Below are positions 1 to 64,000 of a DNA stretch of 64,000 nt, piece by piece. Within the stretch, counting starts at the first letter, position 1, and every line of letters begins with the position of its first letter. This DNA comes from an uncultured Mucilaginibacter sp. (lineage in GTDB: Bacteria; Bacteroidota; Bacteroidia; Sphingobacteriales; Sphingobacteriaceae). The notes below the pieces were generated by a model. That model made no database searches. It was not told the DNA's origin and saw only the letters and a program-made list of their open reading frames with translations. The position numbers were made by a program, and so were the translations under genes. The stretch covers positions 1 through 64,000 of the forward strand of contig CAJYJH010000045.1 of the NCBI GenBank assembly GCA_913775265.1, written 5' to 3'.

Positions 1-46
1 GACAACTGACCGTAAAGAAACTGAAGTTTACGTAAATTAAATAAGG

Positions 47-71
47 TATTTCCGTAAAATTTATGGAAATA
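47..71. promoter_or_regulatory. palindrome upstream of cysteine synthase, candidate operator
   Basis: An interrupted palindrome with arms TATTTCC (47-53) and GGAAATA (65-71) lies about 63 bases before the likely cysteine synthase start. A related short palindrome, TTTACGTAAA, lies at 27-36. The symmetry is visible in the sequence; a role as a regulator site is inference. It could instead belong to the end of an upstream gene outside the window. Confidence 0.3.
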
Positions 72-133
72 TGGGGATGTGTTGATCTAAAGTTCAATAA
101 TATGGAAGTTTGTTATTAATCATTTCAGTTATT

Positions 134-1201
134 ATGGCGATTAGCGTGGCAAGTACTTCTCAGTCCGATACTTTAAAAAGCAAGATCAATAACCTTTGGC
201 ACCTGGTGGGTAATACCCCAATGCTGGAGCTGCATTACACCTATAAAGGCAAACCGGGCCGGGTGTTTGTTAAATGCGAACATTACAACTTAACCGGCAG
301 TGTAAAAGACCGCATGGCGCTGTACATTATGCACCAGGCTTACAGCGCTTCGGTAATTCAGCCCGGCGATGTTATTGTGGAAGCCACATCGGGTAACACT
401 GGTATTGCTTTTGCCGGTATTGGCAAGGCGCTTGGCCACGACGTTATTATTATGATGCCCAACTGGCTGAGCAAGGAGCGGCAGGATATTATTAAAAGCT
501 TAGGCGCGCAGGTGCATTTGGTAAGCAAAGCCGAAGGCGGATTTTTGGGCAGTATACAAATGGCGGAAGATCTGCAGCAGCAGTCGGCGGGATATTTTTT
601 ACCACGCCAGTTCGAGAATATGTACAATGCCGAAGCGCACGAAAAAACTACCGGTCCCGAAATATGGCAGCAACTGCAAAATGAGGGTTTAGTACCCGAT
701 GCTTTTGTAGCCGGGGTAGGCACGGGCGGTACGGTGATGGGCACCGGGAAGTACCTTAAATCGATGAACCCAAACATCTATGTACACCCGCTTGAGCCGG
801 CCGAATCTCCTACGCTAACCACCGGTTATAAAGTAGGAGCACACCGTATTCAGGGCATATCGGACGAGTTTATCCCTGCCATTGTAAAGTTAAAGGAATT
901 GGATGAGATTGTGCAGGCTGGCGATGGTGATGCTATTATTATGGCGCAAAAATTGGCCCGGCAGTTAGGATTGGCTGTGGGTATATCCGCTGGCGCTAAC
1001 GTAATTGGCGCCATTAAGCTGGCCGAAAAATTAGGCCCGGATGCCGTAGTGGTTACCCTGCTTTGCGACAGCAATAAAAAATACCTGAGCACCGATTTGG
1101 TTAAAGAAGAGCCTGTAAAGCCTGGCTACCTCTCAACCGATGTAGATTTTACCGACTATAAACCTATTTGCAGGTTGCCCGAACCGGTAATTCACCTTTA
1201 A
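134..1201 (+). CDS. PLP-dependent cysteine synthase family protein
   Basis: Fold-type II PLP enzyme of the CysK/CBS family, expected to make L-cysteine from an activated serine and sulfide in the cytoplasm. The PLP lysine sits in GSVKDR (Lys58 from the chosen start), the substrate loop is EATSGNTG, and the phosphate-binding loop is [12 protein letters not shown]. The protein is 355 residues from the ATG at 134. A longer TTG start at 110 is possible but only adds a short hydrophobic stretch. After the catalytic fold there is a tail of about 45 residues beginning near [14 protein letters not shown], which I recall as common in Bacteroidota members. Next to it is a two-gene DsbD-type exporter, so the region has a thiol theme. 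O-acetylserine versus cystathionine synthase specificity cannot be told from the sequence. Confidence 0.85.
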
Positions 1202-1229
1202 ATCTATCCATTAAACCCAAACTTATTTT

Positions 1230-1679
1230 ATGAAGAAGATCATCCTGTTAATGATGCTTTTATGTGCAGGTACTGTAATGCGCGCGCAAATTTTAACACC
1301 CGTGCAGTGGGCTTACGCCGGTAAACGAATCAGTAAAACCGAAGCCATGATTTTAATTAAAGCTACCATTGATGATGGCTGGCATGTTTACTCGCAAAAC
1401 ACGACAGAGGGCGGCCCGGTTAAAACCACCATTAAGTTCACTCCCGATCAAAGCTATAAATTAGTTGGCAGTACCATCGAGCCTAAAGCCATCACGAAGT
1501 TCGAAAAGGCCTTTAACATGAATGTGAGCTACTTTGAGCATTCGGTGGTGTTTCAGCAAAAAATTAAAACCAATACTGCCGGACCGCTTGCGGTTAAAGG
1601 CACGGTGGAGTACATGACCTGTAACGACCAGAAATGCCTGCCGCCCGATCAGCTCAATTTTACGGTAACCATCAAGTAA
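1230..1679 (+). CDS. secreted DsbD N-terminal-domain-like protein
   Basis: A 149-residue protein with a clear signal peptide (hydrophobic start ending at MRAQ) and the fold signature of the periplasmic N-terminal domain of DsbD. The Cys pair near the C-terminus, in MTCNDQKCLPP, matches the redox pair that passes electrons to periplasmic thiol proteins. In proteobacteria this domain is fused to the DsbD membrane core. Here it is a separate gene 31 bases upstream of that core, so the two probably form one operon and one split electron-transfer system. It starts at ATG 1230. Confidence 0.8.
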   Translation: MKKIILLMMLLCAGTVMRAQILTPVQWAYAGKRISKTEAMILIKATIDDGWHVYSQNTTEGGPVKTTIKFTPDQSYKLVGSTIEPKAITKFEKAFNMNVSYFEHSVVFQQKIKTNTAGPLAVKGTVEYMTCNDQKCLPPDQLNFTVTIK

Positions 1680-1710
1680 TTTAACCTATCAACCTGTAAA
1701 ATATATTCCC

Positions 1711-3384
1711 TTGTATCACATTAAGCGTTTATTCATTTGGGTTATAATGCTGTTTTGGCTGTGCCCTACGGTAGCTACGGCAGCCATTCAGGATACCATA
1801 TCAACATCTGATATTGAGTTTACCCCGGCAGAAAAAGCAGTACCGGCCGTTACCGCCGATACTAATAAAAACCAGACAGCATCTAAAGAAAGTTTAAAGC
1901 CTGCACCTGCTAAACAACAGTCAGCAAGCCCCGTTAAGCAAACCTTGGGCAGCATATTTTTAGCAGGTTTTTTAGGCGGATTAGCTGCCCTGCTAATGCC
2001 CTGCATTTTCCCGATGCTGCCCTTAACGGTAAGCTACTTTACCAAAAGCACCACATCAAGGGCAAAAGCTATTCGCACAGCCATATTTTATGGGTTAAGC
2101 ATCATTTTTATTTACGTGGTGCTGGGGCTTGCCATTACCGTGGTTTTTGGGGCCGATGCATTAAATAGTTTTTCTACCAACGGTGTGTTCAACTTTGTTT
2201 TCTTTTTACTGCTGGTAGGTTTTGCTGCGTCCTTTTTAGGCGCTTTTGAGTTAACGCTCCCCGCTAAGTGGGTAAACCGTATGGACGAGCAGTCGGACAA
2301 AGGCGGCTTGCTGGGTATATTTTTTATGGCGGCTACGCTGTCGCTGGTATCTTTCAGTTGCACCGGGCCTATTATTGGTACCTTATTGGTGCAGGCTGCG
2401 GTGAGCGGCGCGCTTTTAGGCCCTGCCATCGGTATGCTGGGTTTTTCGCTGGCGCTGGCTATCCCGTTTGCGTTATTTGCCATGTTTCCGAGCTGGTTGG
2501 GGGCGTTGCCTAAATCGGGTGGTTGGCTAAATAGTGTAAAGGTAACGCTGGGTTTTTTAGAGCTGGCGCTGGCACTTAAGTTTTTATCAAACGTAGATCT
2601 GGCTTACCGCTGGCATTGGTTTGACCGTGAGGTGTTTTTGGTGTTATGGATCATCATTTTTGCTATGATGGGTTTTTACCTGCTGGGCAAGCTCAAATTT
2701 AGTCACGACAGCGATTTGCCTTACATTTCGGTTCCGCGTTTGTTTTTGGCTATGGTGGTACTGGCTTTTACCTTATATATGGTGCCCGGTTTGTGGGGAG
2801 CGCCGCTCAAAAGCATCAGCGCATTTTTGCCGCCGCAATCTACCCAGGATTTTGATCTGTACACTGCCAGCCTTATGGGCAACAACGGAGCTGGAGCTAC
2901 AGCGGCCGACAATACACCGCATAAATACGCCAACCTGTTTGAAAAGCCCGCCGGTTTTAATCCGTTTTTTGATTATGCTGAGGGCATTGCCTATGCCAAA
3001 AAAGTAGGCAAACCCGTAATGATTGATTTTACCGGCCACGCCTGTGTAAACTGCCGTAAAATGGAAGCCAACGTATGGACCGATAAAACCGTGCTGCCCG
3101 TAATTCGCGACGAATATGTGCTGATCCAATTATACGTTGACGATAAAGAGCCCTTACCGGCAAACGAACAGTACACCAGCAAGTTCAGTGGCAGGCGTAT
3201 CACTACCATCGGAGCCTTAAACAGTGACTTACAGGCGTCGCGATTCAACAGCAACTCACAGCCGTTTTATGTGCTGCTCAACCCGCAAACCGAGCAAGCC
3301 ATGGCCGAACCACAAGGCGCCGATTTTGAGGTGAACAGTTACCTCAATTATTTACAAAGCGGCTTAAAGGCGTATCACCCATAA
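1711..3384 (+). CDS. DsbD-like transmembrane electron transporter with C-terminal thioredoxin domain
   Basis: A 557-residue inner-membrane protein. A signal-like N-terminus and a low-complexity linker (about residues 30-75) lead into a CcdA/DsbD membrane core. The core has the conserved redox Cys in LMPCIFPMLPLT and its partner in FSCTGPIIG. A C-terminal thioredoxin-like domain carries the CxxC in HACVNCRKME. It should move reducing equivalents from cytoplasmic thioredoxin to the periplasm, acting with the DsbD-N-like protein encoded just upstream. The start is taken as TTG 1711 because it gives a charged n-region before the hydrophobic segment; ATG 1747 is the alternative. Length and domain order fit Bacteroidota homologues. 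Confidence 0.85.
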   Translation: MYHIKRLFIWVIMLFWLCPTVATAAIQDTISTSDIEFTPAEKAVPAVTADTNKNQTASKESLKPAPAKQQSASPVKQTLGSIFLAGFLGGLAALLMPCIFPMLPLTVSYFTKSTTSRAKAIRTAIFYGLSIIFIYVVLGLAITVVFGADALNSFSTNGVFNFVFFLLLVGFAASFLGAFELTLPAKWVNRMDEQSDKGGLLGIFFMAATLSLVSFSCTGPIIGTLLVQAAVSGALLGPAIGMLGFSLALAIPFALFAMFPSWLGALPKSGGWLNSVKVTLGFLELALALKFLSNVDLAYRWHWFDREVFLVLWIIIFAMMGFYLLGKLKFSHDSDLPYISVPRLFLAMVVLAFTLYMVPGLWGAPLKSISAFLPPQSTQDFDLYTASLMGNNGAGATAADNTPHKYANLFEKPAGFNPFFDYAEGIAYAKKVGKPVMIDFTGHACVNCRKMEANVWTDKTVLPVIRDEYVLIQLYVDDKEPLPANEQYTSKFSGRRITTIGALNSDLQASRFNSNSQPFYVLLNPQTEQAMAEPQGADFEVNSYLNYLQSGLKAYHP

Positions 3385-3429
3385 TCTTCATTTGTTCTTG
3401 TGTTATAGAGATTAAGTTTAGTTATCTGG

Positions 3430-3466
3430 CAAAGCATCCCCTTGAAGAGGATGCTTTTGCTTTTTG
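3430..3466 (+). terminator. intrinsic terminator after the dsbD-like gene
   Basis: Arms AAAGCATCC (3431-3439) and GGATGCTTT (3449-3457) form a 9-bp stem followed by TGCTTTTT. It lies 47 bases after the dsbD-like stop codon. Confidence 0.75.
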
Positions 3467-3523
3467 AGATATTTACGCTGTATAGGGATAACTATAGAAT
3501 GCTTTCGGACCGAAGCATTGACC

Positions 3524-3745
3524 TCAGTCCAGCACCACCTGCCATTGTTGATTTTGATTGATGGCATAGCCTAAACCGTCGCTCATTTCGTGAACTTCCA
3601 GCCCATGCTTTTCGCTGAAGCGGGTGTGCAACTCACGAACCGGATAGCCGTTTTCGCGCTTTAAAAAGATAAGAAGCGAGGCCATATTAGGTGCCACATC
3701 TTTTAAGGGCTGATAATCTTCTTCTTTTACAAAAGCTGAACTCAT
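3524..3745 (-). CDS. small conserved-looking protein of unknown function
   Basis: A 73-residue, charged, soluble protein with no signal peptide and no transmembrane segment. The text reads like a real compact domain (LIFLKRENGYPVRELHTRF, then HEMSDGLGY), and codon use resembles the neighbours. I do not recognise the family. It lies downstream of the GH-D-type gene on the same strand, but a strong hairpin separates them, so it may have its own transcript. Confidence 0.55.
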   Translation of the reverse strand: MSSAFVKEEDYQPLKDVAPNMASLLIFLKRENGYPVRELHTRFSEKHGLEVHEMSDGLGYAINQNQQWQVVLD

Positions 3746-3752
3746 AATATAA

Positions 3753-3788
3753 GGTGGACAATTCGCGATAAGAATTGTTCACCTTTTT
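3753..3788. terminator. strong hairpin between two minus-strand genes
   Basis: Arms GGTGGACAATTC (3753-3764) and GAATTGTTCACC (3772-3783) form a 12-bp stem with one G-U pair. On the plus strand a TTTTT run follows. On the minus strand the stem is followed by TTATATT and then directly by the ATG of the 73-residue gene. It may end transcription from the GH-D-type gene, or it may control translation of the small gene. Confidence 0.5.
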
Positions 3789-3800
3789 ACTTTAAGCCGT

Positions 3801-5438
3801 CTAATCCCAGTTAAAAGAGACCTTGCGATTATTTAGTTTCCATTGAGCAGGGAAGGGGTTAGTCATCCAGTCCAGCGGCTCGCTGGTGGGTTGTACTTTG
3901 GCGGCTTGTGCAAAGGCCGTTTTAATGGCAGCTTTCTTTTCGGCAGTGAGCGAGTTAATGTCTGCCGATATAAAAAGCGGAGATCCGCTTTCGGCCAGTA
4001 GTTGCAACCACTGTTTGTTTTTCTCCCAGGCAATATCTTTGGTCAGGCCTACGCAGTCGCCATCGGCGGCGTAAAAAGTATTGTGTTGCGGTAGTCTGAA
4101 AGCCAAAGTGTTTACACCCATCTTTTTAGTGCGTGCCCAATCTTTGCCGCTGGTGTCATCACCTATACGGTTTAATTCAAACACGCCGGCAGAGAGATGG
4201 CTCAGCGTATTACAGCCAATCAGGTACATATCACCGGCAGCTTGGCGGATGGTGCGGTACAAATCGGCAACAATTTCGGCATTGGTGCGGGTTTGGTCGT
4301 AAAAGTGCCAGCCGGGTTGAGTAAAACCGTTTTGCATCTGCATACCCCAGCGGCCAAAAATATCTAGGTTACTGTAATCGTGTTTTACCATTTCGTAACC
4401 CCAATCGCGGTACAGCTTAAAGTTTTTGCGGATGCGTTCCAGAGTTTCCGGAACGGTAGGGTCTAAAATGGGTTCTTTAGGATTATTGCGGCCTTGTATG
4501 CGCGGCGCCAGATAACCGGCCGGATCATCCAGGCGGGCAATCAAGGTTCGCGTCCATAAGCCGGGGCGCATACCCAAACCTTTAATGGTATTGGCCATTC
4601 GATGCATATCCGGAAACTTAGCGTTAGAGATCGAAAAATCATCAGCCTGCTCCCAGCCATCATCAATCACCGAAAAGGGCCGGTTACTAGTCGAAGTTAC
4701 CAAAGAAGCCATGACCTCCGTTTGCTCGCGGATAGTTTTTTCGGAGTTATTGCCGTAAGCAAAATACCAGTCGTTAATGCCGTATACCGGTTGTTTGGGC
4801 AAAAGCGGTTTATGGCACATTACTTTACAAAAGCTGGTAAGGGCCGCGTAGGCGTTTTCACCAGCTTTATTCTGGTAAGTAACGATGCTGGCCGCATGCA
4901 GCTTACGCTGCCCCAGCTTAACCGGCATCCCGCCCGATTGGGTATCCATCACTAAACTTAAGCTGTTACCATCAACCTCCCACCAGCATAGGGTAGATGG
5001 GCCGGTTTTCACGCCAAAGCATGCAGTGTCGGCACCATCGTGCAGTAACAGGTACCATGGGTATCCTGTGCCTGCTGCAGGTTTCTTCCAGGCCAGGTCG
5101 CCATAGCTGCGTTCCCAATGGTCGCCCAGTGATTGGCTGTATTTGGCAGTGTCATATTTCCAATCCAACTTTACGGCCTGCAACGCGCTTTGCGGCGAAT
5201 TGATATACACCGCCTGTGCATTGCCATCCGGATTAATGGTTACCCGGATGTCCTGGTAGCTGTAACTGTTTCGTCCTGAGCCCGTCAGTTTTACCCATTG
5301 GTTATTTACCATGGCCCAAGCCACATCCGGCAGACTGATGAGCCGCCCGCCCGGAACTGCCGCCGCAAACGTAAGCCTGCTGCTGATTAACGAACTTAGC
5401 CCTAAAGCGCCTAACTGGATAAAATGACGTCGTTGCAT
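3801..5438 (-). CDS. alpha-galactosidase-like glycoside hydrolase (clan GH-D type)
   Basis: A 545-residue exported protein. The N-terminus, MQRRHFIQLGALGLSS, resembles a twin-arginine signal. A beta-rich N-terminal domain (to about residue 215) precedes a TIM barrel with features of clan GH-D (GH27/GH36): VIDDGWEQADD, the nucleophile candidate Asp354 in YEMVKHDYSNLD, and an acid/base candidate at Asp427/Asp428 in NRIGDDTSG. It should hydrolyse terminal alpha-linked sugars from plant polysaccharide side chains, but the exact sugar cannot be read from the sequence. It lies about 1.1 kb from the GH43-GH127 arabinan pair, in divergent orientation, so it may belong to the same catabolic theme without being in the operon. 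Confidence 0.7.
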   Translation of the reverse strand: MQRRHFIQLGALGLSSLISSRLTFAAAVPGGRLISLPDVAWAMVNNQWVKLTGSGRNSYSYQDIRVTINPDGNAQAVYINSPQSALQAVKLDWKYDTAKYSQSLGDHWERSYGDLAWKKPAAGTGYPWYLLLHDGADTACFGVKTGPSTLCWWEVDGNSLSLVMDTQSGGMPVKLGQRKLHAASIVTYQNKAGENAYAALTSFCKVMCHKPLLPKQPVYGINDWYFAYGNNSEKTIREQTEVMASLVTSTSNRPFSVIDDGWEQADDFSISNAKFPDMHRMANTIKGLGMRPGLWTRTLIARLDDPAGYLAPRIQGRNNPKEPILDPTVPETLERIRKNFKLYRDWGYEMVKHDYSNLDIFGRWGMQMQNGFTQPGWHFYDQTRTNAEIVADLYRTIRQAAGDMYLIGCNTLSHLSAGVFELNRIGDDTSGKDWARTKKMGVNTLAFRLPQHNTFYAADGDCVGLTKDIAWEKNKQWLQLLAESGSPLFISADINSLTAEKKAAIKTAFAQAAKVQPTSEPLDWMTNPFPAQWKLNNRKVSFNWD

Positions 5439-5623
5439 AGTGGTTTACTTGGTGGGCGTTAAGTTAACGATTGATGAGCGAAGTGTAAGCAGGGGTGAGG
5501 TATTGTGCCGTAAATTTTACACTGTCTGAGGTGAATTTTAATATGTACGAGTAACTATTTAAATGGAGGCTGTGAATTGTTAGCTTACCGGTGATATTTG
5601 TAAAAACATAAACCCACTAAACG

Positions 5624-5650
5624 CAAAAAGAGCCACTCTCGCAGTGGCCC
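5624..5650 (-). terminator. intrinsic terminator of the NTF2-like gene
   Basis: GCCACT (5632-5637) and AGTGGC (5643-5648) pair around a 5-base loop. On the minus strand the stem is followed by TCTTTTTG, 33 bases after the stop codon of the NTF2-like gene. Confidence 0.8.
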
Positions 5651-5682
5651 ATTCTTCTATCAACTGAATTTACAATGTAAAA

Positions 5683-6108
5683 CTATTTAAATACGGAGTG
5701 TACGTTGGTGATTTTCCAGCCGTCGCCGGTGTTAGCCATGGTGATGTAGTTGCTGCGGGTAAAGTTTTCGTATTTCATGTCTACCTTCATTACGCAGATG
5801 TCGTTGTTGCTTTGTATCTGGCTGGTGGTAGTGATGCAGTTTTGCACTACGCCTTTGTTCTTTTTCATAAAGTCGAGCATGTCTTCTTTGCTAAAAGTTA
5901 CCAGCTTTTGTCCGCGCATTACGCTGAAAGTAACTGATGGGTCTAAAGCAGCTTCAAATCCAGCTACCTGGCCTTTTACCATAGTGTTGATGAAAGATGA
6001 CAAGGTGTATGAGCGGGTAAATTTGGCGGCGGTAGGTTCGTCGGCTTTAGCACAAATGGTACTTACTACTAAAATAAAAGCTAAACAGATGGTGTGTAAT
6101 GTTTTCAT
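5683..6108 (-). CDS. secreted NTF2-like (putative lumazine-binding type) protein
   Basis: A 141-residue protein with a signal peptide ending near CAKA. The mature part has the SnoaL/NTF2-like pattern: an N-terminal helix (FINTMVKGQVAGFEAAL), a beta stretch with FSVMRGQKLVTFSKEDMLDFM, and the C-terminal GDGWKITNVHSVFK ending typical of this cone-shaped fold. No catalytic residues can be assigned. Such proteins are common in Bacteroidota as periplasmic or secreted small proteins of unknown role. It appears to be a single-gene transcript with its own terminator. Confidence 0.65.
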   Translation of the reverse strand: MKTLHTICLAFILVVSTICAKADEPTAAKFTRSYTLSSFINTMVKGQVAGFEAALDPSVTFSVMRGQKLVTFSKEDMLDFMKKNKGVVQNCITTTSQIQSNNDICVMKVDMKYENFTRSNYITMANTGDGWKITNVHSVFK

Positions 6109-6541
6109 GATATCTCGAATTTAGGTGTACTGATGGGAGGTTATTTATTTGTTTTTATATCTATAAGACGCCACCATTTTCAAAACGTTACACTATTTTC
6201 AATAAATCTTTTAATATTTATTTTCTTCAATATCAGGCTTGTAAGAAGTCGTTCAATAAAAAAGGAGGCGAAAGCTGATTCAGGTAAAGGAACAGTTGAT
6301 GAATGATTGAAAAGTTAAAGAAATACTATCAGCTGGTATGGTTAAAATAAAGTTAATGACGGTTAATTTTTAAGATAACACGTTTTTAAAATAATGCTTA
6401 ATTTGAGATAACCGCCAATCGTGTTTCATTTAATAAGTAATGTAGCTTGATGTGCTTTGAGCATCCCCGAGTTTAGCGAGGGCGATGTTGCTTATTTAAG
6501 ATACCGAAACAACTTTAGTTATATAGGCCGAGTAATTTGAT
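6109..6541. other. intergenic region between divergent genes, with a small hairpin
   Basis: This 433-base AT-rich region must hold the divergent promoters of the NTF2-like gene and the GH43 operon. The only structure I see is an imperfect hairpin (CATCCCC at 6462-6468 against GGGCGATG at 6480-6487), 55-80 bases before the GH43 start. No gene or RNA is recognised. Confidence 0.4.
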
Positions 6542-8734
6542 ATGGGTAAAAAGTACAGTATTAAAGCAAAACTGCTATCGGTGCTGGCATTAGTCGTATG
6601 TTTTTTTGGAGTTGCAGATACGGCTCAGGCGCAAACAATAAATACCGGCAGCAATGCGTCTAAGATGATGCTTAACCCGCTTTTACCCGGTTATTTTGCC
6701 GATCCGACTATCAAAAAGTTCGGCGATACCTATTACATCTATGCCACTACCGATAACATCATGCTGGCCTCGGGCGCGCCAACCGTTTGGTACAGTAAAG
6801 ATTTTGTGAACTGGTACAACTACACCATGGACGTACCCTCGTTTACTGAGGTACCGCTGGTTAACTTTTGGGCGCCCGACATCATTAAACAAGGCGACCG
6901 TTACTATCTGTACTTCGGCAACTGCGAAATGGGCTGCAATATTTACGGCTACGTATCCGATACGCCCATTGGCCCCTGGAAAAAGCTAAGTTTGGCCGAT
7001 AAACCCGTTATCCCGCACAACTATCCGCGCGAGGGTTTCCCATCGCTGGATGCACAGTTTTTTACCGATACCGACGAAACTATTTACGGTTACTGGGGCA
7101 CTTGGGTGCATTACAATGGCGGTTACGCGGTAGGTCAGCTCAGTAATCAAAGCATGAGCAGCATGCAGCAGTCTAAAAACATTCCGCTGGCGCAAACGCC
7201 CGGTCCGTTCGAGGCGCCTTATATGCTCAAGAAAGGCAATAAATACATCCTGATGTATTCGGGTGCATCATGCCATGATGAAACGTATAACGTGCGCTAT
7301 GCTTATTCTGGTAATCCTTACGGACCTTTTAAGTCCGGCGCCAATAACCCGGTGCTGAGCACTAACCCTGATAAAACGGTGCATGGCCCCGGCCACCACT
7401 CGGTTTTGCAGGACGGCAGCGATTATTACATTGTTTACCACAAGCACGATTACCCCATGACCAGGGGAGGCCTATCCAGGCAGGTGTGCATCGACCGGCT
7501 GATTTTCGAAAACGACTCGACGCTGAAAGCCGTAGTGCCGCAAAATACAGGTTACATTAATCCGTCCAAACAAAGGCCACCGGTTAACCTGGCTTTTAGT
7601 AAAACAGCTAAGGCATCATCTCATTACGCACTGAAAACACCGGGCGGTGTGTACAATTATGATGCATCGCTGGCAACAGACGATAACAACGCCACCTTGT
7701 GGAAGGCGGGTAGTAACAAATTACCACAGAATTTAACCATTGATTTGGGTGAAGTAAAACCGGTAAAACGAGTGATGACTCAATTTGAGTTCCCTACGTT
7801 TTATTACCAGTATATATTACGTTACTCGGCAGATGGTAAAAACTGGAAGGTTTATGCCGACCGTTCAGCCAACCACACGCCGGGCAGCCCTATGATTGAT
7901 GATAATGCTGTGAAGGCCCGATACCTCAAATTAACCGTTACCGGCACCCAAAAGCAAGGCTTATATGCCGCAGTATGGAACATCAAAGTATACGATTCGC
8001 AGTTTGAAACGCCGCTTCGCATCAAAAATAAAAGTATAAGCACCGCCCCGGCAACAAACAGTAAGTATCAAATGCTGCTGGATGTTAACGCTGCTGGCCT
8101 GGCTATCAATAAGCCATTAACTACCATAGCTAATAAAGGCGCTTTGGGTGGTGCCATCAAAAGGGTAGGTGAGGTTACGGTGGAGGATGACGGAACGGGT
8201 GTAAAAGCTTTCCGGTTTGTAAAAGGACATTTGGAGTCTGACCAGCCGGTGCCGCAAAGGCTGGCTTGGAACGGGTCGTACACGGTATCGGCCTGGGTTA
8301 AAAACCCAGAGATTGCTAAAGAGGGCGAGTGCCTGATGTCGTGGTGTAACCGCGAGGAAATGCGACTGGCTAACTCTTATAATGCCATGTACTTTAACAG
8401 CGCACCCTACGGCGCTGCCGCCCACCTCGACTATCATTTTGATATGCCCTTTAAGCATTTGCCTAAGGCTAATGAGTGGCATCGTTTAGTGTTGACGTTT
8501 GACGGGATGGTAGAAAAGATTTATGTGGATGGCGTGCTGGATAATTCGCAAATGATGACCTTATCATCGGCCATTAAAAATGCTAAGTTTATCATCGGGG
8601 CATCTGATGTAGGCGAAAATTACACCGGTTACCTGGCATCGCTTAAAATGTATGATTATGCCCTGAGCGAGGCCGAAATAAAGCAACAAAGGCAAAATAC
8701 AAACCCGGTTAATAATAATACCCAACCTAAATAG
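6542..8734 (+). CDS. GH43-family glycosidase with discoidin-like and LamG-like domains
   Basis: A 730-residue secreted enzyme with a signal peptide ending near TAQAQ. The five-blade GH43 propeller spans about residues 45-345, with the catalytic triad visible as Asp54 (YFADPT), Asp170 (SLDAQF) and Glu224 (PFEAPYM). Residues about 350-490 form an F5/8-type (discoidin) carbohydrate-binding module (NLAFSKTAKASS, LTIDLGEVKPVKRV). The last 220 residues form a LamG-like concanavalin fold (YTVSAWVKN, GYLASLKMYDYALS). GH43 members release arabinose or xylose from arabinan or xylan. The GH127 gene 20 bases downstream favours arabinan or arabinoxylan. Confidence 0.85.
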   Translation: MGKKYSIKAKLLSVLALVVCFFGVADTAQAQTINTGSNASKMMLNPLLPGYFADPTIKKFGDTYYIYATTDNIMLASGAPTVWYSKDFVNWYNYTMDVPSFTEVPLVNFWAPDIIKQGDRYYLYFGNCEMGCNIYGYVSDTPIGPWKKLSLADKPVIPHNYPREGFPSLDAQFFTDTDETIYGYWGTWVHYNGGYAVGQLSNQSMSSMQQSKNIPLAQTPGPFEAPYMLKKGNKYILMYSGASCHDETYNVRYAYSGNPYGPFKSGANNPVLSTNPDKTVHGPGHHSVLQDGSDYYIVYHKHDYPMTRGGLSRQVCIDRLIFENDSTLKAVVPQNTGYINPSKQRPPVNLAFSKTAKASSHYALKTPGGVYNYDASLATDDNNATLWKAGSNKLPQNLTIDLGEVKPVKRVMTQFEFPTFYYQYILRYSADGKNWKVYADRSANHTPGSPMIDDNAVKARYLKLTVTGTQKQGLYAAVWNIKVYDSQFETPLRIKNKSISTAPATNSKYQMLLDVNAAGLAINKPLTTIANKGALGGAIKRVGEVTVEDDGTGVKAFRFVKGHLESDQPVPQRLAWNGSYTVSAWVKNPEIAKEGECLMSWCNREEMRLANSYNAMYFNSAPYGAAAHLDYHFDMPFKHLPKANEWHRLVLTFDGMVEKIYVDGVLDNSQMMTLSSAIKNAKFIIGASDVGENYTGYLASLKMYDYALSEAEIKQQRQNTNPVNNNTQPK

Positions 8735-8754
8735 GTTTTACAGATAATAACAAT

Positions 8755-11700
8755 ATGAAAGTGAATACGGTTGTTTTTCGGTTACTGTTGTGCATAACGG
8801 TTGTACTGCCGCTGGCCAAAAACGTGCAGGCGCAAAACGGCGACCAGATACTGGATGGCATTGGCGAGACCGATATGGTAGCGCGCTATATTTTTAATGG
8901 CGACGCGAAAGACTGGTCGCGCAATACGCTGCACGGCAAATTGCAGGGCGATGCTCAGTTTGTTACTGATGAGCGCTTTGGCAAAGTGCTGGCCTTATCG
9001 GGTACCAACAGCTTTGTCGCTTTGCCTGGTGAGGCTTTAACCGATCTGGAGTCTATCAGTATTTCAGGCTGGATTAACCTGCGCAATAATGAGCCGGGGC
9101 AGTACTGGTTTGATTTTGGTCAGGATGCAACCCGCCACTTTTTCACTGCTCCTGCCGGAACCAAAACGCAGCCCGCTTTTGAGGCAGCCATGCTTACCAC
9201 GCAGCGCGACAACAAGTCTGCATCGGCAATTCCGGCTTTGGCCACCAACCAATGGCTGTACCTGGCTATAGTGGCCGATATACCATCAGGAACCATCACC
9301 ACTTACATTAATGGCAAACAAGCCGGTCAAACCAAAGGCACGCCTAAAGATTTGGCAGCAGTTTTCGGTAAGTCGTCTGCAAAAAAACAGCTGTATATCG
9401 GCAAGTCGATCGCAAGCGGTGATACTTATTTAAATGCATTGCTGCATGATTTCCGTATTTACCGTGTTCCACTCAGCAGCAACCAGGTGGCCGGTATTTA
9501 CAACCATGCCTTGGGTAATAGCCAAGTTGCAGTAAACACATCACCTAAAACTGAGGATGATCTGGAGCGTTTCCCGTCAACCGAACCGCAGCTGTATAAC
9601 GCATACCTCACCAAAGTAGCCGACGTAACCGTGCAAACCGAGGTAGGCAATTTACCGCGCTTGCCTAATTACCTGCAAGGCACTTATCAAAACGGTGTTA
9701 ACGGGCCCAAAGTGCGTGTGCTATGGCCCAACCCAACCAGCAACAGCGCGGTGGCACAGCCCGGCCGCTATACCGTTACGGGCCGTGTACCCGGCACTGC
9801 CTTGCAGCCAATTGCTACCGTGGTAGTTACCGAAGCCGGAAAATTAACCACGCCGGGCGCCAAGCTACAAAGCTTCAGGCTCGACCAAGTTTCGTTACAC
9901 ACCGACGCCGCCGGGCGTAGCACAAAATTTATCGAGAACCGCGATAAGTTTCTTAAAACCCTTGCCGAAACCGATCCTAATTCTTTCCTGTACATGTTCC
10001 GCGAGGCTTTCGGCCAGAAACAACCTGCCGGTGCCAAACCTTTGGGCGTTTGGGACAGCCAGGATACTAAACTGCGCGGGCATGCCACCGGGCATTACTT
10101 AACTGCTATTGCCCAGGCTTACGCCGGTACCGGCTATAATAAAGCTTTGCAGGCTAAATTTGCTCAAAAAATGGATTATATGGTAAATACGCTGTATAAT
10201 CTGTCGCAATTGTCGGGCAAGCCTAAAACAACCGGCGGGGCATTCGTGTCCGACCCTACCAAGGTGCCGGTTGGTCCGGGTAAGTCGGTTTATAATTCTG
10301 ATTTGAGCGATAAAGGCTTACGTACTGATTATTGGAACTGGGGTACAGGCTTCATCAGCGCCTATCCGCCCGATCAGTTTATTATGCTGGAACATGGCGC
10401 CAAGTATGGCGGTCAGAACAACCGGATTTGGGCACCTTATTATACCCTGCATAAAATTTTAGCCGGTTTGCTGGATGTTTACGACGTAAGCGGCAATAAA
10501 AAAGCGTTAACAGTAGCCACCGGAATGGGCGATTGGGTGTACGCCCGCCTGAGCAAACTACCACAAGATACGCTCATCAAAATGTGGAACACCTACATTG
10601 CCGGCGAATTTGGCGGCATGAACGAGGTAATGGCCCGCTTGTATCGCACCACCCATAAAACCGATTACCTAAAAACCGCCCAACTGTTTGACAATATCCG
10701 GGTATTTTTTGGCGACAAAGAACACTCGAACGGACTAGCCAAAAACCTGGATAACTTCAGGGGCTTGCACGCCAATCAGCACATACCGCAAATTATTGGC
10801 AGTATCGAAACTTACCGTGCATCAAACAACCCCGAGTATTATAAAGTAGCCGACAACTTTTGGCACAAGGCCATAAGCGATTATATGTACAGCATTGGTG
10901 GTGTTGCCGGGGCACGTAACCCTGCTAATGCCGAGTGCTTCATCAGTCAGCCGGGCACTTTGTATCAAAACGGCTTTTCGGCCGGTGGCCAGAATGAAAC
11001 CTGCGCTACCTATAACATGCTGAAACTAACCAGCGACCTGTTTATGTACAACCCGCAGGCTGAACTGATGGACTATTATGAGCGAGCTTTGTATAATCAT
11101 ATCCTGGCTTCAGTAGCAGAGGATAGTCCGGCCAATACTTATCATGTGCCTCTAAGGCCGGGATCGGTTAAACAGTTTAGTAATGGTGATATGAGCGGTT
11201 TTACCTGCTGCAACGGTACGGCGCTCGAAAGCAGCACCAAACTGCAAAATTCCATCTACTTTAAAAGCAAGGATAACCAGTCGCTTTACGTTAACCTGTA
11301 CATCCCATCCACCCTGCGATGGACCGAGCGGAACGTAACGGTGGAGCAAACTACAGCCTTCCCTAAAGAAGATCATACCCGTTTGACCATCAACGGTAAC
11401 GGTAAGTTTGACGTATATGTACGCGTACCCGGTTGGGCAACCCGTGGCTTTTTTGTGACTATTAACGGGCAGCCGCAACAGTTGCAATCAACTCCGGGCA
11501 GTTACCTCAAAATAAGCCGCACCTGGAAAAGAGGCGACCATGTGGACCTGAAAATGCCCTTCCAGTTTCACCTCGACCCGGTGATGGATCAGCAAAATAT
11601 CGCCAGCTTGTTTTATGGTCCTATTCTGTTAGCGGCGCAGGAGGCCGAAGCCCGAAAAGAATGGCGTAAGGTAACGCTTAACGCTCAAGACCTGGGCAAA

Positions 11701-11817
11701 ACCATTAAAGGCAATCCGCAGCAGCTGCAGTTTACCATTGATGGTGTGCCGTACAAGCCGTTTTACGATTCGTATGGCAGGCATTCGGTTTACCTGGATG
11801 TGACTTTGAAGCAGTAG
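8755..11817 (+). CDS. GH127-type beta-L-arabinofuranosidase with N-terminal LamG domain
   Basis: A 1020-residue secreted enzyme with a signal peptide ending at VQAQ. Residues about 40-255 are a LamG-like domain, followed by an Ig-like segment (about 275-365). The rest is the (alpha/alpha)6 catalytic domain of the DUF1680/GH127 group. The zinc-thiolate active site known for GH127 is complete: Glu748 and Cys750 in NETCATYN, and Cys818-Cys819 in FTCCNGT. In characterised members one of the paired cysteines is the nucleophile. The enzyme removes beta-L-arabinofuranosyl residues. It follows the GH43 gene by 20 bases, so they are probably co-transcribed. GH146 is a close relative and an alternative assignment. 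Confidence 0.85.
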   Translation: MKVNTVVFRLLLCITVVLPLAKNVQAQNGDQILDGIGETDMVARYIFNGDAKDWSRNTLHGKLQGDAQFVTDERFGKVLALSGTNSFVALPGEALTDLESISISGWINLRNNEPGQYWFDFGQDATRHFFTAPAGTKTQPAFEAAMLTTQRDNKSASAIPALATNQWLYLAIVADIPSGTITTYINGKQAGQTKGTPKDLAAVFGKSSAKKQLYIGKSIASGDTYLNALLHDFRIYRVPLSSNQVAGIYNHALGNSQVAVNTSPKTEDDLERFPSTEPQLYNAYLTKVADVTVQTEVGNLPRLPNYLQGTYQNGVNGPKVRVLWPNPTSNSAVAQPGRYTVTGRVPGTALQPIATVVVTEAGKLTTPGAKLQSFRLDQVSLHTDAAGRSTKFIENRDKFLKTLAETDPNSFLYMFREAFGQKQPAGAKPLGVWDSQDTKLRGHATGHYLTAIAQAYAGTGYNKALQAKFAQKMDYMVNTLYNLSQLSGKPKTTGGAFVSDPTKVPVGPGKSVYNSDLSDKGLRTDYWNWGTGFISAYPPDQFIMLEHGAKYGGQNNRIWAPYYTLHKILAGLLDVYDVSGNKKALTVATGMGDWVYARLSKLPQDTLIKMWNTYIAGEFGGMNEVMARLYRTTHKTDYLKTAQLFDNIRVFFGDKEHSNGLAKNLDNFRGLHANQHIPQIIGSIETYRASNNPEYYKVADNFWHKAISDYMYSIGGVAGARNPANAECFISQPGTLYQNGFSAGGQNETCATYNMLKLTSDLFMYNPQAELMDYYERALYNHILASVAEDSPANTYHVPLRPGSVKQFSNGDMSGFTCCNGTALESSTKLQNSIYFKSKDNQSLYVNLYIPSTLRWTERNVTVEQTTAFPKEDHTRLTINGNGKFDVYVRVPGWATRGFFVTINGQPQQLQSTPGSYLKISRTWKRGDHVDLKMPFQFHLDPVMDQQNIASLFYGPILLAAQEAEARKEWRKVTLNAQDLGKTIKGNPQQLQFTIDGVPYKPFYDSYGRHSVYLDVTLKQ

Positions 11818-11922
11818 ACAGCTAACCAACCATCAGAAAGTTAATCCCATCGCTTGCAAAACCAATAACTTTTTACGTACTTGCGGTTACTCCGAATGAA
11901 TAAAACTGCGATACATAGCATT

Positions 11923-11991
11923 ATGGTTAACAACATTATTATTGTTGTCATTATCGCCATTTGTTCAAACTGGGAGGCACTGATGCTATAA
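11923..11991 (+). CDS. Ile/Val-rich leader peptide of a transcription attenuator
   Basis: A 22-codon reading frame, ATG to TAA, with nine consecutive residues IIIVVIIAI followed by CSNWEALML. It ends 61 bases before the ilvN-like start. The run of isoleucine and valine codons is what a ribosome-stalling sensor for branched-chain amino acids needs. Its last codons contain TGGGAGGC (11971-11978), which can pair with the 5' arm of the terminator at 12018-12025. A ribosome at the stop codon would cover that segment, and a ribosome stalled in the Ile/Val run would leave it free. Peptide, antiterminator and terminator are all seen directly; the regulation is inferred from the E. coli ilv paradigm. 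Confidence 0.8.
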   Translation: MVNNIIIVVIIAICSNWEALML

Positions 11992-12049
11992 TTAAAAAAC
12001 AAACTGATATTAAGCAAGCCTCCCACGAAAGTAGGGAGGCTTTTTTTTT
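11971..12049 (+). promoter_or_regulatory. attenuator: antiterminator and terminator upstream of the ilvN-like gene
   Basis: The terminator is a 9-bp stem, AAGCCTCCC (12016-12024) with GGGAGGCTT (12034-12042), running into nine T residues that end at 12049, only three bases before the ATG. The competing antiterminator pairs TGGGAGGC (11971-11978) with GCCTCCCA (12018-12025), eight perfect base pairs that would destroy the terminator stem. With the leader peptide this gives a complete ribosome-mediated attenuator. It also means the transcript reaches the coding region only when the hairpin fails to form. Confidence 0.82.
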
Positions 12050-12052
12050 GCT

Positions 12053-12595
12053 ATGAAAAAAGAAGCGTTAACCACCAAACTGTTTAGTTTAAGCTGTGAG
12101 GACCAGGACGGTATCCTGAGCCGCATCATCCAAACGTTTTCAAGACCCAATTACCCGGTAGTCACCCTGTCGCAGGCCAGGACCGACGTGCACGAGGTGG
12201 TTTTAATTTCGTTAGAAGTGCGCATTCCCGCAGCCAAGGTAGACCACATGGTATTGCGTCTCGAAAAAATAATAGGCGTGCTGGAGGTAACCGTATCGTT
12301 TGGTGCCATTATGCAGTACGCGGTTTACCGCCTGTCATCCTGCACTGGCGAAACATTAAACATTTTGCGCCGGCACCAGGCCCAAACCATCACGCAGCAC
12401 CAAGGTCACTGGCTTGTTCAGCAAACCGCCCAACCATCCGACATCCAAAGGTTATACAATGAATTGGACGGCCCGGCACTGGTTGGTTTTAGCCAGCTGC
12501 CGATTGCTATTAGTCAGCCTTTGTGCTGGGAGGAAGTGAAAGAGGCCGGGATCGGATTGGAAAATAAATTTTCCGGGCAGGCTTTGTCATTTTAG
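12053..12595 (+). CDS. ACT-domain protein resembling acetolactate synthase regulatory subunit
   Basis: A 180-residue cytoplasmic protein. The N-terminal ACT domain (about 8-82: DQDGILSRIIQTF, then VDHMVLRLEKIIGVLEVTV) and the C-terminal half (YRLS..LNILRRHQAQTITQ, then GPALVGFSQLPIAI) follow the two-domain plan of IlvN/IlvH, the valine-binding regulatory subunit of acetolactate synthase. It is divergent, and no catalytic subunit (ilvB) or other ilv gene lies in the window. The leader peptide, antiterminator and terminator just upstream respond in principle to Ile/Val supply, which independently supports a branched-chain amino acid role. Whether it works in trans on a distant IlvB or as a separate sensor is unknown. 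Confidence 0.7.
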   Translation: MKKEALTTKLFSLSCEDQDGILSRIIQTFSRPNYPVVTLSQARTDVHEVVLISLEVRIPAAKVDHMVLRLEKIIGVLEVTVSFGAIMQYAVYRLSSCTGETLNILRRHQAQTITQHQGHWLVQQTAQPSDIQRLYNELDGPALVGFSQLPIAISQPLCWEEVKEAGIGLENKFSGQALSF

Positions 12596-12701
12596 CTTAC
12601 CATTTCAGTCAGCCAACTATCAGCTCTGTTTTTTTATGATTTTATTTAAAATGTTTTTGGAAGCTTAGCGTCTTAGTTAGTAACAACTAAACTCTACACC
12701 C

Positions 12702-13505
12702 ATGCAATCCAACACTACCCACATACCATCAACCGATCATAACTCTACAGTATTATATACCCAGTTTTTAAAAGACGGCCTTTTTGCAGCAGAATGCCAT
12801 GCGGTTGAATTATCGCAAAAAGCAATCAATCAACCCGACACCTGCGCTGTGGGATGGCCACAGGACGACCAGGAACACGAGCTGGCCGTGATGTTTTTAG
12901 ACATCCGCGGTTTTACCTCTTGGATGGAGGCGCGGCCGGTTCGTGAGGTAATTACTGGCGTGCGCCGTTTATTTTCGGTATTTAATCAGATCATCAAAAG
13001 TTTCAACGGCAAAACCATCACCATGGCCGGCGACAGTTTGTACGCGGTTTTTGGTTTAGGCACCGGCCTTCGCGAAGCGGCTGCACAGGCCTACCAGGCG
13101 GGGCACAAACTTTTTGAAACCATGGATCTGTTTAATAAAATTTATGGCGTGCCTTATTACGGGCAACCGCTCGAAATAGGCGTGGGTTTAAATACCGGTA
13201 AAGTAATGATCGGCCAGTTTGGCTTAGATGCTCATCAGCAACAATTATCAGTAATGGGGCTGCCGGTAAACATTGCCTCGCGCCTGCAAGCTGAGACTAA
13301 AAACCTGAACAATGATTTTATAGTTGCCGAAGAAACCTATGCGTTACTACCTGAAGCCGTTGCAACGCACGAAAAGCGTAGTGTAAGGTTAAAAGGCTTA
13401 ACACGTGTGCAGGACGTACGCCTGGCCGGCAAACCATATCAGTATTTGCTGGAAGCGGCCAGCCCGATGAGTGATCTGGCTTATCTGATGGCGATAGCGG
13501 GTTAA
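12702..13505 (+). CDS. class III adenylate/guanylate cyclase domain protein
   Basis: A 267-residue soluble protein with one class III nucleotide cyclase domain (about 60-235) and no obvious sensor domain. The two metal-binding aspartates are present, Asp67 in FLDIRGFT and Asp111 in MAGDSLYAVF, as are Asn190 and Arg194 in VNIASRL, which stabilise the transition state. The position that is usually a purine-selecting Lys four residues before the second Asp is Thr107, and the partner position is Ser183. The substrate may therefore be unusual, or the protein may be a weak cyclase. It probably forms a homodimer. It lies 106 bases after the ilvN-like gene and may be a separate transcript. Confidence 0.75.
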   Translation: MQSNTTHIPSTDHNSTVLYTQFLKDGLFAAECHAVELSQKAINQPDTCAVGWPQDDQEHELAVMFLDIRGFTSWMEARPVREVITGVRRLFSVFNQIIKSFNGKTITMAGDSLYAVFGLGTGLREAAAQAYQAGHKLFETMDLFNKIYGVPYYGQPLEIGVGLNTGKVMIGQFGLDAHQQQLSVMGLPVNIASRLQAETKNLNNDFIVAEETYALLPEAVATHEKRSVRLKGLTRVQDVRLAGKPYQYLLEAASPMSDLAYLMAIAG

Positions 13506-13551
13506 TGATTTTAGTAAAATAACCTAATTAACAATTATATAACGCATTTAA

Positions 13552-14328
13552 TCAGGGCTTTTTAGCTAAAGTATACTTGCCCTTAAAATCGGTAGTAGCC
13601 TGGGTGCCGTCCGTTACCGGTGGGGGTGGTGGGGGCATATCGGCAGTAATTTTGATAGGCTTTTTCATTGAGGGGGCCGGATTTACTTTAATCTGGTAAT
13701 TAAAAGTGCCTTCGTTGTTAGCCGGTAGGTTTAAATACTTTATTGGGATAGCCAATTCATACGTATAAGTTAGCTGTTCATCAAATAATGAGGCAGTTGC
13801 AATGCCGTCGGTGTTGTATTTAGAAATAGAGGAGTCGGGTATTTCTTTGATACCCGTAACCGTAATCATTTTTTCGCGTTTGGCAAAAAAATCGTTCACC
13901 TCATTAATGCTAACAACTTCGTTGTTTTTGCGGGCATTAACCACACGCCCAAACTTATTGGCCGTCTCCCACATTGGTGGCCCTTCAATAGCAGGGTAGG
14001 TTACCGATAGGTAGTTTTTGCTTTTCTTATTGGCTTCGCGGTTGATGATCCAGGTAATCCCACCCCTTATAATCTTATCAATAATCTCTTTTTCTTTCGC
14101 TTTTGCTGTTAAGTAAACGTTTTTATCATCATTCGAGATGGTATAAAAAAGCTCTATAGCTCTGTTATACGCCTGATATTCATCATTCCATTCCGACGTT
14201 TTTCCGTTGATTTTAATATCTGCCGGTGCATATACGCTTTTGGTTTGAACGTTGGGTAGTTTTTGAGCGTTCGATACTGTGGTACCAAGTAAAAATATGG
14301 TAAGAATAAGTTGGAGTACAGGCTTCAT
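13552..14328 (-). CDS. secreted protein of unknown function, CBM9/DOMON-like fold suspected
   Basis: A 258-residue protein with a signal peptide ending near VSNAQ. The mature start, IKINGKTSEWNDEYQAYN, followed by FYTISNDDKNVYLTAKAKE resembles the opening of CBM9/DOMON-like beta-sandwich domains. Near the C-terminus there is a proline run (MPPPPPPV). No enzyme motif is seen. A decayed paralog lies at about 17262-18014 on the same strand, and the exosortase cassette sits between the two. The promoter region is shared with the divergent sorting-substrate gene. Confidence 0.6.
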   Translation of the reverse strand: MKPVLQLILTIFLLGTTVSNAQKLPNVQTKSVYAPADIKINGKTSEWNDEYQAYNRAIELFYTISNDDKNVYLTAKAKEKEIIDKIIRGGITWIINREANKKSKNYLSVTYPAIEGPPMWETANKFGRVVNARKNNEVVSINEVNDFFAKREKMITVTGIKEIPDSSISKYNTDGIATASLFDEQLTYTYELAIPIKYLNLPANNEGTFNYQIKVNPAPSMKKPIKITADMPPPPPPVTDGTQATTDFKGKYTLAKKP

Positions 14329-14816
14329 TGTGTAACAGGTTTCTTAATACTAATTAAGCAAATTAATATAGTGCATCCTAAAGTTATTTTTTTACGTATA
14401 AAGTCTTAACGCAATGAATGTAATTAAAGTAGTTTCGTTTGTATTAAAGCACAGCACCTGCTGTAAGGTTAATCAGCTGGTGCCTTGTACGGTTATTATG
14501 CAGAGACATTGGACATTTTGTTGCTTGATAAGCAGACTATCATAACAGGTAAATAAACCTTTTAAAGCAAAATTATCCGGGCGGGCAGCAACTCATACAA
14601 TTATAAGTTGTTAAGTTTTGTAATGCACAAGCCAAACATTTGTTATTGCTAATAAGTTATCAGGTTTAATGGTTAGTTAAACTTAATATAAAAAAAATAT
14701 AGTTTATTTAAAGATTTATTGCAAAATTGAGCAATGTATTTGCTTTTTAATATTTTATATAATATTTTTGTTAAACAGATTATTAACGGCACACAACACA
14801 ATTTTTAAAATAGTTT
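14329..14816. other. long divergent intergenic region upstream of the exosortase cassette
   Basis: A 488-base, very AT-rich region. It holds a hairpin (GCACCTGCTG at 14454-14463 and CAGCTGGTGC at 14474-14483, one mismatch) and a good promoter match near 14739-14770. I see no gene in it. Its length is unusual for this window and suggests regulation. Confidence 0.45.
14739..14770 (+). promoter_or_regulatory. Bacteroidota-type promoter of the exosortase cassette
   Basis: TTTG at 14739-14742 is followed after 20 bases by TATTTTTG at 14763-14770. This matches the Bacteroidota -33/-7 consensus (TTTG, about 19-21 bases, TAnnTTTG) exactly. It would start transcription about 40 bases before the sorting-substrate gene. 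Confidence 0.6.
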
Positions 14817-15218
14817 ATGAAAAAACTTTTCCTTCTGTTGGCTCTGGCTTTTGCTGCTTACACAAGTTCATTTGCTCAGAGAGCCGGTAATACCGGTACT
14901 ACATGTACAAACCCTACAACTGCAGAACCTTGTGATGTTACTGATTGCAGTAATCCATCTAATGGTTTCGTTGTTAATCCGCCAAACTCCGGTGCCGGAA
15001 CTTACGTTTGTAATTACAGCGATAGCCCGCCAAACGGAAATAAATCTATTTGCCCATACATTTATAACGGCGGTACTTATACCAAACACACTGTTTTTGG
15101 TTGCAGGCTTTCTGCCGGTGCTCCGATAAACTCAGGCCTTATTTTCTTAATTATTGCAGGTGCCGGCTTGGGTGCTTATATTTTAAGAAAAAAACAACAG
15201 TCTAACCTGTCTGCATAG
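14817..15218 (+). CDS. small Cys-rich exosortase substrate (PID-CTERM-like sorting signal)
   Basis: A 133-residue protein with a signal peptide (cleavage near SFAQ, residue 21), a polar Cys-rich body, and a C-terminal tripartite sorting signal. That signal is a short motif PINSG (103-107), one transmembrane helix (LIFLIIAGAGLGAYIL), and a basic tail RKKQQ. This resembles what I recall as the PID-CTERM class of Bacteroidota, with Asn in place of Asp. The body has six Cys (30, 39, 44, 65, 79, 96), an even number that suggests three disulfides, and is rich in Asn, Pro, Gly and Thr. The exosortase gene starts 28 bases downstream. Cleavage and anchoring at the cell surface are inferred; the biological job is unknown. 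Confidence 0.7.
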   Translation: MKKLFLLLALAFAAYTSSFAQRAGNTGTTCTNPTTAEPCDVTDCSNPSNGFVVNPPNSGAGTYVCNYSDSPPNGNKSICPYIYNGGTYTKHTVFGCRLSAGAPINSGLIFLIIAGAGLGAYILRKKQQSNLSA

Positions 15219-15245
15219 TAATAATTGTAGTTTGATTAATAGGTT

Positions 15246-15800
15246 TTGAATATATCTTCTCAGCTTAACAAACTCTTAAAAAATATCCCGAAAAGTGCCT
15301 TGCTATTTTTAGTAAAGGCACTTTTTTTTTATTTGGCATGGGTTTGTTTATACAATTTTTACTTAAAACCACAGCAGGTTCTTGATCCGCCTCTTACTAA
15401 CACATTAACCTTTTTAACCAGTAAAATAACTCAGTTTATTTATCCTACCCACGCCGTAACATTATCTTATCATACTACTGCACCCATGATCTTGGTGGAT
15501 GGCCAGTATAACTTAAAAATTTTGGATGGCTGTAACGCGCTGGAGTTGTATGTTTTTTATGTTGGCTTTATTGTTTGCTTTGGCGGGTCTTTAAAAACGT
15601 CGCTAAAATTTATTTTTGCCGGCTTGTTGGGCATTTTTGTGATAAACCTTATCAGGTGTGTAGCCCTATCGGTGCTTAGCTACAATCATTTCAGATACAT
15701 TGATGGTGTGCACCATTACGCATTTACCATTGTAGTGTATATATTTATTCTTACCCTTTGGTTGTATTTTTTTAAGGCCGGCCTTAAAGAAAATAATTAA
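15246..15800 (+). CDS. exosortase/archaeosortase family protein
   Basis: A 184-residue multi-pass membrane protein with the three catalytic signatures of the exosortase/archaeosortase family: Cys96 in LDGCNALE, Arg137 in NLIRCVAL, and His in VHHYAF (156/157). These proteins act as cysteine transpeptidase-like enzymes that cut C-terminal sorting signals in the inner membrane. The short length fits the compact single-substrate exosortases of Bacteroidota. The start is TTG 15246, as no in-frame ATG occurs before residue 81. The substrate gene is immediately upstream and a MauE-thioredoxin gene 30 bases downstream, so this looks like a dedicated operon. The exact subfamily cannot be assigned here. 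Confidence 0.8.
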   Translation: MNISSQLNKLLKNIPKSALLFLVKALFFYLAWVCLYNFYLKPQQVLDPPLTNTLTFLTSKITQFIYPTHAVTLSYHTTAPMILVDGQYNLKILDGCNALELYVFYVGFIVCFGGSLKTSLKFIFAGLLGIFVINLIRCVALSVLSYNHFRYIDGVHHYAFTIVVYIFILTLWLYFFKAGLKENN

Positions 15801-15830
15801 AGGTCATCCCTCTATTAATTTAATAATTGC

Positions 15831-16733
15831 ATGAAAACTCTGATCAGGTTTATTTTAGGCGCCATATTTATTATTTCGGGTACGGCCAAGGCTGTAGATA
15901 CGCAGGCATTTATAGGCCTTATACAAAACTATGACATTGGTTTTTTAGCTTATGCAGCTATTATTATACCACCATTAGAAATTATACTGGGGCTGTTTTT
16001 ATGGTTTAACATCGAAACTAAAACCTCGGCTTTAATTATGATGATATCAACCATATTTTTCACGGTTATATTTCTGGAAGTATGGTTAACCAAGGGGATT
16101 GAGGACTGCGGATGTTTCGGGTCGATTAAGTTTTTGCAGATGCCGCCCTGGGCAACCGTTCTACGTAATGTATTAATCATCAGCGGTTCGTATTTGCTGT
16201 ATCGTTTTCCGCCAGCCGAAAGCCTAAAAAACAGGAATTATAAATATGCTGCCATTGCTTTTGCTGGCCTCATTGCGTTCACGGTTTCGTCGGTATCGTT
16301 TTCCACTCCGCTTATCGACAAAAAAGAGATCAATAATCAGGATTTGACAGGCAAAGATGTAACAGCCACGTTTTTAAAAGACTTTAAAAAATTTGATCCC
16401 GCCAAGCGGTACGCGGTATTTATGTACAGCCCAACCTGTTTTCATTGCTGGGATGCCACGGCTAATGTTAAAAGCCTGGCCGAGTCGGGCTTTGTTGACG
16501 AAACCATCGCATTCGCACCCGGCGATTTGGTAAAAGAGCAAATGGAATACCAAGCCGCGCTTAAGCCTAATTATAAAATCTTTTTTATACCTGCCAAAGT
16601 GTTTTATGATATTACCACATCAACGCCCGTATTGATGATTATCCAAAATAATAAAATATTAAGCTACGATACCAGCGGACAGATAAAATCGGGCTACACG
16701 ATTAGGCATTTCGGCAAGAAAAAGCAAAGCTGA
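15831..16733 (+). CDS. MauE/DoxX-like membrane protein fused to a thioredoxin-like domain
   Basis: A 300-residue protein. The N-terminal half (to about residue 125) has four transmembrane segments and the DCGCFG motif (Cys93, Cys95) of MauE-like redox membrane proteins. A fifth membrane segment (about 138-158) leads to a C-terminal domain with CFHC (Cys203, Cys206) in a thioredoxin context, including a cis-Pro candidate in TSTPVLMI. It should carry electrons or disulfides across the inner membrane to the periplasmic thioredoxin domain. In this operon the natural client is the six-Cys sorting substrate two genes upstream. That link is inference from position and cysteine content. Confidence 0.75.
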   Translation: MKTLIRFILGAIFIISGTAKAVDTQAFIGLIQNYDIGFLAYAAIIIPPLEIILGLFLWFNIETKTSALIMMISTIFFTVIFLEVWLTKGIEDCGCFGSIKFLQMPPWATVLRNVLIISGSYLLYRFPPAESLKNRNYKYAAIAFAGLIAFTVSSVSFSTPLIDKKEINNQDLTGKDVTATFLKDFKKFDPAKRYAVFMYSPTCFHCWDATANVKSLAESGFVDETIAFAPGDLVKEQMEYQAALKPNYKIFFIPAKVFYDITTSTPVLMIIQNNKILSYDTSGQIKSGYTIRHFGKKKQS

Positions 16734-16787
16734 TGCTGCACTTTTATATTATTTTGAAACAACAACATACATTATAGTCAACCCATT

Positions 16788-17177
16788 ATGATCAGATTAA
16801 CCAGGCGCGAAATTATAGTAATGGTTATTTTGACTATGTTCAGTTTTATAGGTCATTACTATTTATCGTGGCACTGTACACTGTCGCCCCAGGGCAGGTA
16901 CGTGGGCAAGTTTATCTGGATTGTAATTATGGTAGTTACCGGTTACATCGGCTTGCTGAAGCACGAAATTAAGTGGGTAAAGCCCATGTGGGCTATGGTA
17001 AATGGTATATTGATGCTGTGTTTCGGCATAGATAAGTTGATGTCGCTTTACTACCACAAAGAAGCCATCTTCCGCATTGCATCACACATTTTTACGGTTC
17101 CCATCCCATTTTTAGGTGCCTGCATTGTGCCGCGCATTTTTATGGCGCAGTTTAGGAAGCATGCAGGGCGGGGGTGA
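16788..17177 (+). CDS. small multi-pass membrane protein of unknown function
   Basis: A 129-residue protein with four predicted membrane helices (about 9-28, 42-57, 65-80, 95-115) and few charged residues between them. I do not recognise a family. It starts 55 bases after the MauE-thioredoxin gene on the same strand, so it is probably the last gene of the exosortase cassette. It contains three Cys (in SWHCTL, MLCFG and GACIV) that do not form an obvious redox motif. Confidence 0.5.
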   Translation: MIRLTRREIIVMVILTMFSFIGHYYLSWHCTLSPQGRYVGKFIWIVIMVVTGYIGLLKHEIKWVKPMWAMVNGILMLCFGIDKLMSLYYHKEAIFRIASHIFTVPIPFLGACIVPRIFMAQFRKHAGRG

Positions 17178-17261
17178 GTTGAGATTGGTACTGGCAGTAC
17201 TAAACTAAGCCATTAATTAACGTCTGTACACATGGTTGCGGAGTAATGTAAACCACTTAAG

Positions 17262-18014
17262 GCTTTTCAGGCAATGTACTTGCCCTTAAGATTGGTAATG
17301 GCCAGGGTTCTTCCATTACCGGAGGCGGGGCAGCATGTCGGCAGTCATAGCGCCGGGTTTGTTTATGGTCGGGTCCGGAATGATTTTGATTTGATAATTA
17401 AACGTACCTGCGCTATTATCAGCTAACTTTAAATACTTAATGGGTAAAGCCAGCTCATAAGTGTAGGCTTATTGATCGTCGAATAAGGATGCCTCCGAAT
17501 TGCCATCCGTATTATACACAGAAACCAGTGAATTCGGAATTTCTTTGATGCCGGTAACTATAATCAGCTTTTCGCGTTTGGCAAACAGATCGTTAAACTG
17601 TTTAATATTGATGGCTTCCTTGTTGTACCGAGCCATGGCTTTGCCCGGCAAATTCATTAGCCACTTCCCACATGGCTGGCCCATCAAGTACCGGATAGGT
17701 TTTTGTCCGCTTCCCGGTTGATGATTGAATTAATGTCGCCCTCGAAATCTTATCAATATTGTCTCTTTCTTTCACCTTCGCCGTTAAATAAATATTTTGG
17801 TCGTCGTTCGAGAAGGTGTAAAAATCTCTGTCACCTTATTGTATGCCTGAAAACTGCCGTTCTATTCCGAAGCTTTGCCGTTGGTTTTAATATCCGCCGT
17901 GGCGTATATGCTTTTTGTTTGAACGATTAATGGTTTTTGGGCGCTTGTTGAAATGGTGGAGAGAGCGATTTCTATTACCGGGGCAATAGTAAGATTGATA
18001 GAAGGTCGTATTCA
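17262..18014 (-). pseudogene. decayed paralog of the 13552-14328 secreted protein gene
   Basis: Read on the minus strand, this stretch gives a degraded copy of the gene at 13552-14328. The signal-peptide region, then QKPLIVQTKSIYATADIKTN, is followed by a Trp-to-TAG stop at the SEW position, a frameshift, then FYTFSNDDQNIYLTAKVKE, and further on FAKREKLIIVTGIKEIPNS and the C-terminal part. There are at least one nonsense change and two frameshifts, and the start codon is out of frame. The outer limits are approximate. Confidence 0.8.
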
Positions 18015-18409
18015 TATGATGGTACTACGAACTGTGTTGCCGACATCTCTGTACCCTTTGGAACCTGCGACCTTGACACAATTTTTTTGTATGCGGCTTG
18101 CCAATTACCAAACGCCCGATAACGGCCGGACCTTACTTTAACTAATTGGTTATGTAGGTCAATGCATTTATGTTGTAACAAACATATAGTGATGGTGTTT
18201 AGACGCTCGCGCTATAAAGATGCAACCGGCAACGATGTGTCATTAAACAGGGCAAAAATTTAGTTACAAAGTGAGGCTGCAGAAGTTTTTTTTAAAGATA
18301 TTTACATTAAGCCACTACCAGACTTGCCTGCAAAATTTGCTGAGCTGTTTGATGATAAAATTTGAAAAGCAACTTAGTTTGCAATAAACGTAAACTTTAA
18401 ACCATACCT
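18015..18409. other. region of gene decay upstream of the oxidoreductase gene
   Basis: This 395-base stretch contains the fragment at 18192-18365. On the minus strand (about 18025-18160) there is another protein-like piece reading GRYRAFGNWQAAYKK, possibly a second remnant. The promoter of the Gfo/Idh/MocA gene must lie near its right end. Confidence 0.35.
18192..18365 (+). pseudogene. gene remnant with internal stop
   Basis: From ATG 18192 the frame reads RRSRYKDATGNDVSLNRAKI, a TAG stop at 18261-18263, and then continues in the same frame as SEAAEVFFKDIYIKPLPD, ending LFDDKI at TGA 18363-18365. The protein-like composition on both sides of the stop suggests the broken end of a lost gene. 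The family is not recognised. Confidence 0.4.
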
Positions 18410-19519
18410 ATGAAACTGAAACCATTTAACAGAAGGGATTTTTTAAAAACTATGTCGTACGGCGCCGGCGCCCTGACTTTAGCTTCTGCTTTTGGCTCTA
18501 TGCAAGCAATGGCATTGCCCCAAGGTAAAAAGCTGGGTATTGCACTGGTTGGTCTTGGCGGTTATGCCGGTGGTCAGTTAGCGCCCGCCTTACAGCAAAC
18601 CAAGCATTGCTACTTGGCCGGTATTGTGACCGGTACGCCATCCAAAGCTGAGGAATGGTCTGAAAAGTATAAGATACCTGACGGTAACATCTACAATTAT
18701 CAAAATTTTGACGAGATAGCTAAGAATAAGGATATTGACATTGTATACATCGTGCTGCCCGTTTCCATGCATAAAGAGTACACTATCCGTGCAGCCAAAG
18801 CCAGTAAGCATGTGATCTGCGAAAAGCCAATGGCCTTAAACGCCGCCGATTGCGCGGAAATGATAGCAGCCTGCAAAAAAGCGAACCGAATGCTCTCCAT
18901 AGGTTACCGTTTACATTTTGAGCCGCATAACCAGGAGATTATGCGACTGGGTAGCCAAAAGGTTTATGGTAAGGTGACAGGTGTTGACACAGCCAATGGC
19001 TTCGTATACAGAGGAGATCCAAACGCATGGCGATTAAAAAAAGCCTTATCCGGGGGCGGGGCATTGATGGATATGGGCATATACTCTATACAAGGGTCGC
19101 GCTATAGTACAGGGTTGGAGCCATTGTTTGTAAAAGCTACTGAGCAAAAAACCAATAAAGAACTGTTTAAGGAAGTTGACGAAACCATATTCTGGGATTT
19201 GGAATTTCCGGGTGGATTGATGACGAAAGGAAAGTCGAGTTATAATAACAATTGGGGGTATTTAAATGTGACAGCTGAACGAGGGCAATATGGCCTCAGG
19301 CCAGCTTTCGCCTACGGAGGCATACAAGGTGTCACGACGTTGGGGGCCATGAATTTTCCGCAAATTAATCAGCAGGCTTTTCAAATGGACGATTTTGCAC
19401 AATGCGTGATGCTCAAAAAGCAAAGCCGTGTTCCGGGCGAAGAGGGGTTAAGAGATATGAAAGTTATTGATGCCATTTACCGCAGTGTCGCCTCCGGCAA
19501 AAGGGAAAAAATAGGATAG
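18410..19519 (+). CDS. Gfo/Idh/MocA family oxidoreductase, exported
   Basis: A 369-residue protein. The N-terminus, NRRDFLKTMSYGAGALTLAS, is a twin-arginine-type signal, so the enzyme is likely exported folded with its cofactor. The Rossmann fold follows (GIALVGLGGYAGGQLAP) and then the family signature CEKPMALNAADC. The C-terminal part resembles glucose-fructose oxidoreductase-type enzymes (GGGALMDMGIYSIQGSRY). It is expected to oxidise or reduce a sugar or sugar derivative with NAD(P) in the periplasm. No substrate gene is adjacent. A long hairpin lies 67 bases after the stop. Confidence 0.82.
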   Translation: MKLKPFNRRDFLKTMSYGAGALTLASAFGSMQAMALPQGKKLGIALVGLGGYAGGQLAPALQQTKHCYLAGIVTGTPSKAEEWSEKYKIPDGNIYNYQNFDEIAKNKDIDIVYIVLPVSMHKEYTIRAAKASKHVICEKPMALNAADCAEMIAACKKANRMLSIGYRLHFEPHNQEIMRLGSQKVYGKVTGVDTANGFVYRGDPNAWRLKKALSGGGALMDMGIYSIQGSRYSTGLEPLFVKATEQKTNKELFKEVDETIFWDLEFPGGLMTKGKSSYNNNWGYLNVTAERGQYGLRPAFAYGGIQGVTTLGAMNFPQINQQAFQMDDFAQCVMLKKQSRVPGEEGLRDMKVIDAIYRSVASGKREKIG

Positions 19520-19971
19520 TTTGCAGTCAACTATTGCATTAGCTAAGACTGCAATACCTATCCATGGGCTGGGTGTTAGGCTGGGGCAAAAATACACGCA
19601 GTGTATTTTTGCGTAACCCGGCCTGCCGGTATAATGTGGCCTGATTTAAAAAGCGTAGCTAACTTGTTTAGGCATTGTGGATAGGCATTACATTGAAGCT
19701 ATGTTCATGGTTTTTTTGATTACTGCTGAGTGCAAATTTCAAAATGGTAGAGCAGCCCCGTCCCGAGCCTGGCTTACATAACTCTGGTCGATCATCAAAA
19801 TCAGGTCAGTGCATCAGACGGTGTGCTAAATGTTCATTCACCACTTTTAACGCTGATAAGAAGTTTTTTTGCAATTTTCTCATTAGTAAATTACTGGCAT
19901 GTAACTCTGTTTATTATCGTCATACATGAAGTTTTAGCTAATGATGTTAGTTTGTGATAATCTTAATTAGT
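19520..19971. other. intergenic region with a long perfect hairpin
   Basis: This 452-base stretch holds the hairpin at 19586-19612 and no recognisable gene. Short reading frames in it lack protein-like composition. Confidence 0.45.
19586..19612. repeat. 12-bp perfect inverted repeat with 3-base loop
   Basis: Arms GCAAAAATACAC (19586-19597) and GTGTATTTTTGC (19601-19612) surround GCA. Outside them GGCTGGG and CCCGGCC can extend the stem imperfectly. It may end the oxidoreductase transcript, although there is no terminal T run, or it may be a protein-binding site. Confidence 0.55.
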
Positions 19972-20406
19972 TTAGTCTGCCGAAGAGTTTACCTGCCGTT
20001 TAATGATCAATTTGCTTCTGATGAATTGTGTAACCAGGAAAGAAAATACTAAAGCTATCCACAACCAGTAATTATATCTAATTGCCCAATAAATGAATAT
20101 GGGTGCGATAATTAACCATTCTGTTATTGCCATGTCCAAAGCCGTCATTTTAAATGCTTTAAAGCATAAAATGTCTAACGCTATTATTGAGATATAAAAG
20201 GCTACAATAACGATCAATCCATGCGTAAACATCAGGAAGAGTGCCGGCAGTAGTGCTTTTATTATAAAATGGCTCCAATTTCGTTGTTCAGCAAAATCTC
20301 GAATTGCATAAAAAAGCATAAAAGCTTCTACACATAAGTAAAACCCTAACAGGTGTAACCAGTTAGTTCTGATAATATAAGTGAGTTGCTTGCTTTTGGC
20401 CATCAA
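19972..20406 (-). CDS. multi-pass membrane protein of unknown function
   Basis: A 144-residue protein with about four hydrophobic helices (around 12-32, 46-75, 90-108, 110-128) and a basic N-terminus. No family is recognised and there is no signal peptide. It is monocistronic, with base composition lower in GC than most neighbours. It could be an acquired or fast-evolving gene. Confidence 0.5.
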   Translation of the reverse strand: MMAKSKQLTYIIRTNWLHLLGFYLCVEAFMLFYAIRDFAEQRNWSHFIIKALLPALFLMFTHGLIVIVAFYISIIALDILCFKAFKMTALDMAITEWLIIAPIFIYWAIRYNYWLWIALVFSFLVTQFIRSKLIIKRQVNSSAD

Positions 20407-20607
20407 TGCAATTTTACTTATTTACATGCAACAAAACGATCTTTTTTGATAGGATACTGTTATAGACCGGCAGGTATCATTATTGGGAATTTTATGCTTC
20501 CACTATAACAATAAGCGAAGGCGTAGTTTTTAGGATCAATCGGTTTTAAGATCATTGATAACAAAACCCTCAAGTTCACTCGCCTTAAAAAGAAGCGCCC
20601 CCCCAAA

Positions 20608-20640
20608 CAAAAAAAGCCCTCTCAAAACGAGAAGGCTTTT
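20608..20640 (-). terminator. intrinsic terminator of the tRNA-Arg gene
   Basis: On the minus strand AAAAGCCTTCTC and GAGAGGGCTTTTTTT pair around GTTTT and end in a T run, five bases after the tRNA 3' end. Confidence 0.8.
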
Positions 20641-20644
20641 CAAG

Positions 20645-20718
20645 TGATCCCGTTTGGATTCGAACCAAAGACCTACTGCTTAGAAGGCAGTTGCTCTATC
20701 CAGCTGAGCTACGGGACC
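20645..20718 (-). tRNA. tRNA-Arg (anticodon TCT)
   Basis: The minus strand folds into a full cloverleaf of 74 bases. The acceptor stem GGTCCCG pairs with CGGGATC (one G-U), the D arm is AGCTCAGCTGGATAGAGC, the anticodon stem is ACTGC/GCAGT with loop CTTCTAA, and the T loop contains TTCGAATC. The anticodon TCT reads AGA codons. CCA is not encoded. Confidence 0.95.
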
Positions 20719-20802
20719 ATCGCTCCAGGCACATGCGATGTGTTTAGAGCGGTGCAAATATGCACATTTGGGTTGATACTGGCAAACACTATCGGCCTAA
20801 TA

Positions 20803-20832
20803 TTTTTAATCGGTACTAACCTGCTATATTTG
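20803..20832 (+). promoter_or_regulatory. possible promoter of the MOSC gene
   Basis: TATATTTG at 20825-20832 matches the Bacteroidota -7 box TAnnTTTG, and a TTTTT stretch at 20803-20807 lies 17 bases upstream. The predicted transcript start is only a few bases before the ATG at 20853. Confidence 0.35.
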
Positions 20833-20852
20833 CTGCACCTCAACACAAGCGT

Positions 20853-21689
20853 ATGCCACACATCAGCCGGTTATTTATTTATCCCGTAAAATCATTAGGC
20901 GGCATTGCCCTCACCGGGGCGCAGGTTACGGCCCGCGGCCTGCAGCACGACAGGCGCTGGATGCTGGTAGATCAAAACAACCGTTTTATGTCGCAGCGCA
21001 CCACGCCGGCCATGGCGCTGTTTAAGCTTAGGCTAACCGATGATGGAGTAGAGGTGCTGCATAGCCCCACGCAGGATAAATTGCTGATTCCGTTTGCACC
21101 GCAAACCCACGACCAGTTAAGCGTAACCGTCTGGGATGATACCTGTACCGGCACCCGGGTGAGCGATGCTACCGATGCCTGGTTTGGCCAAAAGTTGGGC
21201 ACCAACTGCCGCCTGGTTTTTATGGACGACGACAGCATGCGCCCGGTCGATCCGCGTTACGCCGGTCCGGAACACATTACTTCCTTTGCTGATGCTTACC
21301 CCATGTTGCTCATCAGCGAGGCCTCGTTGCAGGATTTGAATAGCCGGTTGACTGATAAGGTCGGTTTCGATCGTTTCCGCCCCAATCTCGTTATCAGCGG
21401 AATTGAGCCTTATTATGAAGACCAGATGGCGTATTTTACCATTGGTAATATTCATTTTCATGGCGTAAAGCCTTGCGCCCGTTGTGTAATGGTGGGTGTT
21501 AACCAGCAAACGGCCGAGGTGTACCCCGAGCCACTCAAAACTTTGAGCAGTTACCGCCGCTTCGGGAAAAAGGTGTTTTTTGGTCAAAATCTCATTCATG
21601 AGGGGTCCGGTATCATCAACGTGGGCGACGAGCTGCAAATCATCCAAATGGATGAAGGTTTATTGAGCAGGGTAGCAGCTCCTAAATAG
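20853..21689 (+). CDS. MOSC domain-containing protein
   Basis: A 278-residue protein with an N-terminal MOSC beta-barrel (ISRLFIYPVKSLGG at the start, ARGLQHDRRWMLVD) and a C-terminal MOSC domain holding the conserved Cys in KPCARCVMVGVN. This two-part architecture occurs in YcbX-like and mARC-like proteins that bind the sulfurated molybdenum cofactor, usually for reduction of N-hydroxylated compounds. No molybdopterin gene is nearby. No N-terminal ferredoxin or signal sequence is seen. Confidence 0.82.
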   Translation: MPHISRLFIYPVKSLGGIALTGAQVTARGLQHDRRWMLVDQNNRFMSQRTTPAMALFKLRLTDDGVEVLHSPTQDKLLIPFAPQTHDQLSVTVWDDTCTGTRVSDATDAWFGQKLGTNCRLVFMDDDSMRPVDPRYAGPEHITSFADAYPMLLISEASLQDLNSRLTDKVGFDRFRPNLVISGIEPYYEDQMAYFTIGNIHFHGVKPCARCVMVGVNQQTAEVYPEPLKTLSSYRRFGKKVFFGQNLIHEGSGIINVGDELQIIQMDEGLLSRVAAPK

Positions 21690-21766
21690 TTGTCTGTGTA
21701 ACAGGTAAGTGTAATTTTATTGATTAGGCCGCGAACCAAGTTACCCTAAAAAGGTTTATAAGCATT

Positions 21767-22018
21767 ATGACATCATCATTCGAAATAGATATCCCCATGA
21801 AAGATAAGCCTATGGCGGTTACCGTGCAACCACGCAACGAAACCGACAAGGCTAACGTTTACGACCTGTATTATTGCGAGCAGCTTTGCGGCTGCATCTT
21901 TAAAAACGAACATAATATCTGGATTTACGAGCCGCACGCGCACGCCGGTTTGCTGCTGGATGCCGAGCAGATACAGCACCTGGGGCAAAAAATAGGCGAG
22001 CAGAATTATAACGCGTAA
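21767..22018 (+). CDS. small protein of unknown function
   Basis: An 83-residue soluble protein. The middle reads VYDLYYCEQLCGCIFKNEHNIWIYEP, with three Cys within five positions, and an acidic C-terminus follows. No family is recognised. The pattern of a short antiparallel beta sheet then a helix (DAEQIQHLGQKI) is plausible. It lies between the MOSC and msrA genes on the same strand. Confidence 0.5.
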   Translation: MTSSFEIDIPMKDKPMAVTVQPRNETDKANVYDLYYCEQLCGCIFKNEHNIWIYEPHAHAGLLLDAEQIQHLGQKIGEQNYNA

Positions 22019-22102
22019 ACCGTACGAGTAGCAGCCATCAGCACTTTGTCATAAACTCAAGGCACATAAACTAAACCCACAGGCGTTTACGTATATTGGA
22101 GT

Positions 22103-22720
22103 ATGAACAAATTTAAAGTTGCTTTACTGCTGTTATTTACTGTACTCATAAACTATAAACCTGCGGCGGCGCAAAACGCTGCTGCAGGCACCGAAAAGGC
22201 CACCTTTGGTATGGGCTGTTTCTGGTGCTCGGAGGCTGTTTTTCAACGCTTAAAAGGTGTAACCAGGGTAGAGTCGGGCTATGCCGGCGGCACGGTTAAA
22301 AACCCATCGTACGAGGATGTTTGCACCGGTACTACCGGCCATGCTGAGGTTATACAAGTAACCTATCAGCCCAAAGTTATTTCATACAAAGATTTACTGG
22401 AGATTTTCTGGACCATGCACGACCCTACCACGCTTAACCGCCAGGGGGCCGATGAGGGTACGCAATACCGTTCGGTCATTTTTTACCACAATGCAGCTCA
22501 AAAGGCCATGGCCGAAGCTTACAAGACCGAACTGAACAAGCAAAAAGTTTATCCAAACCCCATTGTAACGGCTATCGATCCGTTCACTAATTTTTACGTA
22601 GCCGAAAATTATCACCAGAATTATTTTAACCTGAATGGCAAACAACCGTACTGTCGCATGGTGATACAGCCCAAAGTTGATAAGCTGGAGAAAGTTTTTA
22701 AACAGAAGCTTAAATTATAG
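22103..22720 (+). CDS. msrA: peptide-methionine (S)-S-oxide reductase MsrA, exported
   Basis: A 205-residue enzyme with a signal peptide (to about residue 24, AAAQ), so it should repair oxidised methionine in the periplasm. The catalytic motif GCFWC gives Cys39. Other family signatures are ESGYAGG, HAEVIQVTY and the late ENYHQNYF. It reduces methionine-S-sulfoxide in proteins with electrons from periplasmic thioredoxins, which the DsbD-like pair at 1.2-3.4 kb could supply. No MsrB domain is present. Confidence 0.92.
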   Translation: MNKFKVALLLLFTVLINYKPAAAQNAAAGTEKATFGMGCFWCSEAVFQRLKGVTRVESGYAGGTVKNPSYEDVCTGTTGHAEVIQVTYQPKVISYKDLLEIFWTMHDPTTLNRQGADEGTQYRSVIFYHNAAQKAMAEAYKTELNKQKVYPNPIVTAIDPFTNFYVAENYHQNYFNLNGKQPYCRMVIQPKVDKLEKVFKQKLKL

Positions 22721-22846
22721 TTTAATTTTTGTGAAAATCATTTTTTTAACTATAAAATAATTGTCCGGGTTACACTTTTGTTAAAAAATAAGTTTATTTT
22801 GTCTCGAAATTAATTCAGTTTTAACAGGTGTAATCCTCGGACTTTT

Positions 22847-23998
22847 ATGATGAACGAAAACGAGCGGCTAAAGGCAGTAGCGCGGTTCAAGACGTTAGAT
22901 ACTGGAATTAAAAAAGACCTAACCGATTTAGTGAATTTAATAGCCGGTATTTGCAACGTGCCGGTAGCTTTGGTAAGTGTTATTGATGCAAAAACCCAAT
23001 GGTTTAAAGCCAGCGTGGGCGTAGGCGATTTGCAATGTAACGAGCGGCATTTATCTTTTTGCGATCAAACCATAAAATCCAACCAGCCGCTCATCGTTCG
23101 CGATGCCACTTTAGACAGTCGCTTTGCCAACCTGCCGGCAGTTAAAAATGCACCTTTCATTCGTTCTTATGTAGGTATCCCGTTAATCACCTTTGATGGG
23201 CATGTCATCGGCACCCTGTGCGTGCTGCATACTCAGCCCATGAACCTTACCGAGCTGCAGCTTAACTCGCTTAAGGTAATTGGTAAACAGGTGCTCAATT
23301 TAATCGAGCTCAACTGGAGCATGCAAAGCCTCATTGAGCAAAATATCAGCACCCAGGAGCAAAAAGCCCTGGCCGAACAGTCTGAACTAAAACTGAAGGC
23401 TGTATTTGACAGCTCTAAAGATATACATGCACTGGTAGGCAGCCAGATGGAAATTCTGGCTTTTAATAAAGCTGCGGCCAATTATGTGTATGCCTATTAT
23501 AACAAAAACATCAAAGTGGGCGTGCACTTACTTAGTTTGGTAAGTCAAAAATCGGCTTCCCGTTTGGTAGAGTATGTAGAGCTGGCGTTAAAAGGCGTTA
23601 TCAGTACCATCGAGTGGTTTATCAGCCCTGCCGAGGGCATTTCGTTTTGGTTCGAGGTAACCTTTGAGCCTGCCCGTGGGGTAAACAATGACATTATTGG
23701 TGTAGCCATTAACGCTACCGACATTACCACCCGTAAAAGAGACGCAGATTTCATCAATCAGCAAAACGAAGCTCTGCAACGAATTGCCACCATACAGTCG
23801 CACGAGTTACGCCGACCGGTTGCTTCATTGCTGGGGTTAATGGAGGTTTTAAAGCTGGATGAGCATTACGTGTTTAACAGCTGTTACCCCATGATCGAGA
23901 TTACCATAAACGAACTGGATTCGAAAATCAGGGACATAGTTCAGGAGTCTGAACTGCGCCTGGCCGACCGTGAAAACGAGTCAGGCAACAAAGCTTAA
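22847..23998 (+). CDS. GAF-PAS protein ending in a histidine kinase DHp-like domain, no ATPase domain
   Basis: A 383-residue cytoplasmic protein. Residues about 8-155 are a GAF domain (CNVPVALVSVIDAKTQWFKA, GTLCVLHTQP), about 185-305 a PAS domain (ATDITTRKRD at its end), and the last 70 residues a DHp-like two-helix region with a phosphoacceptor-type sequence SHELRRPVASLLGLMEVL. The protein stops after this helix pair, and no HATPase_c domain follows in any frame. It could be a phosphotransfer or dimerisation scaffold receiving phosphate from a separate kinase. The stop overlaps the convergent SPL-like gene by four bases. Confidence 0.75.
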   Translation: MMNENERLKAVARFKTLDTGIKKDLTDLVNLIAGICNVPVALVSVIDAKTQWFKASVGVGDLQCNERHLSFCDQTIKSNQPLIVRDATLDSRFANLPAVKNAPFIRSYVGIPLITFDGHVIGTLCVLHTQPMNLTELQLNSLKVIGKQVLNLIELNWSMQSLIEQNISTQEQKALAEQSELKLKAVFDSSKDIHALVGSQMEILAFNKAAANYVYAYYNKNIKVGVHLLSLVSQKSASRLVEYVELALKGVISTIEWFISPAEGISFWFEVTFEPARGVNNDIIGVAINATDITTRKRDADFINQQNEALQRIATIQSHELRRPVASLLGLMEVLKLDEHYVFNSCYPMIEITINELDSKIRDIVQESELRLADRENESGNKA

Positions 23999-25050
23999 AA
24001 TATATAGCGTATACCGCACCAGGGAATCTCTTCAGTCAGCATTTCAATAAAGCGGTCAATCATCCGGGCTTTAAGCTGATGCTTGTACCTGATGTTGATG
24101 CCGCCGTAGCTGCTGCGCTTGGTTTCCTGAAAATCGGGCATCCACAACAGTTCCTCCGCCTTTGGGTTTAACTCTACGTTAATCAGATGCTGCTGCTGGT
24201 TATGCGTTAAAAATATCACTTCGCACTGCATTTGTTTTTTTACCTCATCGGTCACCGATGCATTTAGCTGCCTGAACAGTTCGCGGTAATCGTCGCGCCA
24301 GTCGCGGTCAATGCCCCGCAGTCGGTCATACACAATTACCGGCGAAAAATTAACATGCACCTCGTAACCTGCCTCGTAAAAATCGTTAATGGCTTGCAAG
24401 CGTTTTTCGATACTGTCGGTTCGCACATCTACCAGCCGGCTCACCTCTTGCGGCATCAAACTAAAACGGATACGTATTTTACGTTTAGGGTCAATATCCA
24501 GCAAATTGTGGTTCACAAACTTGGTGGCAAAGGTAGCTTTGGCTCGTGGGTGATCTATATAGAACTTAAACAAGTCGGCCACACCCGGCGATATATCGTA
24601 ATCGATAGCCACATCCGAGTTGCAGCCAACATCATACGTATAGTAAACTGCATCGGTTTGGTTGGGCGGTTTAGGCCAGGGCAGGGTCATCACATGCTGG
24701 TCAATCTTGGCCATCATCTCATCGGTGTTGGTAAACACGGTGATGGGGTTAATAGCCTTATGCCGGTCTACGTAACAATAGGTGCAAGCGCCAAAGCAAC
24801 CATTAGCCAAACTGGGTGCAATAAAGTCGGAACTGCGGCCGCTGTATTTAATATCAAGCGTCTTGAGTTTACCGAGCACCAGCAAATCTGACTTAGCTTT
24901 GTAATGATGCAAATCTTTAGCATCGGGCAATCGGTTGTGCTGCTTGATAGGCACTTGCTCGGCATCGGGATACTGCCCCGCAATGCGCTTGCCCTGCTCG
25001 TTTAAGGCATCAGGCGTATATAATATTTGTTGAGGTTTAAACTCGGGCAT
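23995..25050 (-). CDS. spore photoproduct lyase-like radical SAM protein
   Basis: A 351-residue protein with the radical SAM cluster motif CFGACTYC (CxxxCxxC) of the spore photoproduct lyase family and the typical RIRFSLMPQEVSR and VHVNFSPVIVYD stretches. In Bacillus this family repairs the spore-specific thymine dimer. Bacteroidota do not form spores, so a different DNA-repair or other radical reaction is likely. The gene is convergent with the GAF-PAS gene. No photolyase partner is adjacent. Confidence 0.75.
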   Translation of the reverse strand: MPEFKPQQILYTPDALNEQGKRIAGQYPDAEQVPIKQHNRLPDAKDLHHYKAKSDLLVLGKLKTLDIKYSGRSSDFIAPSLANGCFGACTYCYVDRHKAINPITVFTNTDEMMAKIDQHVMTLPWPKPPNQTDAVYYTYDVGCNSDVAIDYDISPGVADLFKFYIDHPRAKATFATKFVNHNLLDIDPKRKIRIRFSLMPQEVSRLVDVRTDSIEKRLQAINDFYEAGYEVHVNFSPVIVYDRLRGIDRDWRDDYRELFRQLNASVTDEVKKQMQCEVIFLTHNQQQHLINVELNPKAEELLWMPDFQETKRSSYGGINIRYKHQLKARMIDRFIEMLTEEIPWCGIRYIF

Positions 25051-25152
25051 GTAACGGTAAATAGATGCCTTAAAGGCATAATAACCATGCCAGCAGTTTA
25101 CTTAACGTCAAGTTTAGCGCAAAAATTGCCGGATGTTTACGCTGTAAAATAA

Positions 25153-25968
25153 TTAAGCAAACAGGTTGTGGTCAAAGCAAGCATCCCAATTGGCAACTTT
25201 AAAATCGTATTGTAAGAGTGATGGGATATTTATGCTTTCTACAACTTTCCAGCTACCTAACTCATCAATAAAATGGGGTAGGGACAACTGTGCATCCTGC
25301 GCTGCCCGGGTATAAAAATGTTGTTTTTGCGGGTGATGAGGGGCAACGGCATTGAAAGTATGACTAAAAGTATTGTTGTTTAAAATACTCAGAGTGACAC
25401 CTGTACAGTCCTGTAAGTGAATAAGATTAACCGGCGCCTGTCCGTTAGGGATATTGCTTTTACCACCAAAAAACCTACCGGGATGACGGCCTGGCCCAAC
25501 CAATCCGCCAAAACGTATCACGGCCGTTTTAAACTCCGTGCGGTTTGTTAACCGGCTTTCGGCATCTGCTAAAACTCTGCCCGACTCGGTGTCAGGTTGT
25601 AGTTGCATCTGCTCATCAACCGTACAATTGCACTCCGGATATACGCCCGTCGAGCTGATGTAGATTACCTTTTTGATTTGATGCGCTGCTACCTTTTGGG
25701 CAATCTGATTTATCTTTTCAGCGTGGTCGGTTTCGCCGCTGCGCAGTTTGGGCGGGATGCTGATGACCAGCACATCGCAATTAAAAAAGTCAGCATCGGC
25801 CTCCACACCTGTGGCGGTTACCTTTACGGTGTAGGGTTTAATGCCTGCAGCCTGCAAGCGCTCGTGGCCTTCGGCCGATGTGGTAGAGCCTTTTACCATA
25901 GTGCCGTTTTTTACCAATGCCTGCGCTAAGGCAAAGCCATACCAACCGCAACCTAAAATACTGATCAT
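25153..25968 (-). CDS. NAD(P)-binding SDR-type epimerase/dehydratase-like protein
   Basis: A 271-residue extended-SDR-type protein of the YeeZ kind. The N-terminal dinucleotide-binding motif is GCGWYGFALA, followed by an SSTGVYP stretch at the usual active-site strand and RFGGLVGPGRHPGRF. The strict YxxxK pair of classical SDRs is not evident, which fits the atypical YeeZ-like branch. Substrate is unknown. It is divergent from the GDSL esterase gene. Confidence 0.7.
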   Translation of the reverse strand: MISILGCGWYGFALAQALVKNGTMVKGSTTSAEGHERLQAAGIKPYTVKVTATGVEADADFFNCDVLVISIPPKLRSGETDHAEKINQIAQKVAAHQIKKVIYISSTGVYPECNCTVDEQMQLQPDTESGRVLADAESRLTNRTEFKTAVIRFGGLVGPGRHPGRFFGGKSNIPNGQAPVNLIHLQDCTGVTLSILNNNTFSHTFNAVAPHHPQKQHFYTRAAQDAQLSLPHFIDELGSWKVVESINIPSLLQYDFKVANWDACFDHNLFA

Positions 25969-26077
25969 AGCGTCAAAAGTAATAGTTTATAGCAAGTAGC
26001 TGCCGTTTACGCCAGGTAAAACATATCAGAATGGCAAAGGTTATGCGTTATATTAAATTGTACCAACAGGATTTCAT

Positions 26078-26638
26078 TTGAAAAATATACTTTTTTTTGG
26101 AGATAGCCTTACCGCCGGTTATGGCCTGGCTAACGTTTCGCTGGAGTCGTTGCCGGCAATCATTCAAAGTAAAATCAAAACAGAGGGCTTGCCATACCAT
26201 GTCATCAACGCAGGTATCAGCGGCGATACTACCTCGGGTGGCTTGGCTCGTATCGACTTACTGTTGCACCAGCCGGTAGATGTGTTTGTGCTGGCCCTGG
26301 GAGCTAACGACATTATTCGCGGTATACCGCCGCAAACTACAGCCAAAAACCTGCAGGCTATTGTTGATAAGGTTAAGTTGGCTTATTCTCACGCTAAAAT
26401 GGTCTTGTTAGGTATGGAACTGCCCGGCTGGATTCCCGGCGCCTTTGCAGCCTCATACCGTGCTGTTTTTGCACAAGTAGCCCAGGCCAACCAAATGGCC
26501 TTTGTGCCCTTTATGCTGGATGGCGTGGCCGGTGTAGCCCATCTTAATCTGCGCGACGGTTTGCATCCTACGGCAGCGGGCTACGAGGTAATTGCTGGTA
26601 ATGTTTGGCCGGTTATCAGGCCGTTACTTGCTTTTTAA
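26078..26638 (+). CDS. GDSL/SGNH-family arylesterase, cytoplasmic paralog
   Basis: A 186-residue SGNH hydrolase of the TesA type. Block I is FFGDSLTAGYGL (catalytic Ser), block II contains NAGISGDTTSGG, block III is LALGANDIIRG, and block V is DGLHPTAAGYEVI (Asp and His). It starts at TTG 26078, with no signal peptide. A second copy with a lipoprotein signal is at 36688-37374, so the two probably work in different compartments. Substrates may be acyl esters, lysophospholipids or acyl-CoA. Confidence 0.85.
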   Translation: MKNILFFGDSLTAGYGLANVSLESLPAIIQSKIKTEGLPYHVINAGISGDTTSGGLARIDLLLHQPVDVFVLALGANDIIRGIPPQTTAKNLQAIVDKVKLAYSHAKMVLLGMELPGWIPGAFAASYRAVFAQVAQANQMAFVPFMLDGVAGVAHLNLRDGLHPTAAGYEVIAGNVWPVIRPLLAF

Positions 26639-26806
26639 TATTGATGCAGGAGAGGGTGAGCGGTTAGGTATAAGCCCGAAGGTCGACACCGTAATGTCAA
26701 TATCATACAGCCGCTGTGTTATTTTTGATAATTACATAGAATTTCTTGTCAGGTTAAAACTAAAGCCTTTACTTTAAAAACCTGAAAGATAGCAACACAT
26801 AAGCAT

Positions 26807-27661
26807 ATGAAATTAATCAGATTTGGCCATGCCGGTCAGGAGAAGCCCGGAGTAATTATTGATGACAAACGTTACGACGTATCGGGCTTTATTCCGGATT
26901 ATAACGAAACCTTTTTTGAAACCGACGGTCTGGCCAAACTGGCCGCCATTGTAGCTGAGCACGGCACCAACCTGCCTGCGGCCGACGAGGATGCACGCCT
27001 GGGTAGCCCGGTGGCACGCCCATCAAAATTGTTATGCATCGGCTTAAACTACGCAGACCATGCCAAAGAAACCGGCGCGCCTATGCCGCCCGAGCCAGTA
27101 CTGTTTATGAAAAGTACCACCGCTGTGGTTGGTCCGGATGACAATGTAATGATCCCTAAAAATTCGGTAAAAACCGATTGGGAAGTGGAGCTGGCCGTGG
27201 TCATCAGCAAAAAAGCAAGTTACGTAGACGAAGCCGAAGCCGCCGAATGCATTGCCGGTTATGTATTGCATAATGATGTGTCGGAGCGCGAATTTCAGTT
27301 AGAGCGTAATGGTACTTGGGATAAGGGAAAGGGCTGCGATACCTTTGCACCGCTGGGCCCATTTTTGGCTACTGCAGATGAAGTAAGTGATGTAGATAAC
27401 CTGCGTTTGTGGTTGAATGTCAACGGTGAAAAGATGCAGGACGGTACCACTGCAAACTTAATTTTTAAGATCCCTTTCCTGATATCGTACGTGAGTCAGT
27501 TTATGACTTTGCTGCCTGGCGATGTGATTTCGACCGGAACGCCGGCTGGCGTAGGCTTAGGTTTTAGCCCACCGGTATACCTTAAACCCGGTGATGTGAT
27601 TGAGCTGGGTATTGATGGTTTGGGTACTCAAAAGCAAACGGTGGTAGCCTACAGCAAATAA
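26807..27661 (+). CDS. fumarylacetoacetate hydrolase family protein
   Basis: A 284-residue protein with the FAH fold signature: LCIGLNYADHAKETG, the metal-binding region DWEVELAVVI, then GYVLHNDVSEREFQ, and STGTPAGVGLGFSP. Members hydrolyse or isomerise acylpyruvates and 2-oxo acids, and several act on sugar acids in pathways such as fucose or rhamnose degradation. No pathway partner is adjacent, so the substrate is open. Its transcript ends at a strong terminator. Confidence 0.85.
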   Translation: MKLIRFGHAGQEKPGVIIDDKRYDVSGFIPDYNETFFETDGLAKLAAIVAEHGTNLPAADEDARLGSPVARPSKLLCIGLNYADHAKETGAPMPPEPVLFMKSTTAVVGPDDNVMIPKNSVKTDWEVELAVVISKKASYVDEAEAAECIAGYVLHNDVSEREFQLERNGTWDKGKGCDTFAPLGPFLATADEVSDVDNLRLWLNVNGEKMQDGTTANLIFKIPFLISYVSQFMTLLPGDVISTGTPAGVGLGFSPPVYLKPGDVIELGIDGLGTQKQTVVAYSK

Positions 27662-27677
27662 CTGGTATCAACATTTT

Positions 27678-27719
27678 AAACGCCTGCATTTCCTTGGGGA
27701 GATGCAGGCGTTTTTGTTT
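27678..27719 (+). terminator. intrinsic terminator after the FAH gene
   Basis: AAACGCCTGCAT (27678-27689) and ATGCAGGCGTTT (27702-27713) make a 12-bp stem followed by TTGTTT, 17 bases after the stop codon. Confidence 0.85.
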
Positions 27720-27936
27720 GTAGTGGCTGATATAGACCCTTTACAAAAGGCCTTATTTTATGTTTAAATCGGTATAACACTAAGCTGTGCTTGTACGTAC
27801 AACGAGCCAAATAGCGTATTTAAAGCGTGACAGTGATGTTAATCAGCCATCATTATAAAGGTATTTTACTATTTAAAAGATGGCCGGCAACACTGGCAAC
27901 GCCCTACGATTTTAACACGTATCCCTATATAACTAT

Positions 27937-28821
27937 ATGATCAAAACCGACAGGCGTTTAAGTGTGGTTTATGCTTGCGATAACAATTTTGCTCCATTGC
28001 TCGCAGCATCAATCAAATCGCTGGAGATAAATTCGGCAGGTTCGCAAAAAGACATCTATATTATTGATGATGGTATCAGTGCGGCCAGTCGGCAAAAGCT
28101 GATCAGCTCCATCACCAGCAACGAAATTACCCTGAAGTTTTTACCCGTTAAAGATGTGGTAGGTAAAATAACCATCCCGTATTTTAACAACGCTGCCCTT
28201 CCGGTTACTACGTTTTTCCGCCTGTTTGTACACACGTTTATTCCGGAAGGTACCGAGCGGGTACTTTATCTGGATTCTGACATGATTGTACTGGGTGACA
28301 TTGCCGAGCTTTGGGAGGTTGATTTTGGCGATAACATCATCGCTGCCGTACAGGATCCGGGTATTAAAACGCTGGGCTGCTCGTGGGGCGGGGGCGTGCG
28401 CAACTACGCTGAGCTCGGTTACCAGGCCGATGATCAGTACCTCAATGCCGGCCTGCTGCTCATCAACCTTAAAAAATGGAACGAGTTTGACGTATGCGGC
28501 AAAGCACTGGATGCTGCTGTTAAATACCAAAAGCACATTGTATACGGCGACCAGTACTGCTTAAACGCCGTGCTGGCCAACCGCTGGCTGCCTCTTGATC
28601 CGGAGTGGAACCACCTGGTGGATAACGACAAGCCCGGTGCCAAGCTGTTGCATTACATTGGTAACAAACCTATCTACACCAACTACACCTACAGCCAAAA
28701 GTATAAGGATATCTTTTTTGATTACCTGAACCAAACGGCCTGGCGTAATTTTAAAATGGTAGGTGCGTTTACCCGCCGGGTGCGCATGATCAGACGTTTT
28801 ATCAGAAAAGTAACCGGTTAA
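27937..28821 (+). CDS. glycosyltransferase family 8 protein
   Basis: A 294-residue GT-A-fold retaining glycosyltransferase. The start VVYACDNNFAPLLAASIKSL, the metal-binding DSD in VLYLDSDMIV, and the C-terminal metal/donor motif LLHYIGNKP match GT8. These enzymes usually transfer glucose or galactose to lipooligosaccharide cores or other surface glycans. It is the first gene of a three-gene group with a GT2 and a flippase. Confidence 0.87.
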   Translation: MIKTDRRLSVVYACDNNFAPLLAASIKSLEINSAGSQKDIYIIDDGISAASRQKLISSITSNEITLKFLPVKDVVGKITIPYFNNAALPVTTFFRLFVHTFIPEGTERVLYLDSDMIVLGDIAELWEVDFGDNIIAAVQDPGIKTLGCSWGGGVRNYAELGYQADDQYLNAGLLLINLKKWNEFDVCGKALDAAVKYQKHIVYGDQYCLNAVLANRWLPLDPEWNHLVDNDKPGAKLLHYIGNKPIYTNYTYSQKYKDIFFDYLNQTAWRNFKMVGAFTRRVRMIRRFIRKVTG

Positions 28822-28840
28822 TCTCATTATATCAATTTCA

Positions 28841-29629
28841 ATGTCGGCAAAATATCAATTCGACCGGGTAACCATGCTGGTTACACATTATAACCGCAGC
28901 AAATCATTAGAACATTTACTGAAGCGTTGCGCTGAAGAAAACTTAGGTTTTGACGAAATCGTAGTATCCGACGATGGCAGCAAACCTGCACACTTGGAAT
29001 ATGTTAAACAACTTCAGGCAAAGTACAATTTCAGGCTGATTACCACGCCGGTAAACAAAGGCTTGGGCAATAATATTAACAAGGGACAAGACGCTGTAAC
29101 CTCGCCATACACCTTGTATGTACAGGAAGATTTTGAACCAACGCCTGAGTTCGCCAGCAACTTTTACAATGCGGTAAAACTAATGGATAGCGAAAGCTGG
29201 GACATGATCCGCTTTTACACCTTCCCGTGGGCACCGTTTCCTTACCTGCAAAACTATAAGTACGGTTACGCCAAGATGTTGTTTAAGCCATACGTATGGC
29301 ACATGAACCACTTAAAGTTCCGCATCTACAGCGACCACCCTCACCTGCGCCGCAGCAACTACTTTGAGAAATTTGGCCGCTACGTTGAAGGAGAGCGCGG
29401 AGACCCTACCGAGTACAATATGTGCTTAAAGTTTATCCAAAAAGGGGGTAAGGCGCTGATGTTTAACGGCCCGGATTTGTTTTTGCACGAGGCTGGTGCC
29501 ATTGAGCCCAACACCATGGTGCGCAGTAAATGGAAGCTGAGCAACTCGTTACCGGTAACCACTTTGCGCCGCATGTACCTCATTGGCAAAGTGGTGAACA
29601 GCTCGGTGCAGCTCAAGCGCATGAAATAA
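28841..29629 (+). CDS. glycosyltransferase family 2 protein
   Basis: A 262-residue GT-A inverting glycosyltransferase: TMLVTHYNRSKSLEHLL at the N-terminus, VSDDGSKP as the first acidic motif, and YVQEDFEPTP as the second. No membrane segment. It starts 20 bases after the GT8 gene and should add a sugar to the same surface glycan. Donor and acceptor are unknown. Confidence 0.83.
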   Translation: MSAKYQFDRVTMLVTHYNRSKSLEHLLKRCAEENLGFDEIVVSDDGSKPAHLEYVKQLQAKYNFRLITTPVNKGLGNNINKGQDAVTSPYTLYVQEDFEPTPEFASNFYNAVKLMDSESWDMIRFYTFPWAPFPYLQNYKYGYAKMLFKPYVWHMNHLKFRIYSDHPHLRRSNYFEKFGRYVEGERGDPTEYNMCLKFIQKGGKALMFNGPDLFLHEAGAIEPNTMVRSKWKLSNSLPVTTLRRMYLIGKVVNSSVQLKRMK

Positions 29630-29679
29630 GCGCACTTTTTTATATCATTAAATACCCTAATTAACACCCGTAAGCGCTG

Positions 29680-31044
29680 ATGCTGGCTAAGATTAAGCAG
29701 ATACTCGATAAACTGAGAAACCCTCATATTATTAACCTGGTGGGCAACGCCGTGATGTCGGTGCTTAACATGGTGCTGGTAGCCGTGCTGTTTAACTACC
29801 TTAAGGTAGACGAGATGGGAGTGTGGTTCTTTTTTCAGGGTACTATTGGTTTGGTAGATACCTTTAGGTCGGGTTTGTTAACTACCGCATTTATAACCTC
29901 TTATGCAGGTACAGCCAAAGAGCGTGCTGCCGAAGTAGCCGGTTCGGCCTGGTTTTTAGCTTTGCTTATTACGGGGTTATTTGTGCTGGTTAATTTAGTG
30001 TATTTGGCTATTCCTTTCCACGTGGGCGACGAAGGTTTAAACCTGTTTATCCGTTGGTTCGGTTTGATCTTTGTGTTCACGCTGCCTTCGTTTATTGCCA
30101 GCTGCGTGGCGCAGGCCGAACAGCGTTTCGACCGGTTGTTGTACATCCGAGTTATCAGCACGGGCCTGTCTATCGTGTTGGTTTTAGTGCTCATTGCCAC
30201 CAAGCATATTAATTTCATGAATGTAGTTTACTCGGGCTTTGTGGCCGGCAGTGTAACCAGTTTGGCTACGGTTATTTTCGGCTGGGCCAGGGTAGATACC
30301 ATCTTTAAAAAATCGGCTAAAACGGTAAAGGCATTGTTTGCCTTTGGTAAATACAGTGTGGGCACCTCGCTGGGCAGTAATCTGTTTAGGTACTCCGACA
30401 CAGCTATTATTAACTTTATGCTGGGACCAAGCAGTTTGGCGGTGTATAACCTGGGCTTGCGGTTAATGGAACTGGTAGAAATTCCTTTGCGCAGCTTCGC
30501 CGCCACCATTATGCCGCCCTTGTCCGCCGCTTACAATCAGGATAATAAGTACCATGTGATCTACCTGCTTAAAAAGTACTCGGGCTTATTAACCGTAATT
30601 TTAATACCGGTGGTGATTGGTTCCTTATTCTTTGCCGAGGTAGCCATCTGGATTGTTGATAAAAAATACCTGGCTACGCCGGCAGCCAACGTATTCCGGG
30701 TGTTTATGACCTTTGCGTTGCTGTACCCGGTAGAGCGCTTTATGGCCCTCACGCTGGATGCCATCAATCAGCCTAAGGTCAACATGGTAAAACTCATCTT
30801 TATGCTGGCCGCCAACGTTATCGGCGATTTTTTAGGGGTGTGGATATTCGGAAACATTTACGGTGTAGCTTTGGCCACCATCCTGCCTATCCTCACCGGC
30901 TTAGTCATCAGTTACAACTGGCTGCAACGCTACGAAAAATTCAACCTTTGGGACGTCTACAAAATAGGCTGGCTCGAAACTCAGTGGTTAATTAAGGATA
31001 GCTTGGCGATGGTAAGGAAGAAGAAGGGTGCGGTGTCTGAGTAG
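29680..31044 (+). CDS. polysaccharide flippase (Wzx/MATE-like)
   Basis: A 454-residue inner-membrane protein with about twelve hydrophobic segments and the overall pattern of polysaccharide biosynthesis flippases (N-terminal helix with FFQGTIGLVDTFRSGLL, later FGKYSVGTSLGSNLF and AATIMPPLSAAY). It likely moves a lipid-linked glycan made by the two upstream glycosyltransferases across the inner membrane. It starts 50 bases after the GT2 gene. Confidence 0.8.
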   Translation: MLAKIKQILDKLRNPHIINLVGNAVMSVLNMVLVAVLFNYLKVDEMGVWFFFQGTIGLVDTFRSGLLTTAFITSYAGTAKERAAEVAGSAWFLALLITGLFVLVNLVYLAIPFHVGDEGLNLFIRWFGLIFVFTLPSFIASCVAQAEQRFDRLLYIRVISTGLSIVLVLVLIATKHINFMNVVYSGFVAGSVTSLATVIFGWARVDTIFKKSAKTVKALFAFGKYSVGTSLGSNLFRYSDTAIINFMLGPSSLAVYNLGLRLMELVEIPLRSFAATIMPPLSAAYNQDNKYHVIYLLKKYSGLLTVILIPVVIGSLFFAEVAIWIVDKKYLATPAANVFRVFMTFALLYPVERFMALTLDAINQPKVNMVKLIFMLAANVIGDFLGVWIFGNIYGVALATILPILTGLVISYNWLQRYEKFNLWDVYKIGWLETQWLIKDSLAMVRKKKGAVSE

Positions 31045-31214
31045 GGTTATTTCAGTTGCTAATAATACTCCATCCAAGCCATCTCGCTTTATTTATTCGG
31101 TATTACACAGGCTAAATTGGTTTATGCGTTTTGATTCAAACCAGTGGAAGTTTACTTACTTCAGCCCGCTCATTGTATTCCAAGTAAAAAGCAAGGAACA
31201 ATTGATTTTTTTCA

Positions 31215-31690
31215 GGCAGCCGAGAGCACCACAGGCTGCTTAGCTTTTGCCCCTGCTTCGCGCTTTGGGCCTGCGCTTCTGCAAAATCTAAAATGCCTTT
31301 TTCAGCCGCACAGGGCCGCCATGTGCGGCCCGTCTTTCGGCCGAAGCTGGGGAGGGTGACGGGCCCCCCAGCCCCCTAAAGGGGGCGCAGCCCCGCCTAA
31401 ATAAGCTCTCCTAAATCCTTTCCAAAGGAGAGGACTTTTGATTGGCGGGATGTCGACATTGAATTTTGTAAATTCCTAAAATTCTACAAATTCCGGTTCA
31501 GACCAAAGCGCAAAGGCCTGCTGTTGCGCCCGGGCCAGCGTGGGCCTTGTGTGGCTGTGAGGTGATCGCAACAGCTAGGCCTCTATTCACGGAGTGTTTG
31601 TTTTTTTATAGGTGTTCATGAGATCGCTGCGCTAAGTTTGGGTACTTTGTGGCTATGACAAAGTACCAGCACCCGCGGCGAACGAGCGGA
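31215..31690 (+). repeat. structured dispersed repeat, copy A
   Basis: This element shares its left part (GCACCACAGGCTGCTT, then GCAAAATCTAAAATGCC) with 49315-49400. It shares its right part (CTGTTGCGCCCGGGCCAGCG, the GGTACTTTGT hairpin, and the CCGCGG end) with 50899-51025. It contains two stems: GGCC/GCTGTTGCG (31515-31528) with CGCAACAGC/GGCC (31567-31581), and GGTACTTTGT (31641-31650) with ACAAAGTACC (31658-31667). It is the only uninterrupted copy in the window. Confidence 0.75.
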
Positions 31691-31814
31691 CGAAGTGAGT
31701 AAGTAACCACCGTCTCATATTAAAGGCTGTAGAAGCCGAAATTACTTAGCAAGCCTAAGATAAACGTAAACACAGGGTCACGCCTCATATAAAACCAATA
31801 TAAATTAATCTACC

Positions 31815-31850
31815 TTTTTCATAGACATTATCCAAACCTTTATATATTTG
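31815..31850 (+). promoter_or_regulatory. promoter of the peroxiredoxin gene
   Basis: TATATTTG at 31843-31850 is an exact -7 box of the Bacteroidota type. A T-rich -33 region (TTTTTC, 31815-31820) lies about 22 bases upstream. The transcript would begin about 70 bases before the ATG at 31927. Confidence 0.45.
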
Positions 31851-31926
31851 TCATAATCCCAATGCTTTGCTAACAATGGCGCGGAGCAGGGGTTATTACA
31901 TTGTTCAATACTTAAATTTAACCGAT

Positions 31927-32562
31927 ATGAGTTTACGATTAGGCGATAAGGCCCCGAACTTCAAGGCCAAAACATCAAAAGGCGAAATAGATTTTTACGA
32001 ATTTTTAGGTGATAGCTGGGGCGTGTTATTTTCGCACCCTGCCGATTATACACCGGTGTGTACCACCGAGCTTGGCCGTACTGCAGCCTTAAAAGACGAG
32101 TTTGAAAAACGCAATGTAAAAGTAGCGGCCCTGAGTGTGGACTCGGTTGAATCACATTATGGCTGGATTGACGATATCAACGAAACGCAAAACGTAGAAG
32201 TAAACTTCCCGATCATCGGCGACGAAAACCGCGAGATTGCCGAGGCTTATGATATGATTCACCCCAATGCATCAGCTACCGCAACCGTACGCTCGTTGTT
32301 TGTGATTGCGCCCGACAAAACCATTAAGCTGATCATCAGCTACCCGGCATCAACAGGTCGTAACTTTCAGGAAATTTTACGGGTGATCGACTCACTGCAA
32401 TTAACCGCTAACTACAGCGTAGCTACACCTGCCGATTGGAAAGAAGGCGAAGATGTAGTGATTACACCAGCCGTGAAAGACGAGGATGTGCCAGCTAAGT
32501 TCCCGAAAGGCCACACCGTAATTAAGCCTTACCTGCGCATGACGCCACAGCCAAACAAATAG
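31927..32562 (+). CDS. 1-Cys peroxiredoxin (Prx6 type)
   Basis: A 211-residue thiol peroxidase. The peroxidatic Cys45 is in PADYTPVCTTELG, and the C-terminal half (DEDVPAKFPKGH, then KPYLRMTPQP) is typical of the Prx6/1-Cys subgroup. It reduces hydrogen peroxide and organic peroxides in the cytoplasm. The start at ATG 31927 (MSLRLGDKAPNF) is chosen because the family begins there; upstream in-frame codons have no conserved sequence. A convergent Rrf2 regulator follows, which may be redox-linked. Confidence 0.92.
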   Translation: MSLRLGDKAPNFKAKTSKGEIDFYEFLGDSWGVLFSHPADYTPVCTTELGRTAALKDEFEKRNVKVAALSVDSVESHYGWIDDINETQNVEVNFPIIGDENREIAEAYDMIHPNASATATVRSLFVIAPDKTIKLIISYPASTGRNFQEILRVIDSLQLTANYSVATPADWKEGEDVVITPAVKDEDVPAKFPKGHTVIKPYLRMTPQPNK

Positions 32563-32586
32563 TTGGCTGTAGGTTGATAAACATAA

Positions 32587-32640
32587 AAAGAGCCGGAGCG
32601 TATGCAAGTTTATTCTGCATCAGCTCCGGCTCTTTAGTTT
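32587..32640. terminator. bidirectional terminator between peroxiredoxin and Rrf2 genes
   Basis: AAAGAGCCGGAGC (32587-32599) and GCTCCGGCTCTTT (32623-32635) form a 13-bp stem. It has T-rich sequence on the plus side and an A run on the other side that reads as T on the minus strand. Confidence 0.85.
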
Positions 32641-32656
32641 TATTGTGCTTACGGGT

Positions 32657-33106
32657 TTACAAACCCAGCAGTGCCGAATCGCCCAAGGCAACTTCTTTAT
32701 CAATCAGGTCGGCAATACTGGTTTCCGATAATATTTTAAGTGTTGCATCGCGGATATCTAAAAACATACTGCGGATGCCGCAGGTAGATTCATTGTGGCA
32801 TTCCTCACAACGGTGATAAAAGTTAAGGCTCACGCAGGGCACCATAGCAACGGGGCCATCGGTAACGCGCAGTACACTAACTAAATAAATATCTTTAGGG
32901 TCTTTATTGAGCGCGTAGCCACCACCGGCTCCTTTTTTACTGTATAAAAAGCCTGCTTTGCGCATTTCCAGCAATATGACTTCCAAAAACTTTTTAGGTA
33001 TTTTTTCCAGCTCGGCAATTTGTGCAATCTGCATAGGCGGCTTGTCGCGGTTTTTGCCCATCACAATCAACGCTTTAATGGCATACTTGGTCTTTTTTGA
33101 TAGCAT
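32657..33106 (-). CDS. Rrf2 family transcriptional regulator
   Basis: A 149-residue winged-helix regulator. The N-terminus, MLSKKTKYAIKALIVMG, and the recognition region IPKKFLEVILLEMRKAGFL followed by SKKGAGGGY are Rrf2 hallmarks. The regulatory segment carries four Cys in PCVSLNFYHRCEECHNESTCG, consistent with an iron-sulfur cluster as in IscR- and NsrR-type members. It could sense iron-sulfur, nitric oxide or redox state. Targets are unknown; the convergent peroxiredoxin is only a neighbour. Confidence 0.87.
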   Translation of the reverse strand: MLSKKTKYAIKALIVMGKNRDKPPMQIAQIAELEKIPKKFLEVILLEMRKAGFLYSKKGAGGGYALNKDPKDIYLVSVLRVTDGPVAMVPCVSLNFYHRCEECHNESTCGIRSMFLDIRDATLKILSETSIADLIDKEVALGDSALLGL

Positions 33107-33413
33107 AGATTACACTAAAATAAATACAATGATAACAATAAAATTGCAGGCAACCAGCATAACGCTGTTACAACATCATTAAACCGGCAGGGACTCCAAT
33201 TGTTGCATTACGCCTTGTCAACCATACATCTGTGTAAACGTTATGTGCCCATGAATGTTACAGTATGGCGTACGGAGTGTTGCCGGTCGGTCAGGCTATT
33301 GTCAGTAATGGCAAATATGCCCATCATCTAAGGCTTAATGGGTCAACTTATGGGCTTTAGCGTTGTAACATACACGACCTACTGAAGTCTATCACATATA
33401 TTAAATTAAACTA
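33107..33413. other. divergent intergenic region
   Basis: This 307-base stretch lies between the Rrf2 and ABC transporter genes and must hold both promoters. I see no strong consensus box, no hairpin and no gene in it. Confidence 0.4.
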
Positions 33414-34112
33414 TTGTTAGTGGAAAACATACTGCACATAGCTCAATTGAGTAAAACCTATAACAGCGCCGGTAAAACGCTTTCGGTGCTGGATGATATT
33501 AATTTTTCGATAGCCACCGGCTCTACCAACGCTATTGTTGGCCCTTCGGGCAGCGGTAAAACCACCTTGTTAGGCCTATGCGCCGGGCTTGACCGGGCCA
33601 GCGCTGGTGAGGTGGTGCTCAACGGCATCAACCTCAATAACCTGAGCGAAGATAAACGTGCGCAGGTACGCAACCAGTACGTGGGCTTCATCTTCCAGAA
33701 CTTCCAGTTGCTGCCTACCTTAACCGCGCTCGAAAACGTAATGGTGCCGTTAGAGCTGCGCGGCGAACGTGATATTAGAAACCGAGCAATGGATTTGCTG
33801 GACAAAGTTGGTTTGGCCGGGCGGAGCCACCACTTTCCTACGCAATTATCGGGTGGCGAGCAGCAGCGGGTATCTATTGCCCGGGCTTTCTCTAACGCGC
33901 CCAAGATTTTGTTTGCCGATGAGCCTACCGGCAACCTGGATGCCGAAACCGGCGAACGCGTGCAAAAACTGCTGTTTGATTTAAACCAGGATGCCGGCAC
34001 TACGCTGGTGGTGGTAACGCACGATCTGGAGCTGGCTCGCAAAACGCAGCGCGTTTTGAGCATTAAAGGCGGCAAACTGGTGTCGGACGAAAAAACAGCC
34101 AATAATTTATGA
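33414..34112 (+). CDS. ABC transporter ATP-binding protein, YbbA/LolD type
   Basis: A 232-residue ATPase with Walker A GPSGSGKTT, signature LSGGEQQRVS and Walker B ILFADEPTGNLD. The MacB/LolD-like subgroup is recognised by these motifs and by the FtsX-type permease that follows. It starts at TTG 33414, with GTG 33420 as an alternative. Its stop overlaps the permease start by four bases (ATGA), so translation is coupled. With the permease and the TesA-like lipoprotein it reproduces the E. coli ybbA-ybbP-tesA neighbourhood. Confidence 0.87.
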   Translation: MLVENILHIAQLSKTYNSAGKTLSVLDDINFSIATGSTNAIVGPSGSGKTTLLGLCAGLDRASAGEVVLNGINLNNLSEDKRAQVRNQYVGFIFQNFQLLPTLTALENVMVPLELRGERDIRNRAMDLLDKVGLAGRSHHFPTQLSGGEQQRVSIARAFSNAPKILFADEPTGNLDAETGERVQKLLFDLNQDAGTTLVVVTHDLELARKTQRVLSIKGGKLVSDEKTANNL

Positions 34113-36673
34113 GTACGGCATCCGATCATACTAACCTGAGCCGCCCGGTTAAATGGAGCTGGCTGTTCACCATGGCCTGGCGCGATAGCCGGCGCAACCG
34201 CTCGCGGTTGTTTTTATTCATCTCGTCTATCGTGTTGGGTATTGCCGCGCTGGTGGCTATTTACTCGTTTGGCTATAATTTGCGTGCAGATATCGACTCG
34301 CAGGCCGCCACGTTGGTAGGCGCCGATTTGGTGATATCGGGCAACCGCGCGCCCGATAAGCAAATACAGCCCTTGTTAGATAGCCTGGGCGACAGCCGTT
34401 CGCAGGAGCGCAACTTTGCATCCATGGTGTACTTTACCAAAAGTAACGATACCCGGCTGGTACAAATTAAAGCCCTGCAAGGCGAATATCCTTATTACGG
34501 CAGTATCGAAACCACACCTTTACAAGCCTCAACCGATTTTAGAAAAGGCAAATATGCACTGGTGGATGCCGCGCTAATGCAGCAGTACAAAGCCAGTATC
34601 AACGACTCATTAAAAATAGGGAAGCTTACCTTCAAAATTGCCGGAATACTTAACCAGGCGCCCGGCCAAACCGGGTTGGCAGCGGGTGTAGCACCCGTGG
34701 TTTACATCCCGATGCAATACCTGGACTCGACCGGTTTGCTGGGCAACGGCAGCCGCATATCTTACAACTACTATTACAAGTTTAACGGCAAAACTGATGT
34801 AGATAAACTGGCCGATGGCCTCGACGACCGGCTGGACAAAAACAGTTTGCATTACGAAACCATCCAAACCCGTAAAGACAACACCGGCCGTGCCTTTAGC
34901 GACCTGAACCGCTTTTTATCTTTAGTTGGCTTTATTGCTTTGCTGTTAGGCTGTATCGGCGTAGCCAGCGCCACCCAGATTTATGTGCGCGAAAAGGTGG
35001 CTTCTATAGCTATCTTACGCTGTTTGGGCGTAAAGGCGTCCGAAGCGTTCTTGATCTTTTTAATCCAGATTGCAGGTATAGGCCTTATCGGCTCCGTCAT
35101 CGGTGCATTTTTAGGTGCGGCGGTGCAGTTGGTGTTGCCGGTAGTGTTCAAAGATTTTCTGCCTTTCGAAATTACCACCACCATATCGTGGGTGGCCGTA
35201 GGGCAGGGCATCATTTTAGGTATTATTGTGTCGGTGCTGTTTGCGCTGCTGCCCTTAATCAGCATCCGCAATATATCGCCGTTAAATACGCTGCGCTCGG
35301 CTTTCGAGAATGCAACTACCCAGCGCGATCCTTTCCGCTGGCTGGTTTACCTGCTCATTTTAGGATTTGTGGTTGGGTTTAGCTACTTGCAATTACAATC
35401 GTGGCAGGCCAGTGCGGCGTTTACCGCAGCTTTATTTGTAGCCTTTTTACTGCTCACGTTAACCGCCCTGCTACTAATGCGGGTGATTAAACTGGTGATG
35501 AAAGCTTCATGGAGTTACCTGGTACGCCAGGGCTTTGCTAATTTGTATAGGCCCAATAACCAGACCGTTATTTTGATGGTATCTATCGGGTTAAGCACAG
35601 CGTTTATTTGTTTGCTCATTTTTATACAGGCTTTGCTCATTAAGCAGGTTACGCTGTCTACCAGCGGTAATCAGCCCAACATGATTTTGTTCGATATCCA
35701 GACCGATCAGGAAAAAGGCGTGTTAAATATTACCAAAAGTTTTAAAATGCCGGTGCTACAGCAGGTGCCCATCATCAGCATTAAGCTCGAAAGCGTTAAT
35801 GGTAAAACAGCAGCGTCATTACCTAAAGATAGTACGGCCGACAAAATGCGCCGGGCCTACGGCTATGAGTACCGCGTAACTTACCGCAACTTTTTAACCT
35901 CGTCAGAGAAAATATCCGAAGGTAAATGGATAGGTGAGGCCAAAGAGGGTGAGGACGTGCCCGTATCGGTTGACGAGCGGCTGGCGCGCCGGTTGAAGTT
36001 GAAGCTGAACGACAAGCTGGTGTTTAACGTGCAGGGCACACCCATGAATACCTACGTAGCCAGTTTTCGGAAGGTGAACTGGAACAAGGTGCAAACCAAC
36101 TTTCAGGTGGTGTTCCCGAATGGCGCGTTGGAGCAGGCCCCGCAAACGCATGTGCTGTTAACGCACGTGCCATCAAGCGGCGTATCGGCTAAATACCAGC
36201 AGGCCGTGGTAAAAGGCTACCCCAACATATCTATTGTTGATTTGGGGCTGGTGCTCACCATATTGGACCAGATACTGGACAAAATTAGCTACGTCATCAA
36301 GTTTATGAGCGGCTTTAGCATTGCTACGGGTATTATTGTGTTGATTGCCTCGGTACGCATCAGTAAATACCAGCGTATCAAAGAAAGTGTACTGCTGCGC
36401 ACCCTTGGCGGCAGCCGCAAGCAAATACTGGTTATAACGGCTTTGGAGTATTTGTTTTTGGGTGCGTTATCAGCGCTTACAGGCATTGTAATTGCCATTG
36501 CCGGGAGCTGGCTGTTGGCTAAATACAGCTTCGAAATACCATTCCAGGTAAGTTACGCACCGGCTGGCATACTGTTTGGACTTACCGTGGCATTAACCAT
36601 TACCATTGGTTTGCTCAACAGCAGGGGCGTGCTTAACCGGCCGCCGCTGGAGGTGCTCAGATCAGATACATAA
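34109..36673 (+). CDS. FtsX-type ABC permease, YbbP-like
   Basis: An 854-residue inner-membrane protein with the long YbbP-type layout: an N-terminal helix and a large periplasmic domain (about 45-255), a first FtsX module with three helices (about 265-395), a further helical block and periplasmic domain (about 410-700), and a second FtsX module at the end (SVRISKYQRIKESVLLRTLGGSRKQI). It pairs with the overlapping ATPase gene. YbbAP-type systems probably extract or move lipids or lipoproteins rather than import solutes; the substrate here is unknown. Confidence 0.85.
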   Translation: MSTASDHTNLSRPVKWSWLFTMAWRDSRRNRSRLFLFISSIVLGIAALVAIYSFGYNLRADIDSQAATLVGADLVISGNRAPDKQIQPLLDSLGDSRSQERNFASMVYFTKSNDTRLVQIKALQGEYPYYGSIETTPLQASTDFRKGKYALVDAALMQQYKASINDSLKIGKLTFKIAGILNQAPGQTGLAAGVAPVVYIPMQYLDSTGLLGNGSRISYNYYYKFNGKTDVDKLADGLDDRLDKNSLHYETIQTRKDNTGRAFSDLNRFLSLVGFIALLLGCIGVASATQIYVREKVASIAILRCLGVKASEAFLIFLIQIAGIGLIGSVIGAFLGAAVQLVLPVVFKDFLPFEITTTISWVAVGQGIILGIIVSVLFALLPLISIRNISPLNTLRSAFENATTQRDPFRWLVYLLILGFVVGFSYLQLQSWQASAAFTAALFVAFLLLTLTALLLMRVIKLVMKASWSYLVRQGFANLYRPNNQTVILMVSIGLSTAFICLLIFIQALLIKQVTLSTSGNQPNMILFDIQTDQEKGVLNITKSFKMPVLQQVPIISIKLESVNGKTAASLPKDSTADKMRRAYGYEYRVTYRNFLTSSEKISEGKWIGEAKEGEDVPVSVDERLARRLKLKLNDKLVFNVQGTPMNTYVASFRKVNWNKVQTNFQVVFPNGALEQAPQTHVLLTHVPSSGVSAKYQQAVVKGYPNISIVDLGLVLTILDQILDKISYVIKFMSGFSIATGIIVLIASVRISKYQRIKESVLLRTLGGSRKQILVITALEYLFLGALSALTGIVIAIAGSWLLAKYSFEIPFQVSYAPAGILFGLTVALTITIGLLNSRGVLNRPPLEVLRSDT

Positions 36674-36687
36674 GCAGAACATAACCT

Positions 36688-37374
36688 ATGCAATTACTTA
36701 AAATAAAAACTTTTTTACTCGCGGGCTTCATGAGCCTGGTTGCCTGTCAGAATGCTAACAATACGCAAACCGAAAGCAGTGCCGGGCAAACCGCAGCTAA
36801 AGACAGCACTTCAAAACCAACTAAAACGGTACTGTTTTTTGGCGATAGCTTAACCGCCGGTTACGGCCTGGACGATCCGGCTACCGATGCTTATCCAAGT
36901 GTGATCCAGAAAAAAATTACGCAGGAAGGCTTCCCGTACAAAGTAGTAAATGCCGGCAATAGCGGCGAAACCAGCGCCGGGGGCCGCAGCCGTATCGACT
37001 GGGTGCTGAAGCAAAAAGTAGATGTTTTTGTGCTGGAACTGGGTGCCAACGATGGCTTGCGCGGCATACCGGTTGCTACAACCGCCAGCAATCTGCAAAG
37101 CATTATCGATAAAGTAAAAGCCAAGTACCCTAACGCCAAACTTATTATGGCCGGTATGCAGATACCGCCAAGCATGGGCGTAAGTTATGCTAAGCAGTTC
37201 AGGGATATGTTCCCCAAACTGGCGGTGAAAAATGATATGTTACTGATTCCGTTTTTATTGGAGGGCGTAGGCGGCAATGCCAAACTTAACCAGGCCGACG
37301 GCATACACCCCACCGCCGAGGGCGCCAAAATTGTAGCCGGTAATGTGTGGTCTATTTTGAAGGGGGTGTTGTAA
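36688..37374 (+). CDS. GDSL/SGNH arylesterase lipoprotein, TesA-like
   Basis: A 228-residue lipoprotein with lipobox LVAC (Cys21), a low-complexity linker, and an SGNH hydrolase domain. Block I is FFGDSLTAGYGL, block III is LELGANDGLRG, and the catalytic Asp/His sit in DGIHPTAEGAKIV. It is a paralog of the gene at 26078-26638 but membrane-anchored and encoded 14 bases after the YbbP-like permease. TesA in E. coli also neighbours ybbAP. It may act on a lipid or acyl product of the transporter. Confidence 0.87.
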   Translation: MQLLKIKTFLLAGFMSLVACQNANNTQTESSAGQTAAKDSTSKPTKTVLFFGDSLTAGYGLDDPATDAYPSVIQKKITQEGFPYKVVNAGNSGETSAGGRSRIDWVLKQKVDVFVLELGANDGLRGIPVATTASNLQSIIDKVKAKYPNAKLIMAGMQIPPSMGVSYAKQFRDMFPKLAVKNDMLLIPFLLEGVGGNAKLNQADGIHPTAEGAKIVAGNVWSILKGVL

Positions 37375-37725
37375 GACTGTAGATAAAATCAAATAATAGA
37401 CTATCGCGTCTTTGCGAGGTACTGGCGCTATATGTTTAAGCTAAGCCAGCGTTTAGGATAGGCGTATTATTTATCCGGCGTTTAGTAGTGCTAAAGAGGT
37501 AGTGCCCGGATGTCTTAGTGAAGAGATTTTGTTTTATGGTATTAAAACAATTTTATCGGCGTTAAAAGTTATAATACGAACGCAAACTGGTAAGAGTATT
37601 TATCGAGCTCACATTTTCAGAATACTGTTACAGAATTGTAAAAGCCCTGCGCAAAGCATTGCTATCACTCTTATCTATGTTGGCCGAAGAATGGTTTAAA
37701 GATTATTTTCCTTAGTTTGTTGAAG
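37375..37725. other. intergenic region with no recognised feature
   Basis: These 351 bases lie between the TesA-like gene and a small membrane protein gene. No terminator with a clear stem, RNA or gene is seen. Confidence 0.4.
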
Positions 37726-38289
37726 ATGAAGAATTTTCTGCTAACGCTTGTCTATCCTGTATTTCCTGGAAGAATTAAGTTCTATCAGAATTTACTTTTA
37801 ATTATCGCAGGTGCAACGCTAATGCTTTCATTAGCGTTATCGTGGTTCGATAACCATCAGATATCTATTGCTGCAAGCAGTCTATTTGATATAGGTATTG
37901 TACTTACGATCTTTTTAATTTTTTTGAGTATACCCTTTTTGTTCAAAATAATAGAGATAACTCCTATAAAGAATGGGATAATTTCTTTTAATCAAAAGCA
38001 TACCCCGACAAAAATAGACATTCGCGAACTACATTTTATTCTTAACATAGACCGAAAATTATTTATTGAGGGAAAGCCTACTGTAATCGAAGCGAAGGAT
38101 CTAACTACGTGGGGTAATTATATCGTTTTACCTGCTACAAGCTCAGCCAGCAATACGTTTATACCTTTCATTCCAGACGAAAGCTTTTTAGAAATAATAC
38201 CACAATTAAACTTTGTCACTTATAAACACAGTTCGATTTTGATGCTCGATACAAAAGATTTTATAAAGAACTTTGTGGATGGGTTTTGA
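37726..38289 (+). CDS. small membrane protein of unknown function
   Basis: About 187 residues from ATG 37726; an upstream in-frame TTG at 37717 is possible. Two transmembrane helices (about 18-38 and 50-75) are followed by a C-terminal soluble domain of about 105 residues with a beta-rich look (GNYIVLPATSSASNTFIPF). I do not recognise a family. The composition is AT-richer than most neighbours, which fits an accessory gene. Confidence 0.5.
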   Translation: MKNFLLTLVYPVFPGRIKFYQNLLLIIAGATLMLSLALSWFDNHQISIAASSLFDIGIVLTIFLIFLSIPFLFKIIEITPIKNGIISFNQKHTPTKIDIRELHFILNIDRKLFIEGKPTVIEAKDLTTWGNYIVLPATSSASNTFIPFIPDESFLEIIPQLNFVTYKHSSILMLDTKDFIKNFVDGF

Positions 38290-38709
38290 TAAGGATCTTA
38301 GTAAGAATAAATATTAAAAGAAAAGGTAGGTCTTTAGGTTTGATAAATGAATAATAAGGAGAGTTGAGTATACGCAGTCTGATAGGCTTTCAACTCGATA
38401 AATTATTACTAATAGCTTAATAATTTAGTATTGATATCAAAAGTATTATTTTGTATTGTTTAGTATCACTTATTCGCTTCCTTCATATAAAATTCATTTT
38501 GGCAGTATAGCGGCATATTAGCTGGAATTTATAACAGGAGGGATTGTTTTGCCCATTTACTCATCAATATACGTGAAATGCGAATGCCTCAAACACAACA
38601 AAATTCTGTTACGCTTTAACAAAACGGTAAACTAACAAATTATTGGAGACTTGCTGCTAAAAAAAGCCGTTAAGAAAATTCTCACCGGCCACCATATTTT
38701 AACTAAAAT
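38290..38709. other. intergenic region with no recognised feature
   Basis: A 420-base AT-rich gap between convergent genes. No hairpin with a T run and no protein-like frame is seen. Confidence 0.4.
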
Positions 38710-39279
38710 TTACTTCTCCGCTATATACCCATCATAAGATATGGCCGAGCGGTTGGTGATAATCACGCTTAAATTAGCATAGCCTTCGGGCGATACGCTG
38801 AGCGTAAGCCTGCGGTTGTACTTGGCATCCTGCGGGGTGATTATAATTGTAGTGATTCTCTTCTTATTAGTCTTGCTGGTATATCCAAACTTGGTCGACT
38901 TAAACATGACGCCGTTATCGTTACTGTTGGCGTTATAGGCAACGTCAAACTGGCCGCGCCCATAATAAGGCAGGTAGGCAATCACCGAGTCGGGGCGTAT
39001 GGTCAAGTCGTAATTGTAATTCAGGTAAATGTGCCCGGTGCCGTCGGGCGAAAAGTTGAACAGACGGCCATTTAAGGAAGTTACACCGCCACCCAGCGGG
39101 TTAGCATATTGCGCCTTAAAAACAAAGCGACGGCTCTCCAGTAGCTTTTTAACGTCTGCTTCTTTCATGGCCTTACGTTCAGCACGGGTTTCGCGCCTGG
39201 TAGTGTCTTGTGCAAAGGTATATACTATGCCTGCCGTTAAAAGGCATACGGTCAGCATAATATGTTTAAGTAATTTCAT
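38710..39279 (-). CDS. secreted DUF4251-like protein
   Basis: A 189-residue protein with a signal peptide ending near YTFAQ, then a charged helix (RRETRAERKAMKEADVKKLL) and a beta-rich domain. The pattern SRRFVFKAQYANP, NYDLTIRPDSVIAYLPYYG and NRRLTLSVSPEGYANLSV matches what I recall of the DUF4251 family, common in Bacteroidota and of unknown function. It probably sits in the periplasm or on the outer membrane. It appears monocistronic. Confidence 0.7.
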   Translation of the reverse strand: MKLLKHIMLTVCLLTAGIVYTFAQDTTRRETRAERKAMKEADVKKLLESRRFVFKAQYANPLGGGVTSLNGRLFNFSPDGTGHIYLNYNYDLTIRPDSVIAYLPYYGRGQFDVAYNANSNDNGVMFKSTKFGYTSKTNKKRITTIIITPQDAKYNRRLTLSVSPEGYANLSVIITNRSAISYDGYIAEK

Positions 39280-39672
39280 AAGCTCTATGGTTTAATACGT
39301 TGCTAATCAGTTAACGTTAAAAGTAATTCGACAGGTAATTTGTTTCGCAACCAAAATATTAGACCATAAAAAAGGCTTCCGGTTTAGCTGATTATTAACA
39401 AATTGTATCTGCTGGTTTGATTCCGGCACTGGGTTGAACGAGGGGGTTGGTGTTTTGCGAATGTTTATTTGATAAAAAATACATTTACTTGGTTGAGTGA
39501 GGCACAGGTGTGCTTCCATATTAGCAACGAGTAGGGGGCACGGTTTTAAAATCAAAAATTGAGCAAGTAATTTGCATTTAAGTTAACGTAAAGCTAACTT
39601 AACCGATGTATTACGCCGGCTTTCTGCCGGCGGTCGTCCAGCAAACCGTTCTCTGCTTTCTCAAACTATTTT
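39280..39672. other. divergent intergenic region upstream of anmK
   Basis: This 393-base gap holds a small GC-rich hairpin (CGCCGGC at 39614-39620 and GCCGGCG at 39626-39632) 41 bases before the anmK start, likely in its leader. A minus-strand frame at 39307-39555 is not protein-like. Confidence 0.4.
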
Positions 39673-40866
39673 ATGAATGTAAACATCCAAAAGTTATATA
39701 CTATTGCGGCTAAACCTGTTCGTACCATTATCGGCCTCATGTCGGGCACATCGTTCGATGGGCTTGATATTGCGTTATGCCAATTCACAGGTAGTGGTCC
39801 GGGCGCGCCCGTCAGCATCAAACATTTTATTACCAAAGAATATACCGCAAAGTTCAAAGAAGAAATAAAAACCATATTTGCCAGCCACCACGCCGACCTG
39901 GAAAAAGTAACCGTGCTTAACGCCTATATAGGCACTTACTATGCCCAACTGATTAATGAATGCCTAACCGACTGGGGATTGAGCGCCGATGAAGTAGACC
40001 TGATTGCCAGCCACGGGCAAACCATTTTTCATGCCCCTAAGCATTCACATCCGCACGACCATTACGCCAACGCTACCCTGCAAATAGGCGATGCCGACCA
40101 CCTGAGTGTTAAGACAGGTATCATTACCCTCAGCGATTTCAGGCAGAAACATATCGCTGCCGGTGGCGAGGGCGCACCGCTGGCCGTTTATGGCGATTAC
40201 CTGATATTTTCAGATCCGCGCGAAAACCGTGTACTGCTCAACATTGGTGGTATTGCCAATTTTACCTACCTGCCCGCCGGACAGCCGGCCGGCTTTTTCT
40301 CTACAGATGTTGGGCCGGGTAATACATTAATGGACCAGTACGTGCAGATGCGTTATCCCGGTCAGTATTATGATAAAGACTCGGCATTGGCATCACAGGG
40401 AAAAATTAATGAGGCTTTGCTGGATGAGTTGTTGAAGAACGATTTTTTTGAGGCACCATTTCCAAAAACCACGGGGCCTGAGTTGTTTAACCTAAATTAT
40501 CTCAATCAAGCTATGGCTAATTCAAAGCAAGCTGGTATATCAAACCATGATGTATTGGCTACGCTGGCAGCCTTTTCGGCCGAAAGCATCATTAAAGCGA
40601 TTGAGAGTACCGTAGGCAGCGGAAACAACTTCGAAATTTATGTGAGCGGCGGCGGTATGTACAACCCGTCATTGCTAAGCCATCTGCAAAGCCATTTCAG
40701 CAAAGACATCCAATCAACCGATGTTTTCGGCATAAACCCGGACGCTAAAGAAGCGGTGCTTTTCGCGCTGCTGGCCAACGAGGCCGTGGCGGGTAATCTG
40801 GATAGCCTGAGCCCTACGGCAGGCATCCCTAAAGTATCTATGGGTAAGGTAAGCTTCCCGTTATAA
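39673..40866 (+). CDS. anmK: anhydro-N-acetylmuramic acid kinase
   Basis: A 397-residue kinase that opens and phosphorylates 1,6-anhydro-MurNAc to MurNAc-6-phosphate in peptidoglycan recycling. The family start RTIIGLMSGTSFDGLDIA, the nucleotide-binding ASHGQTIFHAP, the NIGGIANFTYLP stretch and the late VSGGGMYNPSLL are all present. Length is usual for AnmK. It is followed after 31 bases by a SusC/SusD pair and then a beta-lactamase-fold hydrolase, suggesting that muropeptides taken up from outside feed into this kinase. Confidence 0.93.
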   Translation: MNVNIQKLYTIAAKPVRTIIGLMSGTSFDGLDIALCQFTGSGPGAPVSIKHFITKEYTAKFKEEIKTIFASHHADLEKVTVLNAYIGTYYAQLINECLTDWGLSADEVDLIASHGQTIFHAPKHSHPHDHYANATLQIGDADHLSVKTGIITLSDFRQKHIAAGGEGAPLAVYGDYLIFSDPRENRVLLNIGGIANFTYLPAGQPAGFFSTDVGPGNTLMDQYVQMRYPGQYYDKDSALASQGKINEALLDELLKNDFFEAPFPKTTGPELFNLNYLNQAMANSKQAGISNHDVLATLAAFSAESIIKAIESTVGSGNNFEIYVSGGGMYNPSLLSHLQSHFSKDIQSTDVFGINPDAKEAVLFALLANEAVAGNLDSLSPTAGIPKVSMGKVSFPL

Positions 40867-40897
40867 AACACGCATTATTCACTTAATTATTTCATAT

Positions 40898-43800
40898 ATG
40901 AACCAACTTTTACAGTGTTTAAAAACAGCAAGAGTACTGCCTGCACTGCTCATGATGCTGTGTTCGGCACAGTTTGCCCTGGCGCAAAACCGGCAAACTG
41001 TTAAAGGGGTAATCAGGGATGCCCGCAACAAGGAGCCGGTTATCGGTGCGGTTATCCGGCTTTCGGGCACCAACATGGGTACAGCTACCGACATCAATGG
41101 TAATTATACCTTAAATGTCAGCGTTGCCAACGGAAACTACACGCTAAACATCACTTATACAGGCTACAAGCCGGTAAGCCGGGCGGTAACCTTAAACCAA
41201 AGCCCGGTAACGGTGGATGTTGATATTACCGAAGATGCGTTAAACCTGAACGAAGTAGTAGTGACCGGTACCGGTGCAGCTACCAGCAAAAAGCAACTGG
41301 GCAATGCCATCTCTACGGTGTCATCTAAAGATTTAGAAAACAGTGTAGCTACTTCTATCGACCAGGCACTTGCCGGTAAAGTAGCCGGTGCACAGATCTC
41401 ACAAAACTCGGGTAACCCAGCCGGTGGTATCAGTGTACGCCTGCGGGGTAACAGCACCATTGCCGGTTCGAGCGACCCATTGTATATTGTAGACGGTGTT
41501 ATTGTGAACAACAGCTCGGCTGAGTTAGTAGATTTAGGTGGCTATTCACAGAACCGTTTGGTAGACATTAATCCTGCCGATATTGACCACATCGAAATTA
41601 TCAAAGGTGCGGCCGGTGCTGCCATCTACGGTTCACGGGCAAGCAACGGGGTGGTACAGATTTTTACCAAGCGCGGTAAATCAGGCAAACCGGTGGTCAG
41701 CGTGTCCACGCAGTTTAGGTCAAACAGTTTGCGCAAAAAGCTGGCTTTTAATGATTACCCTTTTCGTTTTGCTAACAACACCGTTACCGACTTGACTCAG
41801 GTGCCAGTAGAACGCTACGACCTGCAAAAAGAAATTTTCAGGGATGCCTGGGGTAACGAAAGCAACGTGTCTGTTTCGGGCGGATCCGATAATACAACCT
41901 ATTACATGAGCGGTAGTTATTTAGGTAACCAGGGTATTATAGATCAAACCAACTTTCAGCGCGGTACAGCCCGCGTAAGGGTAGATCAGCGTTTGAATAA
42001 TTGGCTCAAAGTTTCGCTGGGTTTAAACTACTCGCTCAGCGGTAGTAAAGAGATACCTAACGGAGGTATCAACGAGGCCTACGGCGCGCTAACCGGTTTT
42101 ATCTTTGCCAACAATTTTGTAAATCCTTACCCTAATCCGGTTACAGGTTTGTACCCAAGTTTGGCTCCAACCGGCTTATTGCGTACCAATCCGTTAGAGG
42201 CTATCAACCGGTTTAATTTTAATCAAAAAACCAGCCGTTTGATAGGCGATTTACAGGTGAATATGACACCGGTTAAAAACCTTGCCATCAATTATACTTT
42301 GGGTTACGACAACTCTACCCAACTGGCTACCGGTTATATTCCTATTGGCAACACAACGCCATCATTTGCTACCGGCTTTGCCCGCCGGGCCGATCGTATT
42401 GCGTTGTTGATGAACAACGATTTAAATGTTAGCTATAAGGGGAAGATAGGCGAGTTTGAGTTTACTACCGCCGCCGGTGCTACAGCCCAAACCGAGCGTG
42501 TTAGCTTGTCGGGCATTACAGGCACGCAGTTAAGCCCTGGTAACCAGGTAGCTTCCAGCGGTACCAACTTAGTGGTAACCGACAACCGTTCTACCTTAAA
42601 TATTTTAGGTTTTTATGCGCAGGAAACCATTGGTTTTAAAAACAAACTATTTGTAACCGGTGCCGTACGTAATGATGTTGCTTCATCTTTCGGGCAAGAA
42701 AACCGCTGGCAGTATTATCCTAAGGTAAGTGGCACTTACTTGCTTTCTGAAGAAGACTTTTGGAAAAAGTCGGGTATCGGTTCGGTTTTCTCGGTGTTTA
42801 AACTAAGGGCTTCGTACGGTCAATCTGGTAATCTTACCGCTATTAATGCTTACGACCGTTTAACCAATTACACCGCAGCTTTATTGCCTAATTTGCCCGG
42901 TATAGCTGCGCCTTCGCAGTTAGGCAATGCTACCGTAAAGCCCGAGCGCCAGATTGAAAAGGAAATAGGTTTGGATGCCAGCTTGCTGAACGACCGTTTA
43001 GGCTTTGAGTTTTCTTACTATAATAAGTCGGTTAAAGATTTACTACTGCTGGTTAACCTGCGGCCCACTACCGGATACCTGTCGCAGTATCAAAACATCG
43101 GCGACATGACCAATAAAGGTTTGGAGTTATTGGTAAGAGGTATCCCAATCCAGCACGAAAACTTTAAATGGAACACGTCTATTATCTTCAACAAAAACAA
43201 AAACAAGGTCTACAATATTCCGGGTGGATTGCTCACCTTCCCAGGTGGTTTTGGTCAGGTTGCTGCAGTTGAGGGATATCCGCTGGGTGCCTTTTATGCT
43301 ACGGCGTTTGCACGTAATCCCGATGGTTCATTACTGTTAACTCCGGCCGGTTTACCACAACGCGAAACTACCGGCCGTAATGCCGCGGGGCAACCGGCAG
43401 GTAATATTGTCAACAAAGTAATCGGTGATCCAAATCCGCAATGGACAGGCTCGTTCATCAATGAGTTTACGGTAGGTAAAGATTTGTCTTTCCGTATGCA
43501 GTGGGATGCCTCTTACGGCGGACAGGTGTTTAACTTTACCAAGCGTGTAGGCGACCGCGACCTCTACGGTGGGTTGGCCGGTTACATTCCGGAATTAAAA
43601 GGCGAAGTGCCTAAAGGAACCTCAGCTGCTTTGTTTGCCATTATGGAAAACTGGATTGAGGATGGCTCGTATTTAAAACTGCGCGAAGTTTCTGCTTCCT
43701 ATACATTGCGATTTAAGTTTTTAAACAACAAACCTTTGCGGGTAACCCTGGCCGGGCGTAATCTACTTTCGATTGACAAGTACAGCGGTTGGGATCCTGA

Positions 43801-43900
43801 GACCAATGCTGCCGGCCAAAGCGGTGCAGTGCGCGGTTTCGACTTTGTGGAGGTACCTATCCCAAGAACCATTGCATTGGGCCTTAACTACAGTTTTTAA
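40898..43900 (+). CDS. SusC/RagA family TonB-dependent outer membrane transporter
   Basis: A 1000-residue outer-membrane protein. A signal peptide (to about FALAQ, residue 30) is followed by a carboxypeptidase-D-like regulatory domain (VKGVIRDARNKEPVIGAVI), a TonB plug domain with a typical LNEVVVTGTG box and PLYIVDGVIVNNS, and a beta-barrel ending in LGLNYSF. With SusD it should import a substrate too large for porins. The flanking anmK and hydrolase genes suggest that the substrate is a muropeptide or related amino-sugar compound, but this is context, not specificity seen in the protein. Confidence 0.92.
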   Translation: MNQLLQCLKTARVLPALLMMLCSAQFALAQNRQTVKGVIRDARNKEPVIGAVIRLSGTNMGTATDINGNYTLNVSVANGNYTLNITYTGYKPVSRAVTLNQSPVTVDVDITEDALNLNEVVVTGTGAATSKKQLGNAISTVSSKDLENSVATSIDQALAGKVAGAQISQNSGNPAGGISVRLRGNSTIAGSSDPLYIVDGVIVNNSSAELVDLGGYSQNRLVDINPADIDHIEIIKGAAGAAIYGSRASNGVVQIFTKRGKSGKPVVSVSTQFRSNSLRKKLAFNDYPFRFANNTVTDLTQVPVERYDLQKEIFRDAWGNESNVSVSGGSDNTTYYMSGSYLGNQGIIDQTNFQRGTARVRVDQRLNNWLKVSLGLNYSLSGSKEIPNGGINEAYGALTGFIFANNFVNPYPNPVTGLYPSLAPTGLLRTNPLEAINRFNFNQKTSRLIGDLQVNMTPVKNLAINYTLGYDNSTQLATGYIPIGNTTPSFATGFARRADRIALLMNNDLNVSYKGKIGEFEFTTAAGATAQTERVSLSGITGTQLSPGNQVASSGTNLVVTDNRSTLNILGFYAQETIGFKNKLFVTGAVRNDVASSFGQENRWQYYPKVSGTYLLSEEDFWKKSGIGSVFSVFKLRASYGQSGNLTAINAYDRLTNYTAALLPNLPGIAAPSQLGNATVKPERQIEKEIGLDASLLNDRLGFEFSYYNKSVKDLLLLVNLRPTTGYLSQYQNIGDMTNKGLELLVRGIPIQHENFKWNTSIIFNKNKNKVYNIPGGLLTFPGGFGQVAAVEGYPLGAFYATAFARNPDGSLLLTPAGLPQRETTGRNAAGQPAGNIVNKVIGDPNPQWTGSFINEFTVGKDLSFRMQWDASYGGQVFNFTKRVGDRDLYGGLAGYIPELKGEVPKGTSAALFAIMENWIEDGSYLKLREVSASYTLRFKFLNNKPLRVTLAGRNLLSIDKYSGWDPETNAAGQSGAVRGFDFVEVPIPRTIALGLNYSF

Positions 43901-43918
43901 TTTATTTGAATAACGTTT

Positions 43919-45223
43919 ATGAAAACTAAATATAAGATTTTAACCGTGCTGATGCTTGCCATGGCATCGTCGTGTAAACTCGATCAGGTAAACCCTAACG
44001 CTCCTGCAGCCGAGCAGGCATTAGGTACCCGCGAAGGCATCATCGCTTTAAGTATCGGTTCGAGACAGTTTTACTCAACTACCGGTTTAAGCAGCATTAT
44101 TTTGGCACCGGCTACTACCACCCGCGAAATGAAGGGATTTGCCACCTTTACTACCGTGTTAGAGCTGGAGGCCGGTGGTACTGCGCTGCCCACCGCTAAT
44201 GCTGCTGTGCTTAACTATTGGTCGGCTATGCAGCGCGAAATGGCGATGTGCGAAAACATCATTGCCAATGCACCGCAAATAAGCTCGATTGAACCGGCTT
44301 TACTGAGCGGTATTATGGGGCAGGCTTATTTGTTTAAGGCCATGGCCCTGGCCGAGTTGGCTATGGCATTTCAGCAAGCTAATATCACTGCCAGTACTGC
44401 AACGCCTGTAACATTTGTGCCGCGGGCGCAAGTTTTTACTGAAGCTGTACGTTTGCTGGATTTAGGCGTAGCTGCTGTGAAGGCAAATACGCCAAATTCT
44501 ACTTACAGCGGTAGCGTAGCCGGTGGCGACTTTGACCTGATTAATACCCTTTATGCGATGCAGGCACGTATTAACTTAATGGCTGGCAATTATCAGAAAG
44601 CATTGGATAACGCCAATTTGGTTGATTTAACCAAGGCCTCCCGGTTTATTTACTCTACGCAAAGCCCTAACCCTTTGTATACACTATTTAACATCACCCG
44701 GTCTTACGTACCGCGCGACAACTTTGGTTTGCCTGCCGGTTTGTATTATAGCGGCGACCAGCGTTATAACTTTTATTTCAATGGTGTTAAAACTATCGTT
44801 GGCGGCGAGATAACTGTTGGTCTTACCGGTTTTGCCGCTTCGCAAACTACGGCTATACCAGTATATTTGCCTGATGAAATAAAATTAATCAAAGCAGAAG
44901 CTACACTGCGCTTAAATGGTTCTCTGACGGATGCACTGGCGCAGATAAACGCAGTGCGAACCCAAACCAGCGGCGACCTATTTGGCGTAAACGCCGGCCT
45001 GTCTGCTTACAGCGGACCGGTTACCAATGCCGACCTTTTGCTGGAAGTTTACAAACAGCGTTGTGCCGAGTTGTACCTGAGTGGTTTGAAATGGGAAGAT
45101 ACCCGCCGTTTTAACCGCCCTGCACCACCAACCGACTTGAGCGAGCGTAACCGGATTTTTTATCCATACCCCGACCAGGAACGTTTAAATAACCCAAATA
45201 CCCCGGCCGATCCGGCGATATAA
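43919..45223 (+). CDS. SusD/RagB family surface lipoprotein
   Basis: A 434-residue lipoprotein with lipobox ASSC (Cys19) and the SusD helical layout. A TPR-like helical region (AYLFKAMALAELAMAFQQ) and the C-terminal signature (CAELYLSGLKWEDTRRFNRP) are clear. It is shorter than many SusD proteins but complete at both ends. It caps the SusC transporter encoded 18 bases upstream and binds the imported glycan or peptide. Confidence 0.9.
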   Translation: MKTKYKILTVLMLAMASSCKLDQVNPNAPAAEQALGTREGIIALSIGSRQFYSTTGLSSIILAPATTTREMKGFATFTTVLELEAGGTALPTANAAVLNYWSAMQREMAMCENIIANAPQISSIEPALLSGIMGQAYLFKAMALAELAMAFQQANITASTATPVTFVPRAQVFTEAVRLLDLGVAAVKANTPNSTYSGSVAGGDFDLINTLYAMQARINLMAGNYQKALDNANLVDLTKASRFIYSTQSPNPLYTLFNITRSYVPRDNFGLPAGLYYSGDQRYNFYFNGVKTIVGGEITVGLTGFAASQTTAIPVYLPDEIKLIKAEATLRLNGSLTDALAQINAVRTQTSGDLFGVNAGLSAYSGPVTNADLLLEVYKQRCAELYLSGLKWEDTRRFNRPAPPTDLSERNRIFYPYPDQERLNNPNTPADPAI

Positions 45224-45236
45224 AAGGAGATCATTT

Positions 45237-45270
45237 AAGGAGAAGGGTATTATGCTCTTCTCCTTTTAAA
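45237..45270 (+). terminator. terminator-like hairpin between susD and the hydrolase gene
   Basis: AAGGAGAAG (45237-45245) and CTTCTCCTT (45257-45265) form a 9-bp stem followed by TTAAATTT, ending 10 bases before the next start codon. It may reduce expression of the hydrolase compared with the SusCD pair. Confidence 0.55.
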
Positions 45271-45279
45271 TTTATAGTA

Positions 45280-47082
45280 ATGAAGAAGTTTTTGTTGATA
45301 GCGTTTTGCCTGCTTGCAGGTGTTGTGCAGGCTCAAAATCACACGTTGAATTTAAAGCAGTTAGAGCGGATTGAAGAAGCGCAAAAAGCGATAGTGGTAC
45401 TTAACGATAACGCTAACACACTGCCGGTAACCTCATTGAATAATTTAAACATTGCCAGTGTGCACCTCGGTTATCCGCATCAAACGGTCTTTGATAGTGT
45501 GGCTAACAAATACTGGAAAGTAACGGCTTTCAACGTCGATAAGTTGAATACCGCTGTGGCATTTAACAACCTGCACGACGAACTGAAGCTGTACAACATG
45601 GTATTGATTACGCTGTCGGAAAACACACCATTCAATGCTCCGCTCATTAGCTTTATTCGGGATTTAGAACGCATTACCCGCGTGGTGATAGTACTATCCA
45701 GCTCAGGGAAAAATTTAAAATATCTGGACGATGTTAAGTCGCCTGTGATTTGGTATCCTCACGATACCCCCGAAGGTGCTTCGCTGGCAGCGCAGGCTGT
45801 TTTTGGCGGAATGATGGTCTCTAATAAATTGATCGATAGTTTTAGTGCAAAGTATACTAAAGGTAGTGGTGAAGTCATTAATAAAATCCGTTTAGGTTAC
45901 GCGTTACCCGAGGCTACCGGTGTCAATACCAACCGCTTTAAAAAAATCGATTCTATTGTTGAGGCAGGCATAGCCACCCACTCGGCACCGGCTGTGGTAG
46001 TGCTGGTAGCTAAAAACGGGCAGGTAATATTTAACAAAGCTTATGGCAAACATACTTACGGTAGCAGCCAGGCAACGCAGCTCACCGATATTTTTGATAT
46101 GGCCTCGGTAACCAAGGTAACCGCTACTACGCCATCCATTATGCACCTGTACGAGAGAAAACAATTAGGGTTGGATTCGCCTATTAGCCGGTACGTGGCC
46201 CGCCTACGCACTATCGCTGACAAGCGCGATGTCACCATCCGCGAAGCGTTGTTGCACGAGGCCGGTTTTACGCCTTACATCAAGTTTTACGAAAAGCTGA
46301 AACCGTCCGATTTAAGCACTGATTCATCCGCCGCTTATCCCACCAAGGTAGCCGACCGCTACTACCTGCGGGCCAATTATTTTAATGAGGTGATGTGGCC
46401 GGTAACGCTGGCATCAAGCGGCAATACTCGCGGTAAGTATGTGTACAGCGATATTAGCATGTATATGATGAAGGAGGTGTTTGAAACTATCAGTCACCAA
46501 AAACTCAACGAGTATGTTTTAAACAACCTGTACCTGCCCTTGGGTATGCAGGCCACCGGTTACCTGCCACGCAACCGCTTTAGCCGCAACCGCATTGTGC
46601 CCACTACCGAAAACGATAACTGGATGCGCAACATGTTGGTGCAGGGATACGTGAATGACCCAGGCGCTGCCATGGCCGGTGGGGTAGAGGGCCATGCCGG
46701 TTTGTTTGCCAATGCTAATGATCTGGCTATTTACTACCAGATGTTACTCAATAAAGGCACTTACGGTGGCAAGCGCTATTTTGACAGCACTACGGTAAAA
46801 CTGTTTACCTCGCGACAGTCTAAAACTTCGTGGCGCGGGTTAGGATTCGACCGGGTGAATAATACATCCGCCAAAGATAAACGCTCAGCGCTGGCTTTCG
46901 GCCATAGTGGCTATACCGGCACTTACGTTTGGGTAGACCCGGCGTACAACTTGGTTTACATCTGCCTCACCAACCGCGTTTACCCCGATGATGGAAAAAC
47001 TTATGGCCCCGCCAAAGTAAACATTCGCGGGTTAGTGCTTGATGCTATTTATGAAGCGATAACTGTGGATGGTAAAAAATAA
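45280..47082 (+). CDS. serine hydrolase (class C beta-lactamase fold) with N-terminal GH3-C-like domain
   Basis: A 600-residue exported protein with a signal peptide ending near VVQAQ. Residues about 25-205 form an alpha/beta region that resembles the C-terminal domain of GH3 enzymes, and the GH3 catalytic barrel is absent. Residues about 220-595 form a beta-lactamase/PBP-like serine hydrolase with Ser276-x-x-Lys279 (ASVTK), a Tyr motif candidate in YSDIS, and HSGYTG near the end. I recall Bacteroidota proteins that join a NagZ-type GH3 to such a hydrolase; this looks like the second half. It could trim peptides from muropeptides in the periplasm. Confidence 0.75.
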   Translation: MKKFLLIAFCLLAGVVQAQNHTLNLKQLERIEEAQKAIVVLNDNANTLPVTSLNNLNIASVHLGYPHQTVFDSVANKYWKVTAFNVDKLNTAVAFNNLHDELKLYNMVLITLSENTPFNAPLISFIRDLERITRVVIVLSSSGKNLKYLDDVKSPVIWYPHDTPEGASLAAQAVFGGMMVSNKLIDSFSAKYTKGSGEVINKIRLGYALPEATGVNTNRFKKIDSIVEAGIATHSAPAVVVLVAKNGQVIFNKAYGKHTYGSSQATQLTDIFDMASVTKVTATTPSIMHLYERKQLGLDSPISRYVARLRTIADKRDVTIREALLHEAGFTPYIKFYEKLKPSDLSTDSSAAYPTKVADRYYLRANYFNEVMWPVTLASSGNTRGKYVYSDISMYMMKEVFETISHQKLNEYVLNNLYLPLGMQATGYLPRNRFSRNRIVPTTENDNWMRNMLVQGYVNDPGAAMAGGVEGHAGLFANANDLAIYYQMLLNKGTYGGKRYFDSTTVKLFTSRQSKTSWRGLGFDRVNNTSAKDKRSALAFGHSGYTGTYVWVDPAYNLVYICLTNRVYPDDGKTYGPAKVNIRGLVLDAIYEAITVDGKK

Positions 47083-47107
47083 GATGGCTGCATGATTTAT
47101 ACAGCCA

Positions 47108-47155
47108 TAAAAAAAGCATGTCACTGCTTTCTAATTTGAAGTGACATGCTTAAAA
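47108..47155 (-). terminator. terminator between htpG and the hydrolase gene
   Basis: AAGCATGTCACT (47114-47125) and AGTGACATGCTT (47140-47151) form a 12-bp stem. On the minus strand a run of seven T residues follows, so it ends the htpG transcript, and it may also stop the convergent one. Confidence 0.82.
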
Positions 47156-47173
47156 TTGATTTTAAAATAAGTT

Positions 47174-49057
47174 TTAAATTAAATTCACACTGCGGTTTAC
47201 AAACTCAGTAAGTTCGCTGCCGGTAAGCAAGCCTTGTGAAAGCAGGGCCAGATCAAACGCCTGTTTAGCTAATTGGCCTTGAGTTGCCTCGTCGCCGCTT
47301 TCTAAAATACGGCTTACCAGTTTGTGGTTGCTGTTTACGACCACTTTGTAGTTATCGGGCAGGTTACCGTAAAAGCCCATGCCACCACCCATTTGGGCCA
47401 TATCTTTCATGCGGCGCATAAACTCGTCCATGGTTACAGTTACCGGTAATTCTTCAGGGCTCAAGCTTTCCAGTTCTACCTTAAAGCCCGGTTTGGTAAT
47501 GGCTTTTTCGAAAATGCCTTTCACTGTGGTTTCCTGGTCTGGCGACAGTACCGTAGCCGGAGCATCGTCTTTCTTAATCAGTTTGTCGGCAACATCGGCG
47601 TCAACACGTTTTAATGATGTTTTTTCCAGTTTCTGCTCTAACTGGCCCACAAAGTGGTTGTCGATAGGCGAGTTCATCACCAGTACATCGTAACCTTTTT
47701 TAGTGGCCGATTGGATAAACGAGTCTTGTTTAGACGGCTCGTTGGTGTACAAGTAAATCAGTTGACCGTCTTTATCGGTTTGTACCGGCGCTACCTTGTC
47801 TTTATACTCGTTAAGCGTAAAATTCTCTTTGTTGGTATTGGTTAACAGCACAAAGTCTTTAGCCTTTTCCTGGAATTTATCATCGCTGATGTAGCCATAT
47901 TTTACAAACAGGCCAATGTCGCTCCATTTTTCTTCGTAAGCTTTGCGGTCGGCTTTAAACAACTCGCTTAGTTTATCAGCCACCTTTTTGGTAATGTAGG
48001 TGTTGATTTTTTTAACGTTGCTGTCGGCCTGTAAAAAGCTGCGCGATACGTTCAGCGGGATATCAGGTGAGTCGATCACACCATGCAACAGCATTAAAAA
48101 CTCCGGAACGATGTCTTTCACCTCGTCGGTAATAAATACCTGGCGCGAGAACAATTTGATTTTGTTACGCTGAAACTCAAAGTCGTTTTTCACCTTAGGA
48201 AAGTACAATACCCCGGTCAGGTTAAACGGATAGTCCACATTCAGGTGAATCCAGAACAACGGATCTTCAGAGAACGGATAAAGCTCTTTATAGAAAGCCA
48301 GGTAATCTTCATCTTTCAATTCAGACGGAGCCTTGGTCCAGATTGGGTTGGTTTCGTTGATGATGTTGTCGGTCTCAACGCTGGTATATTTTGGTTTGCC
48401 TTCTTCGTCTTCACCGTCAGGTTCCTGCTCGGTTTTAGTACCAAATTTGATAGGCACCGGTAAAAACTTAGCGTATTTGTCTAAGATTTCCTGCAGTTTA
48501 AATTTGCTTACAAACTCTTCCGACTCTTTATTGACGTGCAAAATTACGTCGGTACCGCGGGTGGTGCGGTTTCCTTCAGTAATCTCGAACTCGGTGCTGC
48601 CATCGCAAATCCAGCGGGCAGGCTCGGCACCATCCTGGTAAGAAAGCGTTTGAATCTCTACTTTATCAGCCACCATAAAGGCCGAGTAAAAACCTAAACC
48701 AAAGCGGCCGATGATCTCGTTAGCATCTTTAGCCTCTTTAAATTTCTCCATAAACTCGGTAGCACCCGAGAAAGCAATCTGGTTGATGTATTTTTTAATT
48801 TCATCAGCCGTCATACCTAAACCATTATCAGAGATGGTGATGGTTTTGGCAGCCTCGTCAAAAGCAACCTCTACCTGCAACTGACCCAGTTCACCATTGT
48901 ACTGACCTAATGACGCCAGGCGTTTTATTTTTTGAGTAGCATCAACGGCGTTCGAAACCAGCTCGCGTAAAAATATCTCGTTATCAGAGTAAAGGAATTT
49001 CTTAATAATCGGAAAAATGTTTTCGGTGTGAATCGAAATGGTGCCTTTTTCTTGCAT
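47174..49057 (-). CDS. htpG: molecular chaperone HtpG (Hsp90)
   Basis: A 627-residue cytosolic Hsp90. The N-terminal GHKL ATPase has NAVDATQKIKRLA, the DNGLGMTADEI loop and the GRFGLGFYSAFMVADKV lid region. The middle domain (LYFPKVKNDFEFQRNKIKLF) and the C-terminal dimerisation domain are complete. Length is usual for the bacterial family. It is a single gene with its own terminator. Confidence 0.96.
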   Translation of the reverse strand: MQEKGTISIHTENIFPIIKKFLYSDNEIFLRELVSNAVDATQKIKRLASLGQYNGELGQLQVEVAFDEAAKTITISDNGLGMTADEIKKYINQIAFSGATEFMEKFKEAKDANEIIGRFGLGFYSAFMVADKVEIQTLSYQDGAEPARWICDGSTEFEITEGNRTTRGTDVILHVNKESEEFVSKFKLQEILDKYAKFLPVPIKFGTKTEQEPDGEDEEGKPKYTSVETDNIINETNPIWTKAPSELKDEDYLAFYKELYPFSEDPLFWIHLNVDYPFNLTGVLYFPKVKNDFEFQRNKIKLFSRQVFITDEVKDIVPEFLMLLHGVIDSPDIPLNVSRSFLQADSNVKKINTYITKKVADKLSELFKADRKAYEEKWSDIGLFVKYGYISDDKFQEKAKDFVLLTNTNKENFTLNEYKDKVAPVQTDKDGQLIYLYTNEPSKQDSFIQSATKKGYDVLVMNSPIDNHFVGQLEQKLEKTSLKRVDADVADKLIKKDDAPATVLSPDQETTVKGIFEKAITKPGFKVELESLSPEELPVTVTMDEFMRRMKDMAQMGGGMGFYGNLPDNYKVVVNSNHKLVSRILESGDEATQGQLAKQAFDLALLSQGLLTGSELTEFVNRSVNLI

Positions 49058-49204
49058 ATGTTTATTTTTTAGATGTGATAATCTTTCTTAACTCCCCCTT
49101 TATATCAATGGGTGTACCAATGGGGGGTGGGTTGTCAAATTGGCAGTTGGTAGGGTTGCTTTCATGTTTTGAACTTGAGCATGTGAGATGCTATAGTGTG
49201 TAGT

Positions 49205-49580
49205 CCGCTCAATGCCGCGGATGGCTACTTCTTTTGTCTTGAAACAAAAGAAGCAAAAATTCAAGTCACCTCCCGCTTGCTTCTTTTCGCACGGGGCCAT
49301 TGCGCTGCAAAGTCCGGCAGCACCACAGGCTGCTTATGTTTTGCCCTTGCTTCGCGCTCTTGGCCACACTTCTGCAAAATCTAAAATGCCTTTTCCTGTC
49401 GCACTTGGCCACTATGTGCTGCCCAATTCTCGGCCGAAGCCGGGTAGGTTGACGAAGGCTAACCGTCCGCCCTTTAAAAGGGGATTTTCTGATGGGCAGG
49501 ATAGCCGTTCAATTCTGTTTTGTTTTTGAATTAATTAAATTCGGTTCAGGTAAAAAGGTACCAAGACCGCTGTTGCGCCC
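49205..49580 (+). repeat. structured dispersed repeat, copy B (left half)
   Basis: It begins with CCGCTCAATGCCGCGG (49205-49220), close to the reverse complement of the right end of copy C, followed by a hairpin CTTCTTTTGT (49228-49237) with ACAAAAGAAG (49244-49253). Its interior (GCACCACAGGCTGCTT, GCAAAATCTAAAATGCC) matches copy A. It ends with CCGCTGTTGCGCCC (49567-49580), the 5' arm of a stem whose 3' arm is missing here and is found in copy C. Confidence 0.65.
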
Positions 49581-49683
49581 AAGCAGGGAATTACATAAAA
49601 TCTATCTTAGCACATAAAAGCATGTGTCGAAGCTAAACGAAAAAAGAGTAAGAAATAATTGCAGGATGTCAAAAGGATTTCTA

Positions 49684-49707
49684 ATTTAGTAGTCACGACT
49701 ACTAAAT
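49684..49707. promoter_or_regulatory. perfect palindrome upstream of the VOC gene, candidate MarR operator
   Basis: Arms ATTTAGTAGTC (49684-49694) and GACTACTAAAT (49697-49707) are exact inverted copies around AC. The site ends eight bases before the VOC start codon, where a repressor would block transcription or initiation. A MarR-family gene follows 0.6 kb downstream and is the natural candidate to bind it. Confidence 0.55.
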
Positions 49708-49715
49708 ATTTAATC

Positions 49716-50087
49716 ATGTCAAATCCAACACAATTAAGCTTTGTATCATTGCAAGTAAGCAGCCTCGAAGTATCAGGAAAATTTTATGCCGAAGTTTTAG
49801 AATTTAAGCCCGTAGAACAGTCGCCGCCGGATGCTATAGTTTTCGAGCAAAAAAACGGCGCCGCTTTCGCCATTCGTAAACCCATGATTGAGCTTGCCAA
49901 AGCTAACTTGCTGGGATGGGGTGTAGCTATTTGGTTCACCGTAGGTAATCTGGACACTTTCTTAGAAAATAATCGTGATAAAGTATCTATTGTAAAAGAT
50001 ATTCATTCTACGCCGTTCGGCAGAATCCTGGTGATTTCAGATCCTGACGGGTACGCGATTACGTTGCAGGAAACTAAGGAAGATTAA
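49716..50087 (+). CDS. VOC superfamily (glyoxalase/bleomycin resistance-like) protein
   Basis: A 123-residue single-domain VOC protein from ATG 49716. The beta-alpha-beta-beta-beta pattern is visible (LSFVSLQVSSLEVSGKFYAE, the linker, then ILVISDPDGYAITLQE). The C-terminal DPDGY motif is common to glyoxalase-like folds. An upstream in-frame start at 49659 would run through the operator, so the shorter form is preferred. Function could be a small-molecule lyase, an isomerase or antibiotic sequestration; the MarR partner suggests a detoxification or stress role. Confidence 0.75.
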   Translation: MSNPTQLSFVSLQVSSLEVSGKFYAEVLEFKPVEQSPPDAIVFEQKNGAAFAIRKPMIELAKANLLGWGVAIWFTVGNLDTFLENNRDKVSIVKDIHSTPFGRILVISDPDGYAITLQETKED

Positions 50088-50275
50088 TGCAAAGGCACAA
50101 TGATGGGCGGTAACTACATAACCGCCCTGCCATTTCAAGCCGGGTTAGGCATTTTCTAAATATTACACGATTAAAGGAGCAACCCGGCATTAATGCTTGC
50201 CAGGCATAACAATTTAAAACTTGTCATTTCAATCAGGATCAATACGTTTGCAGAAACACTGAGGTAAACAAAACG

Positions 50276-50725
50276 ATGGAAGAACAACGTCCGGTATTTT
50301 CTTATACCGAACCGGAAGAAAACAGCGGTTACCTGCTATGGCAGGTAACCATGCAGTGGCAATTAAATATGAACCGGGCTTTGGGCAAACTGGGGCTTAC
50401 GCTCACCCAGTTTTCGTTGATGGCAGGCTTATATTGGTTAAACCAAAAGCAGCAGGCCGTTACCCAGCAGCAACTGGCAGATTATGCCAACACCGATAAA
50501 ATGATGACCTCGAAAGTGCTGATGGTTTTAGAAAAAAAGCAGTTTATAGAGCGCGTTAAAGACCCGGCCGATAGCAGGGCCAAGCAACTTAAAATTACCG
50601 TTAAAGGCACGGACCTATTGCGGGAAGCTTACCAGGTAGTAAAACAGGTAGATGACGTTTTTTTTAAAGACGTATTAAAAGACAAGGCGACGTTTGACGA
50701 TTTATTGCTGAGGCTGATTAAGTAG
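50276..50725 (+). CDS. MarR family transcriptional regulator
   Basis: A 149-residue winged-helix regulator. The helix-turn-helix and wing are visible as QQQLADYANTDKMMTSKVLM and ERVKDPADSRAKQLKITVKG (the DxRxxx wing). It probably binds a palindrome as a dimer and releases DNA on binding a phenolic or oxidant ligand. The perfect palindrome in front of the VOC gene upstream is the likely target. The gene is 188 bases from that gene on the same strand. Confidence 0.85.
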   Translation: MEEQRPVFSYTEPEENSGYLLWQVTMQWQLNMNRALGKLGLTLTQFSLMAGLYWLNQKQQAVTQQQLADYANTDKMMTSKVLMVLEKKQFIERVKDPADSRAKQLKITVKGTDLLREAYQVVKQVDDVFFKDVLKDKATFDDLLLRLIK

Positions 50726-51222
50726 GAAGCTTCTAAAGTTGTTTAATTGGCTGGAGAGCTTGGCTACGTCATCCTCACCAGTTTTGGTCGAAAGAAGGGT
50801 GGCAAAGGTTAGCCCAGTTTAGCGGTAGATAAGTCTTAGATTTTGCACTTCAATCAGCTAAAAGAACACAAGCCAAAGGCATTTCTCAGCTGCAAAGAAG
50901 CGCAGTGGCCCGCTGTTGCGCCCGGGCCAGCGAGGGACAGTGCGGCTGTGAGGTGATCGCAACAGCTAGGCCTTTTGGGTACTTTGTGGCTATGACAAAG
51001 TACCAGCCTCCGCGGCAATGAGCGGACTGAGGTGAGTTAATTAGCATTGACTTAATTAAAAACGCTGTATCCTTTCATTATTTGTAGCGCGTGGGTTACC
51101 GATATTAACTGGCATGATGGAATTTTAGTTGTATCGCTCCTTCACTCATCGCAAGTATCAAGATTCCTCACTGTCGTTCGGAATGACAGTGAAGGTTTTA
51201 ATTCCATCATCACCAACACACT
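50726..51222. other. intergenic region holding repeat copy C and a short hairpin
   Basis: Repeat C occupies 50899-51025. At about 51158-51182 there is a hairpin with arms TCACTGTC and GACAGTGA, in a context (ATTCCTCACTGTCGTTCGG) that looks like another dispersed intergenic repeat known from Bacteroidota. No gene is seen. Confidence 0.5.
50899..51025 (+). repeat. structured dispersed repeat, copy C (right half)
   Basis: It holds the stem GGCC plus GCTGTTGCG (50907-50920) with CGCAACAGC plus GGCC (50958-50972), then the hairpin GGTACTTTGT (50978-50987) with ACAAAGTACC (50995-51004), and ends in CCGCGGCAATGAGCGG (51010-51025). All of these are shared with the right half of copy A. The left half is missing here and is found at copy B. 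Confidence 0.7.
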
Positions 51223-52566
51223 TTAATTAAACTGCAACGTAAACACCGTACCGACCCCTTCAGTACTCTGCACCTGAATATTCCCTTTATGCATCAGCAT
51301 AATCTGCTTACACAAACTTAAACCAATACCGCTGCCGGTTTTGCGGGTACTGAAGAAGGGGATAAAAATCTTTTCCATCAGCTCGGCCGACATGCCCAGT
51401 CCGTTGTCGGTTACTTTGAGCAGGCTTTTGTTTTGCTGCACCTCGGCTGATAGGGTAATGATGGGTTCGGGACGGTCTTTCACCGCTTCAATGGCGTTCA
51501 CCAGCAGGTTAATCAGTACCTGTTCAAGCAGATTGATGTCTACATCAATGCTTAAGTTGAGGTCGCGCAGGATGATGTCCAGCTCGATGTTTTTCTTTTC
51601 GAGGGTGGGTAGCATCAGGGTATTAAGGTTCTCAAAAAGGTCGTATACCGATACCTTTTGCAGTTCGAGTTTGGTGATTTTATTTAAGCTGCGGTAGCTT
51701 TCGGTAAACTTAAGCAAACCTTCGCTGCGGCGTTTAATGGTGTCAATGCCCAGTTCGAGGTCTTCCAAATCCGGACCTACGGCGCTGTTGGCAATGTCGG
51801 GGCGTTGCAGGCGGTTTTTCAATGTGTCGGCCAGTGATGAGATAGGCGCTACGGAGTTCATGATCTCGTGCGTCATCACATTTAATAGTTTAGACCACGC
51901 GTTTGATTCCGACTCATCCATAGCGTCGCTTACGTTCTGAAACGCCACCAGTTTGTACACTTTGTCCTCGCTTTTTAACAAGCTGGCCATGAGTAATAAT
52001 TTCACCTGCTGCTGGTCTTTCACCAGCGTGATGACCTTGCTGCCGCCCGATTTAATTTTAATGATCTCGTTGTAAACATCTGCGTTGCGCCGCTCAAGCG
52101 ATTCAATATTTTTAAGGTAGGGGATGTTGAGCAGGTTTTTAAACGACTCGTTTACCCAGCCAATCTCACCGGTCGATAGTTCGTACGACAAGATGCCAGT
52201 GCCTACCAGCTCCAATATTTTTTGCAGGTAGTGGTACTGCGTTTCACGCTCGCGGTTAATGGTTTTAAAGGTGGTATTGATTTCGTTAAAGCCCTGGCGC
52301 AACACCTGCACGTTGGTAGGCGCGCTCTGCACGGCATAATGGCGCGAAAAATCGCGGTATTGGGCTGCCTCGGCAAACTCCTGCACCTCTTGCTGTATTT
52401 TACCATACTGCTGCATAATACTGGCCACCACGTAGATAATAAATGGTGCCAGCGCTGCAGCATATACATAATGCTTAGTGGTAATGGCAAAGGCCGCACC
52501 GCAAAGCAACACAAACAACATAAAAATGCGCAGCAGCAATTGCCACTCGTAACGCTTAAATATCAT
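51223..52566 (-). CDS. sensor histidine kinase, NtrY-like
   Basis: A 447-residue membrane kinase with two N-terminal helices (about 10-28 and 33-50), a short linker, a PAS-like domain (about 110-215), a DHp helix with His233 in NVMTHEIMNSVAPI, and an HATPase_c domain (NLLVNAIEAV, DNGLGMSAELMEKIF, GSGIGLSLCKQIM). It overlaps the response-regulator gene by 11 bases, which is upstream on the same strand. It should phosphorylate that regulator. The signal is unknown. Confidence 0.88.
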   Translation of the reverse strand: MIFKRYEWQLLLRIFMLFVLLCGAAFAITTKHYVYAAALAPFIIYVVASIMQQYGKIQQEVQEFAEAAQYRDFSRHYAVQSAPTNVQVLRQGFNEINTTFKTINRERETQYHYLQKILELVGTGILSYELSTGEIGWVNESFKNLLNIPYLKNIESLERRNADVYNEIIKIKSGGSKVITLVKDQQQVKLLLMASLLKSEDKVYKLVAFQNVSDAMDESESNAWSKLLNVMTHEIMNSVAPISSLADTLKNRLQRPDIANSAVGPDLEDLELGIDTIKRRSEGLLKFTESYRSLNKITKLELQKVSVYDLFENLNTLMLPTLEKKNIELDIILRDLNLSIDVDINLLEQVLINLLVNAIEAVKDRPEPIITLSAEVQQNKSLLKVTDNGLGMSAELMEKIFIPFFSTRKTGSGIGLSLCKQIMLMHKGNIQVQSTEGVGTVFTLQFN

Positions 52567-53914
52567 ACTTGTTCAGTCGGCGGTAAAGGGCGGTACGGGT
52601 TAAGCCAAGCTCTTTGGCGGCGCGGGTAATGTTGCCGCTATGTTTATCAATTACCCTTAAAATAGCGTTCTTTTCCATTTCGCTCAGTGGCACGTTGTCG
52701 GCATCTTCGGCTGTTTGCGGTTTGGCCGTTTCGAGCGACGAAAAAATGAGGTCGTCGGGTTGCAGGGTAGCATCTTCGGCCATAATAACGGCACGCTCAA
52801 TAGTATACTGCAACTCGCGGATATTACCGGGGTAACTGTATTGCTGCAACTTTTGCAGGGCCGCCGCACTAAAATCAACATTGGGTTTTAAATACTTGGT
52901 GGCGTACACTTTGGCAAAGTGCCGGGCCAGTAGTGGCACGTCGGTATGGCGGCGGCGCAACGGCGGCATGGTTATCTCTACCGTGTTAATGCGGTAAATT
53001 AAATCCTTCCTAAACTTGTTTTCGTTAGCCAGCTCCTGCAGGGGCACGTTGGTGGCGCAAATCAGCCTGATGTTGATATCAACAGCCTTATTGGTACCCA
53101 GCCGGGTAACCTGTCGGTTTTGCAGCACGGTAAGCAACTTGGCCTGTTGCAGCAAGCTGATATTGCCAATCTCGTCTAAAAACAAAGTGCCGCCTTCGGC
53201 TTCTTCAAAGCGGCCCATGCGGTCTTCGCGGGCATCGGTAAAGGCGCCTTTTTTGTGGCCAAACAGTTCGCTCTCAAACAAAGTATCCGTCAAAGCGCCA
53301 ACGTCTACCTTTACAAAAGGCTTGTTGGCCCGCAATGATCGTTCGTGAATGGCTTTAGCCATCAGGTCTTTACCGGTACCGTTTTCGCCCAAAATCAAAA
53401 TATTGGCATCGGTAGGGGCAATCTTGTTTACCTTGTAAAATATATCCTGCATCACTTCCGATTCGCCCAAGATAGAGGTGCTGCCGGCCGATCCCTTAAC
53501 GGCCACTTTCGGGCGTTTGGGGCCTTCCTGCTTGTCGAGCAAATCGCGGATGGTTTCAATCAGTTTTTCGTTGTGCCATGGCTTTACCACAAAATCGTTG
53601 GCACCTTCTTTTAACGAGCGCACGGCCAGGTCAATATCACCGTAGGCCGTAATCATAATTACACAAACGTTGGGTCTCCACTCTTTTACCTTACGCAGCC
53701 AGTAAATACCCTCGTTGCCGGTGTTCATGGCGCTGTTAAAGTTCATGTCCAGCAATACCAGGTCAACCTGGTTGCGGGTAAGCAGCGAGTTGATGTTTTC
53801 CGGATTTTTTTCGGTAATAATTTCGTGTACCTCCGTTTTAAGCAATAGCCTTACTGCGGTTAGCACGTCGGTATCATCATCAACAACCAGTATGGTAGCT
53901 TTTTTTAATATCAT
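52556..53914 (-). CDS. sigma-54-type response regulator, NtrC family with variant GAFTGA motif
   Basis: A 452-residue regulator. The receiver domain carries Asp56 (LVLLDMNF), the AAA+ domain has Walker A GENGTGKD (176-183), the sigma-54 contact loop reads GAFTDA (223-228) instead of GAFTGA, and a Fis-type helix-turn-helix ends the protein (GNITRAAKELGLTRTALYRR). It is the first gene of a two-gene operon with its kinase and is divergent from the adaptor-ABC cluster, which it probably controls. The GAFTDA variant may change its sigma-54 contact. I recall it in other Bacteroidota regulators. Confidence 0.88.
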   Translation of the reverse strand: MILKKATILVVDDDTDVLTAVRLLLKTEVHEIITEKNPENINSLLTRNQVDLVLLDMNFNSAMNTGNEGIYWLRKVKEWRPNVCVIMITAYGDIDLAVRSLKEGANDFVVKPWHNEKLIETIRDLLDKQEGPKRPKVAVKGSAGSTSILGESEVMQDIFYKVNKIAPTDANILILGENGTGKDLMAKAIHERSLRANKPFVKVDVGALTDTLFESELFGHKKGAFTDAREDRMGRFEEAEGGTLFLDEIGNISLLQQAKLLTVLQNRQVTRLGTNKAVDINIRLICATNVPLQELANENKFRKDLIYRINTVEITMPPLRRRHTDVPLLARHFAKVYATKYLKPNVDFSAAALQKLQQYSYPGNIRELQYTIERAVIMAEDATLQPDDLIFSSLETAKPQTAEDADNVPLSEMEKNAILRVIDKHSGNITRAAKELGLTRTALYRRLNKYDI

Positions 53915-54220
53915 GGAGTATCTTGTGTAAGAAATTAAGTTTATACAAAGCTATATTTTAATATAGCGGCATCTAAAGGTAAGCATATAAATTTGTTGCT
54001 TTATCACGCTTTAAAGGGCAATTGCCTATCCAAAAGTATAACTATTTGTTTATCAACAGCCTTTGTAAAGCACACATTTTTTACATTGTATCGTTACCGC
54101 ACACTGTTTGTAACACAAGCGTACGCGCAATTTGCCTGTTATTGTAAATTGTGCTGATATACAGTGTTTTATACAATGGCACAAGGTTTATACAAGCTAA
54201 TGCAAACAATCTTATTTTAA
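53915..54220. promoter_or_regulatory. divergent control region with palindrome and direct repeats
   Basis: This 306-base region between the response regulator and the adaptor gene holds a perfect palindrome, GCTATAT (53950-53956) TTTA ATATAGC (53961-53967), and three copies of TTTATACAA at 53940, 54168 and 54187. The last two are 19 bases apart, and the final copy ends 25 bases before the GTG start of the adaptor gene. I see no clear sigma-54 -24/-12 element. Confidence 0.45.
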
Positions 54221-55471
54221 GTGGACAGAGTAATTGAGAAAAAAAAGTGGAACAGTAAGCGCTTAATGACCATTGGCGGTATTGCCGCTGTGGTGTTGCT
54301 GGTAGCAGGTAGCATTGTGTTTACCTCGGGCAAAAGCAAATTAAACGTTGATACCGAACGCATTACTATCAGCAATGTAACTAAAGGTTCATTCCAGGAG
54401 ATTATTCCTTTGAATGGTATTGTACTGCCCATTACTACTATATACCTCGACGCTGTTGAAGGCGGCCGTGTAGAAAAGCTGTTTGTTGAAGACGGCGCTA
54501 CCATGAAAAAAGGACAGCCTATATTAAAACTGGCCAACACCGATTTGGAGCTGAGCCTGGCTAACGAAGAAACTGCCGTATTTAACGTGTTAACACAGAT
54601 GCAGATTTCGCATGATAATGCCCGCCAAAACACCATCAGTAAATTAAACCAGATGGCTGAGGTGGAGAGCAGCCTGAAAGAAGCCGAACGGGTTTACAAA
54701 CTCAATAAAAAATTGTACGATCAAAAAGCGATCGGCCTGCAGGAATTTCAGAAATCTGAAAACGATTATAATTATGCCTTGCGCCGTAAACGCTTAACTA
54801 CCCAGATTTTAAACCAGGACTCGACCGCTATGAACCAGCAGACCTCGCAGTCTAAAGAATCATACGCACACATGAAATCGACTTTGGAACTTATGCGCAA
54901 AAAGGTAGGCGACCTGATTGTACGCGCCCCGGTTGACGGACAATTAACCTCGCTGGATGCCGAAATTGGCCAGAGCAAGCAAAAAGGCGGACGTTTAGGG
55001 CAGATCGACGTGTTGTCGGGCTATAAGGTTCGGGTGGATGTAGACGAGCATTATATCACTCGCGTTTTCAACGGCCAGATGGGGGAGTTTACCTTGGGCG
55101 ACAAAACCTACAAGCTTAAAATTAAAAAGGTATTTACGCAGGTATCTAACGGGCGTTTCCAGGTTGATATGCAATTTGTGGGAGATATACCCAAGGATAT
55201 TCGCCGCGGACAGAGCCTGCAAATCCGTTTGGCTTTGAGCGACGAAACACAGGCCGTATTAGTACCCAAAGGTGGTTTTTACCAGCAAACCGGTGGTAAC
55301 TGGATATTTAAATTGAGCGAAGACGGCAAAACAGCATTTAAAGTTGATGTACAGATAGGCCGCCAAAACCCTGATTATTACGAGGTGATGCAAGGCTTAA
55401 AACCCGGCGACCGCGTGGTAACCTCGAGCTACGAGAACTATGGCGATATGCAGGAGTTGGTGCTGAAATAG
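54221..55471 (+). CDS. HlyD/MacA-type membrane fusion (adaptor) protein
   Basis: A 416-residue periplasmic adaptor with one N-terminal membrane helix (about 17-34), a lipoyl/barrel-sandwich half (GVVLPI-like stretch then VEKLFVEDGATMKKGQPILKL), a coiled-coil hairpin (about 105-225), the second lipoyl half (VRAPVDGQLTSLDAEIGQ), and a C-terminal beta barrel (VLVPKGGFYQQTGGNW). It starts at GTG 54221, since the membrane helix would be lost from the next ATG. It should link the MacB-like permeases below to an outer-membrane channel encoded elsewhere. Confidence 0.85.
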   Translation: MDRVIEKKKWNSKRLMTIGGIAAVVLLVAGSIVFTSGKSKLNVDTERITISNVTKGSFQEIIPLNGIVLPITTIYLDAVEGGRVEKLFVEDGATMKKGQPILKLANTDLELSLANEETAVFNVLTQMQISHDNARQNTISKLNQMAEVESSLKEAERVYKLNKKLYDQKAIGLQEFQKSENDYNYALRRKRLTTQILNQDSTAMNQQTSQSKESYAHMKSTLELMRKKVGDLIVRAPVDGQLTSLDAEIGQSKQKGGRLGQIDVLSGYKVRVDVDEHYITRVFNGQMGEFTLGDKTYKLKIKKVFTQVSNGRFQVDMQFVGDIPKDIRRGQSLQIRLALSDETQAVLVPKGGFYQQTGGNWIFKLSEDGKTAFKVDVQIGRQNPDYYEVMQGLKPGDRVVTSSYENYGDMQELVLK

Positions 55472-55630
55472 AGATTTAAGATAGAGCCAAGATACAGGAG
55501 CCAGGAGCCAAGAAGAAAGCGTGAATACTTAAGATTTTATAAAAATCAAAAGACTGCCGCTCAAAAAACTGACCGAATTAGATAAGAACAATAACATTCA
55601 CAATTAAAGATATCACCCGGTGAAACGGGG

Positions 55631-55637
55631 AAGGAGG
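55631..55637 (+). promoter_or_regulatory. strong Shine-Dalgarno sequence before the ABC ATPase
   Basis: AAGGAGG lies four bases before the ATG at 55642. Such a match is unusual in this genome type, where most genes in the window have none. Confidence 0.6.
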
Positions 55638-55641
55638 CTAA

Positions 55642-56319
55642 ATGATAAAAATTACCAATCTTGAAAAATTTTACCGCACCGAAGAAGTTGAAACCGTTGC
55701 GCTGAATAAACTAAACCTGGAGATTAACACCGGCGAGTTTGTGGCTATTATGGGTCCGTCGGGTTGTGGTAAATCAACGCTGTTAAATATTTTGGGTTTG
55801 CTTGATGATCCGGATGGTGGCAGCTACCTGTTTAATGGCACCGAGGTAGCTCATTTTAACGAGCGCAAACGCGCCGACTTGCGTAAGCATAATATTGGTT
55901 TTGTGTTCCAGAGTTTTAACCTGATTGACGAGCTGACGGTATTCGAAAATGTTGAACTTCCCCTTATCTATACCGGCGTAAACTCGGCCGACCGCAAGCA
56001 GCGGGTGGAAGAAGTGCTGACCAAAATGCAGATTATGCACCGCCGTAACCACTATCCGCAGCAATTATCGGGTGGTCAGCAGCAGCGTGTGGCTATTGCA
56101 CGTGCGGTGGTTAACAAACCTAAACTGATACTGGCGGATGAGCCCACCGGTAACTTGGACAGCAGCAACGGTAACGAGGTGATGGAATTATTGACAGACC
56201 TGAACGAGCAGGGTACTACCATCATCATGGTAACGCACTCTGAGCATGATGCCCGCTACAGCCACCGCATTGTACGCCTGCTGGATGGTCATACTGTAGT
56301 TGAGAATATTATGATGTAA
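55642..56319 (+). CDS. ABC transporter ATP-binding protein, MacB type
   Basis: A 225-residue ATPase with Walker A GPSGCGKST, signature LSGGQQQRVA and Walker B LILADEPTGNLD, all of the MacB/LolD class. It follows the adaptor gene by 170 bases and precedes the permease genes. One ATPase probably serves the FtsX-type permeases downstream, which lack their own. Confidence 0.88.
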   Translation: MIKITNLEKFYRTEEVETVALNKLNLEINTGEFVAIMGPSGCGKSTLLNILGLLDDPDGGSYLFNGTEVAHFNERKRADLRKHNIGFVFQSFNLIDELTVFENVELPLIYTGVNSADRKQRVEEVLTKMQIMHRRNHYPQQLSGGQQQRVAIARAVVNKPKLILADEPTGNLDSSNGNEVMELLTDLNEQGTTIIMVTHSEHDARYSHRIVRLLDGHTVVENIMM

Positions 56320-56377
56320 AACGAGTAATATCCCTGATTAATTAAACCCTTATCATACGAAAACACAAACTCCTATT

Positions 56378-56938
56378 ATGAAAATACTTTATACACTATT
56401 GCTATCAGCTTGCAGTATGGCCGTAATAGCACAAACCAAAACCAACAGGAGCCGCACCAGCCAACGTATATCTGACGACGGCAAAACCATGCATTTCAGC
56501 ATTAGCGGAGACGTGAACGGCAGCCCTATTGATTACGACAAATCATTTAATGTGACCAATCTTAGTCAGGCCGAAAAAGATGCGCTTAAACAACGCATAT
56601 CCGACTCGTTGGGTATTGCCATCGCTAATACCAGGTATAAAACCGCAGTTACCAAAGCATCCATTCAAATGCCTCCGCTTCCTCCTGTACCTCCTGTTCC
56701 TGCTACACCGGCACTATCCACCAGTAAAAGCCAAAAAACTCAGGACTTATCTACCGGCGTTTATGATGATAACGGCACCATGCAAGTGGAGGTAAAGGGT
56801 TATCAGGCGCAAAAATATTTCAATTACAGCCGCAAATTTAATGTGAAGGGTATGTCGGCGGCACAAAAAGATGCCATCGTGAAACGTATCATTGATTCAT
56901 TAGGCGTAAGCAGCAGTACCAGCATAGGCACCCACTAG
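56378..56938 (+). CDS. secreted protein with a duplicated domain and proline linker
   Basis: A 186-residue protein with a signal peptide (to about MAVIAQ, residue 19). Two similar units are visible: residues about 29-75 (DDGKTMHFSISGDVNG ... LSQAEKDALKQRISDSLG) and about 128-178 (DDNGTMQVEVKGYQAQ ... MSAAQKDAIVKRIIDSLG). A proline-rich linker (PPLPPVPPVPATP) joins them. Each unit is a beta segment followed by an amphipathic helix. The family is not recognised. It sits between the ATPase and permease genes, 10 bases before the permease, so it may be an accessory protein of the transporter. Confidence 0.6.
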   Translation: MKILYTLLLSACSMAVIAQTKTNRSRTSQRISDDGKTMHFSISGDVNGSPIDYDKSFNVTNLSQAEKDALKQRISDSLGIAIANTRYKTAVTKASIQMPPLPPVPPVPATPALSTSKSQKTQDLSTGVYDDNGTMQVEVKGYQAQKYFNYSRKFNVKGMSAAQKDAIVKRIIDSLGVSSSTSIGTH

Positions 56939-56948
56939 TTTACAAACG

Positions 56949-59321
56949 ATGTTACAAACATACCTCAAAGTTGCATGGCGAAGCCTGAAGGCCCGGCTGT
57001 TTTATACCTCACTTAATGTGTTGGGTTTGGCTCTGGCCATGGGCTGCTGCATTTTGTTGTATGTTTATGTAAGCTACCAGTTAAGTTTTGATACTTACCA
57101 CCGCCACGCAGCAACCACTTACCGCATCGTAAACGAGCTGCACCTGGATAAAACCGAGTACGATAAAGGTTCATCCATGGCTATGTACCTGGCTGCCCGC
57201 CGCGAGTTGCCGCAAGTGGTAAATGGGGCATATTCAACCAGTCGTCAAAGCTACATTGTAACAGCGGGCACAACTGAGAAAAAGCTTTTTAGAGAAGAGA
57301 AAAACATAGCGTTCACCAACTCCAAATGGTTCGATGTATTTAATTACCAGGTGTTGGCCGGTAATGTACAGGGCTTAAACGAACTGAACACGGCCGTGCT
57401 TACTCAAAAACAGGCGCAAAAATATTTCGGTAATACTGCGGCTGTAGGTCAGTATATACAAATTAAAAGCATCCCTATGCGGGTGGTAGCTGTAGTGGCA
57501 GATCGACCTTATAACACCGATCAAAACTCGGACATCTACCTGTCATTCGCTACTCTAAAACAGGTAGATCCCTATTATAAAGACTTCACCAGCCAGTGGG
57601 GGTATATTTCGTCGGTCAACAACAGCTATCTTACCCTGCGCAAAGCCGAGGACAAAGCCGTTGTTGAAAAAATGTTGAACCGTATGGCCAAACCCTATTT
57701 TGGTGACGGTATTAAATATTACAAGTTTGAGCTACTGCCCCTAACCGAACAACACTTTGATTTACGTTATGGCGGTACTACCCAAAAATCGCTGTTAACG
57801 GTATTGGTTATTATTGGCTGCCTTATACTGGCTACGGCCATCATCAATTATATTAACCTGGTGGTTGCCCAGCAGGCCCGCCGCAGTGCCGAAATTGGTA
57901 CACGCAAAGTTTTAGGTGCTACTGCCGGCAGGTTGCTGATGCAGTTTGTTACCGAGTCGGTTATTACTACTACTGTGGCAGCCATGCTGGCTATGGGTTT
58001 GGTGGCAACCGTGTTGCCTGTTATAAACCGTTATTGGTTTTCGGCGCAACCTGTGCATGTAAGCTCATGGTGGGCTTTGGGCGGGTTTACATTATTGCTT
58101 GTTGCTGTTATCAACGTCGTGATGGGCATTTACCCGGCCTGGTGGCTCAACCGTTTTAACATTACCAACGCGCTAAAAAAACAAGCTACCCTGGTGCAAA
58201 CCGGATTGGGCCGCAAGGCTTTGGTAATACTGCAAAACCTGATTGCGCAACTGCTGATTGCCGGTACGGTGATCATTGTGATGCAAGTGCAGTTTTTAAA
58301 AAATACCGATAAGGGTTTTGACCGCAGCATGGTGGTCAACATCCCGGTTGGTGCAGCTACCGATCTGCAAAAACAACGTTTGCTGAAGGGCATTGCCCAC
58401 ATGCCCGATGTAAGTTCGGTAAGTTTTTACCTTAACTCGCCGGCTACCGATAGTCAGCGCGGTGCCACGCTGCAGTTTGACAATCGGGCTAAATGGGAAA
58501 ACTGGCCGGCACGCTTTGCCATTGGCGATGCCGGATATGCCAAAACTTTTGGTCTGCAAATCATCGCGGGCCGTAACCGCGATAGCCACGCCACTACGAC
58601 CGAGTTTTTGGTAAACCAAAAAATGGCCCGCATGCTGATGGGCAACAATTGGCCCGATGTGGTAGGGAAAAAGCTACAGCCCGGCGACCCGAAAGGCATC
58701 ATTGTAGGCGTGGTGAAAGATTTTAACGTACACTCCCTGCTTGAGCCTATTGAGCCCACAGTGGTGTTAGAAGATAAAGGCCTGCAAACCAATATGGCCG
58801 TCAAACTAAACGGACAGCACACCGATGCTACCCTGAAAACCTTACAGCGACTTTATACCGAAACCCTGCCCGATGAAGTGTTTAGCTATCGTTTTATTGA
58901 CGAGCAGATAGCCAATCTGTATCGCGCCGAAACCCTGCAGCAAAACCTCATCTGGGGAGCGGCGGCTATGGCCATCGTCATTAGTGCGTTGGGCTTGTTG
59001 GGGCTGGTATCACTCATGACGCTGCAACGCACCAAAGAAATTGGTGTGCGCAAGGTACTGGGTGCGGGCGTAAGCCAGATCGGGCTGATGCTCTCAGCCG
59101 ATTTCCTGAAACTGGTAGGTATCGCCCTGATAGTCGCCATTCCCGGTTCGTGGTGGCTCATGAACCAGTGGCTGCAAAATTATGCCTACCACATTCAAAT
59201 TCACTGGTGGGTGTATGCCCTTACGGGAATGCTGGCCATGCTCATTGCTTTTGTAACGGTGGGTTTCCAATCGTTCAAAGCGGCTATGGCCAACCCGGTA
59301 AACAGTTTACGAAGCGAATAA
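56949..59321 (+). CDS. MacB/FtsX-type ABC permease, first copy
   Basis: A 790-residue inner-membrane protein. It has the MacB layout doubled: a helix near residue 20, a periplasmic core domain (about 45-285), an FtsX module (about 290-420), then a second periplasmic domain and a final FtsX module (SLMTLQRTKEIGVRKVLGAGV) with helices to the end. Two paralogs follow at 59341 and 61850. It should work with the upstream ATPase and adaptor. Confidence 0.87.
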   Translation: MLQTYLKVAWRSLKARLFYTSLNVLGLALAMGCCILLYVYVSYQLSFDTYHRHAATTYRIVNELHLDKTEYDKGSSMAMYLAARRELPQVVNGAYSTSRQSYIVTAGTTEKKLFREEKNIAFTNSKWFDVFNYQVLAGNVQGLNELNTAVLTQKQAQKYFGNTAAVGQYIQIKSIPMRVVAVVADRPYNTDQNSDIYLSFATLKQVDPYYKDFTSQWGYISSVNNSYLTLRKAEDKAVVEKMLNRMAKPYFGDGIKYYKFELLPLTEQHFDLRYGGTTQKSLLTVLVIIGCLILATAIINYINLVVAQQARRSAEIGTRKVLGATAGRLLMQFVTESVITTTVAAMLAMGLVATVLPVINRYWFSAQPVHVSSWWALGGFTLLLVAVINVVMGIYPAWWLNRFNITNALKKQATLVQTGLGRKALVILQNLIAQLLIAGTVIIVMQVQFLKNTDKGFDRSMVVNIPVGAATDLQKQRLLKGIAHMPDVSSVSFYLNSPATDSQRGATLQFDNRAKWENWPARFAIGDAGYAKTFGLQIIAGRNRDSHATTTEFLVNQKMARMLMGNNWPDVVGKKLQPGDPKGIIVGVVKDFNVHSLLEPIEPTVVLEDKGLQTNMAVKLNGQHTDATLKTLQRLYTETLPDEVFSYRFIDEQIANLYRAETLQQNLIWGAAAMAIVISALGLLGLVSLMTLQRTKEIGVRKVLGAGVSQIGLMLSADFLKLVGIALIVAIPGSWWLMNQWLQNYAYHIQIHWWVYALTGMLAMLIAFVTVGFQSFKAAMANPVNSLRSE

Positions 59322-59340
59322 ATCACATAAAAATATTATC

Positions 59341-61764
59341 ATGATTAAAAATTACTTCAAAATAGCCTGGCGCAACCTTTGGAAAGGCCGGGTATTTAAC
59401 CTGATGAATATTACGGGCCTGGCCGTTGCGGTAGCCTGTTGTACCCTCATCTTTTTAACCGTTTACTACGAGTTTTCTTACGATAACTTTCACGACAAGC
59501 TCGACCGTATTTACCAGGTTTATAACGTAGCGAACCGCCCTAAAGGCGTCGAAAAAAACTCAGCGATGCCCATCCCTATGGCATCTGCCTTTAAAGCCGA
59601 ATATCCGGCCGTTAAGTACGTAACCCGCAGCGGCAACATGGGCGGCGTGGTCACTTACGGCAACCAGAAAGTAGACGGCGACATCCATTTTGTAGATCCC
59701 GATTTTCTCAAGATGTTCAGCTTCCCGCTGGTGCAGGGTAACCGCAATGCGGCTTTGTCGGAGCTAAACAGCGCCGTAATTACCGAAAAAGCCGCCAAAA
59801 AGATTTTTGGTAGCAAACCTGCTTTAAACCAAACGATAATCATCAATAGTAATAATGAGGAAAAGCCATTCCTGGTAACGGGCGTAGCTAAAGATTATCC
59901 AAGCAATTCGAGCATTACTTTTGATATACTGGTACGGTTTGAACATTTCCCGCAATATAAGGTCGAAAAAAACAATTGGGATAGCCGGAGCCATATTGTA
60001 TTGGCCGAATTTAATGAGGGTTATAACCCGCAAAACTTCAGCAAGCAAATCAAATCGTTTGTTAATAAATACTACGCCGGGGATATAAAAAACTTAAAGC
60101 GCGACGGTGCCAAACCCGACGCTAACGGCGATATTTTCACCTTGGCGCTGGCTCCCTTTGCCAACAATCATTTTAACAATGATATTGGTGGCGTAGAGGG
60201 CGATGCCATCAGCAAAACCTACCCGCTAAGTTTGGTGGTGATTGGTTGCTTTATTTTGTTAATTGCCTGTATCAATTTTATCAACCTGTCGGTAGCCCGT
60301 GGCTTTACCCGTGCCCGCGAGGTTGGGGTGCGCAAAACATTGGGTGCCGGTAAATGGCAATTGCTTACGCAGTTTTGGGTAGAAACCATCATGGTTTGCT
60401 TTGCCTCAACGGTGGTAGGGCTGCTGCTGTGTACTCTCCTCATTAATCAGTTTAAGGCTATGTTTAAAAGCAAAATAAGCCTGGCTATGTTACTAGAGCC
60501 TGCGCATCTGGCGGGTATTGTGGTGATGTTTTTAGCGGTTACGGCCATTGCCGGTTTTTACCCTGCCTTAATGATGGTGCGCTACAAAACCGTAGCCGTA
60601 CTTAAAGGTAAAATAAGCGGCGGCAAGCCGGGCAAGCTGCGTAATACGTTGCTGGTCATCCAATTTACGCTATCTACCTTACTTATCATCTGTACCATCA
60701 TCACCTGGCAGCAGATCAGCTATTTAAGCAACAAGCCGTTGGGGTATAATAAAACGGAAGTGCTGAGCATCCCGGTGGGGCAAAACGCTAAGGGCTCCGA
60801 TGCCTTGCAGTTAATGCGTAATGAGTTGCGCAACAATAGCAATGTCGAATCGGTAAGCGGCGCTTACATGAACATGGGCAAAGGGAACGATGGCTCGTCG
60901 ATGCGGTCGGTGCTGGGCTTTATTTACCACGACCGCGAGGTGCGCACTCACCTGCAGCGTATTGATTATGACTATATAAAAACGCTGGACATCAAATTGC
61001 TGGACGGTCGCGAATTTGACTCCAAATTTGGTAATGATAGTACGGGCCTTGTTATTAACGAAAGCATGGCGCGCGAACTGGGCGGTAAAAATTTAATTGG
61101 CAGCACCCTGCCTATTATGGGCGGCGAGTCGCCGGCGCACATTATCGGTATCGTCAAAAACTTCAACTTCCAGTCGCTGCACGATGACATTGAGCCGCTT
61201 ACCATGACCATGTTAAAGGATTTCGAGATCAATTACATCTTTGTGAAAGTGAAGCCGGGCAACTTGGTAGGCGCGTTTGATAACATAAAAAGCAACTGGC
61301 ACCGCCTTTACCCCAATGCAGAGTTTAAAGCATCGTGGCTTAACGAAAACACCGAGCGCCAGTATTTGAGCGAGCGCCGCTTGTCGGGCATATTTGTGAG
61401 CGGAGCCGTGCTGGCCATTATCATATCTTGTATCGGGTTACTGGCTATCTCTATTATGATGGTAGTACAGCGTAATAAAGAAATTGGCATACGCAAAGTG
61501 CTGGGCGCGAATGTATTAGGTATTGTGATGATGCTGTCGCAGGATTTTATGAAACTGGTACTGGTGGCGGCCATCCTATCGTTCCCGGTGGCCTGGTGGG
61601 TAATGAGCCACTGGCTGCAAAGTTTTGCTTACCGGGTTGATATTCATTGGTGGGTGTTTGCCCTGTCAACCGCGCTGGCCTTAATATTGGCCTTCGTTAC
61701 TATTAGTTTTCAATCCATCAAAGCCGCTATTGCCAACCCGGTAAAAAGTCTGCGCAGCGAGTAA
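59341..61764 (+). CDS. MacB/FtsX-type ABC permease, second copy
   Basis: An 807-residue paralog of the preceding permease with the same layout (N-terminal WRNLWKGRVFNLMNITGLAV, first FtsX module ending REVGVRKTLGAG, second with NKEIGIRKVLGANVLG). It starts 19 bases after the first copy and ends at a strong terminator. The two full-length paralogs could form a heterodimer with the upstream ATPase. Confidence 0.87.
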   Translation: MIKNYFKIAWRNLWKGRVFNLMNITGLAVAVACCTLIFLTVYYEFSYDNFHDKLDRIYQVYNVANRPKGVEKNSAMPIPMASAFKAEYPAVKYVTRSGNMGGVVTYGNQKVDGDIHFVDPDFLKMFSFPLVQGNRNAALSELNSAVITEKAAKKIFGSKPALNQTIIINSNNEEKPFLVTGVAKDYPSNSSITFDILVRFEHFPQYKVEKNNWDSRSHIVLAEFNEGYNPQNFSKQIKSFVNKYYAGDIKNLKRDGAKPDANGDIFTLALAPFANNHFNNDIGGVEGDAISKTYPLSLVVIGCFILLIACINFINLSVARGFTRAREVGVRKTLGAGKWQLLTQFWVETIMVCFASTVVGLLLCTLLINQFKAMFKSKISLAMLLEPAHLAGIVVMFLAVTAIAGFYPALMMVRYKTVAVLKGKISGGKPGKLRNTLLVIQFTLSTLLIICTIITWQQISYLSNKPLGYNKTEVLSIPVGQNAKGSDALQLMRNELRNNSNVESVSGAYMNMGKGNDGSSMRSVLGFIYHDREVRTHLQRIDYDYIKTLDIKLLDGREFDSKFGNDSTGLVINESMARELGGKNLIGSTLPIMGGESPAHIIGIVKNFNFQSLHDDIEPLTMTMLKDFEINYIFVKVKPGNLVGAFDNIKSNWHRLYPNAEFKASWLNENTERQYLSERRLSGIFVSGAVLAIIISCIGLLAISIMMVVQRNKEIGIRKVLGANVLGIVMMLSQDFMKLVLVAAILSFPVAWWVMSHWLQSFAYRVDIHWWVFALSTALALILAFVTISFQSIKAAIANPVKSLRSE

Positions 61765-61772
61765 TTGGATAC

Positions 61773-61828
61773 AGCCGGACGTTAGCCCCGCTGTTTAGAG
61801 TGGCGCGTTCGTCCGGCTTTTATTTTTC
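61773..61828 (+). terminator. intrinsic terminator after the second permease gene
   Basis: AGCCGGACG (61773-61781) and CGTCCGGCT (61810-61818) form a 9-bp stem followed by TTTATTTTT. It separates the second and third permease genes. Confidence 0.75.
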
Positions 61829-61849
61829 TAACCACGCTTACCTGTTATC

Positions 61850-64000
61850 ATGTTTAAAAACTACATCACCGTCGTCTTCCGCAGCCTGAAAAACAACCTG
61901 GGTTTTTCGTTCATCAACATTGCAGGTTTAGCCATTGGTATGGCTGCCACGGTGTTAATTGCACTGTGGGTGAACAACGAGATTGGATATGACCGTTTTC
62001 ATAAAAATGTTAATCAGATTTACGTAGCGTATAACCGCAGTTTGTTTGAAGGCGAAATCAGGACATGGCGGTCTACGCCCAGTCCGCTTGGTCCGGCACT
62101 TAAGCAAGAGTTTCCGGAGGTAAAATATGCGGTACGGGTTGATTACAATGAAAAGCACTTAGCCGATTATCAGGGAAAAAAGCTACAGGCCGATGGCTAC
62201 AACGCCGACCCTGATTTTTTAAAGATGTTCAGCTTTCCTTTATTGAGCGGTAACATCAATACTTGCCTTGCCGGTAACGACCATTTAATTGTAACCGAAA
62301 CCTTTGCCCGCAAAATGTTTGGCACGGCCGATGCAGTAGGCAAGGTGATGAAGCTGGATAATAAATTTGACTTCGTCATTGGCGGTGTACTGAAAGATAT
62401 GCCCGCCAATACCCGCTTTACGGCAGACTTTATCGCGCCCTGGGCGTTCCTCAAAAGACAGTACGGGCAAGAGCGAATGTATTGGGGCAACAACAGCATC
62501 CGTACTTATGTGCAACTACTACCCAACACCAACCTCGATGATTTTAACCGTAAAGTGAGCGGCATTACCATCCGCCACAGTAATCACGAAGAAGACAACC
62601 GGGTGTTTATGTATCCCCTAAAAGATTACTACCTGCAAGGCGTATTTAAAAACGGCAAACTGGAAGGGGGCCGCATTGAGATTGTGCGCCTGTTTACTGT
62701 GGTGGCCTGTTTTATATTGCTGATTGCCTGTATCAACTTCATGAATCTGAGCACTGCGCGGGGCGATAAGCGGGCTAAAGAAGTAGGCGTACGTAAAGCC
62801 ATAGGTGCAGTTAAGCAGGCGCTGGTGGCCCAGTTTTTAATAGAGTCGGTTATTATTGCTGCAATAGCCGGTGTTTTGGGGCTGTTGCTGGCACAGCTTA
62901 GCCTGCCTCACTTTAATAATTTAATACAAACACAGCTGGCCATACCTTATACCAATACAGTATTTATTGCCGCTGTAGTTGGCTTTATATTACTAACTGG
63001 TTTACTGGCCGGCTGCTACCCGGCGCTTTATCTATCGTCGTTTAAGGCGGTATCGGTTCTTAAGGGAGCACATCGTAAGGTGAGCGCTTTAATTACGCCC
63101 CGTAAAGTGCTGGTGGTAACCCAATTTACCTTTGCCGTAGTGATGATTGTAAGCACGATCATCATCCGCAGGCAAATACAATACGCGCAAGACCGCGATA
63201 ACGGTTACGAACAGGCAAGCTTGTTGTACGTGCCCTTTAGTGGCGACATAGACAAAAATAAGCAGTTGATTAAGTCCGAGTTGTTGAGCAGCAGGGCCGC
63301 TTCGGCTGTGTCTATCACCAGTTCAGACATGATCACAGGAAACTCTAACTCGTGGGGTGTAGAGTGGCAGGGCAAACCTGTGGGTTCAAAAATCACTTTC
63401 GACCGCATGGCTACGTTGGGCGATTTCGGCAAAACAATGAAACTAAAATTCGTGAGTGGTCGCGACATCGACCCTCAAAGCTATCCAACCGATTCTACCG
63501 CCTGTTTAATCAACGAATCGGCTGCGCGTATTATGAATTTTAAAAACCCGATAGGCCAGTTAGTAGACTATGAGGAAGTGAAGTGGCACATTGTAGGAGT
63601 ATTTAAGGATTTTGTATGGCAATCGCCGTTTGAAAGTATGAGTCCAATGTTTGTAACCGGGCCCAAATCAGAGTGGAGTAATTGTATCAACATCAGGCTT
63701 AATCCGGCACAATCTTTAAGCGTTTCCTTGCAAAAGGCCGAAACCATATTTAAAAAATACAATCCGGCGTTTCCATTCACACCATCGTTTGTAGACCAGG
63801 AGTATCAGCGTAAATTTACCGAACAGCAGCGCACCGGTAAACTGGCAGGTACTTTTGCTATACTCACCATCCTGATTTCGTGTTTGGGGCTGTTCGGGCT
63901 GGCCGCCTACATGGCTGCAAGCCGCACCAAAGAGATTGGAGTGCGCAAAGTGCTGGGCGCTTCGGTAGCCAACGTAACGGCATTAATCTCTAAAGAGTTT
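61850..64000 (+). CDS. MacB/FtsX-type ABC permease, third copy (partial, runs off the window)
   Basis: From ATG 61850 the frame stays open to the last base of the window (717 codons), so the C-terminus is missing. The layout is the same as in the two preceding permeases: SLKNNLGFSFINIAGLAIG near the N-terminus, a periplasmic domain, a first FtsX module (KRAKEVGVRKAIGAVKQ), a second periplasmic part and the start of the last FtsX module (RTKEIGVRKVLGASVANV). It lies behind a terminator, so it may have its own promoter or be expressed at a lower level. It lacks an ATPase gene of its own inside the window. Confidence 0.85.
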   Translation, partial: MFKNYITVVFRSLKNNLGFSFINIAGLAIGMAATVLIALWVNNEIGYDRFHKNVNQIYVAYNRSLFEGEIRTWRSTPSPLGPALKQEFPEVKYAVRVDYNEKHLADYQGKKLQADGYNADPDFLKMFSFPLLSGNINTCLAGNDHLIVTETFARKMFGTADAVGKVMKLDNKFDFVIGGVLKDMPANTRFTADFIAPWAFLKRQYGQERMYWGNNSIRTYVQLLPNTNLDDFNRKVSGITIRHSNHEEDNRVFMYPLKDYYLQGVFKNGKLEGGRIEIVRLFTVVACFILLIACINFMNLSTARGDKRAKEVGVRKAIGAVKQALVAQFLIESVIIAAIAGVLGLLLAQLSLPHFNNLIQTQLAIPYTNTVFIAAVVGFILLTGLLAGCYPALYLSSFKAVSVLKGAHRKVSALITPRKVLVVTQFTFAVVMIVSTIIIRRQIQYAQDRDNGYEQASLLYVPFSGDIDKNKQLIKSELLSSRAASAVSITSSDMITGNSNSWGVEWQGKPVGSKITFDRMATLGDFGKTMKLKFVSGRDIDPQSYPTDSTACLINESAARIMNFKNPIGQLVDYEEVKWHIVGVFKDFVWQSPFESMSPMFVTGPKSEWSNCINIRLNPAQSLSVSLQKAETIFKKYNPAFPFTPSFVDQEYQRKFTEQQRTGKLAGTFAILTILISCLGLFGLAAYMAASRTKEIGVRKVLGASVANVTALISKEF

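Follow-up and report, generated by a model that had tools for sequence, protein, structure and literature searches.

The cassette at positions 14739-17177 raises the question of whether an exosortase system can carry its own envelope redox protein for a cysteine-rich substrate, and whether such a protein serves one client or several. The window, the whole 64,000-nucleotide stretch analyzed from an uncultured Mucilaginibacter sp., had been described in the initial annotation as holding four same-strand genes for the export, disulfide formation, C-terminal cleavage, and surface anchoring of one small protein. Four + strand open reading frames were found where that annotation had placed them, coding in order for a substrate, an exosortase, a MauE-thioredoxin fusion (MauE-Trx), and a small membrane protein, separated in turn by 27, 30, and 54 nt. 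The features were as follows:

14739..14770, + strand, promoter-like site TTTG-N20-TAnnTTTG (by pattern; also upstream of the G151 substrate gene)
14817..15218, + strand, exported substrate of 133 aa (NF046080 match; six cysteines; kept in G151)
15246..15800, + strand, XrtX-like exosortase of 184 aa including the start Met (TIGR04178, 37.5 bits, cut-off 23; tree)
15290..15330, + strand, terminator-like hairpin and T tract within the exosortase frame (about -17 kcal/mol)
15831..16733, + strand, MauE-thioredoxin fusion of 300 aa (PF07291 match; modeled thioredoxin fold)
16788..17177, + strand, four-helix membrane protein of 129 aa (relatives follow exosortases; no curated family)

All four genes recurred in unchanged order in the related genome G151, where the flanks were unlike and DNA similarity ended at the cassette (11 kb compared). 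The genes are real, since the whole cassette was kept at 71-83% protein identity with low dN (0.13-0.20) and high dS (at least 1.5, saturated for the exosortase), and a chance grouping of the four was rejected because the cassette was retained amid unlike flanks. The open reading frames, the family models described below, and this retention together bear out the cassette as a unit. The promoter-like pattern, which follows the Bacteroidota-type promoter consensus, did not exceed its chance frequency in the window (two observed vs. 2.13 expected), but it was present 46 nt before the substrate start and also 49 nt before that of G151. The hairpin within the exosortase frame was also kept in G151, arose in 3 of 1000 synonymous shuffles, and had no counterpart by the same rule in the 34 window open reading frames of at least 200 aa; as a terminator-like element, it would reduce the enzyme relative to the substrate.

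The substrate carried a signal peptide recognized by eye, six cysteines (C30, C39, C44, C65, C79, and C96) that were all retained in G151, and a PID-CTERM tail (residues 103-126) comprising PINSG, a helix at approximately 104-122, and RKK. This tail, as initially described, was supported by the NCBIfam PID_CTERM model NF046080, matched at 26.8 bits, narrowly above the cut-off of 26, and at 29.9 bits in the genome search. No solved-structure relatives of the substrate were found at E <= 1.

The exosortase starts with TTG, as does its G151 relative, and passed the general exosortase/archaeosortase signature TIGR04178 (37.5 bits; cut-off 23). Residues C96, R137, and H156-H157 (Met counted; 95, 136, and 155-156 in the alignment without the start Met), presumably the catalytic residues, were invariant across four aligned sequences, confirming the Cys/Arg/His signatures noted initially. 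The top-scoring exosortase model was XrtX (NF046081), although strict membership was rejected at 123.8 bits against a cut-off of 170, and the enzyme is therefore named XrtX-like rather than XrtX; the XrtF model TIGR04128 gave 83.4 bits, below its cut-off of 90. All five class-level exosortases tested passed the XrtX cut-off and one additionally passed that of XrtF. In the tree, the five exosortases of six-cysteine substrates clustered with support of 100/97. The enzyme is predicted to cleave the C-terminal sorting signal of the substrate.

The third gene had been read as a MauE-like protein fused to a CFHC thioredoxin domain, and both halves were upheld. The MauE domain (residues 3-123) passed Pfam PF07291 (72.2 bits; cut-off 27) and is followed by a further helix and the thioredoxin domain, for which Pfam thioredoxin models gave no match at E <= 1 in the C-terminal part. 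Structure prediction of the thioredoxin part alone (six rows) reached pLDDT 82, compared with 36 for the whole protein (two rows), and the model had 50 PDB matches at E <= 0.001, resembling ResA/TlpA/DsbE-type structures at TM of approximately 0.5-0.6. The CxxC cysteine pair and one proline at the cis-Pro position were invariant in the six rows, as expected of a thioredoxin-like domain. The motifs CGCFG (16107-16121) and CFHC (16437-16448) are both predicted to face the periplasm, and their cysteines (C93, C95, C203, and C206) were invariant in 7/7 sequences at identities as low as 28%. The protein fell outside the BT_3928 family (NF045576; 72 bits vs. a cut-off of 250), of which the genome has its own member elsewhere (L033; 427.8 bits).

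Relatives of the 129-aa membrane protein were found downstream of exosortases, suggesting an exosortase accessory protein. It is a remote relative of the proteins behind class-level XrtX-scoring exosortases (profile match, probability 90%, E 1.4e-6); those proteins match the XrtX-associated membrane protein model NF046082 below its cut-off, and the window protein gave no match to that model at E <= 10. Substrate, exosortase, and small membrane protein constitute a common XrtX-like cassette, to which MauE-Trx alone is the addition.

Close MauE-Trx (E <= 1e-15) was identified in 3 of 149 genus genomes, the same three that held the closest exosortase types. It adjoins the window-type exosortase in G000 and G151, while in G847 it lies behind a six-cysteine paralog of C33 type with two six-cysteine substrates, at a locus otherwise syntenic with MauE-Trx-free loci of G000 and G151. 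Within the six-cysteine clade, MauE-Trx was adjacent at three of five loci, and the remaining two were in genomes with MauE-Trx at their other locus. All nine substrates of the three genomes (those beside six-cysteine-clade exosortases, or found by the tail model or similarity) had exactly six cysteines between residue 20 and PIN, in approximately four spacing types. G847 also has a C8-type protein with four cysteines, at an exosortase locus that lacks MauE-Trx. No close MauE-Trx was found in the remaining 12 genus genomes with an exosortase, and the substrates visible in nine of them had 0-2 cysteines. As only three related species are involved, the co-distribution may represent one evolutionary event.

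The co-occurrence of exosortase, MauE-Trx, and cysteine-rich substrate, which the initial annotation had proposed testing in other Bacteroidota, holds for three genomes of the genus but not for the family and class samples. Other genomes of the family sample had exosortase homologs without MauE-Trx and with cysteine-poor substrates, the very combination named at the outset as contrary evidence. In the class sample, the substrates mostly had two cysteines and no MauE was found near the exosortases, so that cysteine-containing substrates can do without MauE-Trx, ruling out that they always require it.

The probable reading is an XrtX-like exosortase cassette with an added envelope redox protein for the folding, sorting, and display of a six-cysteine substrate. 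The link between MauE-Trx and six-cysteine substrates stands, but the dedication to one protein is improbable: in all three genomes, a single close MauE-Trx gene is accompanied by three or more six-cysteine PID-CTERM proteins, and a single substrate per MauE-Trx is too narrow. Since MauE-Trx sits at different exosortase paralogs between species, it may act in trans on more than one client. The best reading of the sequences is that one membrane redox protein oxidizes or proof-reads several six-cysteine mini-proteins ahead of exosortase sorting; disulfide formation in the clients is suggested by the motifs together with the co-distribution. The signal peptide would export the substrate and its C-terminal helix would hold it in the inner membrane, where MauE-Trx, acting like a separate MauE and MauD pair in a single chain, would make or correct three disulfides in the six-cysteine segment. 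The exosortase would then cleave at PIN(S)G and transfer the mini-protein, now folded, to an anchor that displays it on the surface, the small membrane protein would assist cutting and anchoring, the hairpin would keep the enzymes scarce, and MauE-Trx would probably also serve the other six-cysteine PID-CTERM proteins of the cell. The lack of a VKOR match in G000 favors this reading. Counting against it are the small sample of three related species, the C33-type six-cysteine loci of G000 and G151 with no adjacent MauE-Trx, the class-level exosortases with mostly two-cysteine substrates and no MauE found close by, the four-cysteine C8-type protein of G847, a VKOR in G151, and the MauE-Trx relatives of other genomes in which no exosortase was found. 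A bolder version, in which a single MauE-Trx oxidizes the six-cysteine set during its stay in the inner membrane and two related exosortases cut and display only those proteins that are correctly bonded, is offered tentatively and with somewhat more doubt than belief.

The redox protein might instead keep the six cysteines reduced or reshuffled for metal binding or modification, in the way that ResA/TlpA reductases treat their clients. Several ResA/TlpA/DsbE-type proteins are reductases, and these are the closest folds of the thioredoxin model; substrates of the C33 and C258 types and of the unlinked C29 type also contain CCxC/CxCC clusters resembling metal sites. The window-type substrate, however, has no CC or CxC cluster, a constant number of six cysteines across about four spacing types is in keeping with disulfides, and aid to disulfide formation by MauE is raised, as speculation, in excerpts of PMC7794033, making reduction unlikely. 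Slightly less credit is given to MauE-Trx as a general envelope thiol oxidase lying beside exosortases by happenstance, with six-cysteine proteins as some of many clients. No VKOR match was found in G000 or G847 (G151 carries one), and MauE-Trx relatives (28-34% identity) occurred in G019, G194, G057, and G468, with no exosortase-profile match in the 14-15 kb searched around them nor any exosortase match in those genomes at the thresholds used. Against a general oxidase stand the 146 of 149 genus genomes without close MauE-Trx and the position of MauE-Trx beside a six-cysteine exosortase in all three genomes, at two kinds of locus.

The cysteine near PIN could also be a site of lipid attachment before cleavage, as proposed for MYXO-CTERM proteins, with MauE-Trx only keeping that thiol or the catalytic cysteine reduced. 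The last cysteine lies 3-6 residues upstream of PIN in the nine six-cysteine substrates, a tail protein with CWPPPC shortly before the motif was present at 21/40 class-level loci, and cleavage of the MYXO-CTERM protein TraA needs its cysteines according to excerpts of PMC11980579. This is very improbable given that related exosortases of the family sample have substrates without a cysteine before the motif and no MauE-Trx nearby.

Compared with known systems, the cassette resembles exosortase X/PID-CTERM (NF046081, NF046080, and NF046082) in its small PID-CTERM substrate, exosortase, and small membrane protein, and differs in the sub-cut-off exosortase (123.8 vs. 170), the six cysteines of the substrate, and MauE-Trx between exosortase and membrane protein. 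MauD is thioredoxin-like, and methylamine dehydrogenase maturation by MauE/MauD likewise pairs a MauE domain with a thioredoxin-like partner, whereas the window fusion is one chain and is linked with an exosortase, not with methylamine dehydrogenase. Fold and membrane attachment are shared with the ResA/TlpA/DsbE thioredoxins (8-21% identity among the matches listed), but the window thioredoxin is joined to a MauE domain, which brings a further CxC pair. Exosortase F of Flavobacterium johnsoniae (TIGR04128; Fjoh_1448-1449) offers a related exosortase model and an exosortase with an associated protein, although the window exosortase is below the XrtF cut-off; excerpts of PMC10936215 name both genes as required for sand colonization and state that the substrates remain unknown.

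A literature search covering few subscription papers found no paper that mentions both exosortase and MauE, and none of the eight that mention exosortase and disulfide deals with such a link as judged by title and abstract start; the pairing of an exosortase with a redox partner of its own seems not to have been described. Exosortase pathways are known mainly through genome comparison. If true, redox-gated sorting would add oxidative folding as a built-in step of an exosortase pathway, of which no description was found. Substrate, exosortase, accessory protein, and redox partner lie within one small unit, and folding, cleavage, and anchoring would therefore be traceable together, with genes removable singly.

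All four genes of the initial annotation were found as described in the window sequence, within 14739-17177:

14817-15218 (+), substrate of 133 aa with six Cys
15246-15800 (+), exosortase
15831-16733 (+), MauE-thioredoxin fusion (MauE-Trx) of 300 aa, with CGCFG in the MauE part and CFHC in the thioredoxin part
16788-17177 (+), membrane protein of 129 aa

The substrate tail narrowly passed the NCBIfam PID_CTERM model (26.8 bits, cut-off 26). For the second gene, the general exosortase/archaeosortase signature scored above its cut-off (37.5 versus 23 bits); XrtX was the best specific model, yet under its cut-off (123.8 versus 170). The third gene product matched Pfam MauE with 72.2 bits (cut-off 27), and its C-terminal part gave no match to Pfam thioredoxin models; a structure model of this part, built from six rows (pLDDT 82), resembled ResA, TlpA, DsbE, and DsbF structures (TM about 0.5-0.6) with CFHC at the expected place. 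C93, C95, C203, and C206 were invariant in 7/7 sequences, and both Cys pairs are predicted by hydropathy and the positive-inside rule to be periplasmic, provided that a fourth MauE helix (around residues 110-125), which fell under the threshold used, is counted. The fourth gene product had no match among curated families.

The same four genes were conserved in identical order and with similar spacing in G151, a genome of the same genus, with protein identities of 71, 72, 83, and 80%, dN of 0.13-0.20, and dS ≥1.5 (with saturation in the exosortase). The DNA match was confined to window 14929-17162 (15 kb and 11 kb compared), such that the unit seems to be kept together at different places. The promoter pattern also preceded the G151 substrate gene, and its frequency in the window was not above chance (2 found versus 2.13 expected). 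The cassette was flanked by a 258-aa minus-strand gene and a degenerate copy of the same (window 13556-14269 and 17261-17943; 68.6% DNA identity).

The exosortase frame contained a terminator-like hairpin plus T tract (15290-15330, about -17 kcal/mol), which was kept in G151 even though only about half of the same-residue codons were identical past the first 18 compared codons. Synonymous shuffles reproduced it in 3/1000 (window) and 6/1000 (G151) cases, and such a hairpin occurred in none of the 34 window ORFs of ≥200 aa. It was missed by the standard terminator scan because loops are limited to 8 in that scan. Under a looser rule, a hairpin was found ≤150 nt from the exosortase start in 18/63 loci compared to 4/126 control windows within and immediately downstream of exosortase genes, an excess partly expected because intergenic DNA was included.

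The genome of the window (G000) contained three exosortases: one in the window, one at C33, and one at C8. The C33 exosortase had a 95-aa six-Cys substrate, the C8 exosortase had a PINDH substrate whose mature part contains no Cys, and a further six-Cys PID-CTERM protein was encoded at C29, unlinked. A PID_CTERM search of G000 at E ≤ 1 gave three matches, which were the three six-Cys proteins, and G151 had counterparts to all three exosortases and the C29 protein. Nine substrates were assembled (six exosortase neighbors, one via the tail model, and two via similarity to that one) and all contained exactly six Cys in the stretch from residue 20 to PIN, in about four spacing patterns; a counter-case was the C8-type PINDH protein of genome G847 (L152 3071-3724) with four Cys before the motif. 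Loci L005, L036, and L152 represented a third exosortase type with tails PINDH/PMNDH/PLNDH, not PINxG.

Among 149 genus genomes, the window exosortase matched 15 at E ≤ 1e-10 and only G000, G151, and G847 at ≥46% identity, and MauE-Trx (E ≤ 1e-15) was present in exactly these three. A naive exact test (3/3 versus 0/146) gave 1.9e-6, or 0.002 when restricted to the 15 exosortase-positive genomes, although G000, G151, and G847 are related and the events are thus not independent. In the other 12 exosortase-positive genomes, the tail rule identified an adjacent substrate with 0-2 Cys in nine and no adjacent substrate in G357, G051, and G848.

The survey covered 63 exosortase loci: three in G000, 20 obtained by the family search (20/399 genomes matched; 18 of the 19 besides G000 were fetched, with G151 giving three loci), and the best-scoring 40 outside G000 from the class search (156/395 genomes matched). 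A same-strand PIN/PID-type tail protein ≤1000 nt upstream occurred in 15/23 family-level (G000 included) and 30/40 class-level loci. Relatives of the 129-aa membrane protein were found in 18/23 family-level versus 1/40 class-level loci; longer membrane proteins followed the class-level exosortases. Five of five class-level exosortases tested exceeded the XrtX cut-off and their partners all matched the XrtX-associated membrane protein model, each under cut-off, while a profile of 31 class-level partners was remotely related to the 129-aa family (probability 90%, E 1.4e-6). Most class-sample tail proteins had two Cys, and their surroundings yielded no MauE. Of the 63 loci, only those of the window and G151 had a MauE near the exosortase (flanks of about 4-6 kb, some ended by contig ends), identifying the MauE-thioredoxin gene as an addition to a common cassette.

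Several loci showed further arrangements. In the class-level XrtX loci (L093-L132), 21/40 had a tail protein with CWPPPC shortly before the motif, 13 of these being exactly CWPPPC[IV]PIDGG, mostly in proteins of about 70-85 aa. A stop codon interrupted the exosortase in L045 (G348) and L107 (G778), with two substrates and the membrane protein of L045 looking open nonetheless. Four small genomes of genus g11 (L044, L046, L047, and L050) had exosortase and membrane protein with no substrate nearby by the tail rule, and the more distant exosortases of L051-L053 lay beside glycosyltransferase-like and acetyltransferase-like genes (by eye).

In G847, MauE-Trx (59% identity to that of the window) directly followed a C33-type exosortase and two six-Cys substrates, one with PINKE in place of PINxG. 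This locus shared synteny with its C33 counterparts in G000 and G151 for several kilobases on one side; on the other, at the contig end, 21 codons matched the end of the neighboring response-regulator gene. Neither counterpart carried MauE-Trx, which lay in the window-type cassettes of these two genomes, and a search of G847 (84% complete) yielded no window-type exosortase. Consequently, a single close MauE-Trx occurred per genome, always adjacent to a six-Cys exosortase, although which exosortase this was differed between genomes. The five six-Cys exosortases formed one group with support of 100/97 (63-row tree, midpoint root, long-branch warning). Nothing else supports a functional tie, and putative sharing of MauE-Trx in trans, as strongly as this locus switch.

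Distant MauE-Trx relatives (28-34% identity) were identified in G019, G194, and G057 from the order sample (5/400 genomes in all) and G468 from the class sample (2/395, the other being G000). These four genomes had no exosortase match at the family/class search thresholds, and 14-15 kb around their fusions contained no exosortase-profile match or PIN-type tail protein. Near these fusions (L058-L060 and L062), a second MauE gene was observed in L058 and L060 and an M50-like peptidase scoring just under cut-off in L059. A VKOR match was present in G151 and none was found in G000 or G847. The exosortase-free relatives, the mostly two-Cys class substrates without MauE, and the G151 VKOR count against the tie.

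Published work places xrtF and its neighbor Fjoh_1449 among surface-colonization genes of Flavobacterium johnsoniae (PMC10936215), describes processing by archaeosortase A and the attachment of lipid to the newly formed C terminus (PMC7157517), reports that Cys is required for MYXO-CTERM cleavage (PMC11980579), and links MauE as speculation to disulfide formation in methylamine dehydrogenase (PMC7794033, citing a 1997 paper). Within the library searched, exosortase and MauE did not appear together in any paper. The initial proposal of one dedicated path of export, disulfide formation, C-terminal cleavage, and anchoring for one small protein was retained for the tie of six-Cys substrates to MauE-Trx, but the locus switch suggests that several such mini-proteins are likely served rather than one. 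The cassette is a genuine and conserved variant of PID-CTERM/exosortase systems, and several six-Cys mini-proteins are the most likely clients of its linked redox protein, by a mechanism that we infer.
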